A DNA stretch of 64,000 nucleotides from Streptacidiphilus neutrinimicus (GTDB lineage: Bacteria > Actinomycetota > Actinomycetes > Streptomycetales > Streptomycetaceae). The stretch lies in assembly GCF_000787815.1 (NCBI RefSeq), contig NZ_BBPO01000002.1:91127-155126 (forward strand), read 5' to 3'. This document shows positions 1 through 64,000 of this stretch, in pieces (within the stretch, counting starts at the first letter, position 1; every line of letters begins with the position of its first letter). The position numbers and the translations under genes are program-made. A model generated the notes under the pieces. That model was not told the DNA's origin. It saw only the letters and a list, made by a program, of their open reading frames with translations, and did not search any database.

Positions 1-79
1 CCTCCGGGGGAGGCCCGCCCCGCCTCACCCGTTCACCGCGCGTGGTGGTCGGGACGGACCTCGATGTGGTCCGGGGCGA

Positions 80-145
80 GACGGTCGCGCCGAGCTCGCG
101 GTTGACGGTCCGGAAGGCCTCGAAGATGCCGGCCCCGGTCTCCGA
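80..145 (-). pseudogene. inverted fragment of an ABC-transporter ATPase
   Basis: Read on the minus strand, 22 codons give SETGAGIFEAF followed by RTVNRELGATV. This resembles the stretch between the Walker B/D-loop and the H-loop of MacB/LolD-type ABC ATPases. The reading then loses similarity exactly where the H-loop (VTHD) should follow. No Walker A or signature motif is present in the window. The fragment abuts a plus-strand fragment carrying the missing H-loop part, so the pair looks like an inversion or recombination scar. The similarity is judged by eye over a short stretch, so it is tentative. Confidence 0.4.
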
Positions 146-239
146 GGGCGTCACGGTCCTGGTGGCCACCCACGACCCGAACCTGATGGAACTCGCAGAC
201 CGGTTAGTGGAGTTGCGCGACGGGCACCTGGTGGAGTGA
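144..239 (+). pseudogene. C-terminal remnant of an ABC-transporter ATPase
   Basis: The plus-strand reading gives EGVTVLVATHDPNLMEL and then ADRLVELRDGHLVE before a TGA at 237-239. This is the typical end of a MacB/LolD-like ATPase, with the H-loop ATHD followed by the ELRDGHL strand. Upstream codons in the same frame (from a GTG at 42) do not resemble an ATPase, and the preceding 66 bases match an ATPase on the opposite strand. I read it as a non-functional tail left by a rearrangement. An intact gene running in from the left is unlikely because similarity stops at about position 144. Confidence 0.55.
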
Positions 240-264
240 TCCGGGCGGGACGAAGGCCGAATGC

Positions 265-1515
265 TCAGGAGGGGAGCCCGGGCAAGGATGCGAGATAGCG
301 CATGGTCGCCTCCGGGGTGCCGAGCCAGCGCGGGAAGTCCGTGGGGTCGGCGTAGGTCTGGGCGAGCCGGGCGGCGACCGCCGGGTGGGCCGCGGCCTGG
401 GCGAAGGCGAGGCCGATGTGGTCGGGCAGCGGGCCCAGCATGGTGGCGGTGAAGTCCACCGTGTGCCGCGCCTCCTCCCAGTACGCGGCGAAGAGCCCCC
501 GCAACCACGGCTCGTCGAAGGGCAGTTCGCCGCGCTCGGTGACGGCGGCGGCGTAACGGGCAGCGCAGCGAGCGGCGTTGTTGGCGCCCTGGGCGGTGAT
601 CGGGTCGTTGAGCACCAGGGTGTCGGCCATGCCGAGGACCGCCGGTCCGGCCGCACCGCCCGGTCGCGCGACGGGATGCCGCACGGTCGGGGTGACCGCG
701 CCGACGAGTGAGGCGCCGCCGTCCGTCGGCTCGGCTGCGGCCAGCGCGTCGTACTCCCACGGGACGTGGCGACGGATCAGTTCCCGCGTGCGGGACAGCA
801 GTTCCTTCGGGTCGGGATCGTCGCCGAAGACGTCCAGCGGTCCGCCCGGCACAGCCTCCCACAGCAGGATCATGCAGGGGCCGCTCAGCGTCACGCCGGG
901 CTGCAGCACGAGCTCGCCCGCGCCCGCGACGATGTGGATCCGCGCCGGGTCGCCCGCCTCGGGGCCGAGATCGGCGGCGGGACCCACGCCGTGCAGGTAG
1001 ACGGCGGCCAGCGTCCGCTGCGGGGCGTCGAAGCGGCTGCGCGCGTCGTCGCGCGCGAAGACGCCGCCGAGCGCGCCGCGTCCGGCGGCGACCACGGTCA
1101 GGTCGTGCCGCTCCGCCAGCGGGACCAGGTCCTCGGCCGCGGCCCGGCGGTACTCCACCCGGCCGCCGCGCTCCTCGAACAGCTCCAGCCACGCGGCGGT
1201 CTTGACCCGCTGGTCCACCGAGTGGGCGGGCTGCTGCGGGGCGGCGTCGATCGTGAGCGCCGCCTGCCCGTCCACGCCGACCACGACGTGCAGCGAGCCC
1301 GTGTCCGGCGCGACCCCGTCCCACAGGGCCAGCCCGGCGGCGCGCTCCAGCGCCCGCGCCGGGCCGAACATCGCCTGCGTGGAGAGCACCCGTCCGGCCC
1401 GGATCTGCTCCGGCGTCCGCTCGGCGACGACCGTCACCCGATGCCCGGCCGACTGCAGCGCCAGCGCCAGATGGAGCCCGGACTGCCCGGCCCCGACGAC
1501 CGCCACCTCACGCAT
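265..1515 (-). CDS. styrene/indole monooxygenase-like FAD-dependent oxygenase
   Basis: A 416-aa flavoprotein of the StyA (styrene/indole monooxygenase) family. The N-terminus carries the Rossmann dinucleotide motif GAGQSG at residues 8-13, followed by SGLHLALALQSAGH. A GMADTLVLNDPITAQGANNA-type block near residue 300 matches the second FAD-contact region of this family. StyA enzymes use FADH2 supplied by a separate reductase (StyB), and no reductase gene is nearby, so the substrate and the electron donor remain open. I chose the ATG at 1515 because GAGAAGG lies 9 bases upstream; a GTG at 1524 is also in frame. It is transcribed divergently from the PadR gene, which could regulate it. Soluble, single-gene unit. 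Confidence 0.8.
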   Translation of the reverse strand: MREVAVVGAGQSGLHLALALQSAGHRVTVVAERTPEQIRAGRVLSTQAMFGPARALERAAGLALWDGVAPDTGSLHVVVGVDGQAALTIDAAPQQPAHSVDQRVKTAAWLELFEERGGRVEYRRAAAEDLVPLAERHDLTVVAAGRGALGGVFARDDARSRFDAPQRTLAAVYLHGVGPAADLGPEAGDPARIHIVAGAGELVLQPGVTLSGPCMILLWEAVPGGPLDVFGDDPDPKELLSRTRELIRRHVPWEYDALAAAEPTDGGASLVGAVTPTVRHPVARPGGAAGPAVLGMADTLVLNDPITAQGANNAARCAARYAAAVTERGELPFDEPWLRGLFAAYWEEARHTVDFTATMLGPLPDHIGLAFAQAAAHPAVAARLAQTYADPTDFPRWLGTPEATMRYLASLPGLPS

Positions 1516-1636
1516 CCGCCCCACCCCTTCTCATGGCCCACCGACGGCTCCCCGTAAGGCCGTCGGACTCATGCTCGCGGTGGACCGGGCCCAGGGCAAG
1601 GAGGCCCGCCTTGCGCCATATGCCGGTCGCCGATAT

Positions 1637-1649
1637 ATGTGAGCGACAT
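1637..1649. promoter_or_regulatory. possible PadR operator (ATGT-N5-ACAT)
   Basis: The dyad ATGTGAGCGACAT overlaps the start codon of the PadR gene. PadR-family repressors commonly bind ATGT...ACAT dyads, though the usual spacer is 8 rather than 5 bases. Its place at the padR start would suit autoregulation. The assignment rests on the short dyad only. Confidence 0.3.
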
Positions 1650-1998
1650 GAGTCACAGCGCACGGCCCATGCAGGAGCCCACCCTGCTCCTGCTCACCGC
1701 CCTGGCCGACGAGCCCCGGCACGGCTACGCCCTGATGCGGGAGGTCGCCGAGATCTCCGACGGACGCGTGCGGCTGCGGACCGGCACGCTCTACGGCGCG
1801 CTGGAGCGGCTGCAGCGCGAGGGGATGGTCCGGGTGGAGCGCGAGGAGGTCGTCGACGGCCGGGCCCGCAAGGTGTACGCGCTCGCCGAGCCGGGCGTGA
1901 CCGCGCTCGCGGAGGAGACGGCGCGGCTGCGCGCGCTGGCGGTGGAGGCCGAGCGACGCCTGGCCCTGCGGCCCGGCTTCAGGGGGGCGACGGCGTGA
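1648..1998 (+). CDS. PadR-family transcriptional regulator
   Basis: A 116-aa winged-helix protein. The PadR signature is clear: HGYALMREVAEIS near residues 25-37, GTLYGALERLQREG near 45-58, then the wing (VDGRARKVYAL) and a C-terminal helix for dimerisation. PadR proteins are usually repressors responding to small molecules, often paired with a membrane or transport gene. Here the next gene starts inside its stop codon (GTGA overlap at 1995-1998) and encodes a membrane protein, the usual partner arrangement. A GTG at 1639 is an alternative start; neither start has a good ribosome binding site, so a leaderless message is possible. It probably controls itself, the partner and perhaps the divergent monooxygenase. 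Confidence 0.88.
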   Translation: MSHSARPMQEPTLLLLTALADEPRHGYALMREVAEISDGRVRLRTGTLYGALERLQREGMVRVEREEVVDGRARKVYALAEPGVTALAEETARLRALAVEAERRLALRPGFRGATA

Positions 1999-2978
1999 CC
2001 CACCACCGGACGAGCGACGCACCGCGCCTGCTGCGCGCCGCCCTGCTCGCCTACCCCAGGACCTCCCGGGCGGCCCATGCGCAGGAGCTGACGGCCATCT
2101 TCGCCGAGGCCACGGGCGGTGCGGGCCGGATCGCCACGCTCCGCGAGGCTGTGGACGTCGCCGGGCACGGACTGCGGCTGCGCGGCGGACTGGGCGGCCC
2201 GGGCCGCGCCGACGAGGTCGTGGCCCGGGCGGCCCCCGCGGCGGTCGCCCTGTGCGCGGCCCAGGGCGTCGCCTACGTCGTGGCGTTGGGCGTCATGCTG
2301 CTCGACCCACCTCAGTTCCGGGGGCTGGGGACGGCCTACGCCCTTGTGCTGGGCGACGCCGTCGGCGCGACCGTCGTCTGGCTGGGCGTCGTCGCCCTGC
2401 TGCTGCTCGGCCGCTGGGGAGGTGCGCGGATCCTGGGAGCGCTCGGCACGGCCGCTCAGGTGCCCGTGGTGCTCGCGGCCCTGCCCGGCCTCCAGATGGA
2501 CCGCACCTACGCGGTGTGCCAGGCGCTGCTCCCGTCCCTGTTCGTCGCGGCGCTGCTGCTTGCCGTGCCGCGCGACCTGACGGGGCCGCTGGGGCCGCGC
2601 GACCGCTCCGCGATGGGCTGGGCGGTCCTGTCCGCCCTGGTGCTCGACGCGCTCATGTTCGTGGTCGAACTCCCCTACGTGACCGGGATCCTCATCAGCT
2701 TCGTCTGGTTCGTGCCGGTCGCCTGGGCGCTGCTGCGGGTCCGCCGGGACGCCACGGGCCCGGCCGCCCTCGCCCTGACGGCGGTCGTCGGCCTGCTGCG
2801 CTTCGGCGTGCCGATGCTGGCCCAGCTGACCTCGCCGCGGGAGGTCGCCGCAGCCGCCGTCGTCCTGGCCGCCGTGGCCTTCGCCTGGCGGCGCCGGTCT
2901 CTCCGCAACGCGGAACGGCCGCGTCCTTCCCGATCCACTGGACCGAGCCGACCCTCGAGTGATCTCCACCACCCGTGA
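1995..2978 (+). CDS. multi-pass membrane protein, PadR partner
   Basis: A 327-aa protein with a soluble N-terminus of about 70 residues (LLRAALLAYPRTSRAAHAQEL), then roughly seven to eight hydrophobic segments, and a short basic C-terminus. The YPRxxR...HAxEL pattern at the N-terminus is seen in membrane proteins encoded next to PadR regulators in actinomycetes, sometimes called a permease prefix. The GTG start overlaps the padR stop by 4 bases, so translation is coupled. No catalytic motif is visible and no function is claimed. A role in drug, lipid or signal sensing under PadR control is only suggested by context. Confidence 0.75.
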   Translation: MTHHRTSDAPRLLRAALLAYPRTSRAAHAQELTAIFAEATGGAGRIATLREAVDVAGHGLRLRGGLGGPGRADEVVARAAPAAVALCAAQGVAYVVALGVMLLDPPQFRGLGTAYALVLGDAVGATVVWLGVVALLLLGRWGGARILGALGTAAQVPVVLAALPGLQMDRTYAVCQALLPSLFVAALLLAVPRDLTGPLGPRDRSAMGWAVLSALVLDALMFVVELPYVTGILISFVWFVPVAWALLRVRRDATGPAALALTAVVGLLRFGVPMLAQLTSPREVAAAAVVLAAVAFAWRRRSLRNAERPRPSRSTGPSRPSSDLHHP

Positions 2979-3207
2979 ACAGTACGAGCTGGTCGAGCGG
3001 GACCGCTTGATCAGCCGTCAGGTGGTGGCGGAGCTGTACGGCCTCCCGGTGGCGGACGCCGGCGAGCCGATCTTCTCGAATCCGGCCCGCGCCGTGAAGG
3101 TCAACCTGCGCCGACCGCTGCCGTCGGGGAACGTAGGCGAGACGGACGTCTACGGCGTGCAGCAGCACGGCCCCCTGCTCGCGCTGCGCCTGCCGCTCCC
3201 GGAGTAG
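2959..3207 (+). CDS. small conserved-looking hypothetical protein
   Basis: An 82-aa open frame starting with GTG inside the last codons of the preceding gene (20-base overlap). Codon third positions are almost all G/C, which supports real coding. The protein is soluble and has no cysteine motif or membrane segment. Recognisable strings are ELVERDRLISRQVVAELYGL and IFSNPARAVKVNLRRPLPSG. I do not recognise the family. The overlap suggests co-transcription with the PadR unit, though it could be independent. Confidence 0.55.
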   Translation: MISTTREQYELVERDRLISRQVVAELYGLPVADAGEPIFSNPARAVKVNLRRPLPSGNVGETDVYGVQQHGPLLALRLPLPE

Positions 3208-3268
3208 GGCACGCCCGCGTCGTAGGGTGGGCCGGGTGAGTGCACGAACCGGCCCGGGGGTGCTGCGG

Positions 3269-4231
3269 ATGCGGATACGACGGACGGGCGCGGCCGCGGC
3301 CGCCGCCCTGCTGTGCGCCGGGCTCGCTGGGTGCGGCGGCTCCGACCGGCCCGCGACGCCGGCCTCGTCGAACCGGCCCGTGCTGGTCGGCTCCGGCCCC
3401 TCTTCGCCGTCGTCCCGGCCCTCGCCCTCGGCGACGCCGCTCGCGTCCGGGCCCTACGTCGCCCTCGGCGACTCGTACACGGCCGGGCCGGGCATCCCCG
3501 CGCGGACCGGCGTCCCGCTCGGCTGCGACCGGTCCAGCCAGGCCTACCCGGCCCTGCTCGCCGCGCGCCTGCACCTGAGCGCGGCCCAGTTCCGAGACGT
3601 GAGCTGCAGCGGCGCGCGGATCGCCGACCTGGACGGCGAGCAGTCCACCTCCGACGGCGTCAATCCGGCCCAGCTCTCCGCGCTCTCGTCGTCCACCCGG
3701 CTGGTCACCCTCGGCATCGGCGGCAACGACATCGGCTTCGCGGACCTGGTCGAGCGCTGCGTCGCCGCCGGGCTGCTGCGGCAGACGCCCTGCCGCGAGC
3801 AGCTGACCGCAGGCGGCGACAGCGTCGAGGCGCGGATCCGCACGGCGGGGGAGCAGCTCGCGGTCGCCCTGGCCGCGATCCACCGCCGGGCCCCGCAGGC
3901 GCGCGTCTACGTCGTCGGCTACCCGGCGATCCTCCCGGCCGACGGCGGGGTCTGCGCCTCGGGCCTCGCGATGACGGTCGACGACGTGGCGTACCTGCGG
4001 GTCAAGGAGCAGCATCTGAACGCGATGCTGCGGAAGCGCTCCGAGGCCGCCGGTGTGCGCTTCGTGGACACCTGGACGCCCTCGCTCGGCCACGACGCCT
4101 GTGAGACGGCGGGAACCCGGTGGATCGAGCCGCTGTTGCCGAGCGCCCCGGCGGCCGCATTGCACCCCAACGCCCGTGGTGAACAGGGCATGGCGGAGGC
4201 GGTCCTGGCAACGCTGGGTGACGATTCCTGA
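3269..4231 (+). CDS. SGNH/GDSL-type lipase/esterase lipoprotein
   Basis: A 320-aa exported esterase. The ATG at 3269 gives a clean lipoprotein signal peptide (MRIRR, hydrophobic Ala-rich core, lipobox LAGC with Cys22). A Ser/Pro-rich linker to about residue 58 follows. The SGNH blocks are all present: ALGDSYTAG (nucleophile Ser) near residue 65, SCSGA, GIGGNDIGF (oxyanion Gly and Asn), and the terminal LHPNARGEQ supplying the catalytic His. The layout matches Streptomyces secreted SGNH lipases related to S. rimosus lipase. GTG codons further upstream (3227, 3236) are in frame but would spoil the signal peptide. Expected on the outer face of the membrane; substrate unknown. A short hairpin with a T-run follows the stop. 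Confidence 0.85.
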   Translation: MRIRRTGAAAAAALLCAGLAGCGGSDRPATPASSNRPVLVGSGPSSPSSRPSPSATPLASGPYVALGDSYTAGPGIPARTGVPLGCDRSSQAYPALLAARLHLSAAQFRDVSCSGARIADLDGEQSTSDGVNPAQLSALSSSTRLVTLGIGGNDIGFADLVERCVAAGLLRQTPCREQLTAGGDSVEARIRTAGEQLAVALAAIHRRAPQARVYVVGYPAILPADGGVCASGLAMTVDDVAYLRVKEQHLNAMLRKRSEAAGVRFVDTWTPSLGHDACETAGTRWIEPLLPSAPAAALHPNARGEQGMAEAVLATLGDDS

Positions 4232-4264
4232 AAACTCCCTGGGAGTCGTCGAACTGATTTGCGG

Positions 4265-4282
4265 CCCCTCATCAGGGGTTTT
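4265..4282 (+). terminator. short intrinsic terminator after the SGNH lipase gene
   Basis: CCCCT-CATC-AGGGG forms a 5-bp stem with a 4-base loop, directly followed by TTTT. It lies 33 bases after the lipase stop codon. The stem is short, so the terminator may be weak. Confidence 0.5.
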
Positions 4283-4312
4283 ACGTACAGGTGACCGAGT
4301 TGTGTGCGTCTC

Positions 4313-4347
4313 CTCTGAAAATCCTCAGAGCTTCTGTTGACGCGTCA
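4313..4347 (+). other. hairpin and palindrome in the long leader of the sedolisin gene
   Basis: The 292-base gap between the lipase and the sedolisin holds two symmetrical elements besides the terminator. CTCTGA-AAATCC-TCAGAG is a 6-bp hairpin (4313-4330), and TGACGCGTCA is a perfect 10-bp palindrome (4338-4347). The palindrome lies about 180 bases upstream of the protease start and could be an operator. No convincing -10/-35 pair was found, so the promoter is unplaced. Confidence 0.35.
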
Positions 4348-4523
4348 GATGACGCACTGCTTGTCTTGGGCGCAGCAAGGCACACCCCCACCTTGTGGTG
4401 TCATAAATCCCTGTCCGCCCTGGTTACGACATGCCGCTCAGCAGGTCCTCGCTTGGCATGCTCACGACACTCTGCTGCCTACCGGCAACAGGGCGGCCGA
4501 CCCCGAAAGGACCCCGCAACCCC

Positions 4524-5795
4524 ATGGGCAAGGGATCTGTTTCGCATCGGAAGACGACGGCCATCGGCATCGCCGTGGTCGCCCTCATCGGCGGCGCAGC
4601 CGCCATAGCCGCACCCGCGACCGCGAGTTCGGTGCCGATACAGCCGGCGGCTGCCAGCGCGGCCGGCCACCACGCGCATGCCCGGCACCTCTGCGGCGCT
4701 CCCAAGAAGGCCCGCATGATGTCCTGCCTGGCGGAGGTGCGCACCGACGTCGCGCAGCCGCACGTCTTCGCCGCGCACGCCGTCTCCGCCGCCGCCACCC
4801 CCTCCGGCTACGGCCCCGGCGACCTGCTCAGCGCCTACAACCTGCCCGCCGACGGCGGCGCGGGCCAGACGGTGGCCATCGTGGACGCCCAGGACGACCC
4901 GAACGCCGAGTCCGACCTGGCGACCTACCGCAGCCAGTACGGCCTGCCGGCCTGCACCAGCGACAACGGCTGCTTCAGCAAGGTCGACGAGAACGGCGGC
5001 ACCAACTACCCGAGCGCGGACTCGGGTTGGGCCGGGGAGATCTCCCTCGACCTCGACATGGTCTCCGCGATCGCGCCCGAGGCGCACATCGTCCTCGTCG
5101 AGGCCAACTCGGCGAACATGAGCGACCTGGGCACCGCCGTCAACCAGGCGGTCTCGATGGGCGCGAAGTTCGTCTCCAACAGCTACGGCGGCTCCGAGGA
5201 CTCCTCCGACCTGTCCGCCGACAACAGCTACTTCAACCACCCCGGCGTCGCCATCACCGTCTCGGCCGGCGACTCCGCCTACGGCGCGGAGTACCCGGCG
5301 TCGAGCCAGTACGTGACCTCCGTGGGCGGCACCTCTCTCACCAAGGACTCCAGCGGCCGCGGTTGGAGCGAGAGCGTCTGGTCGACCTCCAGCACCGAGG
5401 GCACCGGCTCGGGCTGCTCGGCCTACGAGCCGAAGCCCAGCTGGCAGACCGACACCGGCTGCTCCAACCGCACCGTCGCCGACGTCTCCGCCGTCGCGGA
5501 CCCGGCCACCGGCGTCGCGGTCTACGACAGCTACGGCGCCTCCGGTTGGCAGGTCTACGGCGGCACCAGCGCCGCGTCGCCGATCATCGCGGGCGTCTAC
5601 GCCGACGCGGGCGCCCCGGGCGCCAACGACTACCCGGCGCAGTACCCGTATCTGCACACCGACGCGCTCAACGACGTCACCAGCGGCAGCAACGGCACCT
5701 GCGACCCGTCCTACCTGTGCACCGCCGGCACCGGCTACGACGGCCCGACCGGCCTCGGCACCCCGAACGGCCTGACCGCCTTCACGGCGGGCTGA
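4524..5795 (+). CDS. secreted sedolisin-like serine-carboxyl peptidase (S53)
   Basis: A 423-aa exported peptidase. The ATG at 4524 follows the ribosome binding site GAAAGGA and gives a signal peptide (basic N-terminus, hydrophobic core to about residue 35). Sedolisin active-site residues are visible: Glu172 and Asp176 in GEISLDLD, the oxyanion Asp250 in SAGDSAYG, and the nucleophile Ser349 in GGTSAASP. A C-terminal TGYDGPTGLGTPNG loop matches the calcium site. Only about 60 residues lie between the signal peptide and the catalytic domain (start near 95), so the usual large activation propeptide is missing or replaced by a short Cys-containing segment. S53 enzymes work at acidic pH. It stands alone and is followed by a strong terminator. 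Probable role: extracellular protein degradation. Confidence 0.9.
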   Translation: MGKGSVSHRKTTAIGIAVVALIGGAAAIAAPATASSVPIQPAAASAAGHHAHARHLCGAPKKARMMSCLAEVRTDVAQPHVFAAHAVSAAATPSGYGPGDLLSAYNLPADGGAGQTVAIVDAQDDPNAESDLATYRSQYGLPACTSDNGCFSKVDENGGTNYPSADSGWAGEISLDLDMVSAIAPEAHIVLVEANSANMSDLGTAVNQAVSMGAKFVSNSYGGSEDSSDLSADNSYFNHPGVAITVSAGDSAYGAEYPASSQYVTSVGGTSLTKDSSGRGWSESVWSTSSTEGTGSGCSAYEPKPSWQTDTGCSNRTVADVSAVADPATGVAVYDSYGASGWQVYGGTSAASPIIAGVYADAGAPGANDYPAQYPYLHTDALNDVTSGSNGTCDPSYLCTAGTGYDGPTGLGTPNGLTAFTAG

Positions 5796-5817
5796 CCTTT
5801 CGCAGCCGCCACTGACC

Positions 5818-5866
5818 GAAGGGGCGGACGACCGCGGACCCCACGCCGCGGCTCGTCCGCCCCTTC
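5818..5866 (+). terminator. strong hairpin terminator after the sedolisin gene
   Basis: Perfect 14-base arms (GAAGGGGCGGACGA and its complement) enclose a 21-base loop, which itself can pair CCGCGG with CCGCGG. It begins 22 bases after the sedolisin stop. There is no long T-run, which is usual for actinomycete terminators. Confidence 0.75.
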
Positions 5867-5914
5867 TCCGTGTCGTCGCGCTCCCCGTGGCGTGGGGGAT
5901 CAGAGGAGTTGAAC

Positions 5915-6493
5915 GTGTTCAAAAACAGGTCCATGATGGTGCGCATGAGCGAAGGGGAGCGCCTCCGGCGCGCGCGGGTGTGGATCGTCCTGTTCCTGTT
6001 CGGGCTGGTACTGGCTGGGCTGACGGCCTTTCCGCTGGTCACCGAGTCCGGGTGGCTGGTGTGGTGGGCGAGCGACCGCGGCTCGCCGCTCGCGGGCTTC
6101 GCGGGGCACTTCCCCGCCGGGGTGGAGTGGGCCCGGCACGTGCACGCGGGGCTGGCCGCCACCGCCCGCAGCTACCCGTTCCTCGCTTACGGCACCGACT
6201 GGCTCGCCTTCGCGCACCTGGCCATCGCCGTCGCGTTCGTGGGGCCGCTGCGCGACCCGGTCCGCAACGTGTGGGTGCTGGAGTTCGGGCTGATCGCGTG
6301 CGCCGGGATCCTGCCGCTCGCCGCGATCTGCGGGCCGCTGCGCGGACTGCCGCTGTGGTGGCTGCCGATCGACATGTCCTTCGGCGTCTTCGGTGCGGTC
6401 CCGCTCTGGCTGGCCCGACGCCACGTCAAGGCTGCCGAGCGCGCGCGGACCGGGACCGCCGCCGGGGTCACGGCCGCTGTCAGTGCCCTGTGA
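5915..6493 (+). CDS. small four-pass membrane protein of unknown function
   Basis: A 192-aa protein with about four hydrophobic segments (near residues 20-40, 85-105, 115-140 and 150-165) and a basic C-terminus. I chose the GTG at 5915 because AGAGGAG lies 7 bases upstream; an ATG at 5933 is the next option. Trp-rich loops such as GWLVWWAS and LPLWWLPIDMS are distinctive, but I do not recognise a family. Its last 14 bases overlap the end of the convergent siderophore synthetase gene. Confidence 0.7.
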   Translation: MFKNRSMMVRMSEGERLRRARVWIVLFLFGLVLAGLTAFPLVTESGWLVWWASDRGSPLAGFAGHFPAGVEWARHVHAGLAATARSYPFLAYGTDWLAFAHLAIAVAFVGPLRDPVRNVWVLEFGLIACAGILPLAAICGPLRGLPLWWLPIDMSFGVFGAVPLWLARRHVKAAERARTGTAAGVTAAVSAL

Positions 6494-8738
6494 TGGGGTT
6501 GGGCAGTGTCCCGGCGAACTGCAGGGCGCCGGCCGGGTCGGTCAGGTCGACCATCTGCCGGTTGTTCCGCAGTTGCAGCCGGTTGAGACACGAGAGCGCG
6601 AACCGCTCGGCGAAGAGGTCCAGCTCGGCCAGACGGTCCGCCAGTTCGGGGTGCGCGGCCTCGTAGTCGCGCAGCACGCGGGCCACGACGGCCCAGAAGG
6701 CGTCCTGGTCCAGTGTGCCGCCCGCGTGCAGCTCGGCCGAGAGGAAGCGAAGGAAGCAGTCGAAGACGTCGGTGTGCAGGGAGAGCGCCCACTGCTCCCT
6801 CGGCACCTGGGCCCGGATCCGCGCGACCTGCGGCGGCAGCGGCGTGCCCGGGTCCAGCACGGCGATCTCCTCGGCTATGTCCTTGAAGAAGACCCGGACC
6901 GGCGCGCCCTCGGGGGTGAGCACGAGGATCACGTTCTCGCCGTGCGGCATGAAGGTGAGGCCGTACGCGCAGAGCGCGTGCACCACGGGGGTGAGGTAGG
7001 CGGTGAGGTAGCGGCGCAGCCACTCCTCGGGGGCCAGGCCCGAGGAGGCGATCAGCGCCGCGGCGAGTGAGGCGCCGTCACGGTCGGTGTGCAGCAGCGC
7101 CGCCATCGTCGCCGTCCGCTCGCCCGCGCGCAGGAACGGGGCCGGGCTCTCCCGCCACAGCGCGGCGAGCTGCTTCTGCTGCGGCGTGCTTTTGGGGTAG
7201 CGCGGGTGCCGGTAGCCGACGGCCGCGTGCTCGCGCAGGATCGAGAAGCCGCAACCGGTCAGCGTCGGATCGGCGGCGACGAGGTCGGCGAGCCAGTCGT
7301 TGATGGCGGGCGTGTGCTCCATGTAGTCGGCCGAGAGACCGCGCGTGAAGCCCATGTTGAGAACCGACAGGGCCGTCTTCACATACGGCCGCTCGGGCGC
7401 GGCGGAGTTGAAGAAGGTACGGATCGACTGCTGGGCCAGGTGGCTGTCGCGTCCCTCCCCGAGCGGCACGATGCGGCCGCGGGCGATCTCGTCCGCGTAG
7501 GAGACGCAGAGCCGGTGCCGCCACTGCCACGGGTGGACGGGGATCGGGACGTAGCCCGCCAGCTCCGGCGGCAGCGGCGGCGCGCCCAGGGCGTCCTGGT
7601 CCACGTCGCGTGCCCGCGCCCGCACGGCGTGGTCCGGGTGGACGGCCACCCACAGCAGCCGCACCGGCGCGCCCGCCTCCGGCGCGTACCGCAGCTGGTC
7701 GACGGCGTCGAAGCCGAGCCGGCCGCTGTTGGCGACGAAGCAGGGGTGGCCCTCGGTCATGCCCGCCTCGATCGACTGGAAGTCCGCAGCGGCGAGCTCG
7801 GCCGCGCCCACGGACGGAAGGGAGAGCTTGAACGCCGTCGCGGCCAGGGTGCTGGTGATCTCCTCCAGGTAGAGCGGCAGCACCTCGTCCGACAGCCCGA
7901 GGCTGCGCCGCAGCTCCAGCACCAGCTCGCCCGCGTCGAGAGGCAGTTCCACGCCGTCGACGGCGCGCCGCCGCAGCATGCTGTCCGCCTCGATCCGCCA
8001 GTGGTCGAGCGCCAGCAGCTCGGCGCGGAAGCGGTAGGCCACCGCGTCGTCGTCGCTCGTGACGCCGTACCAGCCGCCGTTGTCCGGCAGCGGCACGGGC
8101 GTGATCAGCCGCTCGTGGGCGAACTCGGCCAGCGCCTTGCGCACCAGCAGCCGGTTGGCCCGCGCCCACAGCTCCGGTGTCAGGTGGGCGAGCGGATCGC
8201 GCTCCCGCTCGCCGCTCGCGGCGCGGAACTGCTCCCGGGTGCAAGTGCTGAGCAGAGCCCGCTTGCCGGACTCCGGCAGTGTCACCGGCCGCACCGGCCG
8301 GAAGCCGACGGCCGCGTTGAGCCGGTGCACGGCCCGGTTGCGCACGTCGGGCTCGACGACGACCCGGCGCACCGCCGGATCGGCGAACAGGTGCCGCATC
8401 ACCGCGGTGAGCGCGGCCCGGGTGAAGCCGGGGACGGGCCGCTCGGTCGGCGCCGTCAGGAAGTGCATGCCGACGTCCCCGTCGTCGGTGCGGTGCACGG
8501 CGCCGACCTCGGTGTCGACCGGGTTGTAGCGCTCCGTCAGCACCGCCGGCGCGCCGCGGAACCAGCCGATCCAGGCGTCCAGCTTCGCGTACTCCTCGCC
8601 GATCTGGGCGACCGTCGCGTCCTGCAGGAGCCAGAAGACGGCCTTGGGATGGGTCACCCAGCCGTGCAGCAGGGCGGCGTCCGCGTCCGGGTCGACGCGG
8701 CGGAAGGTGAACTCGTCGGGAGTGGGGGTGTCGTTCAT
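6480..8738 (-). CDS. desCD: fused N-acyltransferase / NIS siderophore synthetase (DesC-DesD fusion)
   Basis: A 752-aa two-domain enzyme. Residues 1 to about 180 are a GNAT-type acyl-CoA transferase of the IucB/RhbD/DesC kind ([18 protein letters not shown], then [19 protein letters not shown]). From about 190 to the end runs a complete IucA/IucC synthetase with [20 protein letters not shown] and [11 protein letters not shown]. In desferrioxamine pathways the first activity acylates N-hydroxycadaverine and the second, ATP-dependent activity condenses and cyclises the units; in S. coelicolor these are separate proteins. Here one chain does both. The start overlaps the stop of the N-monooxygenase gene by 4 bases (ATGA), and it is the last gene of the minus-strand operon. 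Cytoplasmic. The product could be a desferrioxamine, a bisucaberin-like dimer or another hydroxamate; the sequence does not decide. Confidence 0.9.
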
Positions 8739-10015
8739 GCGGCGGAGAACTCCTGGAAGGCGATGCGGCGCTCGATCGGGTAGACCTCGCGGCCGGTGAG
8801 GGCACGGAGCAGGACGGAGTTGCGGTGGGCGCCCATGCCCAGATCCGGGTCGGAGAGGCTGTGGGTGTGCAGGGCGGCGTTCTGCACGAAGATCTCGCCG
8901 CGCCCGACCGCGTCCACCGACCAGTCACGGCGGACGGCCAGCCGGCCCTGCTCGTCCCGGGCGATCCGGTCCGCGATCCCGGCGAGGAACGCGGGTTCGC
9001 GGTAGCGGTAGCCGGTGGCGAGCACGAGCGCGTCGGTGCGCAGGGTGTGCGTCACGTCCTGTTCGCGCTGGTGCAGCGTCAGTTCGTAAGCGTCGCAGGA
9101 TTCGTCGTAACGCGCACGGGTGAGCGCCGTGTTGGTCAGCAACCGGGTCGGCACGGGGCCGCGCAGCGACTTGACGTAGAGCAGTTCGTGGACGGCGTTG
9201 ACGGTGTCGGCGCTGATGCCCTTGTAGAGCGCCTTCTGCGCCGCGCCCAGCCGGTCGCGGACGGGCGTCGGCAGGGCGTGGAAGTAGTCGATGTACTCCG
9301 GGGAGGTGAGCTCCAGCGTCAGCTTGGTGTACTCCAGCGGAAAGAAGCGCGGTGAGCGCGTCGCCCACACGAGCTCGTAGCCGTGGCGGTCGATGTCCCC
9401 GAGCAGGTCGAGGTAGATCTCCGCCGCGCTCTGCCCGCTGCCGACGACGGTGATCCGCTCCCGCTTGCGCAGCTCCTCGGCATGGTCGAGGTAGCGGGAG
9501 CTGTGCACGGCGGGCCCGCCGACCCCGTCGAGGGCGGCCGGTCGGTGCGGCGGCGTCCCCGTCCCGAGCACCAGCCGACGGGTCCGGTACGTCTCGCCGT
9601 TCGCGCAGCGGACGGTGTAGCAGCCGTCCGAGCCGTCGTGCTCGACCGCCGTCACCTCGCGCCCGAAGCGGACCGAGCGCAGCCGGGACGCCGCCCAGCG
9701 GCAGTAGTCGACGTACTCGCTGCGCAGCGGGAAGAAGTTCTCGCGGATGTAGAAGGAGTACAGACGCCCCTGCTGCTTCAGGTAGTTGAGGAACGAGTAC
9801 GGTGAGGCCGGGTCGGCGAGCGTCACCAGGTCGGCGAGGAACGGCGTCTGCAGACTCGCCCGCTCCAGCATCATGCCGGGATGCCAGTCGAACTCCCGCT
9901 TGCGCTCCAGGAAGACGCCGTCCAGGTCCGCGAGGGGTTCGCTCAGGCAGGCGAGCCCCAGGTTGAACGGGCCGAGGCCGATCGCGACGAAGTCGTGGAT
10001 CCCGTGGTGCGTCAT
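8735..10015 (-). CDS. desB: cadaverine/lysine N-monooxygenase (DesB-like)
   Basis: A 426-aa FAD/NADPH-dependent N-hydroxylase of the IucD/PvdA/DesB family. FAD motif [13 protein letters not shown] lies near residue 12, the second dinucleotide site [15 protein letters not shown] near 190-205, and the C-terminal ATGYRYREP typical of the family near 330. It would hydroxylate the terminal amine made by the neighbouring decarboxylase to give N-hydroxycadaverine. It follows the decarboxylase after 11 bases and overlaps the synthetase, fitting the desA-desB-desC/D order. Regulation is presumably through the iron box at 14099, since no internal promoter is visible. Confidence 0.92.
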
Positions 10016-10026
10016 GGCGTCCCCTC

Positions 10027-11487
10027 TCAGGCGGCCTGGTCGGCGGCGAGGTAGGCGGTGGCGTGGGCGTCGAGCAGGTCGAGGACGACGGCGAGGTCGG
10101 CGACGGTGCTCGCGGGGTTGAGCAGCGTGAACTTCAGGTGGTGCCGTCCGTCCACGACCGTGCCGGCGACCACGGCCGCGCCGCTCGCCGCGAGCGCCTC
10201 GCGCGCGTGCAGGTTGGCGGCGTCGAGCAACGACGCGTCGGCGGGCGCGTGCGGGGGCTGCCAGCGGAAGACGAGCGTGCTGAGCTGCGGTTCCACGACG
10301 ACGCGGAAGCGCCGGTCGCGGGTCAGCAGCGCGTGGCCCTCGGCGGCCAGGTCCAGCACGGAGTCGAAGAGCGCGCCGACGCCGTCCGCGCCCATCACGC
10401 GCAGCGTGAGCCAGAGCTTGAGCGCGTCGAAGCGGCGGGTGGTCTGCAGGCTCTTGTCGACCTGGTTGGGGATGCCGCGCTCGGCCATCCGCCGGGGGTT
10501 GAGGTAGTCCGCATGGTGTCCGGCGTGCCGGAGGGCGGCCGTGTCGCGCACCAGCAGCGCGCTGGAACTGACCGGCTGGAAGAAGGACTTGTGGAAGTCG
10601 ACGGTCACCGAGTCGGCCCGCTCGATCCCGTCCAGCCGGTCACGGCGGGTGGGCGAGACCAGCAGCCCGCAGCCGTAGGCGGCGTCGACGTGCAGCCGGA
10701 CGCCGTGCCGGGCGCAGACGTCGGCGACGGCGGACAGTGGGTCGATGCTGCCGAAGTCGGTGGTGCCGGCCGTGGCGACGACGGCCGCGGGCAGCTCGCC
10801 CGCGCGGTGGCAGCGCTCCAACGCGCGCTCCAGCGCGACCGGGTCCATGCGTCGCTCGTCGTCGGCGCGGACGGCGACCACCGCGTTCGCGCCCATGCCG
10901 AGCAGGCGTGCCGACTTCACCACGCTGAAGTGCGCGGCGTCGGAGGCGAGGATCCGCAGCCGGGGGAGGCGGGCGAGGTCACCGCCGAGCGCCTCGTCGC
11001 GGGCGATCAGCAGCGCCTGGAGGTTGGACTGCGTGCCGCCGCTGGTGAACACCCCGTCCGCGCCCGGCCCGAGACCGATCCGTCCCGCCGTCCACGCGAT
11101 CAGCCTGCGCTCGACGAGGGTGGCGCCGGCGCTCTGGTCCCAGGTGTCGAGGGAGGAGTTGACGGCGGTGAGCACCGTCTCGCCGAGGAGCGCGGGCAGC
11201 ACCACCGGGCAGTTGAGATGCGCGAGGTAGCGGGGGTGGTGGAACCACACCGCGTCGCGCAGGTAGACGCGCGCCAGCTCGTCCAGCGCCGCGTCGGCGT
11301 CCCCGAGCGGCGCGTCGAGGTCGATCGGCGCGAACTCGCGCTCCAGGGCGCGGTGATCGATGCCGCTGAACGGGCTCCGGGCGGCGGCGACATGCCGCGC
11401 GACGAGGTCGGCGCCCTCGCCGACGAGACCGCGGTAGGCGTCGACGGACGCGGAGTTGAACAGCTGAGCCTGCGGGTGCGGCTTCAT
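10027..11487 (-). CDS. desA: PLP-dependent decarboxylase, lysine-decarboxylase-like (DesA)
   Basis: A 486-aa group II (DDC-like) decarboxylase. The PLP-binding Lys is in [12 protein letters not shown], preceded by the HVDAAYGCG motif with the cofactor-binding Asp. [15 protein letters not shown] is the phosphate-binding segment. In siderophore clusters such enzymes make cadaverine from lysine; other diamines are possible. The open frame runs far upstream through the repeat tract, but the ATG at 11487 is chosen because GAAGGGA precedes it by 4 bases and family similarity begins there. It is separated from the upstream reductase gene by a 704-base gene-free stretch, unusual inside this operon. 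Confidence 0.92.
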
Positions 11488-12191
11488 GATTTCCCTTCGG
11501 GAGCCGGGCGTCGGGGAGGACGCCATGAGGGGGATGCGTGATCGGGGAGACGGGGACGCGGGCGCCTCGGCCGGCGGTCCCGGCGGCAGCCCGGCCCGAG
11601 GCCCGGGCGCGAGGCGCAGGGCCCAAGGCGCGGGGCGCGTGGCGCGGTGACGGTGCCACGCGGCCGGGCGAGGCCCACGGTTCGGGCTTGGCCTGGGGCC
11701 CGGGGTGTGGGGCGCGGTGCCGGTGCTACGAGGGCGCTCGGCCGGGCGAGGTCCATGGTTCGGGCTGGCCTGGGGCACGAGGCGCGGGGCGCGGTGCCGG
11801 TGCCACGCGGCCGGGCGAGGCCCGTGGTTCGGGCTTGGTCCGGGTGTGGCGCGGTGCCGGTGCCGGGCGAGGCTCAGGGTTCGGGCTTGGCCCGGGGCCC
11901 GGGATGTGGTGTGGGGGGCGGTGTCGGTGCCACGCGCCCGGGCGAGGCCCCCCACGGTTCGGGCTTGGCCCGGGGCCCGGGATGTGGTGTGGGGCGTGGT
12001 GCCGGTGCCGGGCGAGGCCGGCGGTTCGGGCCTGGTCTGGGTGGAGCCCCCTGGCTTCGGGCGGTCGGGAGGCTTGAGACAGAGCCGCGTGACACGGCGG
12101 GCCACGTTCAGCGGTGCGCCGGCCAGGGCGCGTGGGTGCGGCTCGGCGGCTCGGCGGGTGGTGACTGCGGTTCGTCCCCAGGACGGTGCGG
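11488..12191. other. gene-free 704-base stretch inside the siderophore operon
   Basis: No gene is supported here on either strand. It holds the degenerate tandem repeat at 11641-12050, flanked by about 150 bases of GC-rich sequence on each side. Open frames cross it in several phases only because stop codons are rare at this base composition. Their translations are low-complexity (Pro, Gly, Arg, Ala). Confidence 0.7.
11641..12050. repeat. degenerate tandem repeat, about six units of 54-78 bp
   Basis: About six imperfect copies share the core GGGCGAGGCCCACGG-TTCGGGCTTGG, preceded by GCGGTGCCGGTGCCACGCGG and followed by CCTGGGGCCCGGGGTGTGG-like sequence. Units differ by small insertions and deletions and by substitutions. 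The core recurs near 11670, 11748, 11816, 11866, 11943 and 12012. It is neither CRISPR-like (no constant repeat with unique spacers) nor coding. The orientation is the same in all units. It lies in the middle of the minus-strand siderophore transcript. Confidence 0.75.
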
Positions 12192-13004
12192 TTACGCGGC
12201 CTCGGCGAGGAGGTCCTCCTCGGTCGCGCCGCGGCGCCAGTAGCCGGTGAAGGTGACGCGGGCGCGGTCGAAGCCGCGTTCTCGCAGCAGGTGGCGGCGC
12301 AGGGCGCGGACGCAGCCCGCCTCGCCCGCGAGCCAGGCGTACGGGGTGCCGGGCGGGAGTGCACCCGCGGTCAGTACCGCGCACGGCAGGCCGCCGCGGG
12401 CGACCCAGCGCACGTCCACGTCGCCGGGCGCGCCCTGCGCGGCCAGCTCCTGCCGGTCGCGCTCGAACGGCACCTCGATCCAGGCCCGCACCGGTAGTTC
12501 AGGGCGTTCGGCGCCCAGCCACGCCATGATGCCCGCGACTGCGGGCAGCGCGGTGAGGTCGGCCGTCAGCAGGATCCAGTCCGTGCCCTCCGGCGGCCGG
12601 AAGTCGATGCCGGCGTTGTCCGGCTCCGTCGGTCCGAGCGCGAGGACCCGGTCGCCCGGGGCGGCCGCCGCCGCCCAGCGGCCGGCCGGGCCGGTCCCGT
12701 CGTGGAGGGCGAAGTCGACGGCGAGTTCGCCCGGCCGCTGCGCGCGCACGGTGTAGCTGCGCATCACCGCGCGGCGCGCCGGGTCGAGCCGGCGCCAGTG
12801 CGCGTACCACTCGGCGCCCGCCGACGTGGGCACCAGCGGCGTCGACTCGCCCGGCTGCGGCAGGAACAGCTTGAACCGCTGGTCCCGGCCGCCCGAGCGG
12901 AAGCGGTCGACGTCCGGGCCGCCGTAGACGATCCGGCGCATGGAGGGGCCGAGCGCCTGCGCCCGCAGCACGCGGAGGTCGAGGAACTCCCACGCGGCCC
13001 CCAT
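12192..13004 (-). CDS. desF: siderophore-interacting protein, ferri-siderophore reductase (DesF-like)
   Basis: A 270-aa flavin reductase of the SIP (ViuB) family. The FAD-binding motif MRSYTVRAQ near residue 80 and the downstream NAD(P)H half (DWILLTADLTALPAVAGI, then the WLAGEAG block and GYWRRG) match the family. It would reduce ferri-siderophore in the cytoplasm to release iron. The start codon overlaps the binding-protein stop by one base (TGATG), so the two are translationally coupled. The desE-desF-desA order matches S. coelicolor. Confidence 0.9.
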   Translation of the reverse strand: MGAAWEFLDLRVLRAQALGPSMRRIVYGGPDVDRFRSGGRDQRFKLFLPQPGESTPLVPTSAGAEWYAHWRRLDPARRAVMRSYTVRAQRPGELAVDFALHDGTGPAGRWAAAAAPGDRVLALGPTEPDNAGIDFRPPEGTDWILLTADLTALPAVAGIMAWLGAERPELPVRAWIEVPFERDRQELAAQGAPGDVDVRWVARGGLPCAVLTAGALPPGTPYAWLAGEAGCVRALRRHLLRERGFDRARVTFTGYWRRGATEEDLLAEAA

Positions 13005-14038
13005 CAGACGACCTTCTTCGCGCGGTCCAGCGCACCGGCCAGCTGCTCGACGAGCGGCGCGCAGCCGGTGTACGAGAACCGCACCTCACTGAGCCACGGC
13101 ACCACCTGTCCGGCCCGGACGGCCGGCAGCCGCTGCCAGGTGGGCTTGCCGGTCAGGTCCTTGGGCTGGAGCGCCGAGCTGCGGCTGTCGAGCAGGATCA
13201 GGTCCGCGCCGTACTTGTCGGCGTTCTCCCAGCTGAGCGGTTCGAAGAAGCCGCCCTGCACCTTGTTCGGGGTCACCAGCTCGACGCCGAGGCTGCGGTA
13301 GTAGGCGAGGTCGGGGTAGACCGCGGGGTCGGAGACGTACAGCAGGTCGGCGCTGGCGGAGGCGGCCAGCACCTTCAGTCCGTCACGCGCCTTCGCGGTG
13401 CGGCGCAGCGTCTCGACGGCCTGCTGGAAGCGCCGCTTGGCGGCGACCACCGAGGCGGCGGCCAGGTCCGCACCCAGCAGCCCGGCCAACTCCTCGTGGC
13501 GCCGCAGCGGTTCGGGCAGCGGCACGTTCGCGATGGTGATCCCGGCGGTCGGGGCGAGGGCGGCGATCTTGTCCTTGCTCGCGTCCGGCACGTACCAGAG
13601 CTGCTTCGGCTGCCACATGTCGGTGACCAGCAGTTGCGGGCGCAGCTCGGCGTACTTCTCCAGGTCGAACTCGCCCCAGGCGTTGCCGAGGACGGTCACC
13701 CTCGCGATGTCGAGCTGTCCGGCCATCGGGTCGGCCTTGCCGTCGGCGAGCCTGGTCGGCCCGAAGACGCCGACGACGCGGTCGGCCGCGCCGAAGTCGT
13801 GGAGGGCGGCGGCGGTGCCGGTGTAGGCGACGACCCGGGTGGGGGCCTGCGGGAGCGAGACGGTGGCACCGCGGTCGTCGGTGAAACGCCAGGGCCCGCG
13901 GGCGGCGGATCCGGACGCGGCGGCGTCACCGCTCCGCGTTCCGGAGCTGGATCCGGCGGCGCAGGCGGCGAGGAGCGCGCCGAGACCGGCGACGCCGCCG
14001 GCGGCGAGCAGGGTACGGCGGGAGGGCTGAACGGGCAT
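13004..14038 (-). CDS. desE: ferric-siderophore substrate-binding lipoprotein (DesE-like)
   Basis: A 344-aa periplasmic-binding-like lipoprotein (FepB/FhuD class). The N-terminus has twin arginines (SRRTLLAAGG) and a lipobox LAAC, so it may be exported by Tat and lipid-anchored. The mature part has the RVVAYTGTAAALHDFG first lobe, the long helix around residues 205-225 and a second lobe, as usual for iron-siderophore receptors. It is the first gene of the operon and lies about 60 bases downstream of an iron box, so it should be induced by iron starvation. It would deliver ferri-siderophore to the two FecCD permeases encoded divergently. Confidence 0.9.
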   Translation of the reverse strand: MPVQPSRRTLLAAGGVAGLGALLAACAAGSSSGTRSGDAAASGSAARGPWRFTDDRGATVSLPQAPTRVVAYTGTAAALHDFGAADRVVGVFGPTRLADGKADPMAGQLDIARVTVLGNAWGEFDLEKYAELRPQLLVTDMWQPKQLWYVPDASKDKIAALAPTAGITIANVPLPEPLRRHEELAGLLGADLAAASVVAAKRRFQQAVETLRRTAKARDGLKVLAASASADLLYVSDPAVYPDLAYYRSLGVELVTPNKVQGGFFEPLSWENADKYGADLILLDSRSSALQPKDLTGKPTWQRLPAVRAGQVVPWLSEVRFSYTGCAPLVEQLAGALDRAKKVV

Positions 14039-14098
14039 GGCGCGGAACGCTTTCTTGGAGGAAGGCGGAGGAGGAGGAGCCGTGGGCTCAAGGTCAAC

Positions 14099-14117
14099 TT
14101 AGGGTAGCCTAACCTAA
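14099..14117. promoter_or_regulatory. iron box (DmdR/IdeR operator) between divergent siderophore transcripts
   Basis: TTAGGGTAGCCTAACCTAA is a 19-base near-palindrome matching the known DmdR/IdeR/DtxR consensus (TTAGGTTAGGCTAACCTAA) at nearly every position. It sits between the minus-strand biosynthetic operon (first codon 14038) and the plus-strand permeases (first codon 14232), so one site can repress both under iron-replete conditions. Confidence 0.92.
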
Positions 14118-14231
14118 GTTTCGATGCCGCTGTCCACCCATCCGCCGTCCAGCCCGCGTCGACTCCGCGCTCCACCTCGCCGACCACCCCCGCTGTCCAC
14201 CGATGTCGACCACCGCCGGAGGCCCTCCGCC

Positions 14232-15245
14232 ATGACCGCGCTCACCGCTGATCCACCCTCACCCGCGCTGCGCGCCCGGCGGCTGCCGCTGGCCTCGGCC
14301 GCCCTGCTGCTCGCCGTGCTCGCGCTCTCCCTCGCCCTCGGCGCCAGGCCGCTGTCGCCGACCGCGGTCTGGCAGGGCCTCACCGACCCGGCCGCGCCCG
14401 CCTACGACGTCGTCCACGGCATGCGGCTGCCGCGCACCCTGCTCGGTCTGCTCGCCGGAGCCGCGCTCGGCCTCGCGGGCGGCGTCATGCGGGCGCTGAC
14501 CCGCAATCCGCTGGCAGACCCGGGCCTGCTCGGCGTCAACGCGGGCGCCTCGGCCGCCGTCGTGACCGTCTCCGCCGTCTTCGGGCTCTCCGGATTCGGC
14601 GGGGCGGTCTGGTTCGCCTTCGCGGGCGCCGCGCTCGTCGCCGTGCTGGTGCACGCGGTCGGCGGAGGGCGCACGGCCACCCCCGCGCGCCTGGTCCTCG
14701 CCGGAACCGCCGTCAACGCCGCCCTGTTCTCCTACGTCAGCGCGATCGAGCTCGTCGACACCGACGCCCTCGACCGGATGCGGTTCTGGACCGTCGGCTC
14801 GCTGGCCTCCGCCCAGCTCGGCACCGTCGCCGCGATGACGCCGTTCGTCGTCGCGGGCCTCGTGCTCGCGTTGGCGCTCGCCCGCCCGCTCGGTGCGCTG
14901 GCCCTCGGCGAGGACTCCGCCCGCGCCCTCGGCTCCCGCCTCCCCGCGACCCGTGCGGGAGCGACCCTCGCCGTCACGCTCCTGTGCGGCGCGGCGACGG
15001 CGGCCTGCGGGCCGCTGGTCTTCGTCGGCCTGTTGACGCCGCACCTCGTCGTCCGCTTCACCGGGCCCGACCCGCGCCGCCAACTGCCCTACTGCGCCCT
15101 GTTCGGCCCCGTCCTGCTGCTCGGTGCGGACGTCCTCGGCCGCCTGGTCGCCCGCCCGGGGGAGGTGCAGGTCGGCGTCGTGACGGCGGTCGCGGGCGGA
15201 CTGCTGCTGCTCGCGTTGGTCTGCCGCCGAGGAGTCGTCGCATGA
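14232..15245 (+). CDS. FecCD-type iron-siderophore ABC permease
   Basis: A 337-aa permease with about nine to ten membrane segments. FecCD hallmarks include [42 protein letters not shown] near residues 60-105 (quoted by position because it is long) and the ATPase-contact loop ARALGSRLPATRAG. I chose the ATG at 14232 because GGAGG precedes it by 9 bases and the family length fits; an upstream ATG at 14124 would add a Pro-rich stretch and place the start beside the iron box. Its stop overlaps the next permease start (ATGA). The pair forms the membrane channel for ferri-siderophore import. Confidence 0.9.
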   Translation: MTALTADPPSPALRARRLPLASAALLLAVLALSLALGARPLSPTAVWQGLTDPAAPAYDVVHGMRLPRTLLGLLAGAALGLAGGVMRALTRNPLADPGLLGVNAGASAAVVTVSAVFGLSGFGGAVWFAFAGAALVAVLVHAVGGGRTATPARLVLAGTAVNAALFSYVSAIELVDTDALDRMRFWTVGSLASAQLGTVAAMTPFVVAGLVLALALARPLGALALGEDSARALGSRLPATRAGATLAVTLLCGAATAACGPLVFVGLLTPHLVVRFTGPDPRRQLPYCALFGPVLLLGADVLGRLVARPGEVQVGVVTAVAGGLLLLALVCRRGVVA

Positions 15246-16309
15246 GCGCCCTGCTCCGCTCCCGGGCCGGCGACGCCGCCCCGGTCCGCGCGGTGGACCG
15301 GTCCGTGCGCCGTGCGCGCCTGGTGACGACGCTGCTGCTGCTCGCCGCGCCGACGGTCGCGGTGCTGGCCCTCGCGGGCGGCGGCGATCTGGCCCTCGCA
15401 CCGGCCGACGTCGTGCGCGCCCTGGTCGACCCGGGCTCCGCGACCGCCGACCCCGCCACGCACTTCGTCGTCTGGGAGCTGCGGCTGCCCCGGGTGACGA
15501 CCGGTCTGCTCGCGGGCGCTGCCCTCGCGTTGTCCGGCGCGGTGTTCCAGTCACTGACGCGCAACCCGCTCGGCAGCCCCGACGTGCTCGGGTTCACCCA
15601 GGGCGCGGCCACCGGCGCGCTCACGGCGACCGTCCTCCTCGGCGGAGGCGGCGGCGTGCTCGCGCTCCCGCTCCCGCTGGGCGCGGTCGTCGGCGCGCTG
15701 GCGGCCGGGGGAGCGGTGGTGGTACTCGCCCGGGGCGGCCGGCAGCAACTGGTGCTCGTCGGCATCGCCGTCGGCGCGGTGCTCAGCGGCGTCAACGGGT
15801 ACCTGCTGACACGCGGCCAACTGACCGACGCCGCCCGCGCGGTGCTCTGGCTGACCGGCAGTCTCGACGGCGGCGACGGGACGGACGCGGCGGTGATCGC
15901 GCTCGCGCTGGCGCTGCTCGCACCCGTGGTGCTGGCCCAGGCGCGCTCGCTGGCTCTGCTCGAACTCGGCGACGACGCGGCCACGGCGCTCGGCGTCCCG
16001 GTGGCCCGCACGCGTCGCGCGCTGCTGTGCGCCGCGCTGCTGCTGGCCGCGGCGGCGGCCGCCACCGTGGGGCCGGTGGCCTTCCTCGCGCTGACCGCGC
16101 CGCAGCTGGCGCGGCGGCTGACGCGCGCACCGGGCCCGAACCTGCTGCCCTCGGCGGCGACGGGCGCGCTGCTGCTCGTCCTCGCGGACTGGGCCGCGCA
16201 GCGGGCCGTGCCGGGACACCAGCTGCCCGTCGGTGTGGTCACCGGCCTGCTCGGCGGCGGGTACCTGGTCCGGCTGCTGGTCAAGGAGCGCCGGTCGGCG
16301 AGGGTGTGA
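15242..16309 (+). CDS. FecCD-type iron-siderophore ABC permease, second subunit
   Basis: A 355-aa paralogue of the previous gene. [40 protein letters not shown] and the coupling-loop [14 protein letters not shown] are diagnostic. It has about nine to ten membrane segments. Translation is coupled to the upstream permease by a 4-base overlap. Its last 29 bases are also the end of the convergent ATPase gene, so the two transcripts are antisense there. Confidence 0.9.
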
Positions 16310-17243
16310 CGGCGGCGGCGTCGCTGTGCGTGGTGCCGCTCCGCACGGCGCCGCTGTGCGTGGTGCCGCTCCGCACGGCGTCGCTGTGCGTGGTGCCGCT
16401 CTGTGCGGCGTCGCTCTGGACGGTGCTGCCGGTCCAGGCGCCGCCGTGGCGGGCGCCCGGGACGACGAGCGGGGTGCCGGTCTCCGGGTCCGGCACGACC
16501 CGGCACTCCACCTCGAAGACCTCCGCGACCAGCCCGGCGTCCAGCACCTCGCGTGGTGGACCCGCCGCGACGAGGCGGCCTGCGCGCAGCACCACCAGGT
16601 GGTCCGCGTAGCGGGCGGCCTGGGCCAGGTCGTGCAGCACCATCACGACGGTCCGGCCCGACTCGCGCTGCAGCCGGACGACCAGGTCCAGCACGTCGAG
16701 CTGGTGTCGCAGGTCGAGAAAGGTGGTCGGCTCGTCGAGCAGCAGCAGCTCCGTCTCCTGAGCGAGCGTCAGCGCGATCCAGGCCCGCTGGCGCTGCCCG
16801 CCGCTGAGCCGGTCCACGGGCCGGTGGCGCAGTCCGGCCGTCCCGGTGCGGTCGAGCGCGCGCTCGACCGCATCCTGGTCGGCCGCGCTCCAGGCCCCGA
16901 ACAGCCCCTGGTGCGGATGCCGTCCGAGGCGGACCAGCCCCTCGACGGTGATCCCCTCCGGGGCGACGGGCTGCTGCGGCAGCAGCCCGAGCCGCCGGGC
17001 CACCTCCCGCGAGGGCAGCCGGTGCAGGTCGGCCCCGTCCAGCAGCACCGACCCGGAGGCCGGCCTCAACAGCCGCGCGAGCCCGCGCAGGAGTGTGGAC
17101 TTGCCACAGCCGTTCGGCCCGACGATCGCGGTGACGGCATCGCGGGGCAGCTCGACATCGAGGTCGGCGACGACGGGCGCTGGCGTGGCCGCGGACGAGC
17201 GGGCGCGGTCGTAGGAGAGGCGGAGGGCGCGGGTCTCTAGCAT
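16281..17243 (-). CDS. iron-siderophore ABC transporter ATPase with repeated C-terminal tail
   Basis: A 320-aa FecE/FepC-type ATPase. Walker [10 protein letters not shown] is near residue 42, the Q-loop follows, the signature [17 protein letters not shown] is near 143-159, Walker [13 protein letters not shown] near 164, and the H-loop is VLHDL. After about residue 262 the protein continues with a Ser/Thr/Ala tail built of 10-residue repeats ([10 protein letters not shown] type) encoded by 30-bp tandem repeats, absent from ordinary family members. An iron box lies 9 bases upstream of the ATG and there is no ribosome binding site, so the message may be leaderless. It is convergent with the permeases, but shared iron control makes it their likely partner. 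Confidence 0.9.
16321..16420. repeat. 30-bp tandem repeat, three full units plus a partial one
   Basis: Units at 16321-16350, 16351-16380 and 16381-16410 are near identical (start TCGCTGTGCGTGGTGCCGCT), and a degraded partial unit follows to 16420. The array keeps frame and encodes the 10-residue repeats at the C-terminus of the minus-strand ATPase, just past the convergent permease stop codon. Confidence 0.85.
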
Positions 17244-17252
17244 ATAGTCAAC

Positions 17253-17271
17253 TTAGGGTTGCCTAACCTAA
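17253..17271 (-). promoter_or_regulatory. iron box overlapping the promoter of the siderophore ATPase
   Basis: TTAGGGTTGCCTAACCTAA differs from the box at 14099 at a single position, and the flanks (GTCAAC) are also shared. On the minus strand TTGACA lies just upstream and TAAGTT lies 6 bases before the ATG, giving a -35/-10 pair with a 19-base spacer that the box occupies. A transcript starting at the ATG would be leaderless. Iron-loaded DmdR/IdeR would block this promoter directly. Confidence 0.9.
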
Positions 17272-17409
17272 GTATGTCAAGCGCGCCCTGTGCGCCCTGT
17301 GCGCCCTGCGCCCATTGGCCTGGCGGCCCTGGCGGACGGGTGTTGTCAGTCGTAGCTGGTAGGACGGAACCCGAGCTGGCAACGGATCGGAAAACCTGGG
17401 GGTGGGGGC

Positions 17410-18054
17410 ATGGAGACGACCCTGTCGGACCGTGAGGCGGAGGCGCGGCGGGCGTACGACGCCGTCGCGGAGACGTACGCGACGACGGTCCCCGCGCTGT
17501 TCGCGCAGGACGTGTGCGGGCGCGCGATGATCGCGGCGTTCGCCGAGCTCGTGGTCGCGGGCGGGGGCGGGCCGGTCGCCGACCTCGGCTGTGGCCCTGG
17601 CCACGTCACGGCGCACCTGCGCGGCCTCGGCGTGCCGGTCTTCGGCGTCGACATCTCGCCCGCGACGGTGTCGGCCGCCCGTCGTGCCCACCCGGAGCTC
17701 CGCTTCGAGGTCGGCACGCTCACCACCCTCGACGCGGCCGACGGCGCGCTCGGCGGCGTGTTGTCCTGGTGGTCGCTGCTGCACACGCCGCGGGCCGAGC
17801 GGCCCGCCGTCTTCGCGGAGTGGCACCGCGCTCTTGCTCCGGGCGGGCACGCGCTGCTCGGCTTCCATGTCGGCGCGGGGCAGTCGCGCGTCCGGGGAGC
17901 TTACGGACACGACGGGGTCGACTACACCATCGAGTTGATACAGCCCGAGGAGGTCGCGGCCGAGCTGGCGGCGGCCGGTTTCGTGCGTCAGGCGCTGATG
18001 CGGCTGCCCGGCACGCGTCGCGAGCAGGCCTGCCTGCTCGTCCGCAAGGCCTGA
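17410..18054 (+). CDS. class I SAM-dependent methyltransferase
   Basis: A 214-aa methyltransferase of the small Rossmann type. AAYDAVAETYATTVP-like N-terminus (residues 14-28), SAM-binding motif I VADLGCGPGHVTAHL near residue 57, acidic motif FGVDISPATV near 80, and a post-motif HRALAPGGHALLGFH near 140. It follows an iron-regulated locus but on its own GGGGGTGGGGGC ribosome binding site. The substrate cannot be told; such enzymes methylate small molecules. Nothing supports membership of the siderophore pathway, though its start is only 140 bases from the iron box. Confidence 0.85.
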   Translation: METTLSDREAEARRAYDAVAETYATTVPALFAQDVCGRAMIAAFAELVVAGGGGPVADLGCGPGHVTAHLRGLGVPVFGVDISPATVSAARRAHPELRFEVGTLTTLDAADGALGGVLSWWSLLHTPRAERPAVFAEWHRALAPGGHALLGFHVGAGQSRVRGAYGHDGVDYTIELIQPEEVAAELAAAGFVRQALMRLPGTRREQACLLVRKA

Positions 18055-18106
18055 CCGCCCGAAGGGCGCCCGGTGAGCCCCGGAGGGCGGTGTCGGTTAC
18101 CAGTCG

Positions 18107-18116
18107 GTAGCGCTAC
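18107..18116 (+). promoter_or_regulatory. palindrome and possible leaderless promoter before the reductase gene
   Basis: GTAGCGCTAC is a perfect 10-bp palindrome. It overlaps a -10-like TACAGT (18114-18119) that ends 7 bases before the ATG at 18127, which suits a leaderless transcript. The -35 region is poor. It may be a repressor site. Confidence 0.35.
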
Positions 18117-18126
18117 AGTGCTGCCC

Positions 18127-19353
18127 ATGGTGTCTGATCGAGTGTCGGAACGTGCCTACGACCTGGTCCTCTTCGGAGCCACGGGATTCACCGGAGGGCT
18201 GACGGCGGAGTACCTCGCCGGACACGCCCCGGAGGGCTGCCGCTGGGCGGTCGCGGGTCGCAACCGCGCCAAGCTCGAGGCGCTGCGGGCGCGGCTCGGC
18301 CTGCCCGAGCTGCCCGTGCTCGTCGCCGACAGCGCGGACGCCGACGCCCTCGCCGAGGTGGCGCGCTCGGCCCGGGTCGTCGTGACGACGGTCGGTCCCT
18401 ACCAGCGCTACGGCGAGCCTCTTGTGAAGGCCTGCGCCGAGGCGGGCACCGACTACGTCGACCTCACCGGCGAGCCGGAGTTCGTCGACACCATGTACAC
18501 CCGCTACCACGCCCGCGCCGTCGAGAGCGGGGCCCGCATGCTGCACGCCTGCGGCTTCGACTCCGTCCCGCACGACCTCGGCGTCCTCTTCACCGTCGGC
18601 GAACTCGCCCGCGCCACGGGCCGGGAGGAGCTCGACGGCCCGGTGGCCGTCGAGGGCTACGTCCGCGTCTCCGGCACCTTCTCCGGCGGCACCTTCGCCT
18701 CCACGCTGACGGCCTTCTCGCGCCCGGTCCAGATGGGCCAGGCGGCGAAGGCCCGCCGCGCGGTCGAGCAGCGCCCGGCCGGGCGCAAGGCGCGCGGGGT
18801 CGCGGTCGGCCCGCGCTGGTCGGGGGACGCGCACGCGTGGGTGGTCCCCATGCCCGCCATCGACCAGCAGGTCATCGTGCGCAGCGCCGCCGCGCTGCCC
18901 CTCTACGGTCCGGACTTCCGCTACGGCCACTACGCCGCGGTCAAGCGCCTGCCGATCGCGCTCGCCGGCATCGCGGGCGTGGTCGGCGTCGCCCTCGGCG
19001 CGCAGATCCCGCCGCTGCGCCGCAAGCTCGAGGAGCTCCGCCCCTCCGGCGCGGGCCCCGACGAGGCGCAGCGCGCCCGCAGCTGGTTCACCGTCAGGTT
19101 CTCCGGCACGGCGGGCGGCCGCCACATCTGGACCGAGGTCTCCGGCGGCGACCCGGGCTACGGCGAGACGGCCAAGATGCTGGCCGAGACCGCCCTCTGC
19201 CTCGCCTACGACGACCTCCCCAAGACGGCCGGTCAGCAGACCACGGCGTCGGCCTGCGGCACCGCCCTCATCGGTCGCCTGCGCGCGGCGGGCCTCTCCT
19301 TCCGCGTTCTCGCCGCCCGACCTACTGCGGCCCCCGCCCGCTTCCTCGGCTGA
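18127..19353 (+). CDS. saccharopine dehydrogenase-like / trans-acting enoyl reductase family protein
   Basis: A 408-aa NAD(P)-dependent oxidoreductase. It begins with the nucleotide-binding motif VLFGATGFTGGLTAEYLA, followed by VAGRNRAKLEALRARLG and VVTTVGPYQRYGEPLVKACAEAGTDYVDLTGE, the signature of the saccharopine-dehydrogenase-like family that includes mycobacterial trans-acting enoyl reductases (Rv2449c, Rv2953). The mycobacterial relatives reduce polyketide-derived lipids; in actinomycetes without those lipids the substrate is unknown. One hydrophobic segment (LPIALAGIAGVVGVALG near 275) may peripherally attach it to membrane. I chose ATG 18127; an upstream GTG at 18073 adds an unlike stretch. 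Confidence 0.82.
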   Translation: MVSDRVSERAYDLVLFGATGFTGGLTAEYLAGHAPEGCRWAVAGRNRAKLEALRARLGLPELPVLVADSADADALAEVARSARVVVTTVGPYQRYGEPLVKACAEAGTDYVDLTGEPEFVDTMYTRYHARAVESGARMLHACGFDSVPHDLGVLFTVGELARATGREELDGPVAVEGYVRVSGTFSGGTFASTLTAFSRPVQMGQAAKARRAVEQRPAGRKARGVAVGPRWSGDAHAWVVPMPAIDQQVIVRSAAALPLYGPDFRYGHYAAVKRLPIALAGIAGVVGVALGAQIPPLRRKLEELRPSGAGPDEAQRARSWFTVRFSGTAGGRHIWTEVSGGDPGYGETAKMLAETALCLAYDDLPKTAGQQTTASACGTALIGRLRAAGLSFRVLAARPTAAPARFLG

Positions 19354-19381
19354 GGCCGGACCGGACACCCGGCCCGGTCGC

Positions 19382-20095
19382 TCATCCGATGGTGATCACC
19401 GGGTGGTCGGCCGGGTCGATCCACCGCAGGATGTGGCGCATCACGCTCGCCGGGACGGCCACACAGCCCGCCGTCGGGCCGGCGGAGGCGCTGAGGTCGT
19501 GAAGGAAGATGCCCGCGCCGCGCCCCGGGACGGCCGGGTGCCTGTTGAAGTCGATGACGAGCGCGTTGTCGTACTGGACGGGGTAGTTCGCCAGGTGTTC
19601 GCTGCCCCGGTCCCCTGCCTCCGTCAGCGGGAAGCCGCCTCGCCACGACTTGCGCAGTGAGTTGTAGTACGGCGACTGCGGGTCCTCCACCCACCAGTCG
19701 TCCGGCGTCACCCGGTGGTAGGGAATCCGGGTCCCCTCCGGAGCCGGGCCGTTCCCGAAGCCCTGGGTGATCGTGTAGGTGCCGGTGGGCGTGGTCAGCG
19801 TGCCCTGTTTGCGCGTCGTGCCGTCCGCCAGCCCGTGCGCGCCGATGCGTGCCGCCGAGGTGGCGAAGACCTGCTGCCAGCCCAAGGGGCTGAGCTGCCA
19901 GGCCGTCACCGTGGCGTGGCTGCCCTGCGCATGGACGGAGATCACCTGCCGGGCGTTCCCGACACCCGGCGCGGTGGCCGTCGGTCCCGACGCCACGGCG
20001 GTCGGCGCGACCGTCGCCGCGGCCAGGAGCGCGACGGCGCCGAAGAGGACGGAAAGGCGCACTCCGGTGCGGCGACGATGGGACCCGTGCGACAT
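19382..20095 (-). CDS. secreted L,D-transpeptidase-like (YkuD-type) protein
   Basis: A 237-aa exported protein with a signal peptide (basic start, hydrophobic core to about residue 35). The C-terminal half has the YkuD-like active site: FLHDLSASAGPTAGCVAVP, where the Cys is the predicted nucleophile and the His lies upstream. Upstream KQGTLTTPTGTYTI is also typical of the family. L,D-transpeptidases form 3-3 cross-links in peptidoglycan; this small, divergent type may instead be a hydrolase-like variant. AGGAGG lies 9 bases before the ATG. It converges on the reductase gene with a 28-base gap. Confidence 0.82.
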   Translation of the reverse strand: MSHGSHRRRTGVRLSVLFGAVALLAAATVAPTAVASGPTATAPGVGNARQVISVHAQGSHATVTAWQLSPLGWQQVFATSAARIGAHGLADGTTRKQGTLTTPTGTYTITQGFGNGPAPEGTRIPYHRVTPDDWWVEDPQSPYYNSLRKSWRGGFPLTEAGDRGSEHLANYPVQYDNALVIDFNRHPAVPGRGAGIFLHDLSASAGPTAGCVAVPASVMRHILRWIDPADHPVITIG

Positions 20096-20232
20096 GACGG
20101 CGTGCCTCCTGATGTGGCATCACAGTTCGAACCCCGCACTGCCTATGGTGTTGATCACGGCCCTCGCGGCGTGAGCGACACGGCGGTTCGTCCCCCGGAA
20201 GCGGTAGCGTGTGGATCAACGGGAGGAGCTGC

Positions 20233-21006
20233 ATGACGCAGGGGTTCAACGAGGAAGAACAGCGCTCGACGGGCCGGATCGCCCTGGTGACGGGAGCGGG
20301 TTCGGGCATCGGCCGGGTCACGGCGCGGGCGCTGGGCCGCGCCGGCTGGACGGTGGTGCTGACCGGACGCCGCGAGGACGCGCTCAGGGAGACCGCCGCG
20401 GAGATCGCCCAGGCGTGGGTGCAGCCCGCGGACGTCACCGACGAGGCCGCGGTCGCCGCGCTCTTCGACCGGATCGCCGACCGCTACGGCCGGTTGGACC
20501 TGCTGTTCAACAACGCCGGCTCCTTCGGCACCTCCGCCCCCGCGGCCGAGCTGCCTGCGGACCGCTGGCGTGCGGTGATCGACGTCAACCTGACCGGCGC
20601 GTTCCTCGTCGCCCAGCGTGCCTTCGTCCTGATGCGCGAGCAGAGCCCGTCCGGTGGCCGCATCATCAACAACGGCTCCATCTCGGCCCAGGTCCCGCGC
20701 CCCAACAGCGTCGCCTACACGGCGACCAAGCACGCGATGACGGGTCTCACCAAGTCCCTGGCCCTGGAGGGCCGCTCCCACCGCATCCCCGTGGGCCAGA
20801 TCGACATCGGCAACGCCGCGACCGAGATGACCGAACGAATGACCCAGGGCATCCTCCAGGCCGACGGCCGGATCGCAGTGGAGCCGGTCATGGACGCAGC
20901 GCACGTCGCATCGACGGTGGTCCACCTCGCCTCACTGCCCCTGGACGTGAACGTCCCCTTCATGACCGTCATGGCCACGGGCATGCCCTTCGCCGGACGC
21001 GGCTAG
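20233..21006 (+). CDS. short-chain dehydrogenase/reductase
   Basis: A 257-aa classical SDR. NAD(P)-binding motif TGAGSGIG near residue 21, NNAG near 95, catalytic Ser in NNGSISAQ near 147, and YTATK carrying the catalytic Tyr and Lys near 162-166. The Arg residues after the first glycine motif (TGRRED) suggest NADP(H). GGGAGGAG sits just upstream of the ATG at 20233. It diverges from the L,D-transpeptidase gene. Substrate unknown. Confidence 0.87.
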
Positions 21007-21174
21007 GCCGGTTCTGACGGCAGTTGACCGACGGTGTACGGGTCCGGGGCGGGCAGGACCGGCCAGGCGCGCGCCTCAGAAGCCCGGCCCCCGCGGCGGC
21101 CGGCTACCGTGCTTCGACCCAGCCGACTACCGCGAGCGCCACGCCCGGGCCCGCGCCTCGCGCAGGGAGGCGGA

Positions 21175-21720
21175 TCAGCCCAGCAGGGCGATCAGCTCCG
21201 CGGTCGTGCCCGTCTCGCCGAGCTTGGGGAAGACCCGGGCGAGGCTGTGCTCGTGGGAGACCGGGTCCATGTCGGTGACCGCGTCGGTGGCGATGGTGAC
21301 GTGGTAGCCGTGCTCGTGGGCGGCGCGCGCCGTCGACTCGACGCCCATGCTGGTGGCGACGCCGGTGACGACGACCTGGGTCACGCCGCGCTCGCGCAGG
21401 GCCGCGTCCAGGTCGGTGCCGTGGAACGCGCCCCAGGTCTGCTTGGTGACGGTGACGTCACCGTCCTCGACGGGCAGCACGAGCTCGGCCCAGTCGGCCG
21501 GAAGCTCGCGCGGCGGCCGGGAGAAGGAGGTGCGGCCCGGGGCCCCGCCGGTGACGTTGACGTGGACGACGAGGAGGCCGCGCTCGCGGAACGCGGCGGC
21601 GAGCTTCTCGGAGTTGGCGAGCACCTCGTCCACGCCGTGCTCGGCGGCGAACGCGGTGATGCCCTTCTGCAGGTCGATCATGATCAGCGCGGTGGTCGGG
21701 TCGAGCGTGGTGGCGGTCAT
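21175..21720 (-). CDS. isochorismatase-like hydrolase lacking the catalytic cysteine
   Basis: A 181-aa protein of the isochorismatase/cysteine-hydrolase superfamily. The catalytic Asp is in ALIMIDLQKG (near residue 16) and the Lys in TVTKQTWGAF (near 94). The expected nucleophile Cys is replaced: TGVATSMGVESTARAA has Gly in that place. True isochorismatases of the PhzD type also have Gly there, so a vinyl-ether hydrolase activity is possible, whereas an amidase role is unlikely. It ends the minus-strand group MarR-MFS-hydrolase (52-base gap from the MFS gene) and is probably co-transcribed with it. Confidence 0.83.
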   Translation of the reverse strand: MTATTLDPTTALIMIDLQKGITAFAAEHGVDEVLANSEKLAAAFRERGLLVVHVNVTGGAPGRTSFSRPPRELPADWAELVLPVEDGDVTVTKQTWGAFHGTDLDAALRERGVTQVVVTGVATSMGVESTARAAHEHGYHVTIATDAVTDMDPVSHEHSLARVFPKLGETGTTAELIALLG

Positions 21721-21772
21721 CAGGGGCCTTTCGGATTCTTGGACTCAGGGGTGGTCGTGGTTGTCGGGGGGA

Positions 21773-23176
21773 TCAGCGGCCGGGGCGCAGGGCCCGGTCC
21801 GCGACGGTGAAGAGCAGGAGCGCGCCGCAGAGGGCGACCATCACGGCGGCGATGTCGTGCAGGCCGCCGTCCGTGGCCCGGGAGCCGTAGAGCAGGGCCA
21901 GCACGGAGGACGACAGGATCGCGCCGAGATAGATGGACGTGCGCTGGAGTCCGGCCGCCGAGCCGGTGCCGTCGGCGGGGGCCTGTGCGTAGACGGCGGC
22001 CTGGTTGCAGCTCGAGGCGAGGCCCTGGCCGACACCGAAGACGGTGCTGGCGAGCACCAGCACGGCGATCGAGGTGCGGCCGTCGAGGAGCAGCAGCATC
22101 CCGGAGCCCGCGCCGAGCAGCAGCGTGAGCGCGACCAGCGGCCTGCGCAGCGTCTTCGTCCGCGCGCCGAGCAGGGAGAAGACCGCGGCGGTGAGCGACA
22201 TCGGTAGCGCGATCAGGCCCGCGTGGAAGGAGCTGAGGCCGTGCGACTCCTGGAGCCACTGCGAGAAGCCGTAGAGCATGCAGTAGAGCACCAGGTAGGT
22301 CAGACCGCTGCGGACGAACGTCCTGGTCAGACCGGGGCTGCGGCCCAGCAGCCGCAGGTCGAGGAAGGGCTGGGCGGCCCGCAGCTCCCAGGCCACCAGC
22401 GCGACGCCGAGCAGCACCGCGAGCGCCAGCAGCAGCCAGTCGGGGCGGGCCAGGTCCATCAGGAAGAGCATCATCGTGGAGATCGTCGCCGCGAAGAGCA
22501 GCAAACCAGGCGGGTCCAGGCTGATCCGCGCCCGCTCGGCCGGGCGCGGCGGATCGGCCGGGGCCCAGCGCAGCGCCAGCAGCAGGCCGACCACGGCGGC
22601 CGGGATGTTCACGGCGAACACCGCCCGCCAGCCCAGGGTCGCCGCGAGCGCGCCGCCGAGGACCGGTCCGACGGCCGCGCTGGCGAGCGACGCCAGCGAG
22701 AGCCGCCCGAGTACGGTGCGCGGAGCTTCCACGCCCGTGCGGCGGGACTCGGCACGGAGCATGGCCATCGCGGAGGGGTAGGCGGCGGAGGTGCCGACGC
22801 CGAGCAGCACACGCGAGGCGATCAGCCAGCCGAAGGCGGGAGCGAGGGCCCCGACCAGGCCTGCCGCGAGGACGACCACGAGCCCGCTGAGGAAGACCTT
22901 GCGCGGCCCGATCAGGTCCGCCAGGCGTCCCATGGTCGGCTGCCCGACCGAGCTGGCCAGGTAGAGGCTGGCCACCAGCCATGCCGTCTGGCCGACGCCG
23001 ACGCCGAAGGCCTGGCCGACGGCCACGAGCGCGGTGGCGATCATCGTCGAGTTGATCGGGTTCAGCGCCACGCCGAGCAGCAGTGGCGCCATCATTGCGC
23101 CGCTGAACGGCTTGCGTATGCCCTGCGCTGCGACCTGGGCGGACGTGGTGGCGCGCGGTTCGGCCTCGGTGCTCAC
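21773..23176 (-). CDS. MFS drug-resistance-type transporter
   Basis: A 467-aa protein with 12 to 14 predicted membrane segments, of the DHA2/EmrB-like major facilitator group. The motif A region reads GRLADLIGPRKVFLSG (near 83-98), and motif C-like GPVLGGALAATLGWR lies near 175. The GTG start at 23176 overlaps the stop of the marR gene by 4 bases (GTGA), which is strong evidence that the MarR protein regulates it. It probably exports a toxic compound or secondary metabolite by proton antiport. An open frame continues upstream, but only as an out-of-family extension. Confidence 0.87.
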   Translation of the reverse strand: MSTEAEPRATTSAQVAAQGIRKPFSGAMMAPLLLGVALNPINSTMIATALVAVGQAFGVGVGQTAWLVASLYLASSVGQPTMGRLADLIGPRKVFLSGLVVVLAAGLVGALAPAFGWLIASRVLLGVGTSAAYPSAMAMLRAESRRTGVEAPRTVLGRLSLASLASAAVGPVLGGALAATLGWRAVFAVNIPAAVVGLLLALRWAPADPPRPAERARISLDPPGLLLFAATISTMMLFLMDLARPDWLLLALAVLLGVALVAWELRAAQPFLDLRLLGRSPGLTRTFVRSGLTYLVLYCMLYGFSQWLQESHGLSSFHAGLIALPMSLTAAVFSLLGARTKTLRRPLVALTLLLGAGSGMLLLLDGRTSIAVLVLASTVFGVGQGLASSCNQAAVYAQAPADGTGSAAGLQRTSIYLGAILSSSVLALLYGSRATDGGLHDIAAVMVALCGALLLFTVADRALRPGR

Positions 23177-23790
23177 GCCTCGGCTCCCGAGGCGCGCGCC
23201 GTGTCCGCTGCGGGGCCGGGCGCCCCGGCGGAGGCCCCCGCGCCGACGTCTCCTCCGGCTCCTCCGGCTGCGACGCCGCCGGCTCCTCCGGCTCCTCCGG
23301 CTCCTCCGGCTCCTCCGGCTGCGACGCCGCCGGCTCCGCCACTGACGACGTCGGTGCCGGCGAGTGCGCGCAGCACGGGCAGAGCGGCGGCCAGAGCCGA
23401 GCGCTGACCGGCGTCGAGGTCGCCCTCGATGGCGGCGCTGAGCCAGTCCTGCTTGGCCGTGATGATTCCGGCGATCGTCGCCCGGCCCTCCTCGGACAGC
23501 TGGACCAGGACCTGGCGGCCGTCGGTGGGGTGGGGCGTGCGGGCGATCAGCCCGCGCTCCTCCAGTGCGCCGAGCGTCATCCGCATCGACTGCGGCCGGA
23601 CGAACTCGGCCCGCGCCAGGTCGGCCGTGGTGGCCGGTCCCTCGCGCAGCAGGCGCGCGGCGACGGACCGCTGCGAGGCGGTCAGCTCCGTCGCCGCGGT
23701 CGCGGCGCGGGCCCTGCGCGAGATCAGGCCGAGCACGGCCTGCAGTTCCGCCGCCAGCTGGGCGGCGTCGGCGGATCCTGTCGGTGGCAT
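23173..23790 (-). CDS. MarR-family regulator with glycine/alanine-rich repeat tail
   Basis: A 205-aa protein. Residues 10 to about 145 are a MarR winged helix: ELTASQRSVAARLL, TTADLARAEFVRPQSM (recognition helix), and TDGRQVLVQLSEEGRATI (wing). The last 50 residues are low-complexity GGAGG/VAAGG repeats encoded by 9-bp tandem repeats (GGCTCCTCC type). I chose the ATG at 23790, which starts a normal MarR; an in-frame codon at 23826 lies inside the operator region. It is translationally coupled to the MFS gene and likely represses the unit through the dyads at 23812-23835. Confidence 0.87.
   Translation of the reverse strand: MPPTGSADAAQLAAELQAVLGLISRRARAATAATELTASQRSVAARLLREGPATTADLARAEFVRPQSMRMTLGALEERGLIARTPHPTDGRQVLVQLSEEGRATIAGIITAKQDWLSAAIEGDLDAGQRSALAAALPVLRALAGTDVVSGGAGGVAAGGAGGAGGAGGAGGVAAGGAGGDVGAGASAGAPGPAADTARASGAEA
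23238..23340. repeat. 9-bp microsatellite in the marR 3' end
   Basis: Tandem GGCTCCTCC units, arranged twice in a larger block that ends in GGCTGCGACGCCGCCGGCTCC. All copies stay in frame and encode Gly-Gly-Ala on the minus strand. Such repeats can gain or lose units without breaking the gene. Confidence 0.7.
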
Positions 23791-23811
23791 ACCTCGACCG
23801 TAGGGCCTCGG

Positions 23812-23835
23812 CAGGCAATATGGCAAGTTTGCCTG
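23812..23835. promoter_or_regulatory. MarR operator candidate, two overlapping inverted repeats
   Basis: CAGGCAA (23812-23818) and TTGCCTG (23829-23835) form one dyad. Inside it GGCAAGTTTGCC (23822-23833) forms a second, tighter dyad. TTGC...GCAA dyads are common MarR sites. It lies 22 bases upstream of the marR start at 23790. Confidence 0.6.
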
Positions 23836-23917
23836 TTGAGTTTCCCTGTCGATGCGCGCCCACGCGAGCGCGGCCCGTCGCGTCGGTCGGGAGGTCCGAC
23901 TATGGCAAGCTCATCCC

Positions 23918-25018
23918 ATGAGTGATCGTTTGCACCGGTTCACCCGACTGTGGACGGTCTTCGTCCCGGTGCTCGCGTTGCTCCTGCTGGTCGGCACCTG
24001 GGGACGCTCCCTCCCCGGCGGGGTCGTGGCGGTCGTCGCGGTCCTCCTCGCCGGCGCGGTGCTCGCCGCCGTCCATCACGCCGAGGTCATCGCCCACAAG
24101 GTCGGCGAACCCTTCGGCTCCCTCGTCCTCGCCGTCGCCGTCACCGCGATCGAGGTGGCGCTCATCCTCACGCTGATGGTGAGCGGACCGGTGAAGAACG
24201 CCAGCCTGGCCAGGGACACCGTCTTCGCCGCGGTCATGATCGCCTGCAACGGCATCGTCGGCGTCTGCCTGCTGGTCGCCTCCCTGCGGCACCGCTTCGC
24301 GATCTACAACAGCGAGGGCACCGGCGCCGCACTGGCGACGGTCGCGACCCTGGCCACCCTGAGTCTCGTCCTGCCGCGGTTCACCACCAGCACGCCGGGC
24401 CCGCGGTTCAACACCACCCAGCTCACCTTCGCCGCGCTCGCGTCCGTCACCCTCTACGGCCTCTTCGTGCTGACCCAGACCGTGCGGCACCGCGACTACT
24501 TCCTGCCGATGACGCGCGGCGGCGTGATCATCGAGTCGGAGGAGCACGCCGACCCGCCCAGCGCCCGCAAGGCCTACACCAGCCTGGGCCTCCTGGCCGT
24601 CGCACTGATCGCCGTCGTCGGCCTGGCCAAGGTCGTGTCGCCCACGATCGAGAAGGGCATCGCCGCAGCCGGCCTGCCCGCCTCCGCCGTCGGCGTCGTC
24701 ATCGCCCTGCTGGTGCTCCTGCCGGAGACCATCGCGGCCGTCCGCGCCGCGAGCCGCGACCGGGTCCAGACAAGCCTCAACCTGGCCCTGGGCTCCGCGA
24801 TGGCCAGTATCGGCCTCACCGTCCCGGCGGTCGCCGTCGCCTCCTTCTGGCTGAGCGGCCCCCTCGTGCTCGGCCTCGACCCGAGCCTCATGGTGCTGCT
24901 GGCCCTCACGGTGATCGTCGGCACCCTCACGGTCGTCCCCGGCCGCGCCACGCCGCTGCAGGGCGGCGTCCACCTGTCGATCCTGGCCGCCTACCTGGTG
25001 CTGGCCGCGAACCCGTGA
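23918..25018 (+). CDS. chaA: ChaA-type Ca2+(Na+)/H+ antiporter
   Basis: A 366-aa membrane protein with about 11 segments. Two CaCA exchanger repeats are clear: GEPFGSLVLAVAVTAIEVAL near residues 66-85 and LVLLPETIAAVRAA near 267-280 with the downstream NLALGSAMASIGLTVP. The acidic residues in these repeats (E of TAIEV and of LPETI) are the ion-binding positions. ChaA exports sodium or calcium against protons at the cytoplasmic membrane. It reads away from the marR gene and ends before a very strong terminator. Confidence 0.9.
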   Translation: MSDRLHRFTRLWTVFVPVLALLLLVGTWGRSLPGGVVAVVAVLLAGAVLAAVHHAEVIAHKVGEPFGSLVLAVAVTAIEVALILTLMVSGPVKNASLARDTVFAAVMIACNGIVGVCLLVASLRHRFAIYNSEGTGAALATVATLATLSLVLPRFTTSTPGPRFNTTQLTFAALASVTLYGLFVLTQTVRHRDYFLPMTRGGVIIESEEHADPPSARKAYTSLGLLAVALIAVVGLAKVVSPTIEKGIAAAGLPASAVGVVIALLVLLPETIAAVRAASRDRVQTSLNLALGSAMASIGLTVPAVAVASFWLSGPLVLGLDPSLMVLLALTVIVGTLTVVPGRATPLQGGVHLSILAAYLVLAANP

Positions 25019-25181
25019 CCGCGAACCCGTGACACGGCTCAGGTTCCGGGGTCCGTCGTTTCGAGCGTCATCAAATCGTTTGCCCGCGGAGGGCCCCGGC
25101 GCGAAGACTGAGAGCGCGGCGGCCGCCGGGCGCACTCGGGGGAGTGCCCGGAGCCGCCGCACCCGAACAGCAACAGGCGCA

Positions 25182-25226
25182 GCAAAGGAGCCCCGGCCCG
25201 CTCGACGCGGGCCGGGGCTCCTTTGC
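25182..25226. terminator. bidirectional terminator between chaA and idi
   Basis: Perfect 20-base arms (25182-25201 and 25207-25226, starting GCAAAGGAGCCCCGG) enclose the loop TCGAC. The AAAGG/CCTTT ends supply short A/T runs on both sides, so it can stop both convergent transcripts. The downstream arm ends 18 bases before the idi stop codon. Confidence 0.92.
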
Positions 25227-25243
25227 GAAGCCGCACGGAAGGA

Positions 25244-25810
25244 CTACCAGCCCGCGCCCGGGAACGCCGCGCGGACCGTCGGCAGCGCCGCGTCCAGCAC
25301 CGTGCCGAACCACACCGAGAACGGCTTCTCCGCGCGCAGTGCGGCGAGCTCCGCCGCGCTCACGAACGCCGTGTCCGCGACCTCCTCCGGGTTCGGGGTG
25401 AACGCCTGGGCCGCCACACCCACGAACAGGTGGTTGTACTCCTTCTCCACCAGCCCGGACGCCTCGTCGGGGAGGTCGTACGTCACCGTGCCGGCAGCCT
25501 CCAGTCGGACCGGCGCCTCGCCGAGCTCCTCGGCCGTGCGGCGGGCGGCGGCGACGAAAGGCGGCTCGTCGGGGTACGGGTGCCCGCAGCAGGTGTTGGA
25601 CCAGACCCCGGGGGAGTGGTACTTGCCGAGCGCGCGCTGCTGCAGCAGCATCCGCCCCTGCGCGTCGAAGAGGAACACGGAGAAGGCCCGGTGCAGTCGG
25701 CCGGGGGCCTGGTGCGCGGACAGCTTCTCGGCCGTGCCGATCGTCCGGCCCTGCTCGTCGACAAGTTCGAGCAGGATCTCGTCCGTCGTCGTCACGGTGG
25801 TGGTGGTCAT
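25244..25810 (-). CDS. idi: isopentenyl-diphosphate delta-isomerase, type 1
   Basis: A 188-aa Nudix-fold isomerase converting IPP and DMAPP. The catalytic Cys is in WSNTCCGHPYP (near residue 70) and the metal-binding Glu residues are in AARRTAEELGE and EKEYNHLFVG (near 123). HRAFSVFLFD and LLQQRALGKYHSPGVW are family strings. It needs Mg2+/Mn2+ and acts in the cytoplasm in isoprenoid supply. No carotenoid or terpene synthase gene is adjacent, so it is a stand-alone housekeeping-like copy. It diverges from the glycerophospho-lipid operon, with 205 bases between. Confidence 0.94.
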   Translation of the reverse strand: MTTTTVTTTDEILLELVDEQGRTIGTAEKLSAHQAPGRLHRAFSVFLFDAQGRMLLQQRALGKYHSPGVWSNTCCGHPYPDEPPFVAAARRTAEELGEAPVRLEAAGTVTYDLPDEASGLVEKEYNHLFVGVAAQAFTPNPEEVADTAFVSAAELAALRAEKPFSVWFGTVLDAALPTVRAAFPGAGW

Positions 25811-26015
25811 GGATCACCTTTCGCGTCGGTCGCGCGGTTCTGCGGCAGCAACAGCGCCCTCTCGGGCCAGGTACAGTCTGCCCCAAAAGGCCCCCGCGAC
25901 CGCTGTGGCTTGTCCCGCGACGTGGGGGTCCGCAATGATGATCGGCACGATGGGGTGGGGGCGAACCCTTCGTGAACGTACGTGAAACCGCACTGGCAAT
26001 CCCTGGAGAATCCAC

Positions 26016-26771
26016 ATGATCGGCCTTGTTCCGGCCGCAGGCGCGGGCAGCCGCCTCCGTCCCTACACCGACACCCTGCCCAAGGCGCTGGTGCCGGTGG
26101 ACGACGAGCGGACCATCCTCGACATCACCCTGCGCAACTTCGCCGAGGTGGAGATGCGCGACGTGGCGATCATCGTGGGCTACTGCGCCGACGCGATCCG
26201 TGAGCGCAAGACCGCGCTGGAGCGCCGCCACGGCGTCACCCTGCACCTGGTGGACAACCCCAAGGCCGAGACCTGGAACAACTGCTACACGGTGTGGTGC
26301 GCGCGCGACCTGTTCAAGGAGGGCGTGATCCTCGCCAACAGCGACACCATCCACCCGGCCTCGGTCGAGCGGACGCTGTTGGAGGCCAACGCCAAGCTCG
26401 CCGCCGAAGGCCGCCAGCCCGGCATCCTGCTCGCCCTCGACACGGTGAAGAAGCTCGCCGACGAGGAGATGAAGGTCACGGTCGACCCGGAGCTGGGCGC
26501 CCGCCGCATCACCAAGCTGATGGATCCGGCCGACGCCACCGGCGAGTACATCGGCGTCACGCTGATCAACCCCTCCGCCGCCGCCGACCTGGCCTCCGCG
26601 CTGCAGGCCACCTTCGAGCGCGACCCGCAGCTGTACTACGAGGACGGCTACCAGGAGATGATCGACCGCGGCCTGCGGATCGACGTCCAGCCCATCGGAC
26701 AGGTCGACTGGGTCGAGGTGGACAACCACGACGACCTCGCGCGCGGCCGGGAGATCGCGTGCCGGTACTGA
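26016..26771 (+). CDS. sugar/polyol-phosphate nucleotidyltransferase (cytidylyltransferase-like)
   Basis: A 251-aa nucleotidyltransferase. The NTP-binding signature is at the N-terminus, LVPAAGAGSRLRPYTDTLPK (Gly-rich loop, Arg and Lys), and a metal-binding Asp lies in ILANSDTIHP near 107. It resembles inositol-1-phosphate and phosphocholine cytidylyltransferases more than the sugar-nucleotide enzymes. With the next two genes (polyol-phosphate dehydrogenase, CDP-alcohol transferase) a CTP-dependent activation of glycerol-1-phosphate is the simplest reading; myo-inositol phosphate is the alternative. GGAG precedes the ATG by 7 bases. First gene of a four-gene operon; its end overlaps the next start by 13 bases. 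Confidence 0.85.
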   Translation: MIGLVPAAGAGSRLRPYTDTLPKALVPVDDERTILDITLRNFAEVEMRDVAIIVGYCADAIRERKTALERRHGVTLHLVDNPKAETWNNCYTVWCARDLFKEGVILANSDTIHPASVERTLLEANAKLAAEGRQPGILLALDTVKKLADEEMKVTVDPELGARRITKLMDPADATGEYIGVTLINPSAAADLASALQATFERDPQLYYEDGYQEMIDRGLRIDVQPIGQVDWVEVDNHDDLARGREIACRY

Positions 26772-27820
26772 CCCGACTGGTCCCCTCGCCCCTGGTGGTC
26801 GACGTGCGCTCCGGCGCGCTCGACCACCTCGGCGAGGTGCTGGCCAACCCCGGCATCGCCTCCACCGGCCGGATCGCCGTCGCCGTCAGCAACGGCTCCG
26901 GCGCCGCCATGCGCGAGCGCCTCGCGCCGCAGCTGCCCGGCGCGGCCTGGTTCACGGTGAAGGACGGCACGCTCGACGCCGCGGTCAAGCTGGCCGACCA
27001 GATCAAGGGCGGCCACTACGACGCGCTCGTCGGCCTGGGCGGCGGCAAGATCATCGACGTGGCGAAGTACGCCGCGGCCCGGGTCGGCCTGCCGGTCGTC
27101 GCGGTCGCGACCAACCTCGCCCACGACGGCCTGTGCTCGCCCGTCTCCACACTCGACAACGACGCCGGCCGCGGCTCCTACGGAGTGCCCAGCCCGATCG
27201 CGATGATCGTCGACCTCGACGTCATCCGGCAGGCTCCTGCCCGCTACGTCGCCGCGGGCATCGGCGACGCCGTGTCCAACGTCTCCTGCATCGCGGACTG
27301 GGAGCTGTCCCAGCGCGAGACGGGCGAGGCCGTGGACGGCCTCGCGGCCGCGATGTCGCGCACCGCCGGGGAGACGATCCTGCGCCACCCGGGCACGATC
27401 GCCGACAACGACTTCCTCGTCGCGCTCGCCGAGGCGCTGGTGCTCACCGGCATCTCCATGAACGTCGCGGGCAGCAGCCGCCCCGCCAGCGGCGCGTGCC
27501 ACGAGATCAACCACGCGCTCGACATCCTCTACCCGGACCGCAAGGCGCAGCACGGCGAGCAGTGCGGCCTCGGCGCCGCATTCGCCACCTACCTGCGCGG
27601 CGACCTGCCGGTGGCCGCGCAGATGGTCGAGGCCCTGCGGCGGCACGGGCTGCCGGTGACGGCCGACCAGATCGGCTTCTCCGAGGAGGAGTTCGTCCAG
27701 GCCGTGCACTTCGCGCCGCAGACCCGCCCGGGCCGCTACACCATCCTGGAACACCTCGATCTCGCCCCCTCCGCCATCCGGGACGCGTACTTCTCCTATG
27801 TCAAAGACGTCTGCTCCTGA
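26759..27820 (+). CDS. egsA: sn-glycerol-1-phosphate dehydrogenase family protein (EgsA/AraM-like)
   Basis: A 353-aa metal-dependent dehydrogenase. The nucleotide loop VGLGGGKIIDVAKYAA (near 91-106) and NLAHDGLCSPVS (119-130) match archaeal and bacterial G1P dehydrogenases, which have HDGxxSP there. RPASGACHEINHALD and RKAQHGEQCGLG supply His248 and His265, which with Asp170 (GIGD) are the likely Zn/Ni ligands. These enzymes reduce DHAP to sn-glycerol-1-phosphate with NAD(P)H, the enantiomer used in archaeal lipids and, in Bacillus, in AraM/PcrB lipids. It could be annotated as an iron-containing alcohol dehydrogenase; the motifs favour G1PDH. The GTG start lies within the previous gene. Confidence 0.82.
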   Translation: MPVLTRLVPSPLVVDVRSGALDHLGEVLANPGIASTGRIAVAVSNGSGAAMRERLAPQLPGAAWFTVKDGTLDAAVKLADQIKGGHYDALVGLGGGKIIDVAKYAAARVGLPVVAVATNLAHDGLCSPVSTLDNDAGRGSYGVPSPIAMIVDLDVIRQAPARYVAAGIGDAVSNVSCIADWELSQRETGEAVDGLAAAMSRTAGETILRHPGTIADNDFLVALAEALVLTGISMNVAGSSRPASGACHEINHALDILYPDRKAQHGEQCGLGAAFATYLRGDLPVAAQMVEALRRHGLPVTADQIGFSEEEFVQAVHFAPQTRPGRYTILEHLDLAPSAIRDAYFSYVKDVCS

Positions 27821-27833
27821 CCGGGGCGCCGCC

Positions 27834-28622
27834 ATGAACACCAGCAAGCCGACGCTCGCCGAGTTCCGCGCCGTCGCGCACCCGGAGGGCCTGCTGGACC
27901 GCCGTTCCGGCGAGCACTGGGCCGGCCGCCTCTACATGCGGCGGATCTCCTCGCGGGTGACCCGCCACCTGGTCAACGCGCCGGTCACGCCGAACCAGCT
28001 GACCTGGCTGATGATGGTCGCCGGCGTGCTGGCCGGGGCTGCGCTGCTGGTGCCCGGCCTCTGGGGCGCCGTGCTGGGCGCCCTGCTGATCCAGCTCTAC
28101 CTGGGCCTGGACTGCGTCGACGGCGAGCTCGCACGCTGGCGCAAGCAGACCTCCACGACCGGGGTCTACCTCGACCGCGTCGGCCACTACCTCTCCGAGG
28201 CGGCCCTGCTGACCGGCTTCGGCCTGCGCGCCGCGGACCTGTTCCAGCAGCAGGGCGCCCGCGCCTGGCTGTGGGCGTTCCTCGGCACGCTGGCCGCGCT
28301 CGGCGCGATCCTGATCAAGGCGGAGACGGACCTCGTCGACGTCGCCCGGATCCGCCGCGGCCTGACGGCCGTCGAGGACTCGGCCTCGGTGCCGCGCGCG
28401 GCGGGCGTCGCCAAGGCCCGCAAGGCGGCGTCGGCGCTGAAGTTCCACCGTCTGATCGGCGGTGTCGAGGCGTCGCTGGTCATCCTGGCGGCGGGCATCG
28501 CGGACGCGGTTCACGGCGACCTGTTCTTCACCCGCCTCGCGGTGGCGGTCCTCGCGGCGATCGCGTTGCTGCAGACCGCGCTGCACCTGCTCAGCATCGT
28601 CCTCTCCAGCCGACTTCGGTGA
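27834..28622 (+). CDS. CDP-alcohol phosphatidyltransferase family protein with altered last motif residue
   Basis: A 262-aa membrane enzyme with about six membrane segments. The family motif D-x2-DG-x2-AR-x8-G-x3-D-x3-D is present as Asp93, Asp96-Gly97, Ala100-Arg101, Gly110 and Asp114, but the final Asp, the presumed catalytic base, is His118 (LDRVGHYL). Spacing is exact, so this is a substitution and not a misalignment. The family transfers a phospho-alcohol from CDP-alcohol to a second alcohol in the membrane. The neighbours suggest CDP-glycerol (G1P-derived) as donor. ATG 27834 is chosen; ATG 27798 is possible and would overlap the upstream gene. Activity with His at this place is unproven. 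Confidence 0.85.
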   Translation: MNTSKPTLAEFRAVAHPEGLLDRRSGEHWAGRLYMRRISSRVTRHLVNAPVTPNQLTWLMMVAGVLAGAALLVPGLWGAVLGALLIQLYLGLDCVDGELARWRKQTSTTGVYLDRVGHYLSEAALLTGFGLRAADLFQQQGARAWLWAFLGTLAALGAILIKAETDLVDVARIRRGLTAVEDSASVPRAAGVAKARKAASALKFHRLIGGVEASLVILAAGIADAVHGDLFFTRLAVAVLAAIALLQTALHLLSIVLSSRLR

Positions 28623-28627
28623 GTGTC

Positions 28628-29515
28628 ATGACAGATTCCAAGGAACTGAAGCTCGGCGCGGTGGTCATCACCCAGGGCACGCGCCCGGTCGAACTCAAGG
28701 CCCTCCTCGACTCCGTGGCCGCGCAGCGCGGCCCGGTCGTCGAGGTCGCCGTCGTCGCCAACGGCGCGCCGCTGCCGGAACTACCCGACGGTGTGCGCGG
28801 CGTGGCCGTGCCGGAGAACCTCGGCATCCCCGGCGGCCGCAACGTCGGCATCGAGGCCTTCGGGCCCGACGGCCGCGAGGTCGACGTCGTGCTCTTCCTG
28901 GACGACGACGGGCTGCTGCCGCTGGAGGACACGGCCGAGAAGCTGCGGGAGGCCTTCGCCGCCGACCCGAAGCTCGGCATCGTCTCCTTTCGCATCGTCG
29001 ACGAGGAGGGCCTGTCGCAGCGCCGCCACGTGCCGCGCCTGCGCGCCTCCGACCCGATGCGCTCCTCGCGGGTGACCACCTTCCTGGGCGGTGCGAGCGC
29101 GGTGCGCTCGCAGGTCTTCGCGACCGCCGGGCAGTTGCCGGACGTGTTCTTCTACGGCCACGAGGAGACCGATCTCGCCTGGCGTGCGCTGGACGCGGGC
29201 TGGGAGATCGAGTACCGCTCGGACGTCGTGCTGCGCCACCCGCGCACGCTGCCCTCGCGGCACGCGACGTACAACCACAACATCGCCCGCAACCGCGTCT
29301 GGCTCGCCCGCCGCAACCTGCCGGCCCTGCTGGTCCCGGTCTACCTCGGCGTCTGGCTCCTGCTGACGCTGGCGCGCCGCCCCTCGGGCGAGGCGCTGCG
29401 CGCCTGGCTCGGCGGCTTCGCCGCCGGCTGGCGCCAGCCGGCCGGTCCGCGTCGGCCGATCCGCTGGTCGACGGTGTGGCGCATGACGAAGCTCGGCCGC
29501 CCGCCGGTCATCTGA
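28628..29515 (+). CDS. family 2 glycosyltransferase
   Basis: A 295-aa GT-A glycosyltransferase. N-terminal strand GAVVITQGTRPVELKALLDS, PENLGIPGGRNVGIE near 63-77, the metal-binding DDDG in VLFLDDDGLLPL near 95, and the acceptor-side motif FYGHEETDLAWR near 178. A hydrophobic stretch (LLVPVYLGVWLLLTL near 240) suggests membrane association. It is the last gene of the operon; a GTG at 28619 overlapping the previous stop is an alternative start. It would glycosylate the lipid or polymer made by the upstream enzymes. A hairpin terminator follows. Confidence 0.87.
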   Translation: MTDSKELKLGAVVITQGTRPVELKALLDSVAAQRGPVVEVAVVANGAPLPELPDGVRGVAVPENLGIPGGRNVGIEAFGPDGREVDVVLFLDDDGLLPLEDTAEKLREAFAADPKLGIVSFRIVDEEGLSQRRHVPRLRASDPMRSSRVTTFLGGASAVRSQVFATAGQLPDVFFYGHEETDLAWRALDAGWEIEYRSDVVLRHPRTLPSRHATYNHNIARNRVWLARRNLPALLVPVYLGVWLLLTLARRPSGEALRAWLGGFAAGWRQPAGPRRPIRWSTVWRMTKLGRPPVI

Positions 29516-29533
29516 TCCGTTGTCGAGCCGGCT

Positions 29534-29561
29534 CCCGGTCTCCCCGAAAAGGGAGGCCGGG
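29534..29561 (+). terminator. hairpin terminator after the glycosyltransferase gene
   Basis: CCCGGTCTCCC pairs with GGGAGGCCGGG (11 bp with one G-T wobble) around a CGAAAA-type loop, starting 19 bases after the stop. It closes the four-gene operon. Confidence 0.65.
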
Positions 29562-29590
29562 GTTGGTCGTCTCCGTGGCACAGTGGCCTC

Positions 29591-30139
29591 GTGATCACGC
29601 TGACGACCGACCGGCTGCTGCTCCGTCCTCCGGCGCAGGAGGACATCGATCCGCTGCTGGAGATGAACACCGACCCCGAGGTGATGCGGTACATCGGGGA
29701 CGGCTCCCTCGGGCCGGTCGACCGGGAGTCGACCGCCGCGATCGTGTCGCGGGCGCGCGAGGGATGGGCCCGCAACGGCTTCGGCATGCTCTCCGTGATC
29801 ACCCGGGATGGCGGAAAGTACGCGGGGTGGGTCACTCTCGCGGTGCCGAGGTTCCTGCCGCAGATCCTGCCCGCGGTCGAGATCGGCTGGCGGTTCCGGC
29901 GTGGCTTCTGGGGTCGTGGCTACGCCACCGAGGCGGCGGCGCCGTTGCTGGACTTCGCGTTCGCGGAGGCGGAGCTCGATCGGGTCGTGAGCATCCGTCA
30001 CCCCGACAACCACCGATCCGGACGGGTCATGGAGAAGCTCGGCCTGCGCTTCGCCGAGGAGGCCGTCGTGCCTGCACACGGCACGCGGGTGCTCGTGGAC
30101 GCGATCACGCGCGAGGAGTACGCCGCCACCAAGGGGTGA
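29591..30139 (+). CDS. GNAT acetyltransferase, RimJ/RimL type
   Basis: A 182-aa acetyltransferase. It begins with the typical TDRLLLRPPAQEDIDPLLEM and has the acetyl-CoA-binding RRGFWGRGYATEAAAPLLDFAF near residues 103-124 (Q/R-x-x-G-x-G/A motif). RHPDNHRSGRVMEKLGLRF is the matching motif B. Members acetylate N-termini of ribosomal proteins, antibiotics or other amines; the target here is unknown. Monocistronic between a terminator and the ArsR unit. Confidence 0.87.
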   Translation: MITLTTDRLLLRPPAQEDIDPLLEMNTDPEVMRYIGDGSLGPVDRESTAAIVSRAREGWARNGFGMLSVITRDGGKYAGWVTLAVPRFLPQILPAVEIGWRFRRGFWGRGYATEAAAPLLDFAFAEAELDRVVSIRHPDNHRSGRVMEKLGLRFAEEAVVPAHGTRVLVDAITREEYAATKG

Positions 30140-30251
30140 CGCCTCCCAGCCGGCGGAGCGGATGGCCGTCGATCATGGTGCGCTGTATCTCCGCCCTGGG
30201 CCGGTCTGGCAGCGGAGGGGGAGCGGCGCGGTCCCGCCTTGAGCTGCATCT

Positions 30252-30312
30252 TCAACCCATCGGTTGACAATGTGCGGAAGGGGCGTAGCGTTGTTATCAA
30301 CCAATCGGTTGA
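30252..30312 (+). promoter_or_regulatory. twin ArsR operators flanking a canonical promoter
   Basis: Two 16-bp dyads, TCAACCCATCGGTTGA (30252-30267) and TCAACCAATCGGTTGA (30297-30312), differ at one loop base and are 45 bp apart. Between them lies a good sigma-70-like promoter: TTGACA (30264-30269), a 16-base spacer, and TAGCGT (30286-30291). The first dyad covers the -35 box and the second the transcription start, so binding at both would shut the promoter. The ArsR gene starts 25 bases later. Confidence 0.85.
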
Positions 30313-30336
30313 GAAAGAGGCCGGGAAAGGACGACG

Positions 30337-30738
30337 GTGGCCGAGGACCAGCTCTCCCGGGCGTTCACCGCGCTCGCCGATCCGACCAGGCGGGACATAG
30401 TGGCCCGGCTGTCACTCGCGGACGCCACGCCCGGCCAGTTGGCCGAGCCGTTCGCGATGTCGCTCCAGGCGGTGTCCAAGCACCTCAAGGTGCTGGAGGA
30501 GGCCGGGCTGATAAGCCGGAGCCGCGACGCGCAGCGCCGCCCGTGCCATCTGGAGACGGCCGTGCTCGACGAGATGACCGCCTGGGTCGACCGCTACCGG
30601 CGCAACGCCGAGGAGCGCTTCCGCCGCCTGGACGCCGTGCTGGCGGCCATGGACGACGACATGCACGACGACGCGCACGACACGCAGCACAACGACGAAC
30701 ACCAGCAGGACGAGGACGAAGGAGTGGCATCGCCATGA
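30337..30738 (+). CDS. ArsR-family regulator
   Basis: A 133-aa winged-helix protein: FTALADPTRRDIVARLS, TPGQLAEPFAMSLQAVSKHLKVLEEAGL (helix-turn-helix) and SRDAQRRPCHLE (wing). There is no metal-binding CxC motif; the acidic/His-rich C-terminal tail (residues 105-128) is unusual and might bind metal, but this class usually pairs with AHSA1/SRPBCC proteins and senses other ligands. GTG start with AAAGGA upstream. Its stop overlaps the start of the AHSA1 gene (ATGA). Autoregulation through the twin dyads is expected. Confidence 0.88.
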   Translation: MAEDQLSRAFTALADPTRRDIVARLSLADATPGQLAEPFAMSLQAVSKHLKVLEEAGLISRSRDAQRRPCHLETAVLDEMTAWVDRYRRNAEERFRRLDAVLAAMDDDMHDDAHDTQHNDEHQQDEDEGVASP

Positions 30739-31226
30739 CCACGCGACCGGTCCACGAGACCGCCATCGAGGCCGACCCCCAGCTGCCGACCATCCGCATC
30801 ACCCGCGAGTTCGACGCCCCCGTCGCCAAGGTCTTCCGGGCCTGGATCGACCCGGAGCTGGTCGGCCGCTGGCTCGGACCCAAGGACCTCAGCACCGAGT
30901 TCGACATCTGGGAGCTGCGCACCGGCGGCCACTACCGCTACCGCCAGCTGCGCGGGGGCGAAGAGGTCGCCGCCTTCTACGGCTCCTTCCACGAGGTGCG
31001 CCCCGAGAGCCGCCTCGTGCAGACCTTCACCTACGAGGGCGTTCCGGACGGCGTCGCGCTGGACACCGCGACCTTCGAGGACCTCGGCGACGGCCGCACC
31101 CGAGTCACCGTCCTCTCCGTCGTCGAGTCCCTCGTGACCCGCGACATGATCCTGGCCAGCGGCATGGACCGCGGCGTGATCGAGGGCTACGAGCGACTGG
31201 ACGACGTGCTGTCCGGCCTCGCCTGA
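30735..31226 (+). CDS. AHSA1/SRPBCC-domain protein
   Basis: A 163-aa START-like (Bet v 1 fold) protein of the AHSA1 class: ITREFDAPVAKVFRAWIDPELVGRWLGP near residues 15-42, GGHYRYRQL near 63 and the long C-terminal helix RGVIEGYERLDDVL. The fold has a hydrophobic cavity for ligands. Proteins of this class are commonly encoded with an ArsR repressor, as here, but the ligand is rarely known. It is translated in coupling with arsR. Confidence 0.87.
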   Translation: MTTRPVHETAIEADPQLPTIRITREFDAPVAKVFRAWIDPELVGRWLGPKDLSTEFDIWELRTGGHYRYRQLRGGEEVAAFYGSFHEVRPESRLVQTFTYEGVPDGVALDTATFEDLGDGRTRVTVLSVVESLVTRDMILASGMDRGVIEGYERLDDVLSGLA

Positions 31227-31239
31227 CGGGGCGCGAGGA

Positions 31240-31269
31240 GCCGGGCGGGGCGCGGGCGCCCCGCCCGGC
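31240..31269. terminator. bidirectional GC-rich terminator
   Basis: GCCGGGCGGGGCG and its complement form a 13-bp perfect stem with a 4-base loop between the convergent AHSA1 gene and opuC operon ends. It can serve both strands. Confidence 0.75.
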
Positions 31270-31318
31270 GCACCCGCGCGCCAGGGCGTGCGCGGCCTCG
31301 GCCCCGTCGCCCCGGGCC

Positions 31319-32284
31319 TCAGCCGTTGTTCGCGAGGTCGGCGATCGTGACCAGGTGGTACTTGTCTGCCGTCGCCTTGGTGACCACGATCGCGTCCTTG
31401 TCCTGGGCGGAGGACTGGCCGAGGACGGTCAGCGGAGCCGGAACGGCCTTCTGCAGCGCCGCGTAGACGTCGGCGGACGAGACCGCGGTGGCCTTGGGGT
31501 CGAAGTACACCAGCAGCGCGCCGCTGTACTCGGGGATCAGGTCGATCGAGCCGTCCTTCAGGCCCGGGACGTAGGTCTCGCGGCTGCCGATGTTCAAGCG
31601 GGTGGTGACGCTGGCCCCCTGGGCCTGCAGCGCCTTCGCGTAGATCTCCGCGAGCAGGACGCTCTCCTGGAAGTTCGCCGAGCCGATCTTGACGGAGACG
31701 CCCTGCGCCGCCGTGCCGGTCTTGTTGAGGCCCTCCGCGGCCAGCCAGCCCTCGGCGACGGCAGCCGGGTCCTGCTTGTCGGTGATGACGTGGACGTCGA
31801 GCTGGGCCAGCGTGTTGGTGTCGAGCTTGTCCGAGACCGCCTTGAGGGTGGAGGTGACGCCCGGCGACGCCTTCGCCTTGTTGATCAGCGGCAGCACGTT
31901 CTGCGCGGCGTAGAGGTTCTTCGGGTCCTGCAGCACGACGAAGCCGTTCGCCGGGATCGAGGGGTCGGTGGTGAAGATGTCGCCCGCGTCGATCTGACCG
32001 TTCTTCAGCGCGTTGATGGTCAGCGGGCCGCCGGCGTCGAGGGTCTTGTAGGAGCCGAAGGTGACGCCGTAGACGCGCTCGAGGCCGGGGATGCCGTCCG
32101 TGCGGGTCTTGAACTCAGGCGAGCCGCCCAGGACCAGCTTCGAGGCGATGGTCGTGCCGCCGCCCGACGCGCTGCTGCCGCCGCTGGCCGAGAGTCCGTT
32201 CGAGCCGCTGCTGCCACTGCTGCCGCAGGCGGCGAGCGCCGTCGCGCAGACCGCGACGAGGGCTGACGTGAGTGCCTTCTTCAT
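31319..32284 (-). CDS. opuCC: glycine-betaine/choline-type substrate-binding lipoprotein, circularly permuted (OpuCC-like)
   Basis: A 321-aa lipoprotein (lipobox LAAC, Cys20). In ordinary OpuCC/ProX/OsmF proteins the block VxIGSxxFxES...GSRExYVP...IDLxPEYxGALL comes first, and the block EFKTRxDGxPGLExxYGxxF...DAGGPLTxxALKNGQxDxxxxFTTDP comes second. Here the order is reversed: residues 49-187 carry the canonical second block (through DPAAVAEGWLAAEGL) and residues 198-321 the canonical first block, ending at VTIADLANNG. The old termini are joined by a short linker, LNKTGTAAQGVS. Frame and codon use are normal throughout. AGGAGA lies 8 bases before the ATG. It would capture betaine or a related osmolyte for the permeases encoded upstream. 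Confidence 0.9.
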   Translation of the reverse strand: MKKALTSALVAVCATALAACGSSGSSGSNGLSASGGSSASGGGTTIASKLVLGGSPEFKTRTDGIPGLERVYGVTFGSYKTLDAGGPLTINALKNGQIDAGDIFTTDPSIPANGFVVLQDPKNLYAAQNVLPLINKAKASPGVTSTLKAVSDKLDTNTLAQLDVHVITDKQDPAAVAEGWLAAEGLNKTGTAAQGVSVKIGSANFQESVLLAEIYAKALQAQGASVTTRLNIGSRETYVPGLKDGSIDLIPEYSGALLVYFDPKATAVSSADVYAALQKAVPAPLTVLGQSSAQDKDAIVVTKATADKYHLVTIADLANNG

Positions 32285-32355
32285 CGTTCGTTCTCCTGGG
32301 TAGTGGGAGCGGGGAGTCGGAGGAGTCGGGGGCGTGGGCGCCCCGAGGACGGGGG

Positions 32356-33096
32356 TCACGCGGTGTGCGTGGACGGCGGCGCGTCGGCCGTGGCGACCGG
32401 GTCGCCGACGAGCGTCCGCCGCGAGAAGCGGCCGGAGACGCCGCGCGAGACCGTGTAGCGCTGGGCGAGTGCCAGCACCAGGTCCGCGGCGACCGCGAGC
32501 ATCGCGACCAGCAGCGCGCCCGCGTCCCGCTCGGCGAAGTTCTGGCTGGCCTGGCCGTCGTAGACGAAGCGGCCGAGGCCGCCGAGGCCCAGGTAGGCGG
32601 CGACCGTGGCCGTCGCGATGACCTGCAGCGTCGCGCTGCGCACCCCGGAGAAGACCAGGGGCAGCGCGTTCGGCAGCTCGACCCGGCGCACCACCTGACC
32701 GCCGCGCATGCCCATCCCGGCCGCCGCGTCCCGCACGGCCGGGTCCACGTTCTCGACGCCGGCGACGGTGCTGGCCAGGATCGGCGGGATCGCCAGCAGG
32801 ATCAGCACGATCTCCGTCGGCAGGAGGTAGACGGTGTCGCCCCGGCCGTGGATGTGCGGGGCCAGCATCACGTAGAGCAGGATCAGCAGCCCGACCACCG
32901 GCAGCGCGCGCACGGCGTTGGCGACGGTGACCAGCCACCGGCCGCGCCCGGCGTGTCCGATCAGCAGCCCGACGGGCAGGGCCAGGGCGGTGGCGACGAC
33001 CAGCGCGAACAGTGCGTACTGCAGGTGCGACCAGAGCTGGTCCAGGATGCCGCCCGAGGCGGTCCAGTTCCCCGGGTCGTTGAGCCACTGGATCAC
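32356..33096 (-). CDS. opuCD: compatible-solute ABC permease (OpuCD/OpuCB-like)
   Basis: A 246-aa permease with five to six membrane segments. The BPD_transp_1 coupling motif reads DAAAGMGMRGGQVVRRVELPNALPL near residues 128-152. The GTG start overlaps the stop of the neighbouring permease gene (GTGA). It forms the second half of the channel of the quaternary-amine importer. Confidence 0.9.
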   Translation of the reverse strand: MIQWLNDPGNWTASGGILDQLWSHLQYALFALVVATALALPVGLLIGHAGRGRWLVTVANAVRALPVVGLLILLYVMLAPHIHGRGDTVYLLPTEIVLILLAIPPILASTVAGVENVDPAVRDAAAGMGMRGGQVVRRVELPNALPLVFSGVRSATLQVIATATVAAYLGLGGLGRFVYDGQASQNFAERDAGALLVAMLAVAADLVLALAQRYTVSRGVSGRFSRRTLVGDPVATADAPPSTHTA

Positions 33097-33848
33097 GAGC
33101 CGCTCACCGCCCGCCGCCACGGGGTCGCCAGCCAGGTGCCGCCGACCACCAGCAGGTCCAGCGCCAGCGCCAGCAGCACGCACAGCACGATCCCGAGGGT
33201 GATCGGCGGGTAGTAGGGGCTGCCGACCGAGAGCTGGAAGCCGGTGGTGAACAACTGGCCGAGGTTGGGCACGCCGATGGTGCCGGCCACGGCCACCAGG
33301 CTGACGTTGGCGACGACCGCGACGCGCACGCCTGCCGCGATCACCGGCACGGCCAGTGGCAGCTCCACCTTCAGCAGCCGTTGACGCCGGGTCAGGCCCA
33401 TCGCCGTCGCCGCCTGCGCGACGTCGTCCGGCACCGCGCCCAGCCCGTCGGCCACGACGCGGACCAGCAGGGCGACGCTGTAGACGGTGAGGGCGACCGC
33501 GACGTTGATCGGGTCGAGGATCTGGGTGCCGAGGATGTCCGGCATCGCCACGAACAGCGCGATGGACGGGATCGTGTAGAGCAGTCCGGCCGCGGTGACC
33601 AGCGGCGGGTAGGTCCACCGGTAGCGGCGCGCCACCCAGCCGAGCGGGAGCGCGATCAGCAGCCCGGCCACCACCGGGACCGCGGAGAGCCAGGTGTGGT
33701 ACCAGAGCCAGTTGAGCACCTCGTCGCGGTGGTCGTTGAAGTACCCGAACATGCCGAGCGGCGAGGAGTCCTGGGCCAGCGGTGCGACGGGCGGCAAGAC
33801 GCGCGGGGCTACCCCCGGCGAGACGTGCGGGGAGACAGGGGACGGCAT
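33093..33848 (-). CDS. opuCB: compatible-solute ABC permease (OpuCB-like)
   Basis: A 251-aa permease with five to six segments after a Pro/Val-rich N-terminus of about 30 residues. The coupling motif is QAATAMGLTRRQRLLKVELPLAVPV near residues 148-172. YTIPSIALFVAMP is a typical OpuCB string. The ATG overlaps the ATPase stop by one base (TGATG). It pairs with the following permease. Confidence 0.9.
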   Translation of the reverse strand: MPSPVSPHVSPGVAPRVLPPVAPLAQDSSPLGMFGYFNDHRDEVLNWLWYHTWLSAVPVVAGLLIALPLGWVARRYRWTYPPLVTAAGLLYTIPSIALFVAMPDILGTQILDPINVAVALTVYSVALLVRVVADGLGAVPDDVAQAATAMGLTRRQRLLKVELPLAVPVIAAGVRVAVVANVSLVAVAGTIGVPNLGQLFTTGFQLSVGSPYYPPITLGIVLCVLLALALDLLVVGGTWLATPWRRAVSGS

Positions 33849-35038
33849 CAGACGACCTCACCGCCCTCCCCGTCGTCCCGCCCGACGTCGGTCTCGGCGT
33901 CGAGCCCGGCGTCGCGCGCCGGCGGTCGGCCGTCCGCGACGCGCTGCTGCTCGATCCGGGTGAGCACCTCGGACGCGGTGACGGTGCCGAGCAGTCGACC
34001 CGCGCCGTCGACGATCACCCCCCGACCGCTGGGGGAGGAGAGCGCGGAGTCCAGGGCCTCACGCAGGGTCGCCGTCTCGGGGGCGAGCGTGCCGCCGAGG
34101 TTCAGCTCCTGTGCGGTGACCGGGCCTGGCAGCGCCGCCTCCGGCAGCCGGTCGGTGCGCAGCCAGCCCTGCGGCCGGTCCTCGGCGTCGGTCACCAGCA
34201 CCCAGCCGTCCTCGGCCGCGTCGCGGGCCTCACCCAGCCCGCCGCCGAGACGCACGGCGTGCTCCTTGCGCACCGGCAGCCGTCCCGCCTCGGCGAACCC
34301 GAGCGCGCGGTAGCCGCGGTCGCGCCCGACGAACCCGGCCACGAAGGCGTCCGATGGATCCGAAAGCAACTCGGCGGGCGGCGCCAACTGCGCCAGGTGC
34401 CCGCCGACCTGGAGCACGGCGACCCGGTCGCCGAGCTTGATGGCCTCGTCGATGTCGTGAGTGACGAACACGATCGTCTTGCCCAGCTCGCCCTGCAGCC
34501 GCAGGAACTCGTTCTGCAGCTGCGCGCGTACGACCGGGTCGACGGCGCTGAACGGCTCGTCCATCAGCATCACCGGCGGGTCCGCGGCCAGCGCCCGCGC
34601 GACGCCGACGCGCTGCTGCTGCCCGCCGGACAGCTGCGCGGGGTAGCGCTTGGCGAAGTGGGCGGGCAGCCCGACCCGCTCCATCAGCTCCAGCGCTCTG
34701 CGGCGGGTCTCCTTCTTGTCGCGGCCGAGCAGCTCGGGCACGGTCGTGATGTTGTCCAGCACGGTCCTGTGCGGGAACAGCCCGGCGTGCTGGATGACGT
34801 ACCCGATACCGCGCCGCAGCTCGTGGGTGGGCACGGTGGCGGTGTCGCGGTCGTCGAGCCAGATCCGCCCGCTCGTCGGCTCGATCATCCGGTTGATCAT
34901 CCGCAGGCTGGTGGTCTTCCCGCAGCCCGAGGGCCCGACGAGCACGGTGATCTCCCCCGACGGTGCGACCAGCTCCAGGCGGTCGACTGCGAGCGTGCCG
35001 TCGGGGTACTTCTTGCTGACGGACTCGAACCGGATCAC
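33848..35038 (-). CDS. opuCA: compatible-solute ABC ATPase with C-terminal CBS pair (OpuCA-like)
   Basis: A 396-aa ATPase. Walker A GPSGCGKTT near residue 33, signature LSGGQQQRVGVARALAADPP near 136-155, Walker B MLMDEPFSAVD, H-loop FVTHD. The region after about 250 contains two CBS-like domains (GWVLVTDAEDRPQGWLRTDRL and GRGVIVDGAGRLLGTVTASE), which in OpuCA-type proteins gate transport in response to ionic strength or nucleotides. I chose the GTG at 35038 because GGGGG precedes it and similarity begins there; an in-frame codon at 35155 adds 39 unlike residues. First gene of the opuC operon. Confidence 0.92.
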   Translation of the reverse strand: MIRFESVSKKYPDGTLAVDRLELVAPSGEITVLVGPSGCGKTTSLRMINRMIEPTSGRIWLDDRDTATVPTHELRRGIGYVIQHAGLFPHRTVLDNITTVPELLGRDKKETRRRALELMERVGLPAHFAKRYPAQLSGGQQQRVGVARALAADPPVMLMDEPFSAVDPVVRAQLQNEFLRLQGELGKTIVFVTHDIDEAIKLGDRVAVLQVGGHLAQLAPPAELLSDPSDAFVAGFVGRDRGYRALGFAEAGRLPVRKEHAVRLGGGLGEARDAAEDGWVLVTDAEDRPQGWLRTDRLPEAALPGPVTAQELNLGGTLAPETATLREALDSALSSPSGRGVIVDGAGRLLGTVTASEVLTRIEQQRVADGRPPARDAGLDAETDVGRDDGEGGEVV

Positions 35039-35075
35039 GAGGCCGCCCCCCTTTCCCTTTCGGCCGGAGACACGT

Positions 35076-35098
35076 GCGGACACCATCGAACTGTCCGC
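35076..35098. promoter_or_regulatory. inverted repeat upstream of the opuC operon
   Basis: GCGGACA and TGTCCGC are separated by 9 bases, 38 bases upstream of the opuCA start codon. It may be an operator or a transcript hairpin. No regulator gene is adjacent, and the promoter boxes are not clear. Confidence 0.35.
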
Positions 35099-35248
35099 GA
35101 CCTCGTCAGCGCGGGCGGCGCGCTGGTGGATGTAGGCCGGACGGGTGAAGCGCACGCCAGGAAAACCGGAGGAGAGGGCGTTGCGGCCTGCGGCACGCTG
35201 GTACCGGTTAACCCCGCGCTCGGCTACGACGTGGTGGAGTGCTCGGGC

Positions 35249-35605
35249 TCAGTCGAGTGGCTGTTCGGGCGCCAGCAGGTGGGAGAGGTCCTTGACGATG
35301 TTGTTGCCCAGGTTCTGCGCGTTGAGGTCGGTGGCCGGGGAGTTGGTCACCGACACCGCGATCGAAAGGTCCTTGCCCGGGAGGTAGGCCATGACCGCCG
35401 CGTAGCCGGAGAAGGAGGGGTTCTGGACGACCCAGCCGTTCACCACCAGCACGGAGACGCCGTAGTGGTTCTCCTCGGTCTGCGGCAGGCAGACCGTCGC
35501 CGGGCACCGCTTGGTCGGCGTGCCCAGCCCGATGGTGCCCGGATCGAGCAGGGTCTTGGAGCCCTTGTACGAGAGCGTCTGCCATGTCGGCACCGTGTTC
35601 GAGAA
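35249..35605 (-). pseudogene. C-terminal remnant of a beta-lactamase-like serine hydrolase
   Basis: About 118 codons resemble the end of a class C-type serine hydrolase or D-Ala-D-Ala carboxypeptidase: NGWVVQNPSFSGYAAVMAYL, where the Ser-Gly-Tyr replaces the third active-site motif, then GKDLSIAVSVTNSPATDLNA. The nucleophile motif (SxxK) and the second motif (YxN) are missing. The upstream codons in the same frame are Arg-rich and unlike the family. It is a truncated, probably dead gene left between the opuC promoter and the SMP-30 gene. Confidence 0.7.
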
Positions 35606-35742
35606 TCGGCGCAGGACACATCCGCATCCACTCCGACGGCGGACAGCGGCGGGCGTGGAGCGGCGGGGCTCGCCCCGGGCGCTGCGGCGCGGCATGATGT
35701 GCCGCGACAGCAGTCATCCGTCCCCGGCAAGGGGGAAGCAGC

Positions 35743-36762
35743 ATGGCCCGGCAGGCCCTCCGACCGCAGGTGTGGACGCCGCCCCGACGAAGCGGGCGGG
35801 CGCGCGCGTGGAAGGGGTACCGCTCGCTGCCCGAGCTGACGCTCGTTCCGCTGTCGGGGCTGGGGCCGGAGGACGTCGTCCTCGACGCGCAGGGGCGGGT
35901 CCTGTGCGGGGTGGAGGACGGACGCCTGCTGCGGCTGAGCCCGGACGGCAAGGAGGCCGTGACCCTCGCCGACATCGCGCCAGGCCGCCCGGCCGGCCTG
36001 GAGGTCCTGCCCGACGGGCGGGTGCTCGTCTGCGACGCGCGCGCCGGTCGGCTGCTGCGCGTCGACCCGGACACCGGCGCCGTCGAGACGCTCGCGGACC
36101 GAGCGGGCGGCGAGCGGCTGCGGCTGGTCAGCAACGTCGTCGCCGCGGCGGACGGCACGATCTACTTCACCGAGTCCAGCCGCCGCTTCGGCATCGACGA
36201 GTGGCGTGCCGACATCCTGGAGCACTCCGGTACGGGCCGGCTGCTGCGCCTGCCGCGCGACGGCGGAGAGCCCGAGGTCCTGCTCGACGGGCTGCAGTTC
36301 GCCAACGGACTCGCCCTCGGCCCGGACGGCTCCTATCTGGCGATCGCCGAGACCGGGAGCTACCGCCTCCTCCGCTACCGGCTGACCGGCGACCGCGCAG
36401 GTCAACGGGAGACCTTCGTCGACCTGCCCGGCTTCCCCGACAACCTCGGCGCGGGCGCGCACGGCCTGCTCTGGATCGCGATGGTCGCCCCGCGCGACCC
36501 CCTGCTCGACCTGCTCCACCGCAGCCACCCGCTCGCGCGGCAGGCGCTGTGGCGGGTGCCGCCGCAGTTGCTGCCCGGGCCGAAGCCGACGGTGTGGGTC
36601 ATCGCCGTCGACACCGCCGGGCGCGTCGTCCACGACCTGCAGGGGCCGAGTGCGGCGTTCCGCGCCGTCACCGGCGTCGCGGAGCACGAGGGCCGGCTCT
36701 GGCTCGGGACCCTCACCGAACCCGCCGTCGCCTCCTTCGACCTGGCGGCTGTTCGAATCTGA
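35743..36762 (+). CDS. SMP-30/strictosidine-synthase-like beta-propeller protein
   Basis: A 339-aa protein with six-bladed propeller repeats. PEDVVLDAQGRVLCGVEDGRL, GLEVLPDGRVLVCDARAGRLLRVD, SNVVAAADGTIYFTESSRRF and GLQFANGLALGPDGSYLAIAETGSYRLLRY are typical of the SMP-30/strictosidine synthase group. Members include lactonases and esterases using a central metal ion. No signal peptide is evident, so a cytoplasmic place is likely. AAGGGGGAAG lies just before the ATG. The substrate is unknown. It is flanked by a hydrolase remnant and an ABC-2 permease. Confidence 0.82.
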   Translation: MARQALRPQVWTPPRRSGRARAWKGYRSLPELTLVPLSGLGPEDVVLDAQGRVLCGVEDGRLLRLSPDGKEAVTLADIAPGRPAGLEVLPDGRVLVCDARAGRLLRVDPDTGAVETLADRAGGERLRLVSNVVAAADGTIYFTESSRRFGIDEWRADILEHSGTGRLLRLPRDGGEPEVLLDGLQFANGLALGPDGSYLAIAETGSYRLLRYRLTGDRAGQRETFVDLPGFPDNLGAGAHGLLWIAMVAPRDPLLDLLHRSHPLARQALWRVPPQLLPGPKPTVWVIAVDTAGRVVHDLQGPSAAFRAVTGVAEHEGRLWLGTLTEPAVASFDLAAVRI

Positions 36763-36852
36763 CGTGTGCGAACCGGGCGGCCCGCCACCCGTCAGGGTGA
36801 GCGGAGGCGCGCGCCGCGCGCGGGCCGGGTGCACCCGTGAGAACGTCGGGGG

Positions 36853-37758
36853 GTGACCGGTGCAGTCGCTGACGTGACGGAGCGCGCCGACGAGGGCCTC
36901 GCCCCGGCCGAGCTCGCCGCCAAGTACGGCCTGACCCTGAGCGGCCGACGCCCCCCGCTGTCCCGGTACACCGCGGAGCTGTGGGCCCGCCGCCACTTCA
37001 TCCTGGCCTTCGCCACGGCCCGCCTCACCGCGAACTACAGCTCGGCCCGACTCGGCCAGATCTGGCAGGTGATGACGCCGCTGCTGAACGCGGCCGTCTA
37101 CTACCTGGTCTTCGGCCTGCTGCTGGAGCAGAACCGCGGCATCCCGAACTACATCGCGTACCTGTGCACCGGCATCTTCACCTTCCAGTTCACCCAGTCC
37201 GCGGTGCTGGCCGGCACCCGCGCCATCTCCGGCAACCTGGGCCTGATCCGCGCGCTGCACTTCCCGCGCGCCTGCCTGCCGGTGTCGATGACGATCCTGC
37301 AGCTGCAGGAGCTGCTGGTGTCGATGTCGGTGCTGGGTGCGATCATCCTGATCACCGGGGAGCCGCTGACCGCCAAGTGGCTGCTCGTCATCCCGACGCT
37401 CTTCCTGCAGACCGTCTTCAACGCGGGCCTCGCCCTGCTGCTGGCGCGCTGGGGCGCCAAGACGACGGACCTCGCCCAGCTGATGCCGTTCATCATCCGC
37501 ACCTGGATGTACATGTCGGGCGTCTTCTGGAGCGTCCAGTCCCTCAGCGCCCACATCCCGGCCTCGGTCCGGACCCTGCTCTACCTCAACCCGGCACTGA
37601 TCTTCAACGAGCTGATGCGCTACGCCCTGATGGCCTCCGTCCCGGCGAGCAGCCTCAGCCCGCACATCTGGGCCACGGCCCTCGGCTGGGCGATCGTCGC
37701 CGGCGGTGTCGGCTACCTCCACTTCTGGCGCGCGGAGGAGGAGTACGGGCGCGGCTGA
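36853..37758 (+). CDS. ABC-2 type polysaccharide/lipid export permease (TagG/RfbA-like), orphan
   Basis: A 301-aa protein with six membrane segments, starting with GTG. The region ARLTANYSSARLGQIWQVMTPLLNAAVYYLVFG is the TagG/RfbA hallmark, and MPFIIRTWMYMSGVFWSV matches the exporter family. These permeases need a TagH-like ATPase with a carbohydrate- or teichoic-acid-binding domain, and none is encoded next to it: the following gene is on the other strand. It could work with an ATPase elsewhere. In some actinomycetes such a permease lies with the cytidylyltransferase, G1PDH and CDP-alcohol transferase genes, found here 7 kb upstream; a functional link is inference. Confidence 0.85.
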   Translation: MTGAVADVTERADEGLAPAELAAKYGLTLSGRRPPLSRYTAELWARRHFILAFATARLTANYSSARLGQIWQVMTPLLNAAVYYLVFGLLLEQNRGIPNYIAYLCTGIFTFQFTQSAVLAGTRAISGNLGLIRALHFPRACLPVSMTILQLQELLVSMSVLGAIILITGEPLTAKWLLVIPTLFLQTVFNAGLALLLARWGAKTTDLAQLMPFIIRTWMYMSGVFWSVQSLSAHIPASVRTLLYLNPALIFNELMRYALMASVPASSLSPHIWATALGWAIVAGGVGYLHFWRAEEEYGRG

Positions 37759-37835
37759 CACGAGCGGCGTGCTTCAACTGCGACAGTTCAGGCGGGCGCT
37801 GACCCTGGTCTGCCCGGACGAGCCGACGGGGCCGG

Positions 37836-38900
37836 CTAGGCGTCCTTGGGGCCGCCGAAGCGGTGGGCGAGGTTGGGGTCGTCGAGCCACCAGGGGCGGA
37901 GCATCTCCGGGTCGTCGTCCGTGGCGACGACCGTCGCGGCGGCCGGGGCCGGGGCGACGGCATCGGGGGGCGCCGCGGTGGTGGCCTTGCGGGCGGCGGC
38001 CTCCTCGCGCTGGCGGGCGATCTGGGCGTCGATCGCGGCGTCGACCGCCGCCGTCTCGGCGCGGCCCTTGACCATCCAGCGGCGGACCAGGGCGGCGATG
38101 AAGGGCAGGCCGGCCATGTCGCCGAGGGCCCAGACCGTGCAGCCGCCCCACACCTGGTCCTCGCGGATCGACGGCCCCCACGGGCGGCCCAGCGCGGTGT
38201 AGTAGTGCTCGGCGACGGTCGAGTGGCCGTAGACCAGCATGATGCCCAGGCCCGCGTCGAAGATCACCTCGGCCATGGTGATGAAGAGGCCGACCAGCGC
38301 CGGGTACTCGTGCGCGACCGGGTCGATCTGCAGGCGGGGCCAGAAGTACGCCAGGCCCAGGACGACCAGGATCACGTGCAGGCCCGTGTTCCAGCCGGCG
38401 CTGGTCATGGTGTGCTCGTACCAGGGGGTGAAGTAGTAGAGCCACGGCGGCAGCATCAGCAGGGCAGTCGAGATCGCCGGGAACATCAGGATCCGCGACG
38501 GCCAGCTGCGCAGCACCTTCAGCAGCCGCTCCCGGCCGCGCTCGCCGACCGTCTCCGCGACCAGGCAGACCGGGCCGCCGAGGCCCAGCAGCAGCGGGAC
38601 GATCATCAGCAGGGTGACGACCTGGGCCGCGCGGTCGGTGAAGAGGATCCGCTCGTAGACGCCGACGCCGGACATCGTCGACCAGATCCACAGCGCGCAG
38701 CCGCCGAACCAGGCGGCGCTGCGGCCCAGCGGCCAGCCGCCGCCCTTGCGGCGGAGCCGGACCAGCCCGAGCGCGTACAGCGCGGCCAGGACCACGGAGA
38801 TCGTGAGGACGACCGGCTCGAGCTGCCAGCTGGTGATCACGTCCGACCACTGCCAGGCCGGGGGACCGCTGTAGCCCGCCGCGAGTGTCGTTCCCGCCAT
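37836..38900 (-). CDS. ctaG: CtaG-type cytochrome c oxidase assembly membrane protein
   Basis: A 354-aa protein with about seven membrane segments and a soluble C-terminus. The family features (CtaG_Cox11/caa3 assembly, as in Bacillus ctaG) are ALWIWSTMSGVGVYERILFTDRAAQV, YFTPWYEHTMTSAGWN and GLFITMAEVIFDAGLGIML, with conserved His and Glu positions. Predicted to help insert copper into cytochrome oxidase at the membrane. The C-terminal 80 residues are Ala-rich and end in WWLDDPNLAHRFGG. It stands alone. Confidence 0.82.
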   Translation of the reverse strand: MAGTTLAAGYSGPPAWQWSDVITSWQLEPVVLTISVVLAALYALGLVRLRRKGGGWPLGRSAAWFGGCALWIWSTMSGVGVYERILFTDRAAQVVTLLMIVPLLLGLGGPVCLVAETVGERGRERLLKVLRSWPSRILMFPAISTALLMLPPWLYYFTPWYEHTMTSAGWNTGLHVILVVLGLAYFWPRLQIDPVAHEYPALVGLFITMAEVIFDAGLGIMLVYGHSTVAEHYYTALGRPWGPSIREDQVWGGCTVWALGDMAGLPFIAALVRRWMVKGRAETAAVDAAIDAQIARQREEAAARKATTAAPPDAVAPAPAAATVVATDDDPEMLRPWWLDDPNLAHRFGGPKDA

Positions 38901-39037
38901 GCTCCTCGCCTGCCTCTGCCACGTCTCGCCTATCTAGCGCTGACCATCATGACGGACGGCGCACGAACCGGACGCACCGACCCCCCGAAGGTGTGAGGGA
39001 CGCGTCGCTGTCGGTGGCGGGCGGTAGGTTGGGGCGC

Positions 39038-39865
39038 ATGACGGTTCGCATCGCCACCTGGAACATCAACTCCGTGAACGCCCGGCTGGAGAAGCTGCTG
39101 GAGTGGCTTCGCTCGGCGCAGCCGGACGTCGTCTGCCTGCAGGAGCTGAAGACCACCTCGGACGCGTTCCCCCTCGAGGCGGTCCGGGAGCTGGGCTACG
39201 AGACCGCCGCGCACGGCACCGGCCGGTGGAACGGCGTGGCGATCCTGTCCAAGCTCGGCCTGGAGGACGTCGTCCGCGATCTGCCCGGCCAGCCCGGGTA
39301 CCTCGATCCGGCCGTCGCGGGCGAGGAGACGCTGCTGCCGGCCGAGCCCGAGATCGAGCCGCGCGCCGTCGCGGCGACCTGCGGGCCGCTGCGGGTCTGG
39401 TCCGTCTACGTGCCCAACGGGCGCGAGATCGGCCACGCGCACTACGCCTACAAGCTGCAGTGGCTCTCCACCCTGCGCGACGCCGTCGTCGCCGACGCGG
39501 CGGGCGAGCGGCCGTTCGCCGTCCTCGGCGATTTCAACATCGCCCCCACCGACACGGACGTCTGGGACATCGCCAAGTTCGACGGCGCGACGCACGTGAC
39601 GGAGGCCGAGCGGGCCGCGCTGGCGGACCTGCAGGCGGCGGGCCTCGCGGACGTCTTCCCGCGGCCGCTCAAGTACGACCACCCGTACACCTACTGGGAC
39701 TACCGCCAGCTCAGCTTCCCGAAGAACTTCGGCATGCGCATCGACCTGGTCTACGGCAACAAGGCGTTCACCGAGGCCGTCTCCGACTCCTACGTGGACC
39801 GCGAGGCCCGCAAGGGCAAGGGCACTTCGGACCACGCACCGGTCGTGGTCGACCTCGCGCTCTGA
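39038..39865 (+). CDS. xthA: exodeoxyribonuclease III
   Basis: A 275-aa member of the exonuclease III/AP-endonuclease family. ATWNINSVNARLEKLLEWL (Asn for metal), CLQELKT (catalytic Glu), NIAPTDTDVWD with GDFN just before (catalytic Asp-x-Asn), and the C-terminal GTSDHAPVV with catalytic His are all present. It repairs abasic sites and 3' blocked ends. The ATG at 39038 starts the family domain directly. Its last 76 bases are antisense to the end of the lysoplasmalogenase gene. Confidence 0.93.
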   Translation: MTVRIATWNINSVNARLEKLLEWLRSAQPDVVCLQELKTTSDAFPLEAVRELGYETAAHGTGRWNGVAILSKLGLEDVVRDLPGQPGYLDPAVAGEETLLPAEPEIEPRAVAATCGPLRVWSVYVPNGREIGHAHYAYKLQWLSTLRDAVVADAAGERPFAVLGDFNIAPTDTDVWDIAKFDGATHVTEAERAALADLQAAGLADVFPRPLKYDHPYTYWDYRQLSFPKNFGMRIDLVYGNKAFTEAVSDSYVDREARKGKGTSDHAPVVVDLAL

Positions 39866-40544
39866 TCCCACGCGCCGACGGCTCCCGTCACCAGCAGGTA
39901 CTGGCCCGCCAGATAGGTCAGCATGATCCAGAAGTCGGCGGCGGGCAGCTGCGGCCAGTGCGCGAGGCCGGTGGCGATCAGCGAGTCCGAGAGCAGGAAG
40001 AGCCCACCGCCCACCGCCTTGCGGGGCAGCCCCACGGGCGGCCCCGACGCCAGTGAGGTGGCCGCGGTGCCGGCCAGCAGCAGGCTGTAGCAGGCGACGG
40101 GGATGCGCAGGCCGGCCGGGAGGTCCGGCCAGAGCAGGGTGATCAGCGCCGCCCAGACGACGGCGTAGCCCCCGAGCGCCAGCCGCGCCCGGCGGGTGAG
40201 CGGCCGCAGCGCGCCGCCGCGGGTGAACAGGGTGATGTAGCAGACGTGCGCGGCGGCGAAGCCGCCCATGCCCACGAGGAACCAGACGCCGCCGAAGAGC
40301 AGCGCGGTGTCCCCGACGCAGGAGGCGAGCAGTGCGCCGATCAGCAGCCTCGGCGCGCGGCGCGGCACGAAGGCCAGGGCGAGCGCGGGCATCAGCAGCG
40401 GCTTGAGCAGCTCCGTCGCCAGCGGCAGGCCGACGAGGATCAGCGCGAGGTAGACGCCGGACAGGACCAGATAGCCCGTGAGCCGGTGGTTCGGTGCGAA
40501 GGCTCGCGCGGTGGGCGCGTCCGGGGACGGGGCGGCGGACGTGC

Positions 40545-40548
<4 letters not shown>
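39790..40548 (-). CDS. lysoplasmalogenase-like (YhhN/TMEM86) membrane protein
   Basis: A 252-aa protein with eight membrane segments of the YhhN family. LLKPLLMPALALAF near residue 50 and GGLFLLSDSLIATG near 178 carry the conserved Lys/Asp positions of the family, whose animal members hydrolyse the vinyl ether bond of lysoplasmalogens. The GTG start overlaps the stop of the sterol desaturase gene (GTGA), so they are co-translated. The C-terminal 27 residues extend 76 bases into the convergent xthA gene, which is unusual. Confidence 0.83.
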
Positions 40549-41423
<875 letters not shown>

Positions 41424-41491
41424 GGCCCGCAGCGTAGGCGCGGGGGGACGTGCTGACTAGATGTCGTTACCGGGAAGTAGTCGCGCGCCGG

Positions 41492-42280
41492 TCAGAGGGA
41501 GGCGCACTCGCCCAGCTTGAGACCCTTCACCATGTTCGGCGCGCCGCCGGAGTCGCCGAGCTGGGCGGCCGGCTTGTTGAGGTAGCAGCCGAGGTCGCCC
41601 CTGACGGTGTTGGTGACGACCTCGTTGCCGTCCGGGTCCGCCGTCCTGTCGTCGAGGACCAGGATGTTGGTGCCGACGTGGTTGCGGATCACGCCCATCC
41701 AGCAGGAGCGCAGGTGGCTGGTGGTGATGTAGCCGCCGACGGTGTTGTCCTCGAAGTCGTCGTAGGCCGGGGTGCCGGTCCCCAGATTGGGGATGCTCGC
41801 GAGCTGCGCCGACGGCGCGCAGGTGAGGCCCGGTCCGTCGGCCAGGGTGGTGATGTCGCCCTTGACCCTGTCGGCGTGCAGGATCACCGCGGTGGCGTGG
41901 TCGCTGTTGATGTTGCCGCCCACCTCGTCCTTGGTGGGCGTCGCGCAGTTGGTCTCGGTGTTGCAGCCGAGGCCGAGCACGGCGCCGCGGCCGACCTCGA
42001 CGTTGCCCTTGACGTGCACGTGGCCCGTGGTGATGGCGTTGAGCGTCGAGCCCGAGGTGACGTAGAGCTGGGTCTCCACGGTGACCTTCGCGCCGTCAGG
42101 GACGGTGCAGTCGCCATGGACCACGAGCTCGTAGTAGTCGCCGGAGGCGATGTCGCCTCCGTGGCAGACCACGGTCGTGGCGCCGTGCGGGGCGGCGTGG
42201 GCGGCGGGGGCGCCCGCGAAGGCGAGGGCGGACACGGCGGTGAGGGCCACGGGGGCCGACCGGAGCAAGGTACGGAACAA
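41492..42280 (-). CDS. secreted protein of unknown function
   Basis: A 262-aa protein with a Sec signal peptide (MFRTLLRSAPVALTAVSALA, cleavage near AHA-AP). The mature part is rich in Gly, Asn, Thr and Val with spaced beta-strand-like strings (GGDIASGDYYELVVHGDCTV, VTVETQLYVTSGSTL, GHVHVKGNVEVGRGAVLGLG) suggesting a parallel beta-helix, and about seven Cys residues for disulphides. I do not recognise the family. Probably an extracellular structural or binding protein. Its leader region does not show a clear operator. Confidence 0.72.
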   Translation of the reverse strand: MFRTLLRSAPVALTAVSALAFAGAPAAHAAPHGATTVVCHGGDIASGDYYELVVHGDCTVPDGAKVTVETQLYVTSGSTLNAITTGHVHVKGNVEVGRGAVLGLGCNTETNCATPTKDEVGGNINSDHATAVILHADRVKGDITTLADGPGLTCAPSAQLASIPNLGTGTPAYDDFEDNTVGGYITTSHLRSCWMGVIRNHVGTNILVLDDRTADPDGNEVVTNTVRGDLGCYLNKPAAQLGDSGGAPNMVKGLKLGECASL

Positions 42281-42466
42281 CGTCGTTCTCCTCGAAGAGC
42301 CCCCCTGACTGGCTGACGCTGGTCACGCTAGGCGGGGTCCCGGGGCCTCGCCACGCAACCGACGGCTGAAGTGACGGCCCGTTCCCTGTGCCGACCGGTC
42401 GTCACCGGCCTTGCGGCGCCCGGTTTCACCCGGACGGCGCGCGGCCGGTCGCGTCCTGCCGGACCC

Positions 42467-43765
42467 TCACCAGACCCGGACCGAGGAGCCCTTCGCGAAG
42501 ACCGGGCTCGTCGCTCCGGGCGGGGGCGCCGCCAGCGGCCGGTCCACCTCCTCGACCAGGGGCCCGACCTTCGCGGCGATCGGGTCCAGCGCGTCGAGGT
42601 CGAAGCCGTAGACGCGCGCCGCGTTGCCGCCGACCATCGCGGCCACCTCCGCGAACGGGACCCCCGCGAAGGAGGTGCGCAGCGCCTCGGTGGTGTAGGG
42701 GTAGGTGCCCTCGTCGTGCGGGAAGTCGCTGCCCCACATGATCTTCTCGAGGCCGATCCGGTCGCGCAGCGGCACCTCGTGCGCGCGCATGAAGCTCGCG
42801 CCGACGTAGCAGTTGCGCTGCCATGCCGCGCGCGGCCCGTCGCCCATCAGGTCCGCAAGCCCCGCGCCGAACTTCGACTCCGCCGTCGCCGCCCGCGTCG
42901 CCGCGCCGACCAGACGCTGGTGGTAGTAGTCGAGCATGTCCAGCACGCCCGGGATCCAGCCGGAGCCCTGCTCGGTGAGGACCAGCTTCAACCCGGGGTG
43001 GCGATGGAAGACCCCCGCGAAGGCGAGGTGCCACAACGCCCGGTGCGAGAACCACGTCGTCTCCACCATGAACACCGCCCGCGCGGCCGGCTCCTCCCGA
43101 AGCTCCGGGCTGGCCGAGCCCGCGTGGTGGTTGACCGGCACGCCCAGCTCCGCGCAGACCGCCCACAGCGGCTCGTAGACACTCGACCACAGCTCCGGCA
43201 CCGGCGACCCGGGCGGCACGCCCGGCAGCACCAGACCTCCCGTCAGCCCGGCGGCGTGGCAGTGCCGGACCTCGGCGACGGCGGCGTCCACGTCGTTCAG
43301 CAGGATCTGGAAGGTCCCGGCCCGGCGACCGGGCGCCTTGGCGCAGAAGTCCGCCATCCAGCGGTTGTGCGCCTGCAGCCCCGCCCAGCGCAGCTCGAAC
43401 TCCTGCGCCGTCGGCTGGACCGCGCTGAGCGAAGCGCTGGGGAAGAACGGCGGCACGGTGTTGGGGAAGACGACCTCGGCGACGATGCCGTCCTGCTCCA
43501 GCTCGGCCAGGCGCCGGTCGGAGTCCCAGTTGCGGGTGGCCTCGGGCGCCATCAGGTCGGTGAACGGGTTGACGTAGGCGGCGGCCCAGGCGTCGAAGGC
43601 CTCGTGGTGACGGATCGCCAGGTAGGGGCGGTACTCCAGCAGGTCCGCGCCCGCGTGGCAGTCGGCGGAGACGACGGTGTAGCGCTCGGGGCGTTCGGGC
43701 CGTTCAGGCCGTTCAGGCCGTTCGGGCTGTTCAGGCCGTTCGGGGTGCTCACTCGGGCGGGTCAC
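42467..43765 (-). CDS. amidohydrolase_2 family (TIM-barrel) protein
   Basis: A 432-aa metal-dependent hydrolase/decarboxylase of the amidohydrolase_2 (ACMSD-like) class. The N-terminus after a repeated Pro-Glu-Arg stretch reads VVSADCHAGADLLEYRPYL, where Asp and His stand for the usual DxHxH. Later motifs are PVNHHAGSA near 217, LVLTEQGSGWIPG near 262 and MWGSDFPHDEGTYP near 340. It is the last gene of the operon and a paralogue of the preceding one. The PERPERPER stretch (residues 9-28) comes from 9-bp repeats. Substrate unknown; aromatic or alicyclic acid catabolism is typical. Confidence 0.85.
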   Translation of the reverse strand: MTRPSEHPERPEQPERPERPERPERPERYTVVSADCHAGADLLEYRPYLAIRHHEAFDAWAAAYVNPFTDLMAPEATRNWDSDRRLAELEQDGIVAEVVFPNTVPPFFPSASLSAVQPTAQEFELRWAGLQAHNRWMADFCAKAPGRRAGTFQILLNDVDAAVAEVRHCHAAGLTGGLVLPGVPPGSPVPELWSSVYEPLWAVCAELGVPVNHHAGSASPELREEPAARAVFMVETTWFSHRALWHLAFAGVFHRHPGLKLVLTEQGSGWIPGVLDMLDYYHQRLVGAATRAATAESKFGAGLADLMGDGPRAAWQRNCYVGASFMRAHEVPLRDRIGLEKIMWGSDFPHDEGTYPYTTEALRTSFAGVPFAEVAAMVGGNAARVYGFDLDALDPIAAKVGPLVEEVDRPLAAPPPGATSPVFAKGSSVRVW

Positions 43766-45072
43766 AGCGTCGTCCCTTCCGTCGGCGCGGCGGTCCCGAT
43801 GAACGGGAAGTCATGGCCCGTCAGCCAGTGCCGCCCCACCGCCCGCGCGGGAGCCCAGGCCGCCTCGATCGCGGCCTGGTCGCGCGGCTGCCCGAGGTCG
43901 GCCGGTCGCGGCCCGATCCGTTCGGCGATCGGCGCGAGTCTGGCCGTGTCGAACCCGAAGACCTCCGCGCAGTTGAGGCCGAGCATCCGCCGCGTCTCGT
44001 CGACCGGGATGTCGCGGAAGGTGGTCGCCACCCACCGGCGGGTCTCGGGCCAGGTGCCCTCGGGGTGCGGGTAGTCGCTGCCCCAGCAGATCGTGCCGAC
44101 GCCGATCTCGTAGCGGTGGGCGAGCTCGCGCCGCTTGGTGTTGGTCGCGGCGACGAAGCAGTTGCGGTCCACGTACGAACTCGGCGGCATCGTGAGCTCG
44201 CTGAACGGCGAGAGCTTCTTGCCGCCGTGCGCTCCGAGGTAGAGCCGGTCCATGAACCACAGCAGGTTCGGCAGCCACCAGCAGCCGGACTCCGCGACGC
44301 CGAACCGCAGCCCCGGGAACCGCTCGAACACCCCGGACCAGAGCAGGAACCACAGCGGCCGGGCCGGCCAGAACGTCACCTCGGTCACGTAGATGCCGAG
44401 GTGATTCCCGTACTCGTGCCGCGGCGCGGCGCCGGAGTGCGTGACGACCGGCATCCGCAGCTCCTCGCACACGGCCCACACCGGGTCGTAGCGGCGGTCG
44501 TGGTACGGCTCCTTGTCCACCCACATCGACGGGATCATCACCGCCCCGAGCCCGTCCGCGTGCGCGCGCCGCACCTCGGCGACGACGAGGTCCGGCTCCG
44601 CGGTGATCGGCAGCAGGGCGACGCCGCAGCGCCGCTCCGGGCTCCCGCCGGCGCGGATGAACTCCGCGAGCCACCGGTTGTGCGCGCGGGCGCCCGCCAT
44701 CCCGAGGACCGGGTCCTGATCCCCGCTCAGCCCGAGGCCCACGCCGAAGGGCGCGGCGGTGCGCGAGTCCACGGCGTCGGCGTCCGGGAACACGACCTCG
44801 GCCGCGACCCCGTCCCCGTCCAGCTCCTTGTCGCGCTGGGCGGCGTCCCACCCGCCGCGCAGGCCCTCCTCGTGGTCCTCGAACCACTTCTGCGCGAAGG
44901 CTTCGTTCCGCACCCCGAGGCGCGTCGCCTCGTCCCGCCGGGCCTGGGCCTGCGCGAGGAACTCGTCGAACGCGCGATGGTGCGCGGCCTCCAGGTACGG
45001 GCGGTACTCCTCGGTGGGGAGTCCGGCGTGGCAGTCGGAGGAGATGACGAGATAGGGATCTTCGTAGGACAT
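43762..45072 (-). CDS. amidohydrolase_2 family protein, paralogue
   Basis: A 436-aa enzyme with the same layout as its neighbour: VISSDCHAGLPTEEYRPYLE at residue 9-28, PVVTHSGAA near 232, FGVAESGCWWLP near 275 and CWGSDYPHPEGTWP near 345. Metal-ligand candidates are His and Asp in these strings. Its stop overlaps the next start by 4 bases (ATGA), so the two amidohydrolases are co-translated. Two diverged copies may act on successive intermediates or on different substrates. Confidence 0.87.
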   Translation of the reverse strand: MSYEDPYLVISSDCHAGLPTEEYRPYLEAAHHRAFDEFLAQAQARRDEATRLGVRNEAFAQKWFEDHEEGLRGGWDAAQRDKELDGDGVAAEVVFPDADAVDSRTAAPFGVGLGLSGDQDPVLGMAGARAHNRWLAEFIRAGGSPERRCGVALLPITAEPDLVVAEVRRAHADGLGAVMIPSMWVDKEPYHDRRYDPVWAVCEELRMPVVTHSGAAPRHEYGNHLGIYVTEVTFWPARPLWFLLWSGVFERFPGLRFGVAESGCWWLPNLLWFMDRLYLGAHGGKKLSPFSELTMPPSSYVDRNCFVAATNTKRRELAHRYEIGVGTICWGSDYPHPEGTWPETRRWVATTFRDIPVDETRRMLGLNCAEVFGFDTARLAPIAERIGPRPADLGQPRDQAAIEAAWAPARAVGRHWLTGHDFPFIGTAAPTEGTTL

Positions 45073-45174
45073 GAACTTCCTCCTCTCTGGGAAGTTTCAC
45101 TTCGCCAGGGCCCTGCGCGTTGAGGACCTACCGCTCATCAGTGGCTTGTCGCGCAGTTCCCCGTGCCCTGGGGG

Positions 45175-46068
45175 CTACTCGTCGAGAATGAACTGTTCGA
45201 GGTAGCCCGGGTTCTCCCGGGTGAGCATGGACCGGGACCGCGCCCGGATCTGGCGGTCGCTGTGCTCGCTCGGCGGCAGCAGCCAGAAGCGGTCGGCGCG
45301 GATCCCGTCGGCGACGAAGTCCGCGACCTCCTCGACGGGCGTGAAGTGGACCTCGTGGCCGGAGGCCTCCATCGCCGCCTCCCACTGGGCCAGCGACCGG
45401 TACGGCGTGCGCCGTGGCCGCTGCTTCGCGAAGCGTTCGGGGCGGTTGCGGTGGGACTCCCACAGGCCGGTGCGCAGCATGTGCGGGCCCGGGAAGAGGA
45501 CGGACGCGCCGATGGGCGCGCCCTCGGCGCGCAGGTGGGCGTAGAGGGACTCGGTCATGGTGACCACCGCCGCCTTGGTCACGGCGTACACCGACGCCGT
45601 CGGCAGCGGGGCGATCCCGCCGTCGCCGGAGGAGGTGTTGACGACGTGTCCGGGCTCGCCGCCCGCCAGCATGCGCGGCAGGAAGGCCTGCACGCCGTGG
45701 AAGACGCCCCAGACGTTGACGGCGAACGCCCACTTCCAGTCGTTCGGCTCGTGCTCCCACATCCGGCCCTCGGCGCCCGAGCCGACGCCCGCGTTGTTGC
45801 ACAGGGCGTGGACCCCGCCGTACGCGTGGTACGCCGCCTCCGCCAGCGCCTCGACGCTGTCGCGCTCGGAGACGTCGGTCAGCTGCCCGATCGCCTCCGC
45901 GCCCTGCTCGCGCAGTCCGGCGACCGCCTTGTCGAGCGCGGCCTCCTCGACGTCGGCGACGACGACGCGCAGGCCGTCCGCCGCGAAGCGGCGGGCCATG
46001 GCGAGGCCGATGCCGCTCGCGCCACCGGTGACGACGGCGACCTGTCCCTGCGTCAGCTCCATCCTCAC
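45175..46068 (-). CDS. short-chain dehydrogenase/reductase of a catabolic operon
   Basis: A 297-aa SDR. TGGASGIG near residue 15 binds the cofactor, NNAG near 92, SSGDGG supplies the catalytic Ser near 147, and YAVTK has Tyr and Lys near 161-165. VVVADVEE (acidic residue after strand 2) suggests NAD(H). Its start overlaps the stop of the acetoacetate-decarboxylase-like gene by 4 bases. The 102-base gap to the next gene has no clear terminator, so all four are probably one transcript. Confidence 0.88.
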   Translation of the reverse strand: MRMELTQGQVAVVTGGASGIGLAMARRFAADGLRVVVADVEEAALDKAVAGLREQGAEAIGQLTDVSERDSVEALAEAAYHAYGGVHALCNNAGVGSGAEGRMWEHEPNDWKWAFAVNVWGVFHGVQAFLPRMLAGGEPGHVVNTSSGDGGIAPLPTASVYAVTKAAVVTMTESLYAHLRAEGAPIGASVLFPGPHMLRTGLWESHRNRPERFAKQRPRRTPYRSLAQWEAAMEASGHEVHFTPVEEVADFVADGIRADRFWLLPPSEHSDRQIRARSRSMLTRENPGYLEQFILDE

Positions 46069-46865
46069 CCCTCCTGCGGCGGCGTGACGGAGTCGAGGAC
46101 CTGCGCCGGGTCGTCGTAGCGCTGGTGGACGAACGGGAGCAGCGCCCGCGCGCTGACCCGCTCGACCACGCGGCCGCGCTGGTCGGAGGTCTTCTCCCCG
46201 ACGGTGATCTCCAGCAGCCGCCGGACCGGCAGGTCCGCGACGGGGTCGAACGCGGACTCGCGCAGGATCACCTCCCCGGTCACCGCCTCCAGCCGGCGCA
46301 CCCGCTCGACGCGGGTGCAGTGGACGAGGACCGGGTCGAGGTCGAAGCCCTCGCCGTCCACGGCGGGGAGGAACTTGAAGTAGAAGTCGACCTTCTCGGC
46401 GGGCTCGGGCACCGGCAGCTCGCCGGTGACGCGGCCGTGGACCTCGACGAAGTCGACGCCGTGGCGGCCCAGGCGGGCCGTGACCACGTCGCCGTCCCGG
46501 GCGACGGACACCTCGCCGAGCTTCTTCGGCTCGCCGAAGACCTCCCGGCCGCCGATCAGGGCGCGCTCGGTGGTCATCGGCATGACCAGCGGATACCAGC
46601 CGCTCTGCCCGCCGTGCTGGGCCGAGACGGCGAAGGACCCGGCGCCGAGCGGGCTGCCGAAGATGTCGACCTGGCTGATGTTCACGCGCACCAGAGGCCG
46701 TCCGCCCGGCTTCAGCGGCGCGGGCAGCACCTGGGCGACGGCGTCCGGGTCGCTCTCCCAGACCGCCGCCACCCCGGTGGACCAGATGTCCGGCAGGACC
46801 GAACGGGCCTGCTTGGCCGCGCTGATCTCCTCCTCGGTGCGCGCGCCGTAGCGTACGCGTGCCAT
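46065..46865 (-). CDS. acetoacetate decarboxylase family protein
   Basis: A 266-aa ADC-fold enzyme. The diagnostic lysine pair is in REVFGEPKKLGEVSV (residues about 107-121), the place of the Schiff-base Lys in Clostridium acetoacetate decarboxylase. Members of this family decarboxylate beta-keto acids or act as hydratases/aldolases on larger substrates. It is the first gene of the operon with the SDR and two amidohydrolases. An inverted repeat (46906-46918) lies 41 bases upstream. Confidence 0.85.
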   Translation of the reverse strand: MARVRYGARTEEEISAAKQARSVLPDIWSTGVAAVWESDPDAVAQVLPAPLKPGGRPLVRVNISQVDIFGSPLGAGSFAVSAQHGGQSGWYPLVMPMTTERALIGGREVFGEPKKLGEVSVARDGDVVTARLGRHGVDFVEVHGRVTGELPVPEPAEKVDFYFKFLPAVDGEGFDLDPVLVHCTRVERVRRLEAVTGEVILRESAFDPVADLPVRRLLEITVGEKTSDQRGRVVERVSARALLPFVHQRYDDPAQVLDSVTPPQEG

Positions 46866-46905
46866 GGCGGTACCGTCCCTTCGCCGACGTTCCCGGTCGT
46901 TCTCT

Positions 46906-46918
46906 GTAACGGTGTTAC
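46906..46918. promoter_or_regulatory. inverted repeat upstream of the catabolic operon
   Basis: GTAAC-GGT-GTTAC is a perfect 5-bp dyad with a 3-base spacer, typical in size of TetR-family sites controlling catabolic operons. It lies between the ADC-like gene and the convergent-side end of the EamA gene. No TetR gene is adjacent, so the regulator is unknown. Confidence 0.5.
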
Positions 46919-46960
46919 TTACTCCGAACGGCGCGAAGGGTGAAGACTCATGACGGTAAT

Positions 46961-47887
46961 TCAGTTCGTTTGTCCGGCCCGTTGGGTGGTCGCGATGCAG
47001 GCGAGGACGAGGAGGGCCGCGATCGGTGCCGCGGCGGGGATGCGCTCGTGGAGCAGGAGCGCCGCCCACAGCAGGTTGAGCAGCGGCTGCGCGAGCTGGA
47101 TCTGCGCGGCCCGCTGGACGCCGATCAGCGCCATGCCCTGGTACCAGGGGATGTAGCTGACGAACTGCGACAGGCCGAGGAACAGCACCCCGGCCAGTGC
47201 CGTCGCGCTCACGCGCACCGGCTCCCCGGTGACGGCCGGGATCGCCAGCACCGCGGTGACGGGCAGGACCGCGACCAGGGCCCAGGCGATCACCTGCCAG
47301 CCGGGCATCTCCCGCGCTAGCCGTCCGCCCTCCGCGTACCCTGCCGAGCACAGCAGCAGGGCCGCGAACAGGTAGAGGTCCGCCGCGCTCGGCGCGCCGC
47401 CGTGTTCGAACAGGGTGAAGGCGACGACGGTCGCCGCGCCGGCGAGGGCCGCGGCCCAGAAGGCGCGTGGCTGGCGGCTGCGGGTGCGCGCGGCGGAGTA
47501 GCAGGAGGTCGCGAGCGGCATCAGGCCGATCACGACGGCGGAGTGCGCGGTGGTCGTGGTCCGCAGGGCGAGGGTCGTCAGGGCCGGGAAGCCGACGACG
47601 CAACCGAGCCCGACCGTGGCCAGTCCCGCCCAGTGCCGTCGTTCAGGCCGGGGTGCCCGGAACAGCGCCAGACAGACGGCGGCGATGACGGCGGCGATCG
47701 CCCCGCGCAGGCCGACGACGCTCCACGGACCGAACCCGCGCAGGGACCACTCGGTGGCGGCGAAGGAGAGCGAGAACAGGCCGACGCCGGAACCGGCCAG
47801 CAGTACGCCGCCGCGACCGCTCCGCTCAGCTGCGGCGGAGCCGACCGCTATCGGCTGAGGGAGAGTAGCGCTATTGTGTGCCTTCAT
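46961..47887 (-). CDS. EamA/DMT-superfamily transporter
   Basis: A 308-aa membrane protein with ten segments in two EamA repeats (SLSFAATEWSLRGFGPWSVVGLRG and FVSYIPWYQGMALIGVQRAAQ). Members export amino acids, nucleosides or other metabolites. The start codon at 47887 is the reverse complement of the CATG that also starts the divergent MocR gene. It is the natural target of that regulator. A GTG at 47845 would give a shorter form with a 40-base gap. There is no ribosome binding site at either start. Confidence 0.85.
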   Translation of the reverse strand: MKAHNSATLPQPIAVGSAAAERSGRGGVLLAGSGVGLFSLSFAATEWSLRGFGPWSVVGLRGAIAAVIAAVCLALFRAPRPERRHWAGLATVGLGCVVGFPALTTLALRTTTTAHSAVVIGLMPLATSCYSAARTRSRQPRAFWAAALAGAATVVAFTLFEHGGAPSAADLYLFAALLLCSAGYAEGGRLAREMPGWQVIAWALVAVLPVTAVLAIPAVTGEPVRVSATALAGVLFLGLSQFVSYIPWYQGMALIGVQRAAQIQLAQPLLNLLWAALLLHERIPAAAPIAALLVLACIATTQRAGQTN

Positions 47888-49328
47888 GAACGACGGTAGC
47901 AGTGTCACCGAGCTCACGGAAACACTGCGTCGTGCCTGGGAGCGCTATCCGACGGGAGAGAAGCTGCCGTCCAGCCGTGCGCTGGTGGAGCGGTACCGAG
48001 TGAGCCCCGTGACCGTCTCGCGGGCGATCGGCGCGCTCGCCGCGGAGGGGCTGGTCGTCAGCCGCCCGGGTGCGGGGGTCTTCCGCGCCGAGCGGCGCGC
48101 GCCGAGCCGGGGCGGGGGTGACCTGTCCTGGCAGGAGGTCACCCTCGGCGCCCATGACGCGCTCGCCGCGCCGCGCGCGGACGCGAGCGGCCTGCTGGCC
48201 ACGCTGACCCTGCCGCCCGCCGACGTCGTCGACCTGAGCAGCGGCTACCCGCACCCGTCCCTGCTGCCCGAGCGGGCCCTCGCCGACGCGCTCGCCCGCG
48301 CGGCGCGCCGACCGGACGCGTGGAGCCGTCCGCCTGTGGAGGGCCTGCCGGAGCTGCGCTCCTGGTTCGCGCGAGAGATCGGCGGCCCCGAATCCGCCCT
48401 GTCCGCGGCGGACGTGCTGATCACCGCGGGCGGCCAGAGCGCGCTGACCGTCGCACTCCGCGCCCTCGCCCCGGCGGGCGCGCCGGTGCTGGTCGAGTCC
48501 CCGACGTATCCCGGCGTCCTCGCAGTCGCCCGAGCGGCAGGCCTGCGCCCCGTCTCCGTCCCCGTAGACGCGGACGGGCTGCGCACCGACCTACTCGCCG
48601 ACGCGTTTGCGGTGACCGGCGCGCGGCTGCTGGTCTGCCAGCCGCTGTTCCAGAACCCGACCGGTGCCATGCTCGCGGCGGGTCGCCGCGCCGAGGTGCT
48701 CCGACTCGCCCGTGCGGCAGGCGCGTTCGTCGTCGAGGACGACTACGCCCGGCTGCTCGCGCACGCCGACGCGCCCGCGTTGCCGCGACCCCTCGCCGCG
48801 GACGATCCGGACGGCGTGGTCGTCCACGTCCGCTCGCTCACCAAGGCCGCGTCCCCGAGCCTGCGCATCGCGGCGCTGAGCGCGCGTGGCCCCGTGTTCG
48901 AACGCCTGCGCGCCACGCAGGCGGTGGACAGCTTCTTCGTGCCGCGCCCGCTCCAGGACGCCACGTTGGAGCTGGTCTCCGCCCCGGCCTGGGCGCGCCA
49001 TCTGCGGAGCTTGGCCGCCACGTTGAGCGAACGGCGGGCCGCGCTCGGCGCGGCGCTGGCTCGTGGCCTCCCGGATCTCCCGCCCGCGCCCCTGGCTCCC
49101 GGCGGTTACCTCGCCTGGCTCCCTCTCCCGTCCGGCTCGGACGAGGCGTCGGTCGCATCGGCGGCGCTTCGCGCCGGCGTCGCGGTCACCCCGGGCGCGG
49201 CGTACTTCGCGGCCGAGCCGCCCGCCCCCCACCTGCGGCTCACCCATGTGGCAGCCGTCAGCTCCGCCCAACTGGCCGAGGGGGTAGCCCGGTTGGGGCA
49301 GGCGTGGGCGAGCCTTCGGCAGGGATGA
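47886..49328 (+). CDS. MocR-type regulator (GntR helix-turn-helix plus aminotransferase domain)
   Basis: A 480-aa fusion. Residues 10-70 form the GntR-type winged helix (GEKLPSSRALVERYRVSPVTVSRAIGALAAEGLV); from about 110 on it is a fold-I aminotransferase with PLP contacts TAGGQSALTVALRAL near 182, CQPLFQNPTG near 255, VVEDDYARLL near 285 and the Schiff-base Lys in SLTKAASPSLRIA near 318. MocR proteins sense PLP-amino acid adducts and control a neighbouring transport or vitamin gene. Here the target is the divergent EamA gene. A -10-like TATTGT ends 8 bases before the ATG, so the transcript may be leaderless. Confidence 0.92.
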   Translation: MNDGSSVTELTETLRRAWERYPTGEKLPSSRALVERYRVSPVTVSRAIGALAAEGLVVSRPGAGVFRAERRAPSRGGGDLSWQEVTLGAHDALAAPRADASGLLATLTLPPADVVDLSSGYPHPSLLPERALADALARAARRPDAWSRPPVEGLPELRSWFAREIGGPESALSAADVLITAGGQSALTVALRALAPAGAPVLVESPTYPGVLAVARAAGLRPVSVPVDADGLRTDLLADAFAVTGARLLVCQPLFQNPTGAMLAAGRRAEVLRLARAAGAFVVEDDYARLLAHADAPALPRPLAADDPDGVVVHVRSLTKAASPSLRIAALSARGPVFERLRATQAVDSFFVPRPLQDATLELVSAPAWARHLRSLAATLSERRAALGAALARGLPDLPPAPLAPGGYLAWLPLPSGSDEASVASAALRAGVAVTPGAAYFAAEPPAPHLRLTHVAAVSSAQLAEGVARLGQAWASLRQG

Positions 49329-49447
49329 CGCTTGCCTCCCGGGGTGCTCCCGTCCCCGCCCGTGCCGCCCTGCGGGCCTTGGTCGGCCGACCGGCGCCGT
49401 GACGGCACGAGCGCCTTGCGGACGGCCTCCTTGCGGTCTCCGCGGAG

Positions 49448-50119
49448 TCAGTAGGCGACGCCGACCACGGCCCGCTCGGTCTCGGGCATCGAGAGGGTGC
49501 GCAGCATCAGGTCGGCCACGTCCGCGCGGGAGATCTTGGTGCCGCCGCGCAGGTTGTGGCCGAGCGCGGTGCGGTAGTGGCCGGTGTGCGGCATGTCGTT
49601 GAGCTGCGGCGGGCGGACGGCCGTCCAACTGAGGCCGCTGGCACGGAGCTCGTCCTCCATCGCGGCCAGGTCCGCGTAGTGGTCGCGGAAGACGCGTTTG
49701 ACGGCGGGGCTGAGCAGGTGCCGCATGAAGAAGCCGTCGCCCTCGTCGTGGCGGGACGGATGCGGGCGCGCGGGTGACGGGACGGTGCCGATCGGCGCGG
49801 CGCTGACGACGACGAGCCGCTCGCTGCCGACGGCGGTCATCGCCTCGATCAGCGCGCGGGTGCCCCGGGAGGCGACGCCGTGGTCGGCCTTCGTGCGCGC
49901 GCCGAGGCCGGAGAGGACCGCGTCGGCGCCGGCCACAGCCGAACGCAGGGCGTCGGCCTGGCCGTCGGGCGCGGAGAGGTCAACGGCGACGGCGTCCACC
50001 TCGACGTCGAGCCGGGCCGGGTTGCGGACCACGGCGGTGACCTCGTGCCCGGCCGTGAGCGCCTGGGCCAGCAACTGTCGGCCGATGCCGCCGGTGGCGG
50101 CCACGATGGTGAGCTTCAT
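49448..50119 (-). CDS. NAD(P)-binding oxidoreductase, NmrA/atypical SDR type
   Basis: A 223-aa protein with the NAD(P)-binding motif IVAATGGIGRQLLAQAL at residues 5-21 and VVRNPARL near 31. It belongs to the NmrA-like/flavin-reductase-like atypical SDRs, which often lack catalytic Tyr-Lys and act as reductases or sensors. It diverges from a MarR gene, with a dyad between, so it is the likely target of that regulator. Inducing ligand unknown. Confidence 0.85.
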   Translation of the reverse strand: MKLTIVAATGGIGRQLLAQALTAGHEVTAVVRNPARLDVEVDAVAVDLSAPDGQADALRSAVAGADAVLSGLGARTKADHGVASRGTRALIEAMTAVGSERLVVVSAAPIGTVPSPARPHPSRHDEGDGFFMRHLLSPAVKRVFRDHYADLAAMEDELRASGLSWTAVRPPQLNDMPHTGHYRTALGHNLRGGTKISRADVADLMLRTLSMPETERAVVGVAY

Positions 50120-50174
50120 GGGACTTCCCCTGCCGATGCGAGGTGCGGGTAAGGTTCCTTTGTAAGCCGTACAC

Positions 50175-50187
50175 TATGGAGACCATA
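50175..50187. promoter_or_regulatory. MarR operator candidate between divergent genes
   Basis: TATGG-AGA-CCATA is a perfect 5-bp dyad placed 5 bases before the marR start codon and 55 bases before the NmrA-like gene start. It can control both. Confidence 0.6.
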
Positions 50188-50191
50188 ACAT

Positions 50192-50704
50192 ATGAGTTCC
50201 AAAGTATCTAGCGACGAAGCCGCCCGTGGGGACAGCCCTCAGAACGGCCGCCGGGACGCTCGGCGCGAGGTCAGGGAGGCACTGCGCGAGCTCGGCGTCC
50301 AGCTCGCCCAGCTGAACCGCCGGGTCAGCGGACGGCTCGGGCTGCGCGACGCGGACATGGACTGTCTGGACCTGATCGGCCGGCTCGGCCCGATCGGCGC
50401 GGGCCCGCTGGCCAAGGCGGCAGGCCTCCATCCGGCGACCCTCACCGGCGTCCTGGACCGCCTCGAGCGCGCCGGGTGGATCGTCCGCGAGCGCGACGCC
50501 GAGGACCGGCGCGCGGTCCGGATCCGGGCACTGCCCGAGCGCGGCAAGGAGGTGCTGGCGCAGTTCGCCGGGATGAACGGCGCGGTGCAGGAGATCTGCT
50601 CCCGCTACGACGAGCAGCAGCTCGGCGTCATCGCCGACTTCCTCGCGCGCGTCGCGGAGGCGGGCCGCGCCTCGACGCTCGCGCTGGACGACGCGGAGCG
50701 GTAG
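50192..50704 (+). CDS. MarR-family regulator
   Basis: A 170-aa winged-helix protein. The core lies between residues 25 and 145: LGLRDADMDCLDLIGRLGPI, AGPLAKAAGLHPATLTGVLDRLERAGW (HTH) and ERDAEDRRAVRIRALPERG (wing). The first 25 residues are charged and probably unstructured. GGAG is about 10 bases before the ATG. It likely represses itself and the divergent reductase gene. Confidence 0.88.
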   Translation: MSSKVSSDEAARGDSPQNGRRDARREVREALRELGVQLAQLNRRVSGRLGLRDADMDCLDLIGRLGPIGAGPLAKAAGLHPATLTGVLDRLERAGWIVRERDAEDRRAVRIRALPERGKEVLAQFAGMNGAVQEICSRYDEQQLGVIADFLARVAEAGRASTLALDDAER

Positions 50705-50783
50705 CTCCTCCGCGTCACGCCCATCTGTGGTATTCCGGAGCACAGTTGGCAACGCGTTCGCGCGGACGCGAGGGGGGTGCGGG

Positions 50784-51410
50784 ATGGCCGTGAAGGACGC
50801 GCTCAGCCGGGGCGCGGTGCTGGACGCCGCCGCCGAGCTCGTCCGCGCCCACGGGCCGGGTGCGCTGACGATGCGTCGGCTCGCCGCCGAACTGGGCTGC
50901 GCCGTCACCGCGATCTACTGGCACGTCGGCAACCGTGAGGCGCTGCTGGACGAGTTGGTCGCACGCACGGTCAAGGAGATGGGGGAGATCCGCGCGGAGG
51001 GCCGCACGCCCGTGGAGCGCGCGGAGTCGGTCGCCCTCGCGCTGCGCCGCAAGCTGCGAGCCCGCCCGCACCTGATCGCGCTGGTCCACGAGCGCGGCCT
51101 CACCGAGCTGATGATGCTGCCCGCGCAGCGCGCCCTGGTCCACGAGGCGCACGCCGCCGGCCTGCGCGGCGCGGCCGCCGCCGAGGCCGTCCGGGCGCTC
51201 CAGTTCCAGATCGTCGGCTTCGTCCTGGTCGAGCGCAATCGCGAACGGGCTCCCGCCCAGCACCCGGGAGAGCCCGACCTCTGGACCCCGGAGGCCGCCG
51301 AGCAGGACCCGGAACTCGCCACCTCCTTCGCGGCGCCCCCGGACCCCGACATCCTCTTCCGCGCCTCGGTCCGAGGCCTCATCGCCTCCCTCTGGGCGGT
51401 TCGCGGCTAG
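50784..51410 (+). CDS. TetR-family regulator
   Basis: A 208-aa protein. The N-terminal helix-turn-helix is canonical: ALSRGAVLDAAAELVRAHG, TMRRLAAELGCAVTAIYWHVGNREALLDELV. The ligand-binding C-terminal part is divergent. GGGGGG precedes the ATG at 50784. The operators it probably uses (CTAGC-N3-GCTAG, twice) lie after its stop codon in the promoter of the DUF4267 gene, so its main task is likely to control that gene. Confidence 0.88.
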   Translation: MAVKDALSRGAVLDAAAELVRAHGPGALTMRRLAAELGCAVTAIYWHVGNREALLDELVARTVKEMGEIRAEGRTPVERAESVALALRRKLRARPHLIALVHERGLTELMMLPAQRALVHEAHAAGLRGAAAAEAVRALQFQIVGFVLVERNRERAPAQHPGEPDLWTPEAAEQDPELATSFAAPPDPDILFRASVRGLIASLWAVRG

Positions 51411-51468
51411 CCAGTCGCCGGGGCGGTTCCCTCCGCGAGCAGAGCACCCGATGCGGATAAAGGAAATG

Positions 51469-51514
51469 CTAGCACCGCTAGACATCGGGTCGGCGCTATG
51501 TCTAGCATTGCTAG
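51469..51514 (+). promoter_or_regulatory. paired TetR operators and promoter of the DUF4267 gene
   Basis: Two dyads, CTAGC-ACC-GCTAG (51469-51481) and CTAGC-ATT-GCTAG (51502-51514), are 33 bp apart, near three helical turns. They also sit in a larger 17-base inverted repeat (15 of 17 paired) around a 12-base loop. A promoter-like TAGACA (51479) and TAGCAT (51503) with an 18-base spacer lies within them, so binding would block it. Confidence 0.75.
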
Positions 51515-51571
51515 TAGATCGAGCAGCGCTCGGCGCGGGGCCGATGTCGCGAAGGAAGGGGAACACCCGTC

Positions 51572-51958
51572 ATGCCTACCGCCGTCACCACCGTCGCCGT
51601 CGTCCTCGCCTGGGTCGTCGCCGTCGGGATCACGTTCATCGGCGCCCGCAACCTGTGGACCCCGCAGGGCGCCGTGGATTTCGGCATCCCCGGCACCCGC
51701 CCGGAGGACGCGAGCTTTCGCGCCTGGCTCCGCGTCAAGGCGGACCGCGACATCGGCGCCGGGCTCGTCATGGCGGTCGTGCTGATCGGCGGCAGCGCCC
51801 ACCTGATCGGCTGGTTCACGCTGGTCGGGGCGGTGATGCCGCTGTGCGACGCGCTGATCGTCAGGAGGAGCGGCGGATCCGCGCCAATCTATCTCGGGGT
51901 CCACGGCGCCACAGCCGCGGTCATGGTCGCCGCCGGCGCGCTGCTGGCGCTGTCCTGA
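51572..51958 (+). CDS. DUF4267-type membrane protein
   Basis: A 128-aa protein with four hydrophobic segments. WVVAVGITFIGARNLWTPQ near residue 15 and ASFRAWLRVKADRDIGAGLV near 47 are typical of the DUF4267 family, whose members often follow TetR regulators in actinomycetes. Function unknown. It is controlled by the paired dyads just upstream. Confidence 0.78.
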   Translation: MPTAVTTVAVVLAWVVAVGITFIGARNLWTPQGAVDFGIPGTRPEDASFRAWLRVKADRDIGAGLVMAVVLIGGSAHLIGWFTLVGAVMPLCDALIVRRSGGSAPIYLGVHGATAAVMVAAGALLALS

Positions 51959-52062
51959 CCGCGCACACCGACGGGCTCCGACGGGAAGACCCTCGTGGGG
52001 CCCGTCGTCATGGTGCGTTCTGCCCGGCGCGCCAGCCGCGGATCCGGCCCGGGACCCCGGGC

Positions 52063-52458
52063 TCAGGCGGTCTGTGTGAGGAAGACCCAGATGTGACCGA
52101 AGGGGTCGCGCAGCACCGCCCGACGTGCGGGGTAGGGCATGTCGGTCGGCGGGGAGAGAAGCTCCGCGCCCGCCGCCACCGCCTGGGTAGTCAGGCCGTC
52201 CACGTCCGGGACGTAGACGTGCAGGCCGACGGAGCAGCCGCCGGCGCCCGGGGCCGCGTACGGGGTGTGCGCGTCGCCGAGCATGAACCTGGAGTCGTGA
52301 ACGGTGATCTCGGCGTGGGCGATCCGTCCGTCCTCGTTCTCCCGCCGAAAGTGCTCGGTCGCTCCGAACGCGGTCGCGTAGAACGCGATCGCCTCGGCCG
52401 CGCCGTCGACCATCACGTGCGGGATGACGGCGTACTTGTACTGCTCGGGGATGTCCAT
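52063..52458 (-). CDS. VOC-superfamily (glyoxalase/PhnB-like) protein
   Basis: A 131-aa protein of the vicinal oxygen chelate fold: VIPHVMVDGAAEAIAFYATAFGATE at residues 11-35, AEITVHDSRFMLGD near 49 and YPARRAVLRDPFGHIWVFLT at the end. The PhnB-like subtype is common in actinomycetes and may have no metal-dependent enzyme activity. Single gene; substrate unknown. Confidence 0.85.
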   Translation of the reverse strand: MDIPEQYKYAVIPHVMVDGAAEAIAFYATAFGATEHFRRENEDGRIAHAEITVHDSRFMLGDAHTPYAAPGAGGCSVGLHVYVPDVDGLTTQAVAAGAELLSPPTDMPYPARRAVLRDPFGHIWVFLTQTA

Positions 52459-52520
52459 GGCCGTCACGCTAGAGCCTGACGGTCGGTCAGGAATCGAGCG
52501 AACCTCGAGAGCGGTGGACG

Positions 52521-53360
52521 CTAGCTCTCCTCCGCGACCAGGTGCGCGGTGAAGCTGAAGCGGTCGCCCCGGTACAGGGAGCGGACGCACTCGACGGGGC
52601 GGCCGTCGCGGTCGCGGGTGACGCGGTTGAGCAGCAGCATCGGCAGGGCCGGGCTGGTGCCGACCAGTTGCACCTCGCGCGGGGAGGCGAGCACCGTCTC
52701 GATGCGCTCGTCGGCGTCCGCGAAGACCACGCCCGCCGCGCGCAGGTACGCGTAAAGCGAGGTGCGCGGGTCGAACTCGGTGGCCAGCGCCGGGAACCGC
52801 TCCGCGGAGAGGTAGGTGCTCTCCAGGCCCACCCGCTCCTCGTCCGCGAACAGCAGGCGCTCCAGGTGGAAGACCGGCGCGCCCGCCTCGACGAGCAGGC
52901 CCGACGCGAGCGCCGGGTCCGCGGCGAGCTGCTCGAACGCCACCAACTCGCGGCCGGGCCGCCTGCCCTGGCGGCGCAGTCCCTCGGTGTAGCTGGCCAG
53001 GATCAGCGGCTGCACCAGCTTGGGCCCGGCCGCCACCGTCGACCGCCCGCTGCGCTGGACGCGCCCCTCCAGGCGCAGCTCGCGGATCGCCTGCCGCACG
53101 GTCATCCGCGAGACGCCGAACCGCTCCGCGAACTCCCGCTCGGTCGGCAGCGGCGTCCCCTGGCCCAGCTCGTCCAGGACCGCGTCGATCTTCTGCTTCA
53201 CCTGGAAGTACTTCGGCAGTTCCCCCCGCTCGGGCACCCCGGCCCGCGAGGCGGCCAGCATCGCCGGACTGACGGGCGCAAGAGGCGCGCGGGGCGCGGC
53301 GGGCAGGGCAGGCACGACGGGACCGGTCGCGCTCGGCGGTTCGACGGGCAGGCTGCTCAC
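52521..53360 (-). CDS. GntR/HutC-family regulator with UTRA domain
   Basis: A 279-aa regulator. After about 48 Pro/Ala-rich residues comes the winged helix (PKYFQVKQKIDAVLDELGQG, PLPTEREFAERFGVSRMTVRQAIRELRLEG), and from about 120 the UTRA ligand-binding domain (FHLERLLFADEERVGLESTYL). HutC-type regulators sense amino acids, sugars or phosphosugars. No sugar-transport gene is next to it. The upstream region carries G-rich tandem repeats on the mRNA strand. It reads in the same direction as the zinc-finger gene upstream. Confidence 0.88.
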   Translation of the reverse strand: MSSLPVEPPSATGPVVPALPAAPRAPLAPVSPAMLAASRAGVPERGELPKYFQVKQKIDAVLDELGQGTPLPTEREFAERFGVSRMTVRQAIRELRLEGRVQRSGRSTVAAGPKLVQPLILASYTEGLRRQGRRPGRELVAFEQLAADPALASGLLVEAGAPVFHLERLLFADEERVGLESTYLSAERFPALATEFDPRTSLYAYLRAAGVVFADADERIETVLASPREVQLVGTSPALPMLLLNRVTRDRDGRPVECVRSLYRGDRFSFTAHLVAEES

Positions 53361-53417
53361 GCCCGGAGCCTAACCCAGGCGGCCATAACGGTCGGCATGA
53401 CGGAGCAGGCGGACATT

Positions 53418-53472
53418 CCCCCGACGGGCACCCCCCGACGGGCACCCCCCGCCGGACACCCCCCGCCGGACG
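53418..53472 (-). repeat. four 13-14-bp repeats with G-tracts on the mRNA strand
   Basis: Units CCCCCGACGGGCA, CCCCCCGACGGGCA, CCCCCCGCCGGACA and CCCCCCGCCGGACG run in tandem (plus-strand reading). On the minus strand, the sense strand of the GntR gene 58 bases downstream, they give four runs of five to six G with 8-base loops, the pattern of a possible G-quadruplex. Confidence 0.7.
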
Positions 53473-53521
53473 TCCCGCCCGGCCCGGTCCGGATCCGCGG
53501 GTCCGAGCCCGGCCCGGTGCC

Positions 53522-53887
53522 TCACTCCTCGCCGGAGAAGCGCTCCCAGGCGGACTGCCGGGTGACGCCGAGCGACTCGCCGATCCTTGCCCACGTGACC
53601 CCGCGGCGGCGGAGCTCCTGGACCCAGGCGCGGAGGTCGGCCTCGGCCTGGTCGATGTGCGAGGCGACGCGGGGGATGTGACCGAGCATCTCCTCGTCCG
53701 AGAGGGAGGCCCAGACCGGCGTGCTCGGGCCCGCTGAGGCGGTCGGGCCGGCGTCGACGACCGATGCGGCCAGGGTCACGCACGCGTCGCAGATGTAGAC
53801 GCCCGGGCCGGCCACGAGCCTGCGGACGGCGGGGTTCGGCTTGCCGCAGAAGGAGCACCGGGCGATCTCGGTCGCGCTCTCGGTCAA
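53522..53887 (-). CDS. ClpX-type zinc-finger and helix-turn-helix protein
   Basis: A 121-aa protein with two parts. Residues 10-45 form a ClpX-like C4 zinc finger ([19 protein letters not shown] then YICDACV). Residues 90-118 form a resolvase-like HTH ([25 protein letters not shown]). I chose the rare TTG start at 53887 because GAGGAG precedes it by 6 bases; a GTG at 53926 would put the N-terminus inside the operator. It is not part of an AAA+ ClpX, so it is probably a DNA-binding regulator. Two 17-bp dyads lie just upstream, between it and the divergent SDR. Confidence 0.8.
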
Positions 53888-53903
53888 CGGACTCTCCTCG
53901 GTT

Positions 53904-53951
53904 GTCAGGGATCCCCTGACGCCCACCGTAGGCCGTCAGGGGATCCCTGAC
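53904..53951. promoter_or_regulatory. two mutually reverse-complementary 17-bp operators
   Basis: Site A, GTCAGGGATCCCCTGAC (53904-53920), is a 7-bp dyad around ATC. Site B, GTCAGGGGATCCCTGAC (53935-53951), is its exact reverse complement, 31 bp from A, near three helical turns. They lie between the zinc-finger-HTH gene (minus) and the SDR gene (plus), so one protein could control both. The zinc-finger-HTH protein is the obvious candidate. Confidence 0.85.
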
Positions 53952-54031
53952 AGGAAGCGGAGGCGCGACCGCACCGCTTCCAGCGCCGCGTCGTTGGTCA
54001 CGGCAGCGGAATCGACGGACGGGAGCGAGCG

Positions 54032-54829
54032 GTGACGAAGCCTCTGGTGGAGCTGGCGGGCAAGTCGTGCCTGGTGACCGGCGCGGCGAGCGGGATCGGG
54101 CGGGCGACGGCGGAGCTGTTCGTGCGGATGGGCGCGGACGTCGTGGGCTCGGACCTGGACGGGGCGGGCCTGGAGCGGCTCGGCGCCCGGCTCGTGGCCG
54201 AGAGCGCGCCGGGGCGGCTGCTGCCGGTCGTCGGGGACGTGGCCGTCCCGGCGGAGGTGCGCCGGATGGTGGCCGCCGGCGTGCGGGCCTTCGGGCGGCT
54301 GGACGTCGCCGTGGCGAACGCCGGGATCCTGCCCCTGTCCGACGTGCTGGAGACCACGCCGGAGGACTGGGACCGGGTGATGGCGGTCGACGGGCGCGGC
54401 ATGTTCCTGACCTGCAAGTACGCGATCGAGGCGATGCTCGCGCAGGAGGAGCAGCACGAGGGGCGCGGCAGTGCGATCGTCTGCGTCTCGTCCATCTCGG
54501 GTCTGGCCGGACAGGCCCGGCAGGCCGCCTACGGCCCGGCGAAGTTCGTCGCCTCCGGCCTGACCAAGCACCTGGCCGTGGAATGGGCCGCCCGCGGCAT
54601 CCGGGTCAACGCCGTCGCGCCGGGCACCATTACGACCGAGCGGGTCCGCGCGCTCGCGGACGAGCCGGGCGGGCCCGACTACCTGGAGGGGATGGCGCAG
54701 GCCCACCCCCTCGGGCGGCTCGGCGCGCCCGAGGAGGTGGCGAAGGCGATCGCCTTCCTCGCCTCGGACGCCGCCTCGTTCGTCACCGGCGTGGTGCTCC
54801 CCGTGGACGGCGGGTACATGGCCCGCTGA
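54032..54829 (+). CDS. short-chain dehydrogenase/reductase divergent from the zinc-finger gene
   Basis: A 265-aa classical SDR. TGAASGIGR near residue 16, ANAG near 95, VSSISG with catalytic Ser near 153, YGPAK with Tyr and Lys near 166-170, and the C-terminal VTGVVLPVDGGYMA. VGSDLDG (Asp after strand 2) suggests NAD(H). GGGAGCG precedes the GTG start. It is probably regulated through the twin dyads at 53904-53951. Substrate unknown. Confidence 0.88.
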   Translation: MTKPLVELAGKSCLVTGAASGIGRATAELFVRMGADVVGSDLDGAGLERLGARLVAESAPGRLLPVVGDVAVPAEVRRMVAAGVRAFGRLDVAVANAGILPLSDVLETTPEDWDRVMAVDGRGMFLTCKYAIEAMLAQEEQHEGRGSAIVCVSSISGLAGQARQAAYGPAKFVASGLTKHLAVEWAARGIRVNAVAPGTITTERVRALADEPGGPDYLEGMAQAHPLGRLGAPEEVAKAIAFLASDAASFVTGVVLPVDGGYMAR

Positions 54830-54909
54830 GCGCCGTCGCCCGACGCGTCGTCCTGGGCAGCGTTCTTGGCATACTGACCAGCAGGGACGACGAATCGGAG
54901 ACGGGCGCG

Positions 54910-55380
54910 ATGGACAAGCCGGGGACGCCGGGCAGGCCCACGGAGCTGATCGAGTACGAGATGATGGTGCTCGGCCGGCACGTGCACATGGGCTCCCCCA
55001 GCAAGCGCACCAGCGCGAACCTGGAGCGCAGCGCCTACATCCTGCTCAGCCGTCTCCAAGGCGAGGGTCCGATGTCCATCGGGCAGCTCAGCGAGGCCTT
55101 CGGCCTCAACGCCTCCACGTTGAACCGGCAGACCGCCGCGCTGGTCGGCGCGGGCCTGGCCGAGCGGATCCCGGACGCGGACGGCGGCATGGCCCGCAAG
55201 TTCCGGATCACCGAGGAGGGCGCGAGCCGCCTGGAGGAGGCGCGCGCCGAGCTTGTCTCGGGCCTGGACAAGGTCCTTTCCGGCTGGGCCCCCGAGGACG
55301 CCGCCGCCTTCGCCGACTACCTCAAGCGCTTCAACACCTCCATCGAGCACATCGACGGGCGCCCCTGGCCCCGGCCCTGA
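54910..55380 (+). CDS. MarR-family regulator
   Basis: A 156-aa winged-helix protein: LERSAYILLSRLQGEGPMSIGQLSEAFGLNASTLNRQTAALVGAGLAER holds the HTH (residues about 38-86), and DADGGMARKFRITEEGASRLE the wing. The ATG at 54910 begins the family domain. It follows the SDR gene after 80 bases on the same strand and may regulate it, although the dyads there are nearer to the zinc-finger gene. A large hairpin lies downstream. Confidence 0.87.
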   Translation: MDKPGTPGRPTELIEYEMMVLGRHVHMGSPSKRTSANLERSAYILLSRLQGEGPMSIGQLSEAFGLNASTLNRQTAALVGAGLAERIPDADGGMARKFRITEEGASRLEEARAELVSGLDKVLSGWAPEDAAAFADYLKRFNTSIEHIDGRPWPRP

Positions 55381-55781
55381 GGCGTCAGCCCGCGCGGGGC
55401 GTGACCACGCCGTTGGACATCGCCAACGGCACGCCCGTCGTGGCCAGTTCGTCCGGTGCGGCGGTGAGCGGACCGAGGGCGAAGGCAGGCCTGGCCGATG
55501 CGGGCGCCAGAAGAGCCGGGCGGCCGGCTCTTCTGGCGCCCGGCTCTTCTCCAGCGACGCCAGATCGGCCAGCGCCGCTGAGCCCCGCACTGGGGCGCGG
55601 AACCCCACGGGGCGGCGTGTCACAGCGCGGCACGCGGGGCCCCAGCGCGTCCCGGCCTCCCGGCTCCCCGACCGGGAGCCGCCGGCCTGCGGCGGGTGGC
55701 GGGAGCGCGTCCCGGCTCTCCCGTCGAGGGCTTGAGCGCCGCCGCCCTGCGGCGTTCTTCGCGCGCGGCCGGCCGCCCGTC
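55381..55781. other. gene-free 401-base stretch between convergent genes
   Basis: No supported gene on either strand; translations are low-complexity and have no family similarity. It contains the 19-bp hairpin at 55501-55542 and an 8-bp hairpin (CGGCTCCC, 55661-55668, with GGGAGCCG, 55674-55681). These probably terminate transcription from the MarR gene on the left and the XRE-TPR gene on the right. Confidence 0.65.
55501..55542. terminator. large hairpin, likely bidirectional terminator
   Basis: Perfect 19-base arms (55501-55519 and 55524-55542, CGGGCGCCAGAAGAGCCGG and its complement) around a 4-base loop. It lies between convergent genes. There is no T-run, but actinomycete terminators often lack one. 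The right part of the arm sequence (CGGCTCTTCT) recurs at 55541. Confidence 0.7.
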
Positions 55782-57134
55782 TCAGAACGGCGGGGTGGCC
55801 GGGGCGGGGCCGAGGGTGGTGGCGCCTGGGGCGGCCTGGTGTCTCAGGCCGTCGCGGTAGGTGTCCAGTGCTTCGTCCACCCGTCCTGCGCGGCGCAGCA
55901 GGTCGCCGAGCAGTCGGCACAGGTCGGCCAGGTCGGCGGCGGCGCCGCTGCCCACCAGCAGGGCCAGCGCGGCCCGGTAGTGGTCCTCGGCGGCCGCAGC
56001 CTCGCCTCGCTGCTCGGCGATCCGGCCCAGCAGCCGGTGCGCAGCGCCGGCATGCACCGCGCCCCGGCCGGGGTGCAACGCGCCGGTCGGATCCGTGAGC
56101 AGCGCCGCGGCCTCCTCCAAGCGGCCCGCCCGGCGCAGCACGTCGGCCAGTTCGACGTCGATCTGCTGGGTGTAGAGGGTGATCCGGCCGCGAGCCAACA
56201 GCTCGCGTGCGAGCCGCAGTTCACGCTCGGCCGCGAGCAGGTCGCCCTCCTGGGCCCGCAGATAGCCGCGCATCCAGTGGCAGTGGGCCAGTTCGGTGCC
56301 GATCCGCAGCTGCCGGTAGAGCTCCTCGGCCCTGGTCAGTGACGCCTCGGCCTCGGCGGCGCGGCCTTCGGCCAGCAGTGTGCGGGCCACACCGCGGTGC
56401 AGCCGCGCCACCAGCGCGGGATCGTCGACCTGGGGAGCCAGGGCGAGCGCGAGCTCGGCGGCCTGGGCGGCGCGGCGGTGCGCGCCGAGGTCCATGTAGG
56501 GAGCGATCACCGCGGAGTAGAGCAGCAGCAGCGCGTGGGGGTCGGCCAGGCCGCCGGTGTTGAGCCGGTCGATCGCGCTCTCCAGCAGGTAGCAGCTGTA
56601 CCGCAGGTCGCCGGCCAGCAGGTGGGCGACAGCACGGCCGCGCAGGGCCGGTACCCGCTGCGGCAGCGGCGCGTCCCGCAGCAACTCCTCGGAGCGTTCG
56701 AAGGAGTCGAGCGCGAGCTCCAACTCCCCGAGATCCAGGGCGCAGTCGCCGAGCCCGAGCAGTGCCGCCGCCTGCCGTTCGGCGAGGCCGTGCCGTTCGG
56801 CCTCGGCCCCGAGCTCACGGAACTCCTCGGCCGCGCGCGTCGCGTCGCCGGCGCAGAGCAACTGGCGGGCTTCCGCCAGCCTCAGCCCCAACTCACCGGC
56901 CAGTTCCGGGGGACGCCCGGTGGCCAGGAGCTCGTAGCTCACCTCGAGCCGGTCGGCCAGGTAGCGCAGCGCGGCCTCGGAGGGGCGTACCTTGCCGGCC
57001 TCCAGCGTGGAGATGTACGCGGGCGTGTAGTCCGGCTCGGCGAGGGCACGTTGGGTCAGGCCGCGCTCGGTGCGCAGCCGCAGCACCCGGCGGCCGAGGG
57101 CCTCTCGATCGGTCGGCTCGTTCACTGGTGTCAC
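55782..57134 (-). CDS. XRE-type helix-turn-helix regulator with TPR repeats
   Basis: A 450-aa protein. The N-terminal HTH reads RVLRLRTERGLTQRALAEPD then YTPAYISTLEAGKVRPSEAAL (residues 15-57). From about 85 to 430 it consists of helical TPR-like repeats (AAEEFRELGAEAERHG, ALDSFERSEELLRD, AEASLTRAEELYRQL, AEDHYRAALALLVG). This is the layout of TPR-type regulators that bind peptides or partner proteins. It diverges from a secreted neprosin-like protein gene, with a dyad between, and probably controls it. GTG start. Confidence 0.85.
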   Translation of the reverse strand: MTPVNEPTDREALGRRVLRLRTERGLTQRALAEPDYTPAYISTLEAGKVRPSEAALRYLADRLEVSYELLATGRPPELAGELGLRLAEARQLLCAGDATRAAEEFRELGAEAERHGLAERQAAALLGLGDCALDLGELELALDSFERSEELLRDAPLPQRVPALRGRAVAHLLAGDLRYSCYLLESAIDRLNTGGLADPHALLLLYSAVIAPYMDLGAHRRAAQAAELALALAPQVDDPALVARLHRGVARTLLAEGRAAEAEASLTRAEELYRQLRIGTELAHCHWMRGYLRAQEGDLLAAERELRLARELLARGRITLYTQQIDVELADVLRRAGRLEEAAALLTDPTGALHPGRGAVHAGAAHRLLGRIAEQRGEAAAAEDHYRAALALLVGSGAAADLADLCRLLGDLLRRAGRVDEALDTYRDGLRHQAAPGATTLGPAPATPPF

Positions 57135-57222
57135 ATCCGCAGAGGGTAGGGCCTGTCGTGAGGTTCAGGCCCGCAGGGGCTCTTGCCGGAACGAGGCGGG
57201 GCCGCTAGCTTGGCCGCCGGTG

Positions 57223-57237
57223 TAAGTCTGACACTTA
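57223..57237. promoter_or_regulatory. dyad between the XRE-TPR regulator and the neprosin-like gene
   Basis: TAAGT-CTGAC-ACTTA is a perfect 5-bp dyad with a 5-base spacer, in an unusually A/T-rich stretch that has further CTTAC copies (57244, 57257). It lies 89 bases from the regulator start and 71 bases before the protease start. Suited to an XRE-type dimer. Confidence 0.55.
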
Positions 57238-57307
57238 ATCATACTTACATTGCTGCTTACGTCACGCCCCCTCCCGCACCTCCTCCTCGCACCGGAACGG
57301 GACCCTC

Positions 57308-58162
57308 ATGCGCATCCGCCACGCCCTGGTCAGCGGCGCCACCGCCCTCACCGCCGCGCTCAGCCTGCTCGCCGCAGCACCCGCCGTCCCCGCGACGGCC
57401 GCCGGCTCCGCCCGCGCGCAGCGGGCCGCAACGCTCGCGCCGACACCGCCCGGTCTGCCTCCGCTGGTCAACGGCAGCGGCCCGATCTGCTGGTTCGGGG
57501 CCTGCTACGACTACGTGTCCGGGCGTCAGACCACCGACACCGCGGGCGCTACCATCCGGATGCTGCAGGCGGATCCGGCGATCAAGCCCGGCGACACCGA
57601 TTCGCACTCGCTGCAGGAGTTGGCGCTGCAGTCCGCCGACCAGAAGTCCACCGTCGAGATCGGCTGGACCGTCGACCTCGGCCTCAACGGCGACCTGCTG
57701 CCCCACCTGTTCGTCTACCACTGGGTGGACGGCCAGGAGAGCTGCTACAACGGCTGCGGCTTCGTCCAGGTCTCGCACACCGCGAAGGCGGGTATGGCCC
57801 TGCGTCCCGGCGCGACCGCGCAGTTCTCGATCCTGAACCTCGCGGGCGACTGGTGGGTGTTCTACGACGCGCAGGCCGTCGGGTACTTTCCCGGCTCGCT
57901 GTGGGGCGGCGCCTACGACCGCGCCCAGGTGGTCACCGCCTTCGGCGAGGTGGCCCACGCCGCCGACAGCACCTGCGAGCAGATGGGCGACGGCCGCCTC
58001 GGCACCGCCCACGGCTCCGGCTGGATATCCGACTACCGACTGCTCGGCGCCGTCGACCGCTCCCGGCTCACGGTCGCCGCGACCAGCCCGGCCCTCTACG
58101 ACGCCGGGCGGGTCACCTCCACGTCCTTCCACCTCGGCGGCCCGGGCACCGGCCCCTGCTGA
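57308..58162 (+). CDS. secreted neprosin-like (DUF239) protein, putative glutamic peptidase
   Basis: A 284-aa protein with a Sec signal peptide (residues 1-32). The mature part matches the neprosin/DUF239 domain: STVEIGWTVDLGLNGDLLPH, VYHWVDGQESCYNGCGFVQV, QFSILNLAGDWWVFYDAQ, VGYFPGSLWGGAYDR and FGEVAH. Neprosin from pitcher plants is a prolyl-cleaving glutamic peptidase with two catalytic Glu residues; Glu in VEIGW and in FGEV are candidate equivalents. Five Cys residues in the mature chain suggest disulphides. Exported. It is probably controlled by the divergent XRE-TPR protein. Confidence 0.8.
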   Translation: MRIRHALVSGATALTAALSLLAAAPAVPATAAGSARAQRAATLAPTPPGLPPLVNGSGPICWFGACYDYVSGRQTTDTAGATIRMLQADPAIKPGDTDSHSLQELALQSADQKSTVEIGWTVDLGLNGDLLPHLFVYHWVDGQESCYNGCGFVQVSHTAKAGMALRPGATAQFSILNLAGDWWVFYDAQAVGYFPGSLWGGAYDRAQVVTAFGEVAHAADSTCEQMGDGRLGTAHGSGWISDYRLLGAVDRSRLTVAATSPALYDAGRVTSTSFHLGGPGTGPC

Positions 58163-58244
58163 CGGGTTCGGGCCCGGCCGCACTGAGGGGTGGCAGGCCG
58201 CGTCCCCCTCACGCGGCAAGATCGCCGTCACCGTGGGGATCCGT

Positions 58245-58268
58245 GCCCCGCCGGCGGACGGGCGGGGC
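58245..58268. terminator. hairpin between convergent neprosin-like and RNase HI genes
   Basis: GCCCCGCC pairs with GGCGGGGC (8 bp) across an 8-base loop. A smaller hairpin, CCGCGT with ACGCGG, lies at 58198-58216. Together they probably stop both convergent transcripts. Confidence 0.5.
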
Positions 58269-58289
58269 CGGGTCGGCCGGCGCGGTCGG

Positions 58290-58970
58290 TCAGACGGACG
58301 CGCACTCCGGGTGGCCCCAGCTGGAGCCGACCTTGGTGATCTTGTCGCCCTTCGCGTACGGGCGGGAGCACGGACACGTGCCCGGGTAGCGCGCGGCGAG
58401 GGTGCGACCCGTGCCGCCACCACCACCGCTGCCGCCCGAACGCGCGGGCTTGGAGACCTTCGCCCGGCCCGCGGGCGTGACCGGGTCCGGGACGGGGAGG
58501 TCCGCCGAGGTGCCGGAGGCGCCGCGCTGGTGGCGGGCGGCGTCGCTCGCCGCCTTGTCCGCGATGGCGTTCAGCGGGTCGCCGTCGACCTGGTGCGCGG
58601 GGACGTAGACGAAGGAGACGTCCCGGCCGGCGAGCAGTGCGTCGATGTGCTGGATCAGCTCCTGGTTGGCGACGGGCTTCCCGCCCGCCGTGCGCCAGCC
58701 GTTGCGCTTCCAGTTGGCGAGCCACTTGGTGACCGCGTCACGCGTGTACGTGGAGTCGAGCCGGACCTCCAGGGGCGTCGCCGGGTCCGTGTCCTGCAGC
58801 AACTGCTCCAGCGCGGTCAGCTCGCCCACGTTGTTGGTGCTGTGCCCGAGCGCGCCCGCGCGCCAGCGTTGGGGGGCGCCGGAGGAGTCGGCGATGACGT
58901 AGGCCCAGCCCGCAGGGCCGGGATTGCCTTTGGCGGCGCCGTCACAGGCGGCGATGATGCGGTCGACCAT
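58290..58970 (-). CDS. rnhA: ribonuclease HI with Cys-containing C-terminal extension
   Basis: A 226-aa protein. The RNase H domain (residues 1-150) has the acidic active site: AACDGAAKGNPGPAGW (Asp), NNVGELTAL (Glu), RLDSTYTRDAV (Asp) and PLNAIADKAAS (last Asp). It removes RNA from RNA-DNA hybrids. After a Gly-rich linker (GGSGGGGGTG) comes a 30-residue Cys-containing end (CPCSRPYAKGDKI, WGHPEC) that may bind zinc. The ATG at 58970 starts the domain; an upstream start would add a Pro/Gly-rich stretch. Confidence 0.9.
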   Translation of the reverse strand: MVDRIIAACDGAAKGNPGPAGWAYVIADSSGAPQRWRAGALGHSTNNVGELTALEQLLQDTDPATPLEVRLDSTYTRDAVTKWLANWKRNGWRTAGGKPVANQELIQHIDALLAGRDVSFVYVPAHQVDGDPLNAIADKAASDAARHQRGASGTSADLPVPDPVTPAGRAKVSKPARSGGSGGGGGTGRTLAARYPGTCPCSRPYAKGDKITKVGSSWGHPECASV

Positions 58971-59104
58971 GCATCGATCATCCCAGGTCCTGCGAGTGCT
59001 TCCGCCGAACGGCGGGCCTCCGATCGCGGGCGGTGTCCCGCTGCCGTTCACTGGTCGAACCGGCCTGTGCACAGCCGAGTGCGGTTCGGTCGGAAGGGGC
59101 AGAC

Positions 59105-60709
59105 ATGTCGGACGACGCGCGGACGCCGGACGAGCCGGACGCGGCAGGCACCCCGGAGGAGCCGCGCCCCCCAGGGCCGGCGGGCCCCCCGGAAGGGCCG
59201 GCCACCCCCGAGGGGCCGACCACCCCGAGCGCGGCGGGCTCCCCTGAGCGACCGACCACCCCGGGCGCGGCGGGCTCCCCGGAAGGGCCGGGCACGCCTG
59301 AGGGGCCGAGCACCCCGAGCGCGGCGGGCTCCCCGGAAGGGCCGGGCACGCCTGAGGGGCCGAGCACCCCGGGCGCGGCAGGCCCCCCGAGCGCGGTCGG
59401 CACTCCGGCCGCGGCAGGCGCCTCGGCTGGGGCGAGCCGGCAGGACGAGGCCGAGCTGCGGCGTCTCCGGGCCCAGGTGGCCGAGCTCCAGGCGCCCCGG
59501 AGCCGCTGGAAGTCCGCCCTCTCCGCCGTGCTGATCACCGTCGCGTGCATCATCGCGCCGCTCGCGATCGTCGCGTCCTGGGCGTCCAGCATCATCGGCG
59601 ACACCAACCGCTACGTCGCCATGGTCGGGCCGCTGACCGCGAACCCCAGCGTCCAGGCCGCCATCGCGAACCGCACCGCGCAGGCGGTCTCCCAGCACAT
59701 CGACGTGAACGACCTGCTCCAGCAGGTCGCGCCGACGGACCGGCCGAAGCTGGACGCGGCGCTCGGCAAGCTCAGCGGGCCGATCGACAACGCGATCACC
59801 AGCTTCGTCCAGAAGCAGACGCAGAACGTCGTCGCCAGCTCCTGGTTCCAGGGCTTCTGGGTGGACGCCAACCGCCGCATCCACCAGACCATGGTCAAGG
59901 CCCTGACCGGCCAGGGCGGCGGCGCCGTGCAGCTGACCCAGAACTCGGTCGTGATCGACCTCGCCCCGGTGATCGACCAGGTCAAGCAGCGGCTCGTCAG
60001 CAACGGCATGACCATCGCCGCGAAGATCCCGGAGATCCACACCAACTTCACGGTCATCAGCAACCAGAACATCGGCAAGGCCAAGACCGGCTTCCGGCTG
60101 CTGCAGATCGTCGGCAACTGGCTGGGCGTCATCGGCGTGCTGCTGACCGTCGCCGGCGTCTGGCTGGCCCGGCGGTGGCGGCGCGCCGCGGTCGCGGCCT
60201 CGTTCGGGATCGCGGCAGGGGCGCTGGTGCTCGGCATCGGCCTGACCGTGTTCCGTGCGATCTACCTCGACAAACTTCCCGCCGACGTCAACCAGGACGC
60301 GGCCAAGGCGATCTACGATCAGCTGGTGCTCTTCCTGCGTACGGCCGTCCGCTCGGTCGTGGTGCTGGGCATCGCCGTCGGTCTGGGCTTCTGGCTCGCC
60401 GGTCACGGTCGCAGGGCCGCGCGGATCAAGGGCGTGGTCTACGCCGGCGTCGACGCGACACGCGGGGCGCTGGACAACGCGGGGATGAAGCTTGGGCCGG
60501 TCGGCCCTTTCGTGCACCGCTACCACAAGTGGATCATGTGGATCGTGCTGGCGGCCGGCGGTCTGACGTTGGCGCTGTGGTCGTACCCCACCGGGATGGT
60601 GGTTTTCTGGATCGTGGTCATCGTGGTGGTCGCGCTGCTGGTGGTGCGCTTCCTTGACGAGGAGCGGCCCGCCGCGCCGACGACACCCGAGGGTCTGGAG
60701 GGTTCGTGA
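59105..60709 (+). CDS. integral membrane protein with proline-rich repeat N-terminus
   Basis: A 534-aa protein. Residues 1-110 are Pro/Gly/Glu/Thr-rich and repetitive (18-residue unit GSPEGPGTPEGPSTPSAA, twice). A short coiled-coil (DEAELRRLRAQVAELQAP) leads into the first membrane segment near 140. A long extracytoplasmic loop (about 165-325) with SWFQGFWVDANRRIHQTM follows, then four more segments (near 340, 375, 420, 480-510). No known enzymatic motif. It is co-transcribed with the DUF2252 gene (TGATG overlap). Function unknown; the repetitive tail may be flexible and cytoplasmic. Confidence 0.75.
   Translation: MSDDARTPDEPDAAGTPEEPRPPGPAGPPEGPATPEGPTTPSAAGSPERPTTPGAAGSPEGPGTPEGPSTPSAAGSPEGPGTPEGPSTPGAAGPPSAVGTPAAAGASAGASRQDEAELRRLRAQVAELQAPRSRWKSALSAVLITVACIIAPLAIVASWASSIIGDTNRYVAMVGPLTANPSVQAAIANRTAQAVSQHIDVNDLLQQVAPTDRPKLDAALGKLSGPIDNAITSFVQKQTQNVVASSWFQGFWVDANRRIHQTMVKALTGQGGGAVQLTQNSVVIDLAPVIDQVKQRLVSNGMTIAAKIPEIHTNFTVISNQNIGKAKTGFRLLQIVGNWLGVIGVLLTVAGVWLARRWRRAAVAASFGIAAGALVLGIGLTVFRAIYLDKLPADVNQDAAKAIYDQLVLFLRTAVRSVVVLGIAVGLGFWLAGHGRRAARIKGVVYAGVDATRGALDNAGMKLGPVGPFVHRYHKWIMWIVLAAGGLTLALWSYPTGMVVFWIVVIVVVALLVVRFLDEERPAAPTTPEGLEGS
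59272..59379 (+). repeat. 54-bp tandem repeat, two units, in the membrane-protein gene
   Basis: Two units start at 59272 and 59326 (GGGCTCCCCGGAAGGGCC...) and are nearly identical over 54 bp. Looser copies precede them. They encode the 18-residue Pro/Gly/Glu repeats. Confidence 0.85.
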
Positions 60710-62169
60710 TGGTGACGGAGAAGCCGAAGTCGGAGAAGACAGCGAGGTCGGAGAAGACAGCGAAGTCCGAGAAGCCGCAGAGCTCGCCGAAGCCGAAGAA
60801 GGAGACCGGACCGAAGTCCGTGCCCCAGGGCGCGCGGCTGGCCGAGGAGGAGTCGCGGGGCCGGCAGGTGCGCAAGACGGTGCCCCGCTCCTCCCAGGGC
60901 CCCTGGACGCCGCCGAAGGACCGCACCGATCCGATCGCCATCCTGGAGGCCCAGGCCGCCACCCGCGTGCCGGAGCTCGTCCCGATCCGCTACGGGCGGA
61001 TGGCCGCCACCGAGTTCGCCTTCCTGCGCGGCGGGCCCGCGATCATGGCCTCGGACCTCGCCTCGACGCCCAACACCGGGCTCAACGTGCAGTTGTGCGG
61101 TGACGCGCACCTGTCCAACTTCGGTTTCTACGCCTCGCCCGAGCGCACCCTGCTGTTCGACCTGAACGACTTCGACGAGACGCTGCCCGGCCCCTTCGAG
61201 TGGGACGTCAAGCGGCTGGCCGCGTCCGTCGCCGTGGCGGCCCGGCAGAACGGCTTCACCGAGGCCGCCTCCCGCGACGCCGCGCAGGCGGCCGCCCGCG
61301 CCTACCGCGAGCACATGCGCGAGCTGGCCACCTGGTCCGAGCTGGACGTCTGGTACGAGCGGGTGGACACTCAGGAGCTCCTCTCCGAGGTGCGCAAGCG
61401 CAACCGCGCCGAAGCCGAGCAGATGCTCACCAAGGCCCGCAGCAAGACCAGCCTCCAGGCGCTGGAGAAGCTGACCGAGCCCGGACCCGACGGCGAGCCG
61501 AGGATCAAGCACGACCCGCCGCTGATCCAGGCGATCGGGATGCGCGACCTCGGCGTCGTCCAGGAGACGTTCGAGGACTTCTTGCACAGCATGCGGGAGG
61601 ACCGCCGCCTGCTGCTGGAGCGCTTCCGGATCGTCGACGCGGCGCTGAAGGTCGTCGGCGTCGGCAGCGTCGGGACCCGCTGCTTCATCGCCCTGCTGGC
61701 GGGCACCACGGTCGGTGACCCGCTCATGCTCCAGATCAAGGAGGCGGAGCAGTCCGTGCTGGCCGCCCACCTCGCGCCCAGCCGGCACCGGCACCAGGGC
61801 GAGCGCGTCGTCGCCGGCCAGCGGCTGCTTCAGGCGGCCAGCGACATCTTCCTCGGCTGGGCCACCGGCCCCGCCGGACGCTTCTTCTACTGGCGGCAAC
61901 TGCGCGACATGAAGGGCTCGGTGGAGATCGAGCGGCTGGACTCGCGGATGCTGCAGCGCTACGCCCAGGTCTGCGGCCGCACCCTCGCCCGCGCCCACGC
62001 CCGCTCCGGCGCCCGTGCGGAGATCGCCGAGTACCTCGGCCGCAGCGACGTCTTCGACCGCGCGGTGGCCTCTTGGGCCGTCGGCTACGGAGAACAGACC
62101 CACCGCGACCACGCGGCCCTGCTGGCCGCCATCGCCCAGGGCCGCGTCCAGGCCGTCAGCGACGTGTGA
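60709..62169 (+). CDS. DUF2252 family protein (kinase-like fold)
   Basis: A 486-aa protein of the DUF2252 family, which has a protein-kinase/aminoglycoside-phosphotransferase-like core. LCGDAHLSNFGFYA (near residue 128) and FDLNDFDETLPGPFEWDVKRL (near 147-167) are the conserved catalytic-loop-like and metal-loop-like strings. The N-terminus has KSEKTARSEKTAKSEK-type repeats and is Lys/Ser/Pro-rich, so it is flexible. ATG 60709 is chosen since GGAGGG lies 6 bases upstream; GTG 60706 is possible. Substrate unknown. It follows the membrane-protein gene with a one-base overlap. Confidence 0.85.
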   Translation: MVTEKPKSEKTARSEKTAKSEKPQSSPKPKKETGPKSVPQGARLAEEESRGRQVRKTVPRSSQGPWTPPKDRTDPIAILEAQAATRVPELVPIRYGRMAATEFAFLRGGPAIMASDLASTPNTGLNVQLCGDAHLSNFGFYASPERTLLFDLNDFDETLPGPFEWDVKRLAASVAVAARQNGFTEAASRDAAQAAARAYREHMRELATWSELDVWYERVDTQELLSEVRKRNRAEAEQMLTKARSKTSLQALEKLTEPGPDGEPRIKHDPPLIQAIGMRDLGVVQETFEDFLHSMREDRRLLLERFRIVDAALKVVGVGSVGTRCFIALLAGTTVGDPLMLQIKEAEQSVLAAHLAPSRHRHQGERVVAGQRLLQAASDIFLGWATGPAGRFFYWRQLRDMKGSVEIERLDSRMLQRYAQVCGRTLARAHARSGARAEIAEYLGRSDVFDRAVASWAVGYGEQTHRDHAALLAAIAQGRVQAVSDV

Positions 62170-62329
62170 GCCGCGCGCGGACGTGCGCACCGCCGCGGGC
62201 GCGTCGGACCGGCCGGTCCGTGCCGGTGCGGTGCGGCGCTCGGCGGGCCGATGAGGGCTGTCGCGGATACCGTGACCGGACTGGCATGTGGGCGCGTGGG
62301 GTAACGGCGAAGAGGACGAGGGGGAGCCG

Positions 62330-63718
62330 ATGACGGACAGGGCGGCCCGGCGGCCGCGGGTGCTGGCGCGGATCGCGCTGCTGTGCGCGGCCGGGGCGGT
62401 CGTCGCCGTGGGGTTCGCCGGTCCGCACGGGCTGCTGGTGCTGTTCTGCGCGCTGATCGCGCTGGCGGTCATGGCGGTCGGCGGTTGGTGGACACTCGCC
62501 CACCGGGGCGTGCCGCGCGTGGTCGGGGCCGTCGTGGCCGTCGCCGCGCCGGTCGGGGTACTCGTGCTGGCCGTCGTCGCGGAGGTGGCGCTGATCGTCG
62601 CCCTCGCGCTGGTTCTCTGGGGCCTCGGGCTCGCCTTCGCGCGGTCCGCGCTGCGCGCGGAGCGGCCGCCCAAGCCGATGCCCGCCGTGGAGACGCCGCC
62701 GCCGCGACGGCCGGTGCTGATCATGAACCCGAAGTCCGGTGGCGGCAAGGTCGAGAAGTTCGATCTGGTCCGGCGGGCGGAGGAGCTGGGCGCGCGCGTG
62801 GTGCTGCTGGACACCTCCGCGCAGCAGGACGTCGCCGAGATGGCCCGTCAGGCCGTGGCCGACGGCGCGGACCTGCTCGGCGTCGCCGGAGGCGACGGCA
62901 CCCAGGCCCTGGTCGCCGCCGTCGCGGCCGAGCACGGCCTGCCGTTCCTGGTCATCTCCGCCGGGACCCGCAACCACTTCGCCCTCGACCTCGGCCTCGA
63001 CCGGACGGACCCGGCCACCTGCCTCGACGCGCTGCGCGACGGCGTCGAACTGCGCGTCGACCTCGGCCGGGTGGGGGAGCGGGCCTTCGTCAACACGGTG
63101 TCTTTCGGCGCCTACGCTCAGATCGTGCAGAGCCCGGAGTACCGCGACGCCAAGACCGCGACCGCCCTCGACGCGCTGCCGGACCTGCTGCTCGGCGCCG
63201 ACGGCCCGCACCTGACCGCGCTCGCGGGCGCCGAGCGCCTCGACGCGCCCCAGGCGCTGCTGGTCAGCAACAACCCCTATGCCGCGCCCGACCCGATCAG
63301 CCTGGGGCGCCGTCCGCGCCTGGACCGCGGCGTGCTGGGCGTCCTCGGCATCCGCGTCGACGGCGCCGCCCAGGCGGCGGACCTGGCCCTGCGCGGGGAC
63401 CGGGCCGCCGGCCTGACGGTGCTGTCGGCACGTCAGGTCACCGTCGACGCGGACGCGGTCGAGATCCCCGTCGCGGTGGACGGCGAGGCGCTGTTCCTGC
63501 CGACACCCGTCGTCTGCTCCCTGGCCGCCCGCGCGCTGCGCGTCCGCGTGCCACGCGACCGTCCCGGCGCGGACCCGAACCAGCAGATCCACGCCCGCCG
63601 CCTGGACTGGCGTGACGTCGTCCGCCTCGCCTTCCGCTCCGGGGGCGGCCGCCCGGGGGAGAGCAACCCGAGGGAGGGCCACCCGATGGAGAACCACCCG
63701 AGGGAGAACCACTTGTGA
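62330..63718 (+). CDS. diacylglycerol kinase-like lipid kinase with membrane N-terminus
   Basis: A 462-aa protein. Residues 1-105 contain about three hydrophobic segments; the DAGK catalytic domain follows: LIMNPKSGGGKVEKF near 127, GVAGGDGTQALVAAV near 184 (Gly-Gly-Asp-Gly motif) and ISAGTRNHFALDLGL near 208. It phosphorylates a lipid acceptor using ATP. The end of the protein is a Pro/Glu/Asn-rich tail with short repeats. Its stop overlaps the start of a PAP2 gene (GTGA), so kinase and phosphatase are co-translated; a pair acting on a shared lipid is expected. GGGGAG precedes the ATG. Confidence 0.88.
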   Translation: MTDRAARRPRVLARIALLCAAGAVVAVGFAGPHGLLVLFCALIALAVMAVGGWWTLAHRGVPRVVGAVVAVAAPVGVLVLAVVAEVALIVALALVLWGLGLAFARSALRAERPPKPMPAVETPPPRRPVLIMNPKSGGGKVEKFDLVRRAEELGARVVLLDTSAQQDVAEMARQAVADGADLLGVAGGDGTQALVAAVAAEHGLPFLVISAGTRNHFALDLGLDRTDPATCLDALRDGVELRVDLGRVGERAFVNTVSFGAYAQIVQSPEYRDAKTATALDALPDLLLGADGPHLTALAGAERLDAPQALLVSNNPYAAPDPISLGRRPRLDRGVLGVLGIRVDGAAQAADLALRGDRAAGLTVLSARQVTVDADAVEIPVAVDGEALFLPTPVVCSLAARALRVRVPRDRPGADPNQQIHARRLDWRDVVRLAFRSGGGRPGESNPREGHPMENHPRENHL

Positions 63719-64000
63719 ACGACTCGGTCCTGCACGACCTCGCCGCCCTCGACGGCGCGCTCTACGCCGCCGTCGCGGCGACGGACACGCCCGCGCTCGA
63801 CGCGGGGCTGCGCAGGCTCTCACACGCCGCTAACCACTCGAAGATCAACTTGTCGATCGCCGCTGCCCTGACGCTCTTTCCGGGACGTTGCCGCACGGCG
63901 GGCCTGGCGGGCGCGGCGGCGGTCGGGTTGGCGTCCTTCAGCGCGAACCTGCTGGGCAAGAGCCTGGTCCGCCGCCCGCGCCCCGACCGCGAGGCGGCGC
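63715..64000 (+). CDS. PAP2-type phosphatase, partial (runs off the window)
   Basis: About 95 codons of a phosphatase-like protein starting with GTG 63715 in the stop of the DAGK gene. The N-terminal helix GLRRLSHAANHSKINLSIAAAL and the KxxxxxxRP motif (KSLVRRPRPDREAA) at the end of the window are typical of PAP2 lipid phosphatases. The SGH and second-Arg motifs lie beyond the window. Together with DAGK it probably interconverts phosphorylated and non-phosphorylated forms of an isoprenoid or glycerolipid. Confidence 0.82.
   Translation, partial: MNDSVLHDLAALDGALYAAVAATDTPALDAGLRRLSHAANHSKINLSIAAALTLFPGRCRTAGLAGAAAVGLASFSANLLGKSLVRRPRPDREAA

Follow-up and report, generated by a model that had tools for sequence, protein, structure and literature searches.

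The gene at positions 31319-32284 of the window, that is, of the whole 64,000-nucleotide stretch of Streptacidiphilus neutrinimicus DNA analysed here, most probably specifies a functional substrate-binding protein, anchored by a lipid and serving an ABC importer of the OpuC/OsmF type (cluster F), with a circularly permuted chain (probability of about 0.86). The half that is C-terminal in canonical relatives (half B) comes first in this protein and is followed by the half that is N-terminal in them (half A), an order hereafter called B-A, the canonical order being A-B.

Order of the halves in the permuted gene

The permuted gene and the rest of its operon comprise the following features, all on the minus strand:

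31319..32284 (-): gene (321 aa) of the circularly permuted substrate-binding lipoprotein, half B (lobe-2-rich) then half A; profile, chain and orthologue matches
32219..32284 (-): signal peptide and lipobox LAAC with Cys20, residues 1-22; sequence, leader pLDDT <50, weak match to the LptM signal-peptide model
32153..32224 (-): Ser/Gly low-complexity tether, residues 21-44; sequence, pLDDT <50 over most of it
31715..32152 (-): half B, the canonical C-terminal half, residues 45-190, with EFKTRTDG, FTTDP and AQNVLPLIN; profile and chain matches
31697..31723 (-): linker (NKTGTAAQG region, residues 188-196) that connects the original C- and N-termini; sequence and orthologue alignments
31322..31696 (-): half A, the canonical N-terminal half, residues 197-321, with IGSANF and PEYSGAL, ending in IADLANNG; profile and chain matches
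32356..33090 (-): permease 2 (BPD_transp_1); Pfam domain and synteny
33093..33848 (-): permease 1 (BPD_transp_1); Pfam domain and synteny
33848..35155 (-): ATP-binding protein (ABC_tran), whose real start probably lies further downstream than that of the ORF; Pfam domain and synteny

On translation, the gene gives 321 amino acids with zero internal stops. The Pfam profile PF04069 (OpuAC) matches the protein at 6e-51 and 174 bits, above its curated cut-off of 21.2 bits, and does so in two stretches of exchanged order rather than in the co-linear canonical order: profile positions 113-256 correspond to residues 49-187, and positions 2 to about 111-113 to residues 197-320. In the NCBIfam OsmF model, positions 137-282 (of 283) match residues 49-187, the score for this equivalog (NF049931) being 87.2 bits, under its cut-off of 400. 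The chain of ProX from A. fulgidus (AfProX) aligns in the same fashion, its residues 133-274 with residues 45-187 and its residues 7-67 with residues 197-257.

The three references agree on a reversed half order, within an uninterrupted frame that begins with a lipoprotein signal, as had been described from the sequence. The half boundaries given at that stage (49-187 and 198-321) are accurate to within a few residues, and the normal motifs and intact operon reported with them are both borne out. The former termini meet in a join of about ten residues that contains no remnant signal peptide. The order ATPase-permease-permease-binding protein, with the permuted gene last, recurs at all permuted loci for which sufficient flanking sequence is available. 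A short ORF of the window (35249-35695), located between the ABC operon and a gene resembling strictosidine synthase, has no Pfam match, and may be a gene remnant, as it resembles the C-terminus of a serine hydrolase.

Conservation across assemblies and selection

Full-length, co-linear orthologues of the window protein at 96, 90, 88, 84 and 80% identity occur in other Streptacidiphilus genomes and in one further Streptomycetaceae genome; those at 64-68% belong to Pseudofrankia and other actinobacteria. Within the genus Streptacidiphilus, 5 of 14 genomes carry a permuted orthologue. The named strains that have one are Streptacidiphilus melanogenes, S. pinicola, S. jiangxiensis and Pseudofrankia, to which several metagenome-assembled genomes (MAGs) are added. 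The same B-A order is held in the orthologues at 96-80% and in others down to about 36-42% identity, which excludes chance.

Since the window comes from a draft genome in 184 contigs, the halves of a normal gene might have been swapped by an assembly or sequencing error. The same order is nevertheless found at 80-96% identity in five other genomes, including two assembled into 3-4 contigs (G037 and G027), and in the assemblies of S. melanogenes, S. pinicola, S. jiangxiensis and Pseudofrankia. Such an artefact is refuted by these independent assemblies, and its probability is vanishingly small.

It is also extremely improbable that the gene is a decaying or non-functional duplicate, a permuted copy relaxed beside its canonical paralogues. 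Canonical paralogues are present alongside the permuted gene in the same genomes, and in the window genome PF04069 matches further genes, one of them a canonical relative on contig 110. Against decay, dN is lower than dS in all five orthologue comparisons, and well below it in the nearest pair (dN 0.017, dS 0.216, dN/dS about 0.08), the frame is intact, the operon is conserved and the motifs are kept over deep divergence. A decayed gene is rejected on dN/dS, and the window gene is, judged by these ratios, under purifying selection.

Common descent of the two halves

The closest canonical protein, from a Pseudonocardiales MAG (L041), is 72% identical to the window protein in half A and 65% in half B. 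Trees built separately for half A and half B each group the window gene with L041 and with other B-A actinomycete proteins, and the identical placement implies that the halves have been inherited together. The fusion by chance of halves B and A from two different binding proteins is thus very unlikely, even if unequal partners are available, as in a Frankia operon (L047) with two adjacent canonical binding-protein genes: L041 is the closest canonical relative of both halves, and the concordant half-trees reject a two-protein chimera. Both halves are homologous to the same canonical relatives, with their order exchanged within a single open frame, and the identification of the protein as a circular permutant of an ABC-importer substrate-binding protein stands.

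Predicted structure, hinge and lipid anchor

The AF2 model of the window protein, computed from an input alignment of 17 permuted proteins, is a confident single fold (pLDDT 89.5, pTM 0.81) in which nearly all of residues 45-321 reach at least 90 and disorder is confined to the leader and the tether. It predicts a compact two-lobed single domain, consistent with a full-length match to OpuAC. In a sequential, hence order-dependent, Foldseek comparison with the PDB, the top five matches are B. subtilis OpuAC, with TM scores of 0.61-0.63 over about 290-300 columns; the sequence relatives OpuCC, EgtUC, Lmo1422 and iAChSnFR reach only 0.36-0.42. When solved structures were searched by sequence with a profile of the permutants, no OpuA-type OpuAC chain appeared up to E = 1, nor did any structure with the B-A order within the sequence family of the window protein, all relatives matching as A-B.

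The cage residues Tyr111, 190 and 214 of AfProX correspond to positions 341, 419 and 443 of EgtUC. The two proteins also share the cage residue AfProX Tyr63/EgtUC Phe293, and in EgtUC lobe D1 comprises residues 233-331 and 445-506, lobe D2 residues 341-432, with a hinge of two strands of about 10 residues (PMC9732360). Through the shared cage residues, and with lobe boundaries that are transferred from EgtUC via AfProX by homology rather than taken from measured coordinates, we infer that D2 covers about residues 111-203 of AfProX and that the cut in the window protein, at about AfProX 133 (aligned with query residue 45), falls within D2.

The predicted counterparts of the hinge strands, residues 129-135 and 297-301, are both whole in the AF2 model, so the hinge is not severed. 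The altered hinge geometry that had been suggested is weakened accordingly by these intact strands and by a nick that would lie in lobe 2. The new termini are indeed situated between the two halves, as the preliminary description had it, although their place is some 20 residues past the first hinge strand and not at the inter-lobe hinge.

In the arrangement proposed here, the old termini, both in lobe 1, would be joined by the linker of about 10 residues, and the new termini would open in lobe 2, flanked on one side by the short helix that follows the first hinge strand and on the other by the strand with which half B begins. Lobe 1 would then be contiguous and lobe 2 divided between both ends of the chain, and the lipid anchor would shift from lobe 1 to lobe 2. 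With both inter-lobe hinge strands retained, Venus fly-trap closure and docking on unchanged permeases would be expected.

Ligand and neighbouring genes

Alignment of the pocket with AfProX pairs Arg149 with R61, Tyr190 with F104 and Tyr63 with Y253, and replaces Tyr214 by Gln128, so that the positions of the aromatic cage are only partly aromatic in the window protein. The canonical sister L041 has the same pocket residues, which argues against any obvious change of the pocket by permutation itself.

A gene for an aromatic-amino-acid lyase resembling histidine ammonia-lyase often adjoins the importer in canonical and permuted operons alike:

Permuted loci: L038 1-1101, L040 999-3164, L128 1269-2804, L129 9751-11238, L130 10187-11785
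Canonical loci: L041 872-2518, L045 1724-3481, and many Streptomycetaceae (L012, L013, L014, L019, L023, L027 and others)

An IclR regulator is found in L038, L040, L128 and L130, and a hutF-type gene in L038 and L041. Where tested, the actinobacterial lyases score well under the hutH cut-offs, and their substrate may be an amino acid of histidine-like or betaine type. A canonical relative on a plasmid adjoins hutUGIH. On plasmid pHS1 of Sodalis praecaptivus (L154, 3438-11224), a related operon is followed by genes for a lyase, a CoA transferase, a 3-hydroxyacyl-CoA dehydrogenase and an enoyl-CoA hydratase, a set suggestive of a pathway that degrades an aromatic amino acid or the betaine derived from it. 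The window itself contains no lyase or hut gene.

The compatible-solute ligand of the preliminary description is unproven, given that relatives adjoin histidine-ammonia-lyase-like and hut genes. The neighbouring lyases suggest that the imported compounds are amino acids of histidine-like or betaine type and not osmolytes, and for the window protein a quaternary amine and a histidine-type compound are both candidates.

Recurrence of permutation and further breakpoints

A scan of Actinomycetota with profiles of permuted proteins recovered B-A proteins from 12 further genomes of the phylum sample and 4 further genomes of the class sample; one Chloroflexi MAG also encodes one. By these matches, the window permutant is not unique and belongs to a family of permutants in which the search for homologues revealed two further breakpoints, named B33 and B65. 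Proteins of class B33 (6 full-length loci, all in one family) start at position 33 of half B and end at about 33. Those of class B65 are cut at about position 65 of half B; when 81 genomes of the actinobacterial family that carries them were searched, some 60 gave near-full-length matches at 49-84% identity, and the B65 order is present in 12/12 loci whose sequence was read.

The confident AF2 model of a B65 protein (pLDDT 87.7, pTM 0.81) finds its best structural matches among OpuAC-type and ProX-type proteins over only about 150-240 columns, as would be expected if its topology differs from both types. The B65 permutants L126 (5280-6281), L156, L158, L160 and L165 have extra cysteines in common, in GAGCAPVAG or GAGCAPIAG within the new N-terminal stretch and in LAxKCSG after half A; a disulfide stapling the new N-terminus is possible.

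Mapped by homology on AfProX, the three cuts lie near residues 133, 166 and 196, all in D2. All three would fall there by chance with a probability of about 0.34 cubed, or 4%, so that selection for an anchor on lobe 2 is no more than suggested.

The 138 distinct ORFs that matched show the orders A-B, B-A, B33 and B65 only, together with one gapped A and one truncated B, and the search for a tandem-duplicated intermediate found none in this set. The two best plasmid matches examined for permuted relatives are canonical, and a plasmid search with the B65 protein found no site covering 80% of it.

Direction, number and mode of the order changes

Could the B-A order be ancestral in this lineage and the canonical A-B order of its relatives derived? 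The best match of the permuted fold is a distant relative, B. subtilis OpuAC, which makes the topology old elsewhere, and canonical L041 adjoins the window clade in the tree. By sequence, however, the window protein sides with ProX, OpuCC, OsmF and EgtU, a group in which every solved member matches as A-B, its clade is nested among canonical operons in two independent trees, and holding that clade together without L041 slightly improves the likelihood. An ancestral B-A order is consequently very unlikely, and the B-A order of the window gene is best taken as derived.

A tree of A+B sequences brought into one order contains 8 order changes, of which the starred branches make at least 4 necessary for B-A alone. 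The hypothesis that all B-A proteins go back to a single origin is rejected (delta lnL 286.5, p-AU 4e-54). One origin for the window's B-A clade is compatible with the data (p 0.587), as is a shared origin of the two other B-A groups (p-AU 0.215), the latter becoming borderline when the Chloroflexi protein is included (0.045). In a tree of the ATPase and permeases, for which the rearranged gene was not used, starred branches again require at least 3 changes and the window clade is nested among canonical operons. On these tests, the B-A order arose at least twice, its count beyond two being uncertain. A cautious count comes to four events (two B-A, B33 and B65), and there were probably more.

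The most likely source of the B-A order would be a tandem duplication in frame, after which the outer halves were lost. Tandem binding-protein genes do occur, as L047 (Frankia sp. AgB1.9) shows with canonical genes at 2797-3732 and 3687-4949 in one operon. The product of the second gene shares only about 31-35% identity with the query and lies near the branch of the B65 permutants; the pair is not a direct intermediate.

A broader proposal, standing at even odds, is that the family has been permuted at least four and perhaps six or more times at three lobe-2 sites (half-B positions of about 1, 33 and 65), each event moving the anchor from lobe 1 to lobe 2 and one permutant having become standard in most genomes of an actinobacterial family. 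This would represent serial, possibly selected re-wiring, with the OpuAC topology reached convergently.

Significance and comparison with known systems

As a rule, circular permutants in nature come to notice only as old pairs that have diverged strongly. In the present case, orthologues with and without the permutation are 65-72% identical and share the same operon context, with three breakpoints in one family. With such near-matched natural pairs, it can be tested how permutation affects folding, hinge motion, anchoring and docking. The family is a natural experiment in protein re-wiring, from which DNA intermediates of permutation may come to light. Annotation is affected as well, since family profiles of linear order split or truncate permutants.

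Circular permutation among betaine-binding proteins is already published: CPSARST has related OpuAC (2B4L), E. coli ProX (1R9L) and A. fulgidus ProX (1SW1) to one another as mutual circular permutants, the glycine-betaine-binding pairs sharing <24% identity (PMC2395249). Identities this low point to an ancient event, whereas the permuted and unpermuted relatives described here share 65-72% (L041). No report of permuted OpuC/OsmF proteins was found in the open-access literature searched, and as far as that literature shows, a family linked to one operon type that was permuted recently, repeatedly and at several sites is unreported.

In its overall chain topology, the window protein resembles B. 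subtilis OpuAC (2B4L, 5NXX and 3CHG), the protein that fills the Foldseek top five. In sequence, it belongs on the ProX/OpuCC side and not with OpuA. An OpuAC topology combined with a ProX/OpuCC/OsmF-type sequence suggests that this topology was reached convergently. With the cluster F-III proteins (A. fulgidus ProX, OpuCC, OpuBC, OsmF and EgtUC), both halves are homologous, and R61, Y253 and F104 have counterparts; the window protein differs from them in its reversed order, in Gln128 in place of AfProX Tyr214 and in an anchor on the other lobe.

Treponema pallidum likewise has a tethered binding protein whose chain is naturally permuted, the 'type Ic' glucose-binding protein Tp0684/MglB-2. 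Its permuted segments share only 13% identity, and it changes conformation on ligand binding; the Tp0684 authors put forward an idea similar to lobe-2 anchoring for another fold (PMC4990184). No Tp0684-type match is among the structural matches listed by Foldseek. Tp0684 is a sugar-binding protein of cluster B, cut elsewhere and with a fourth cross-over added, whereas the window protein keeps both hinge strands.
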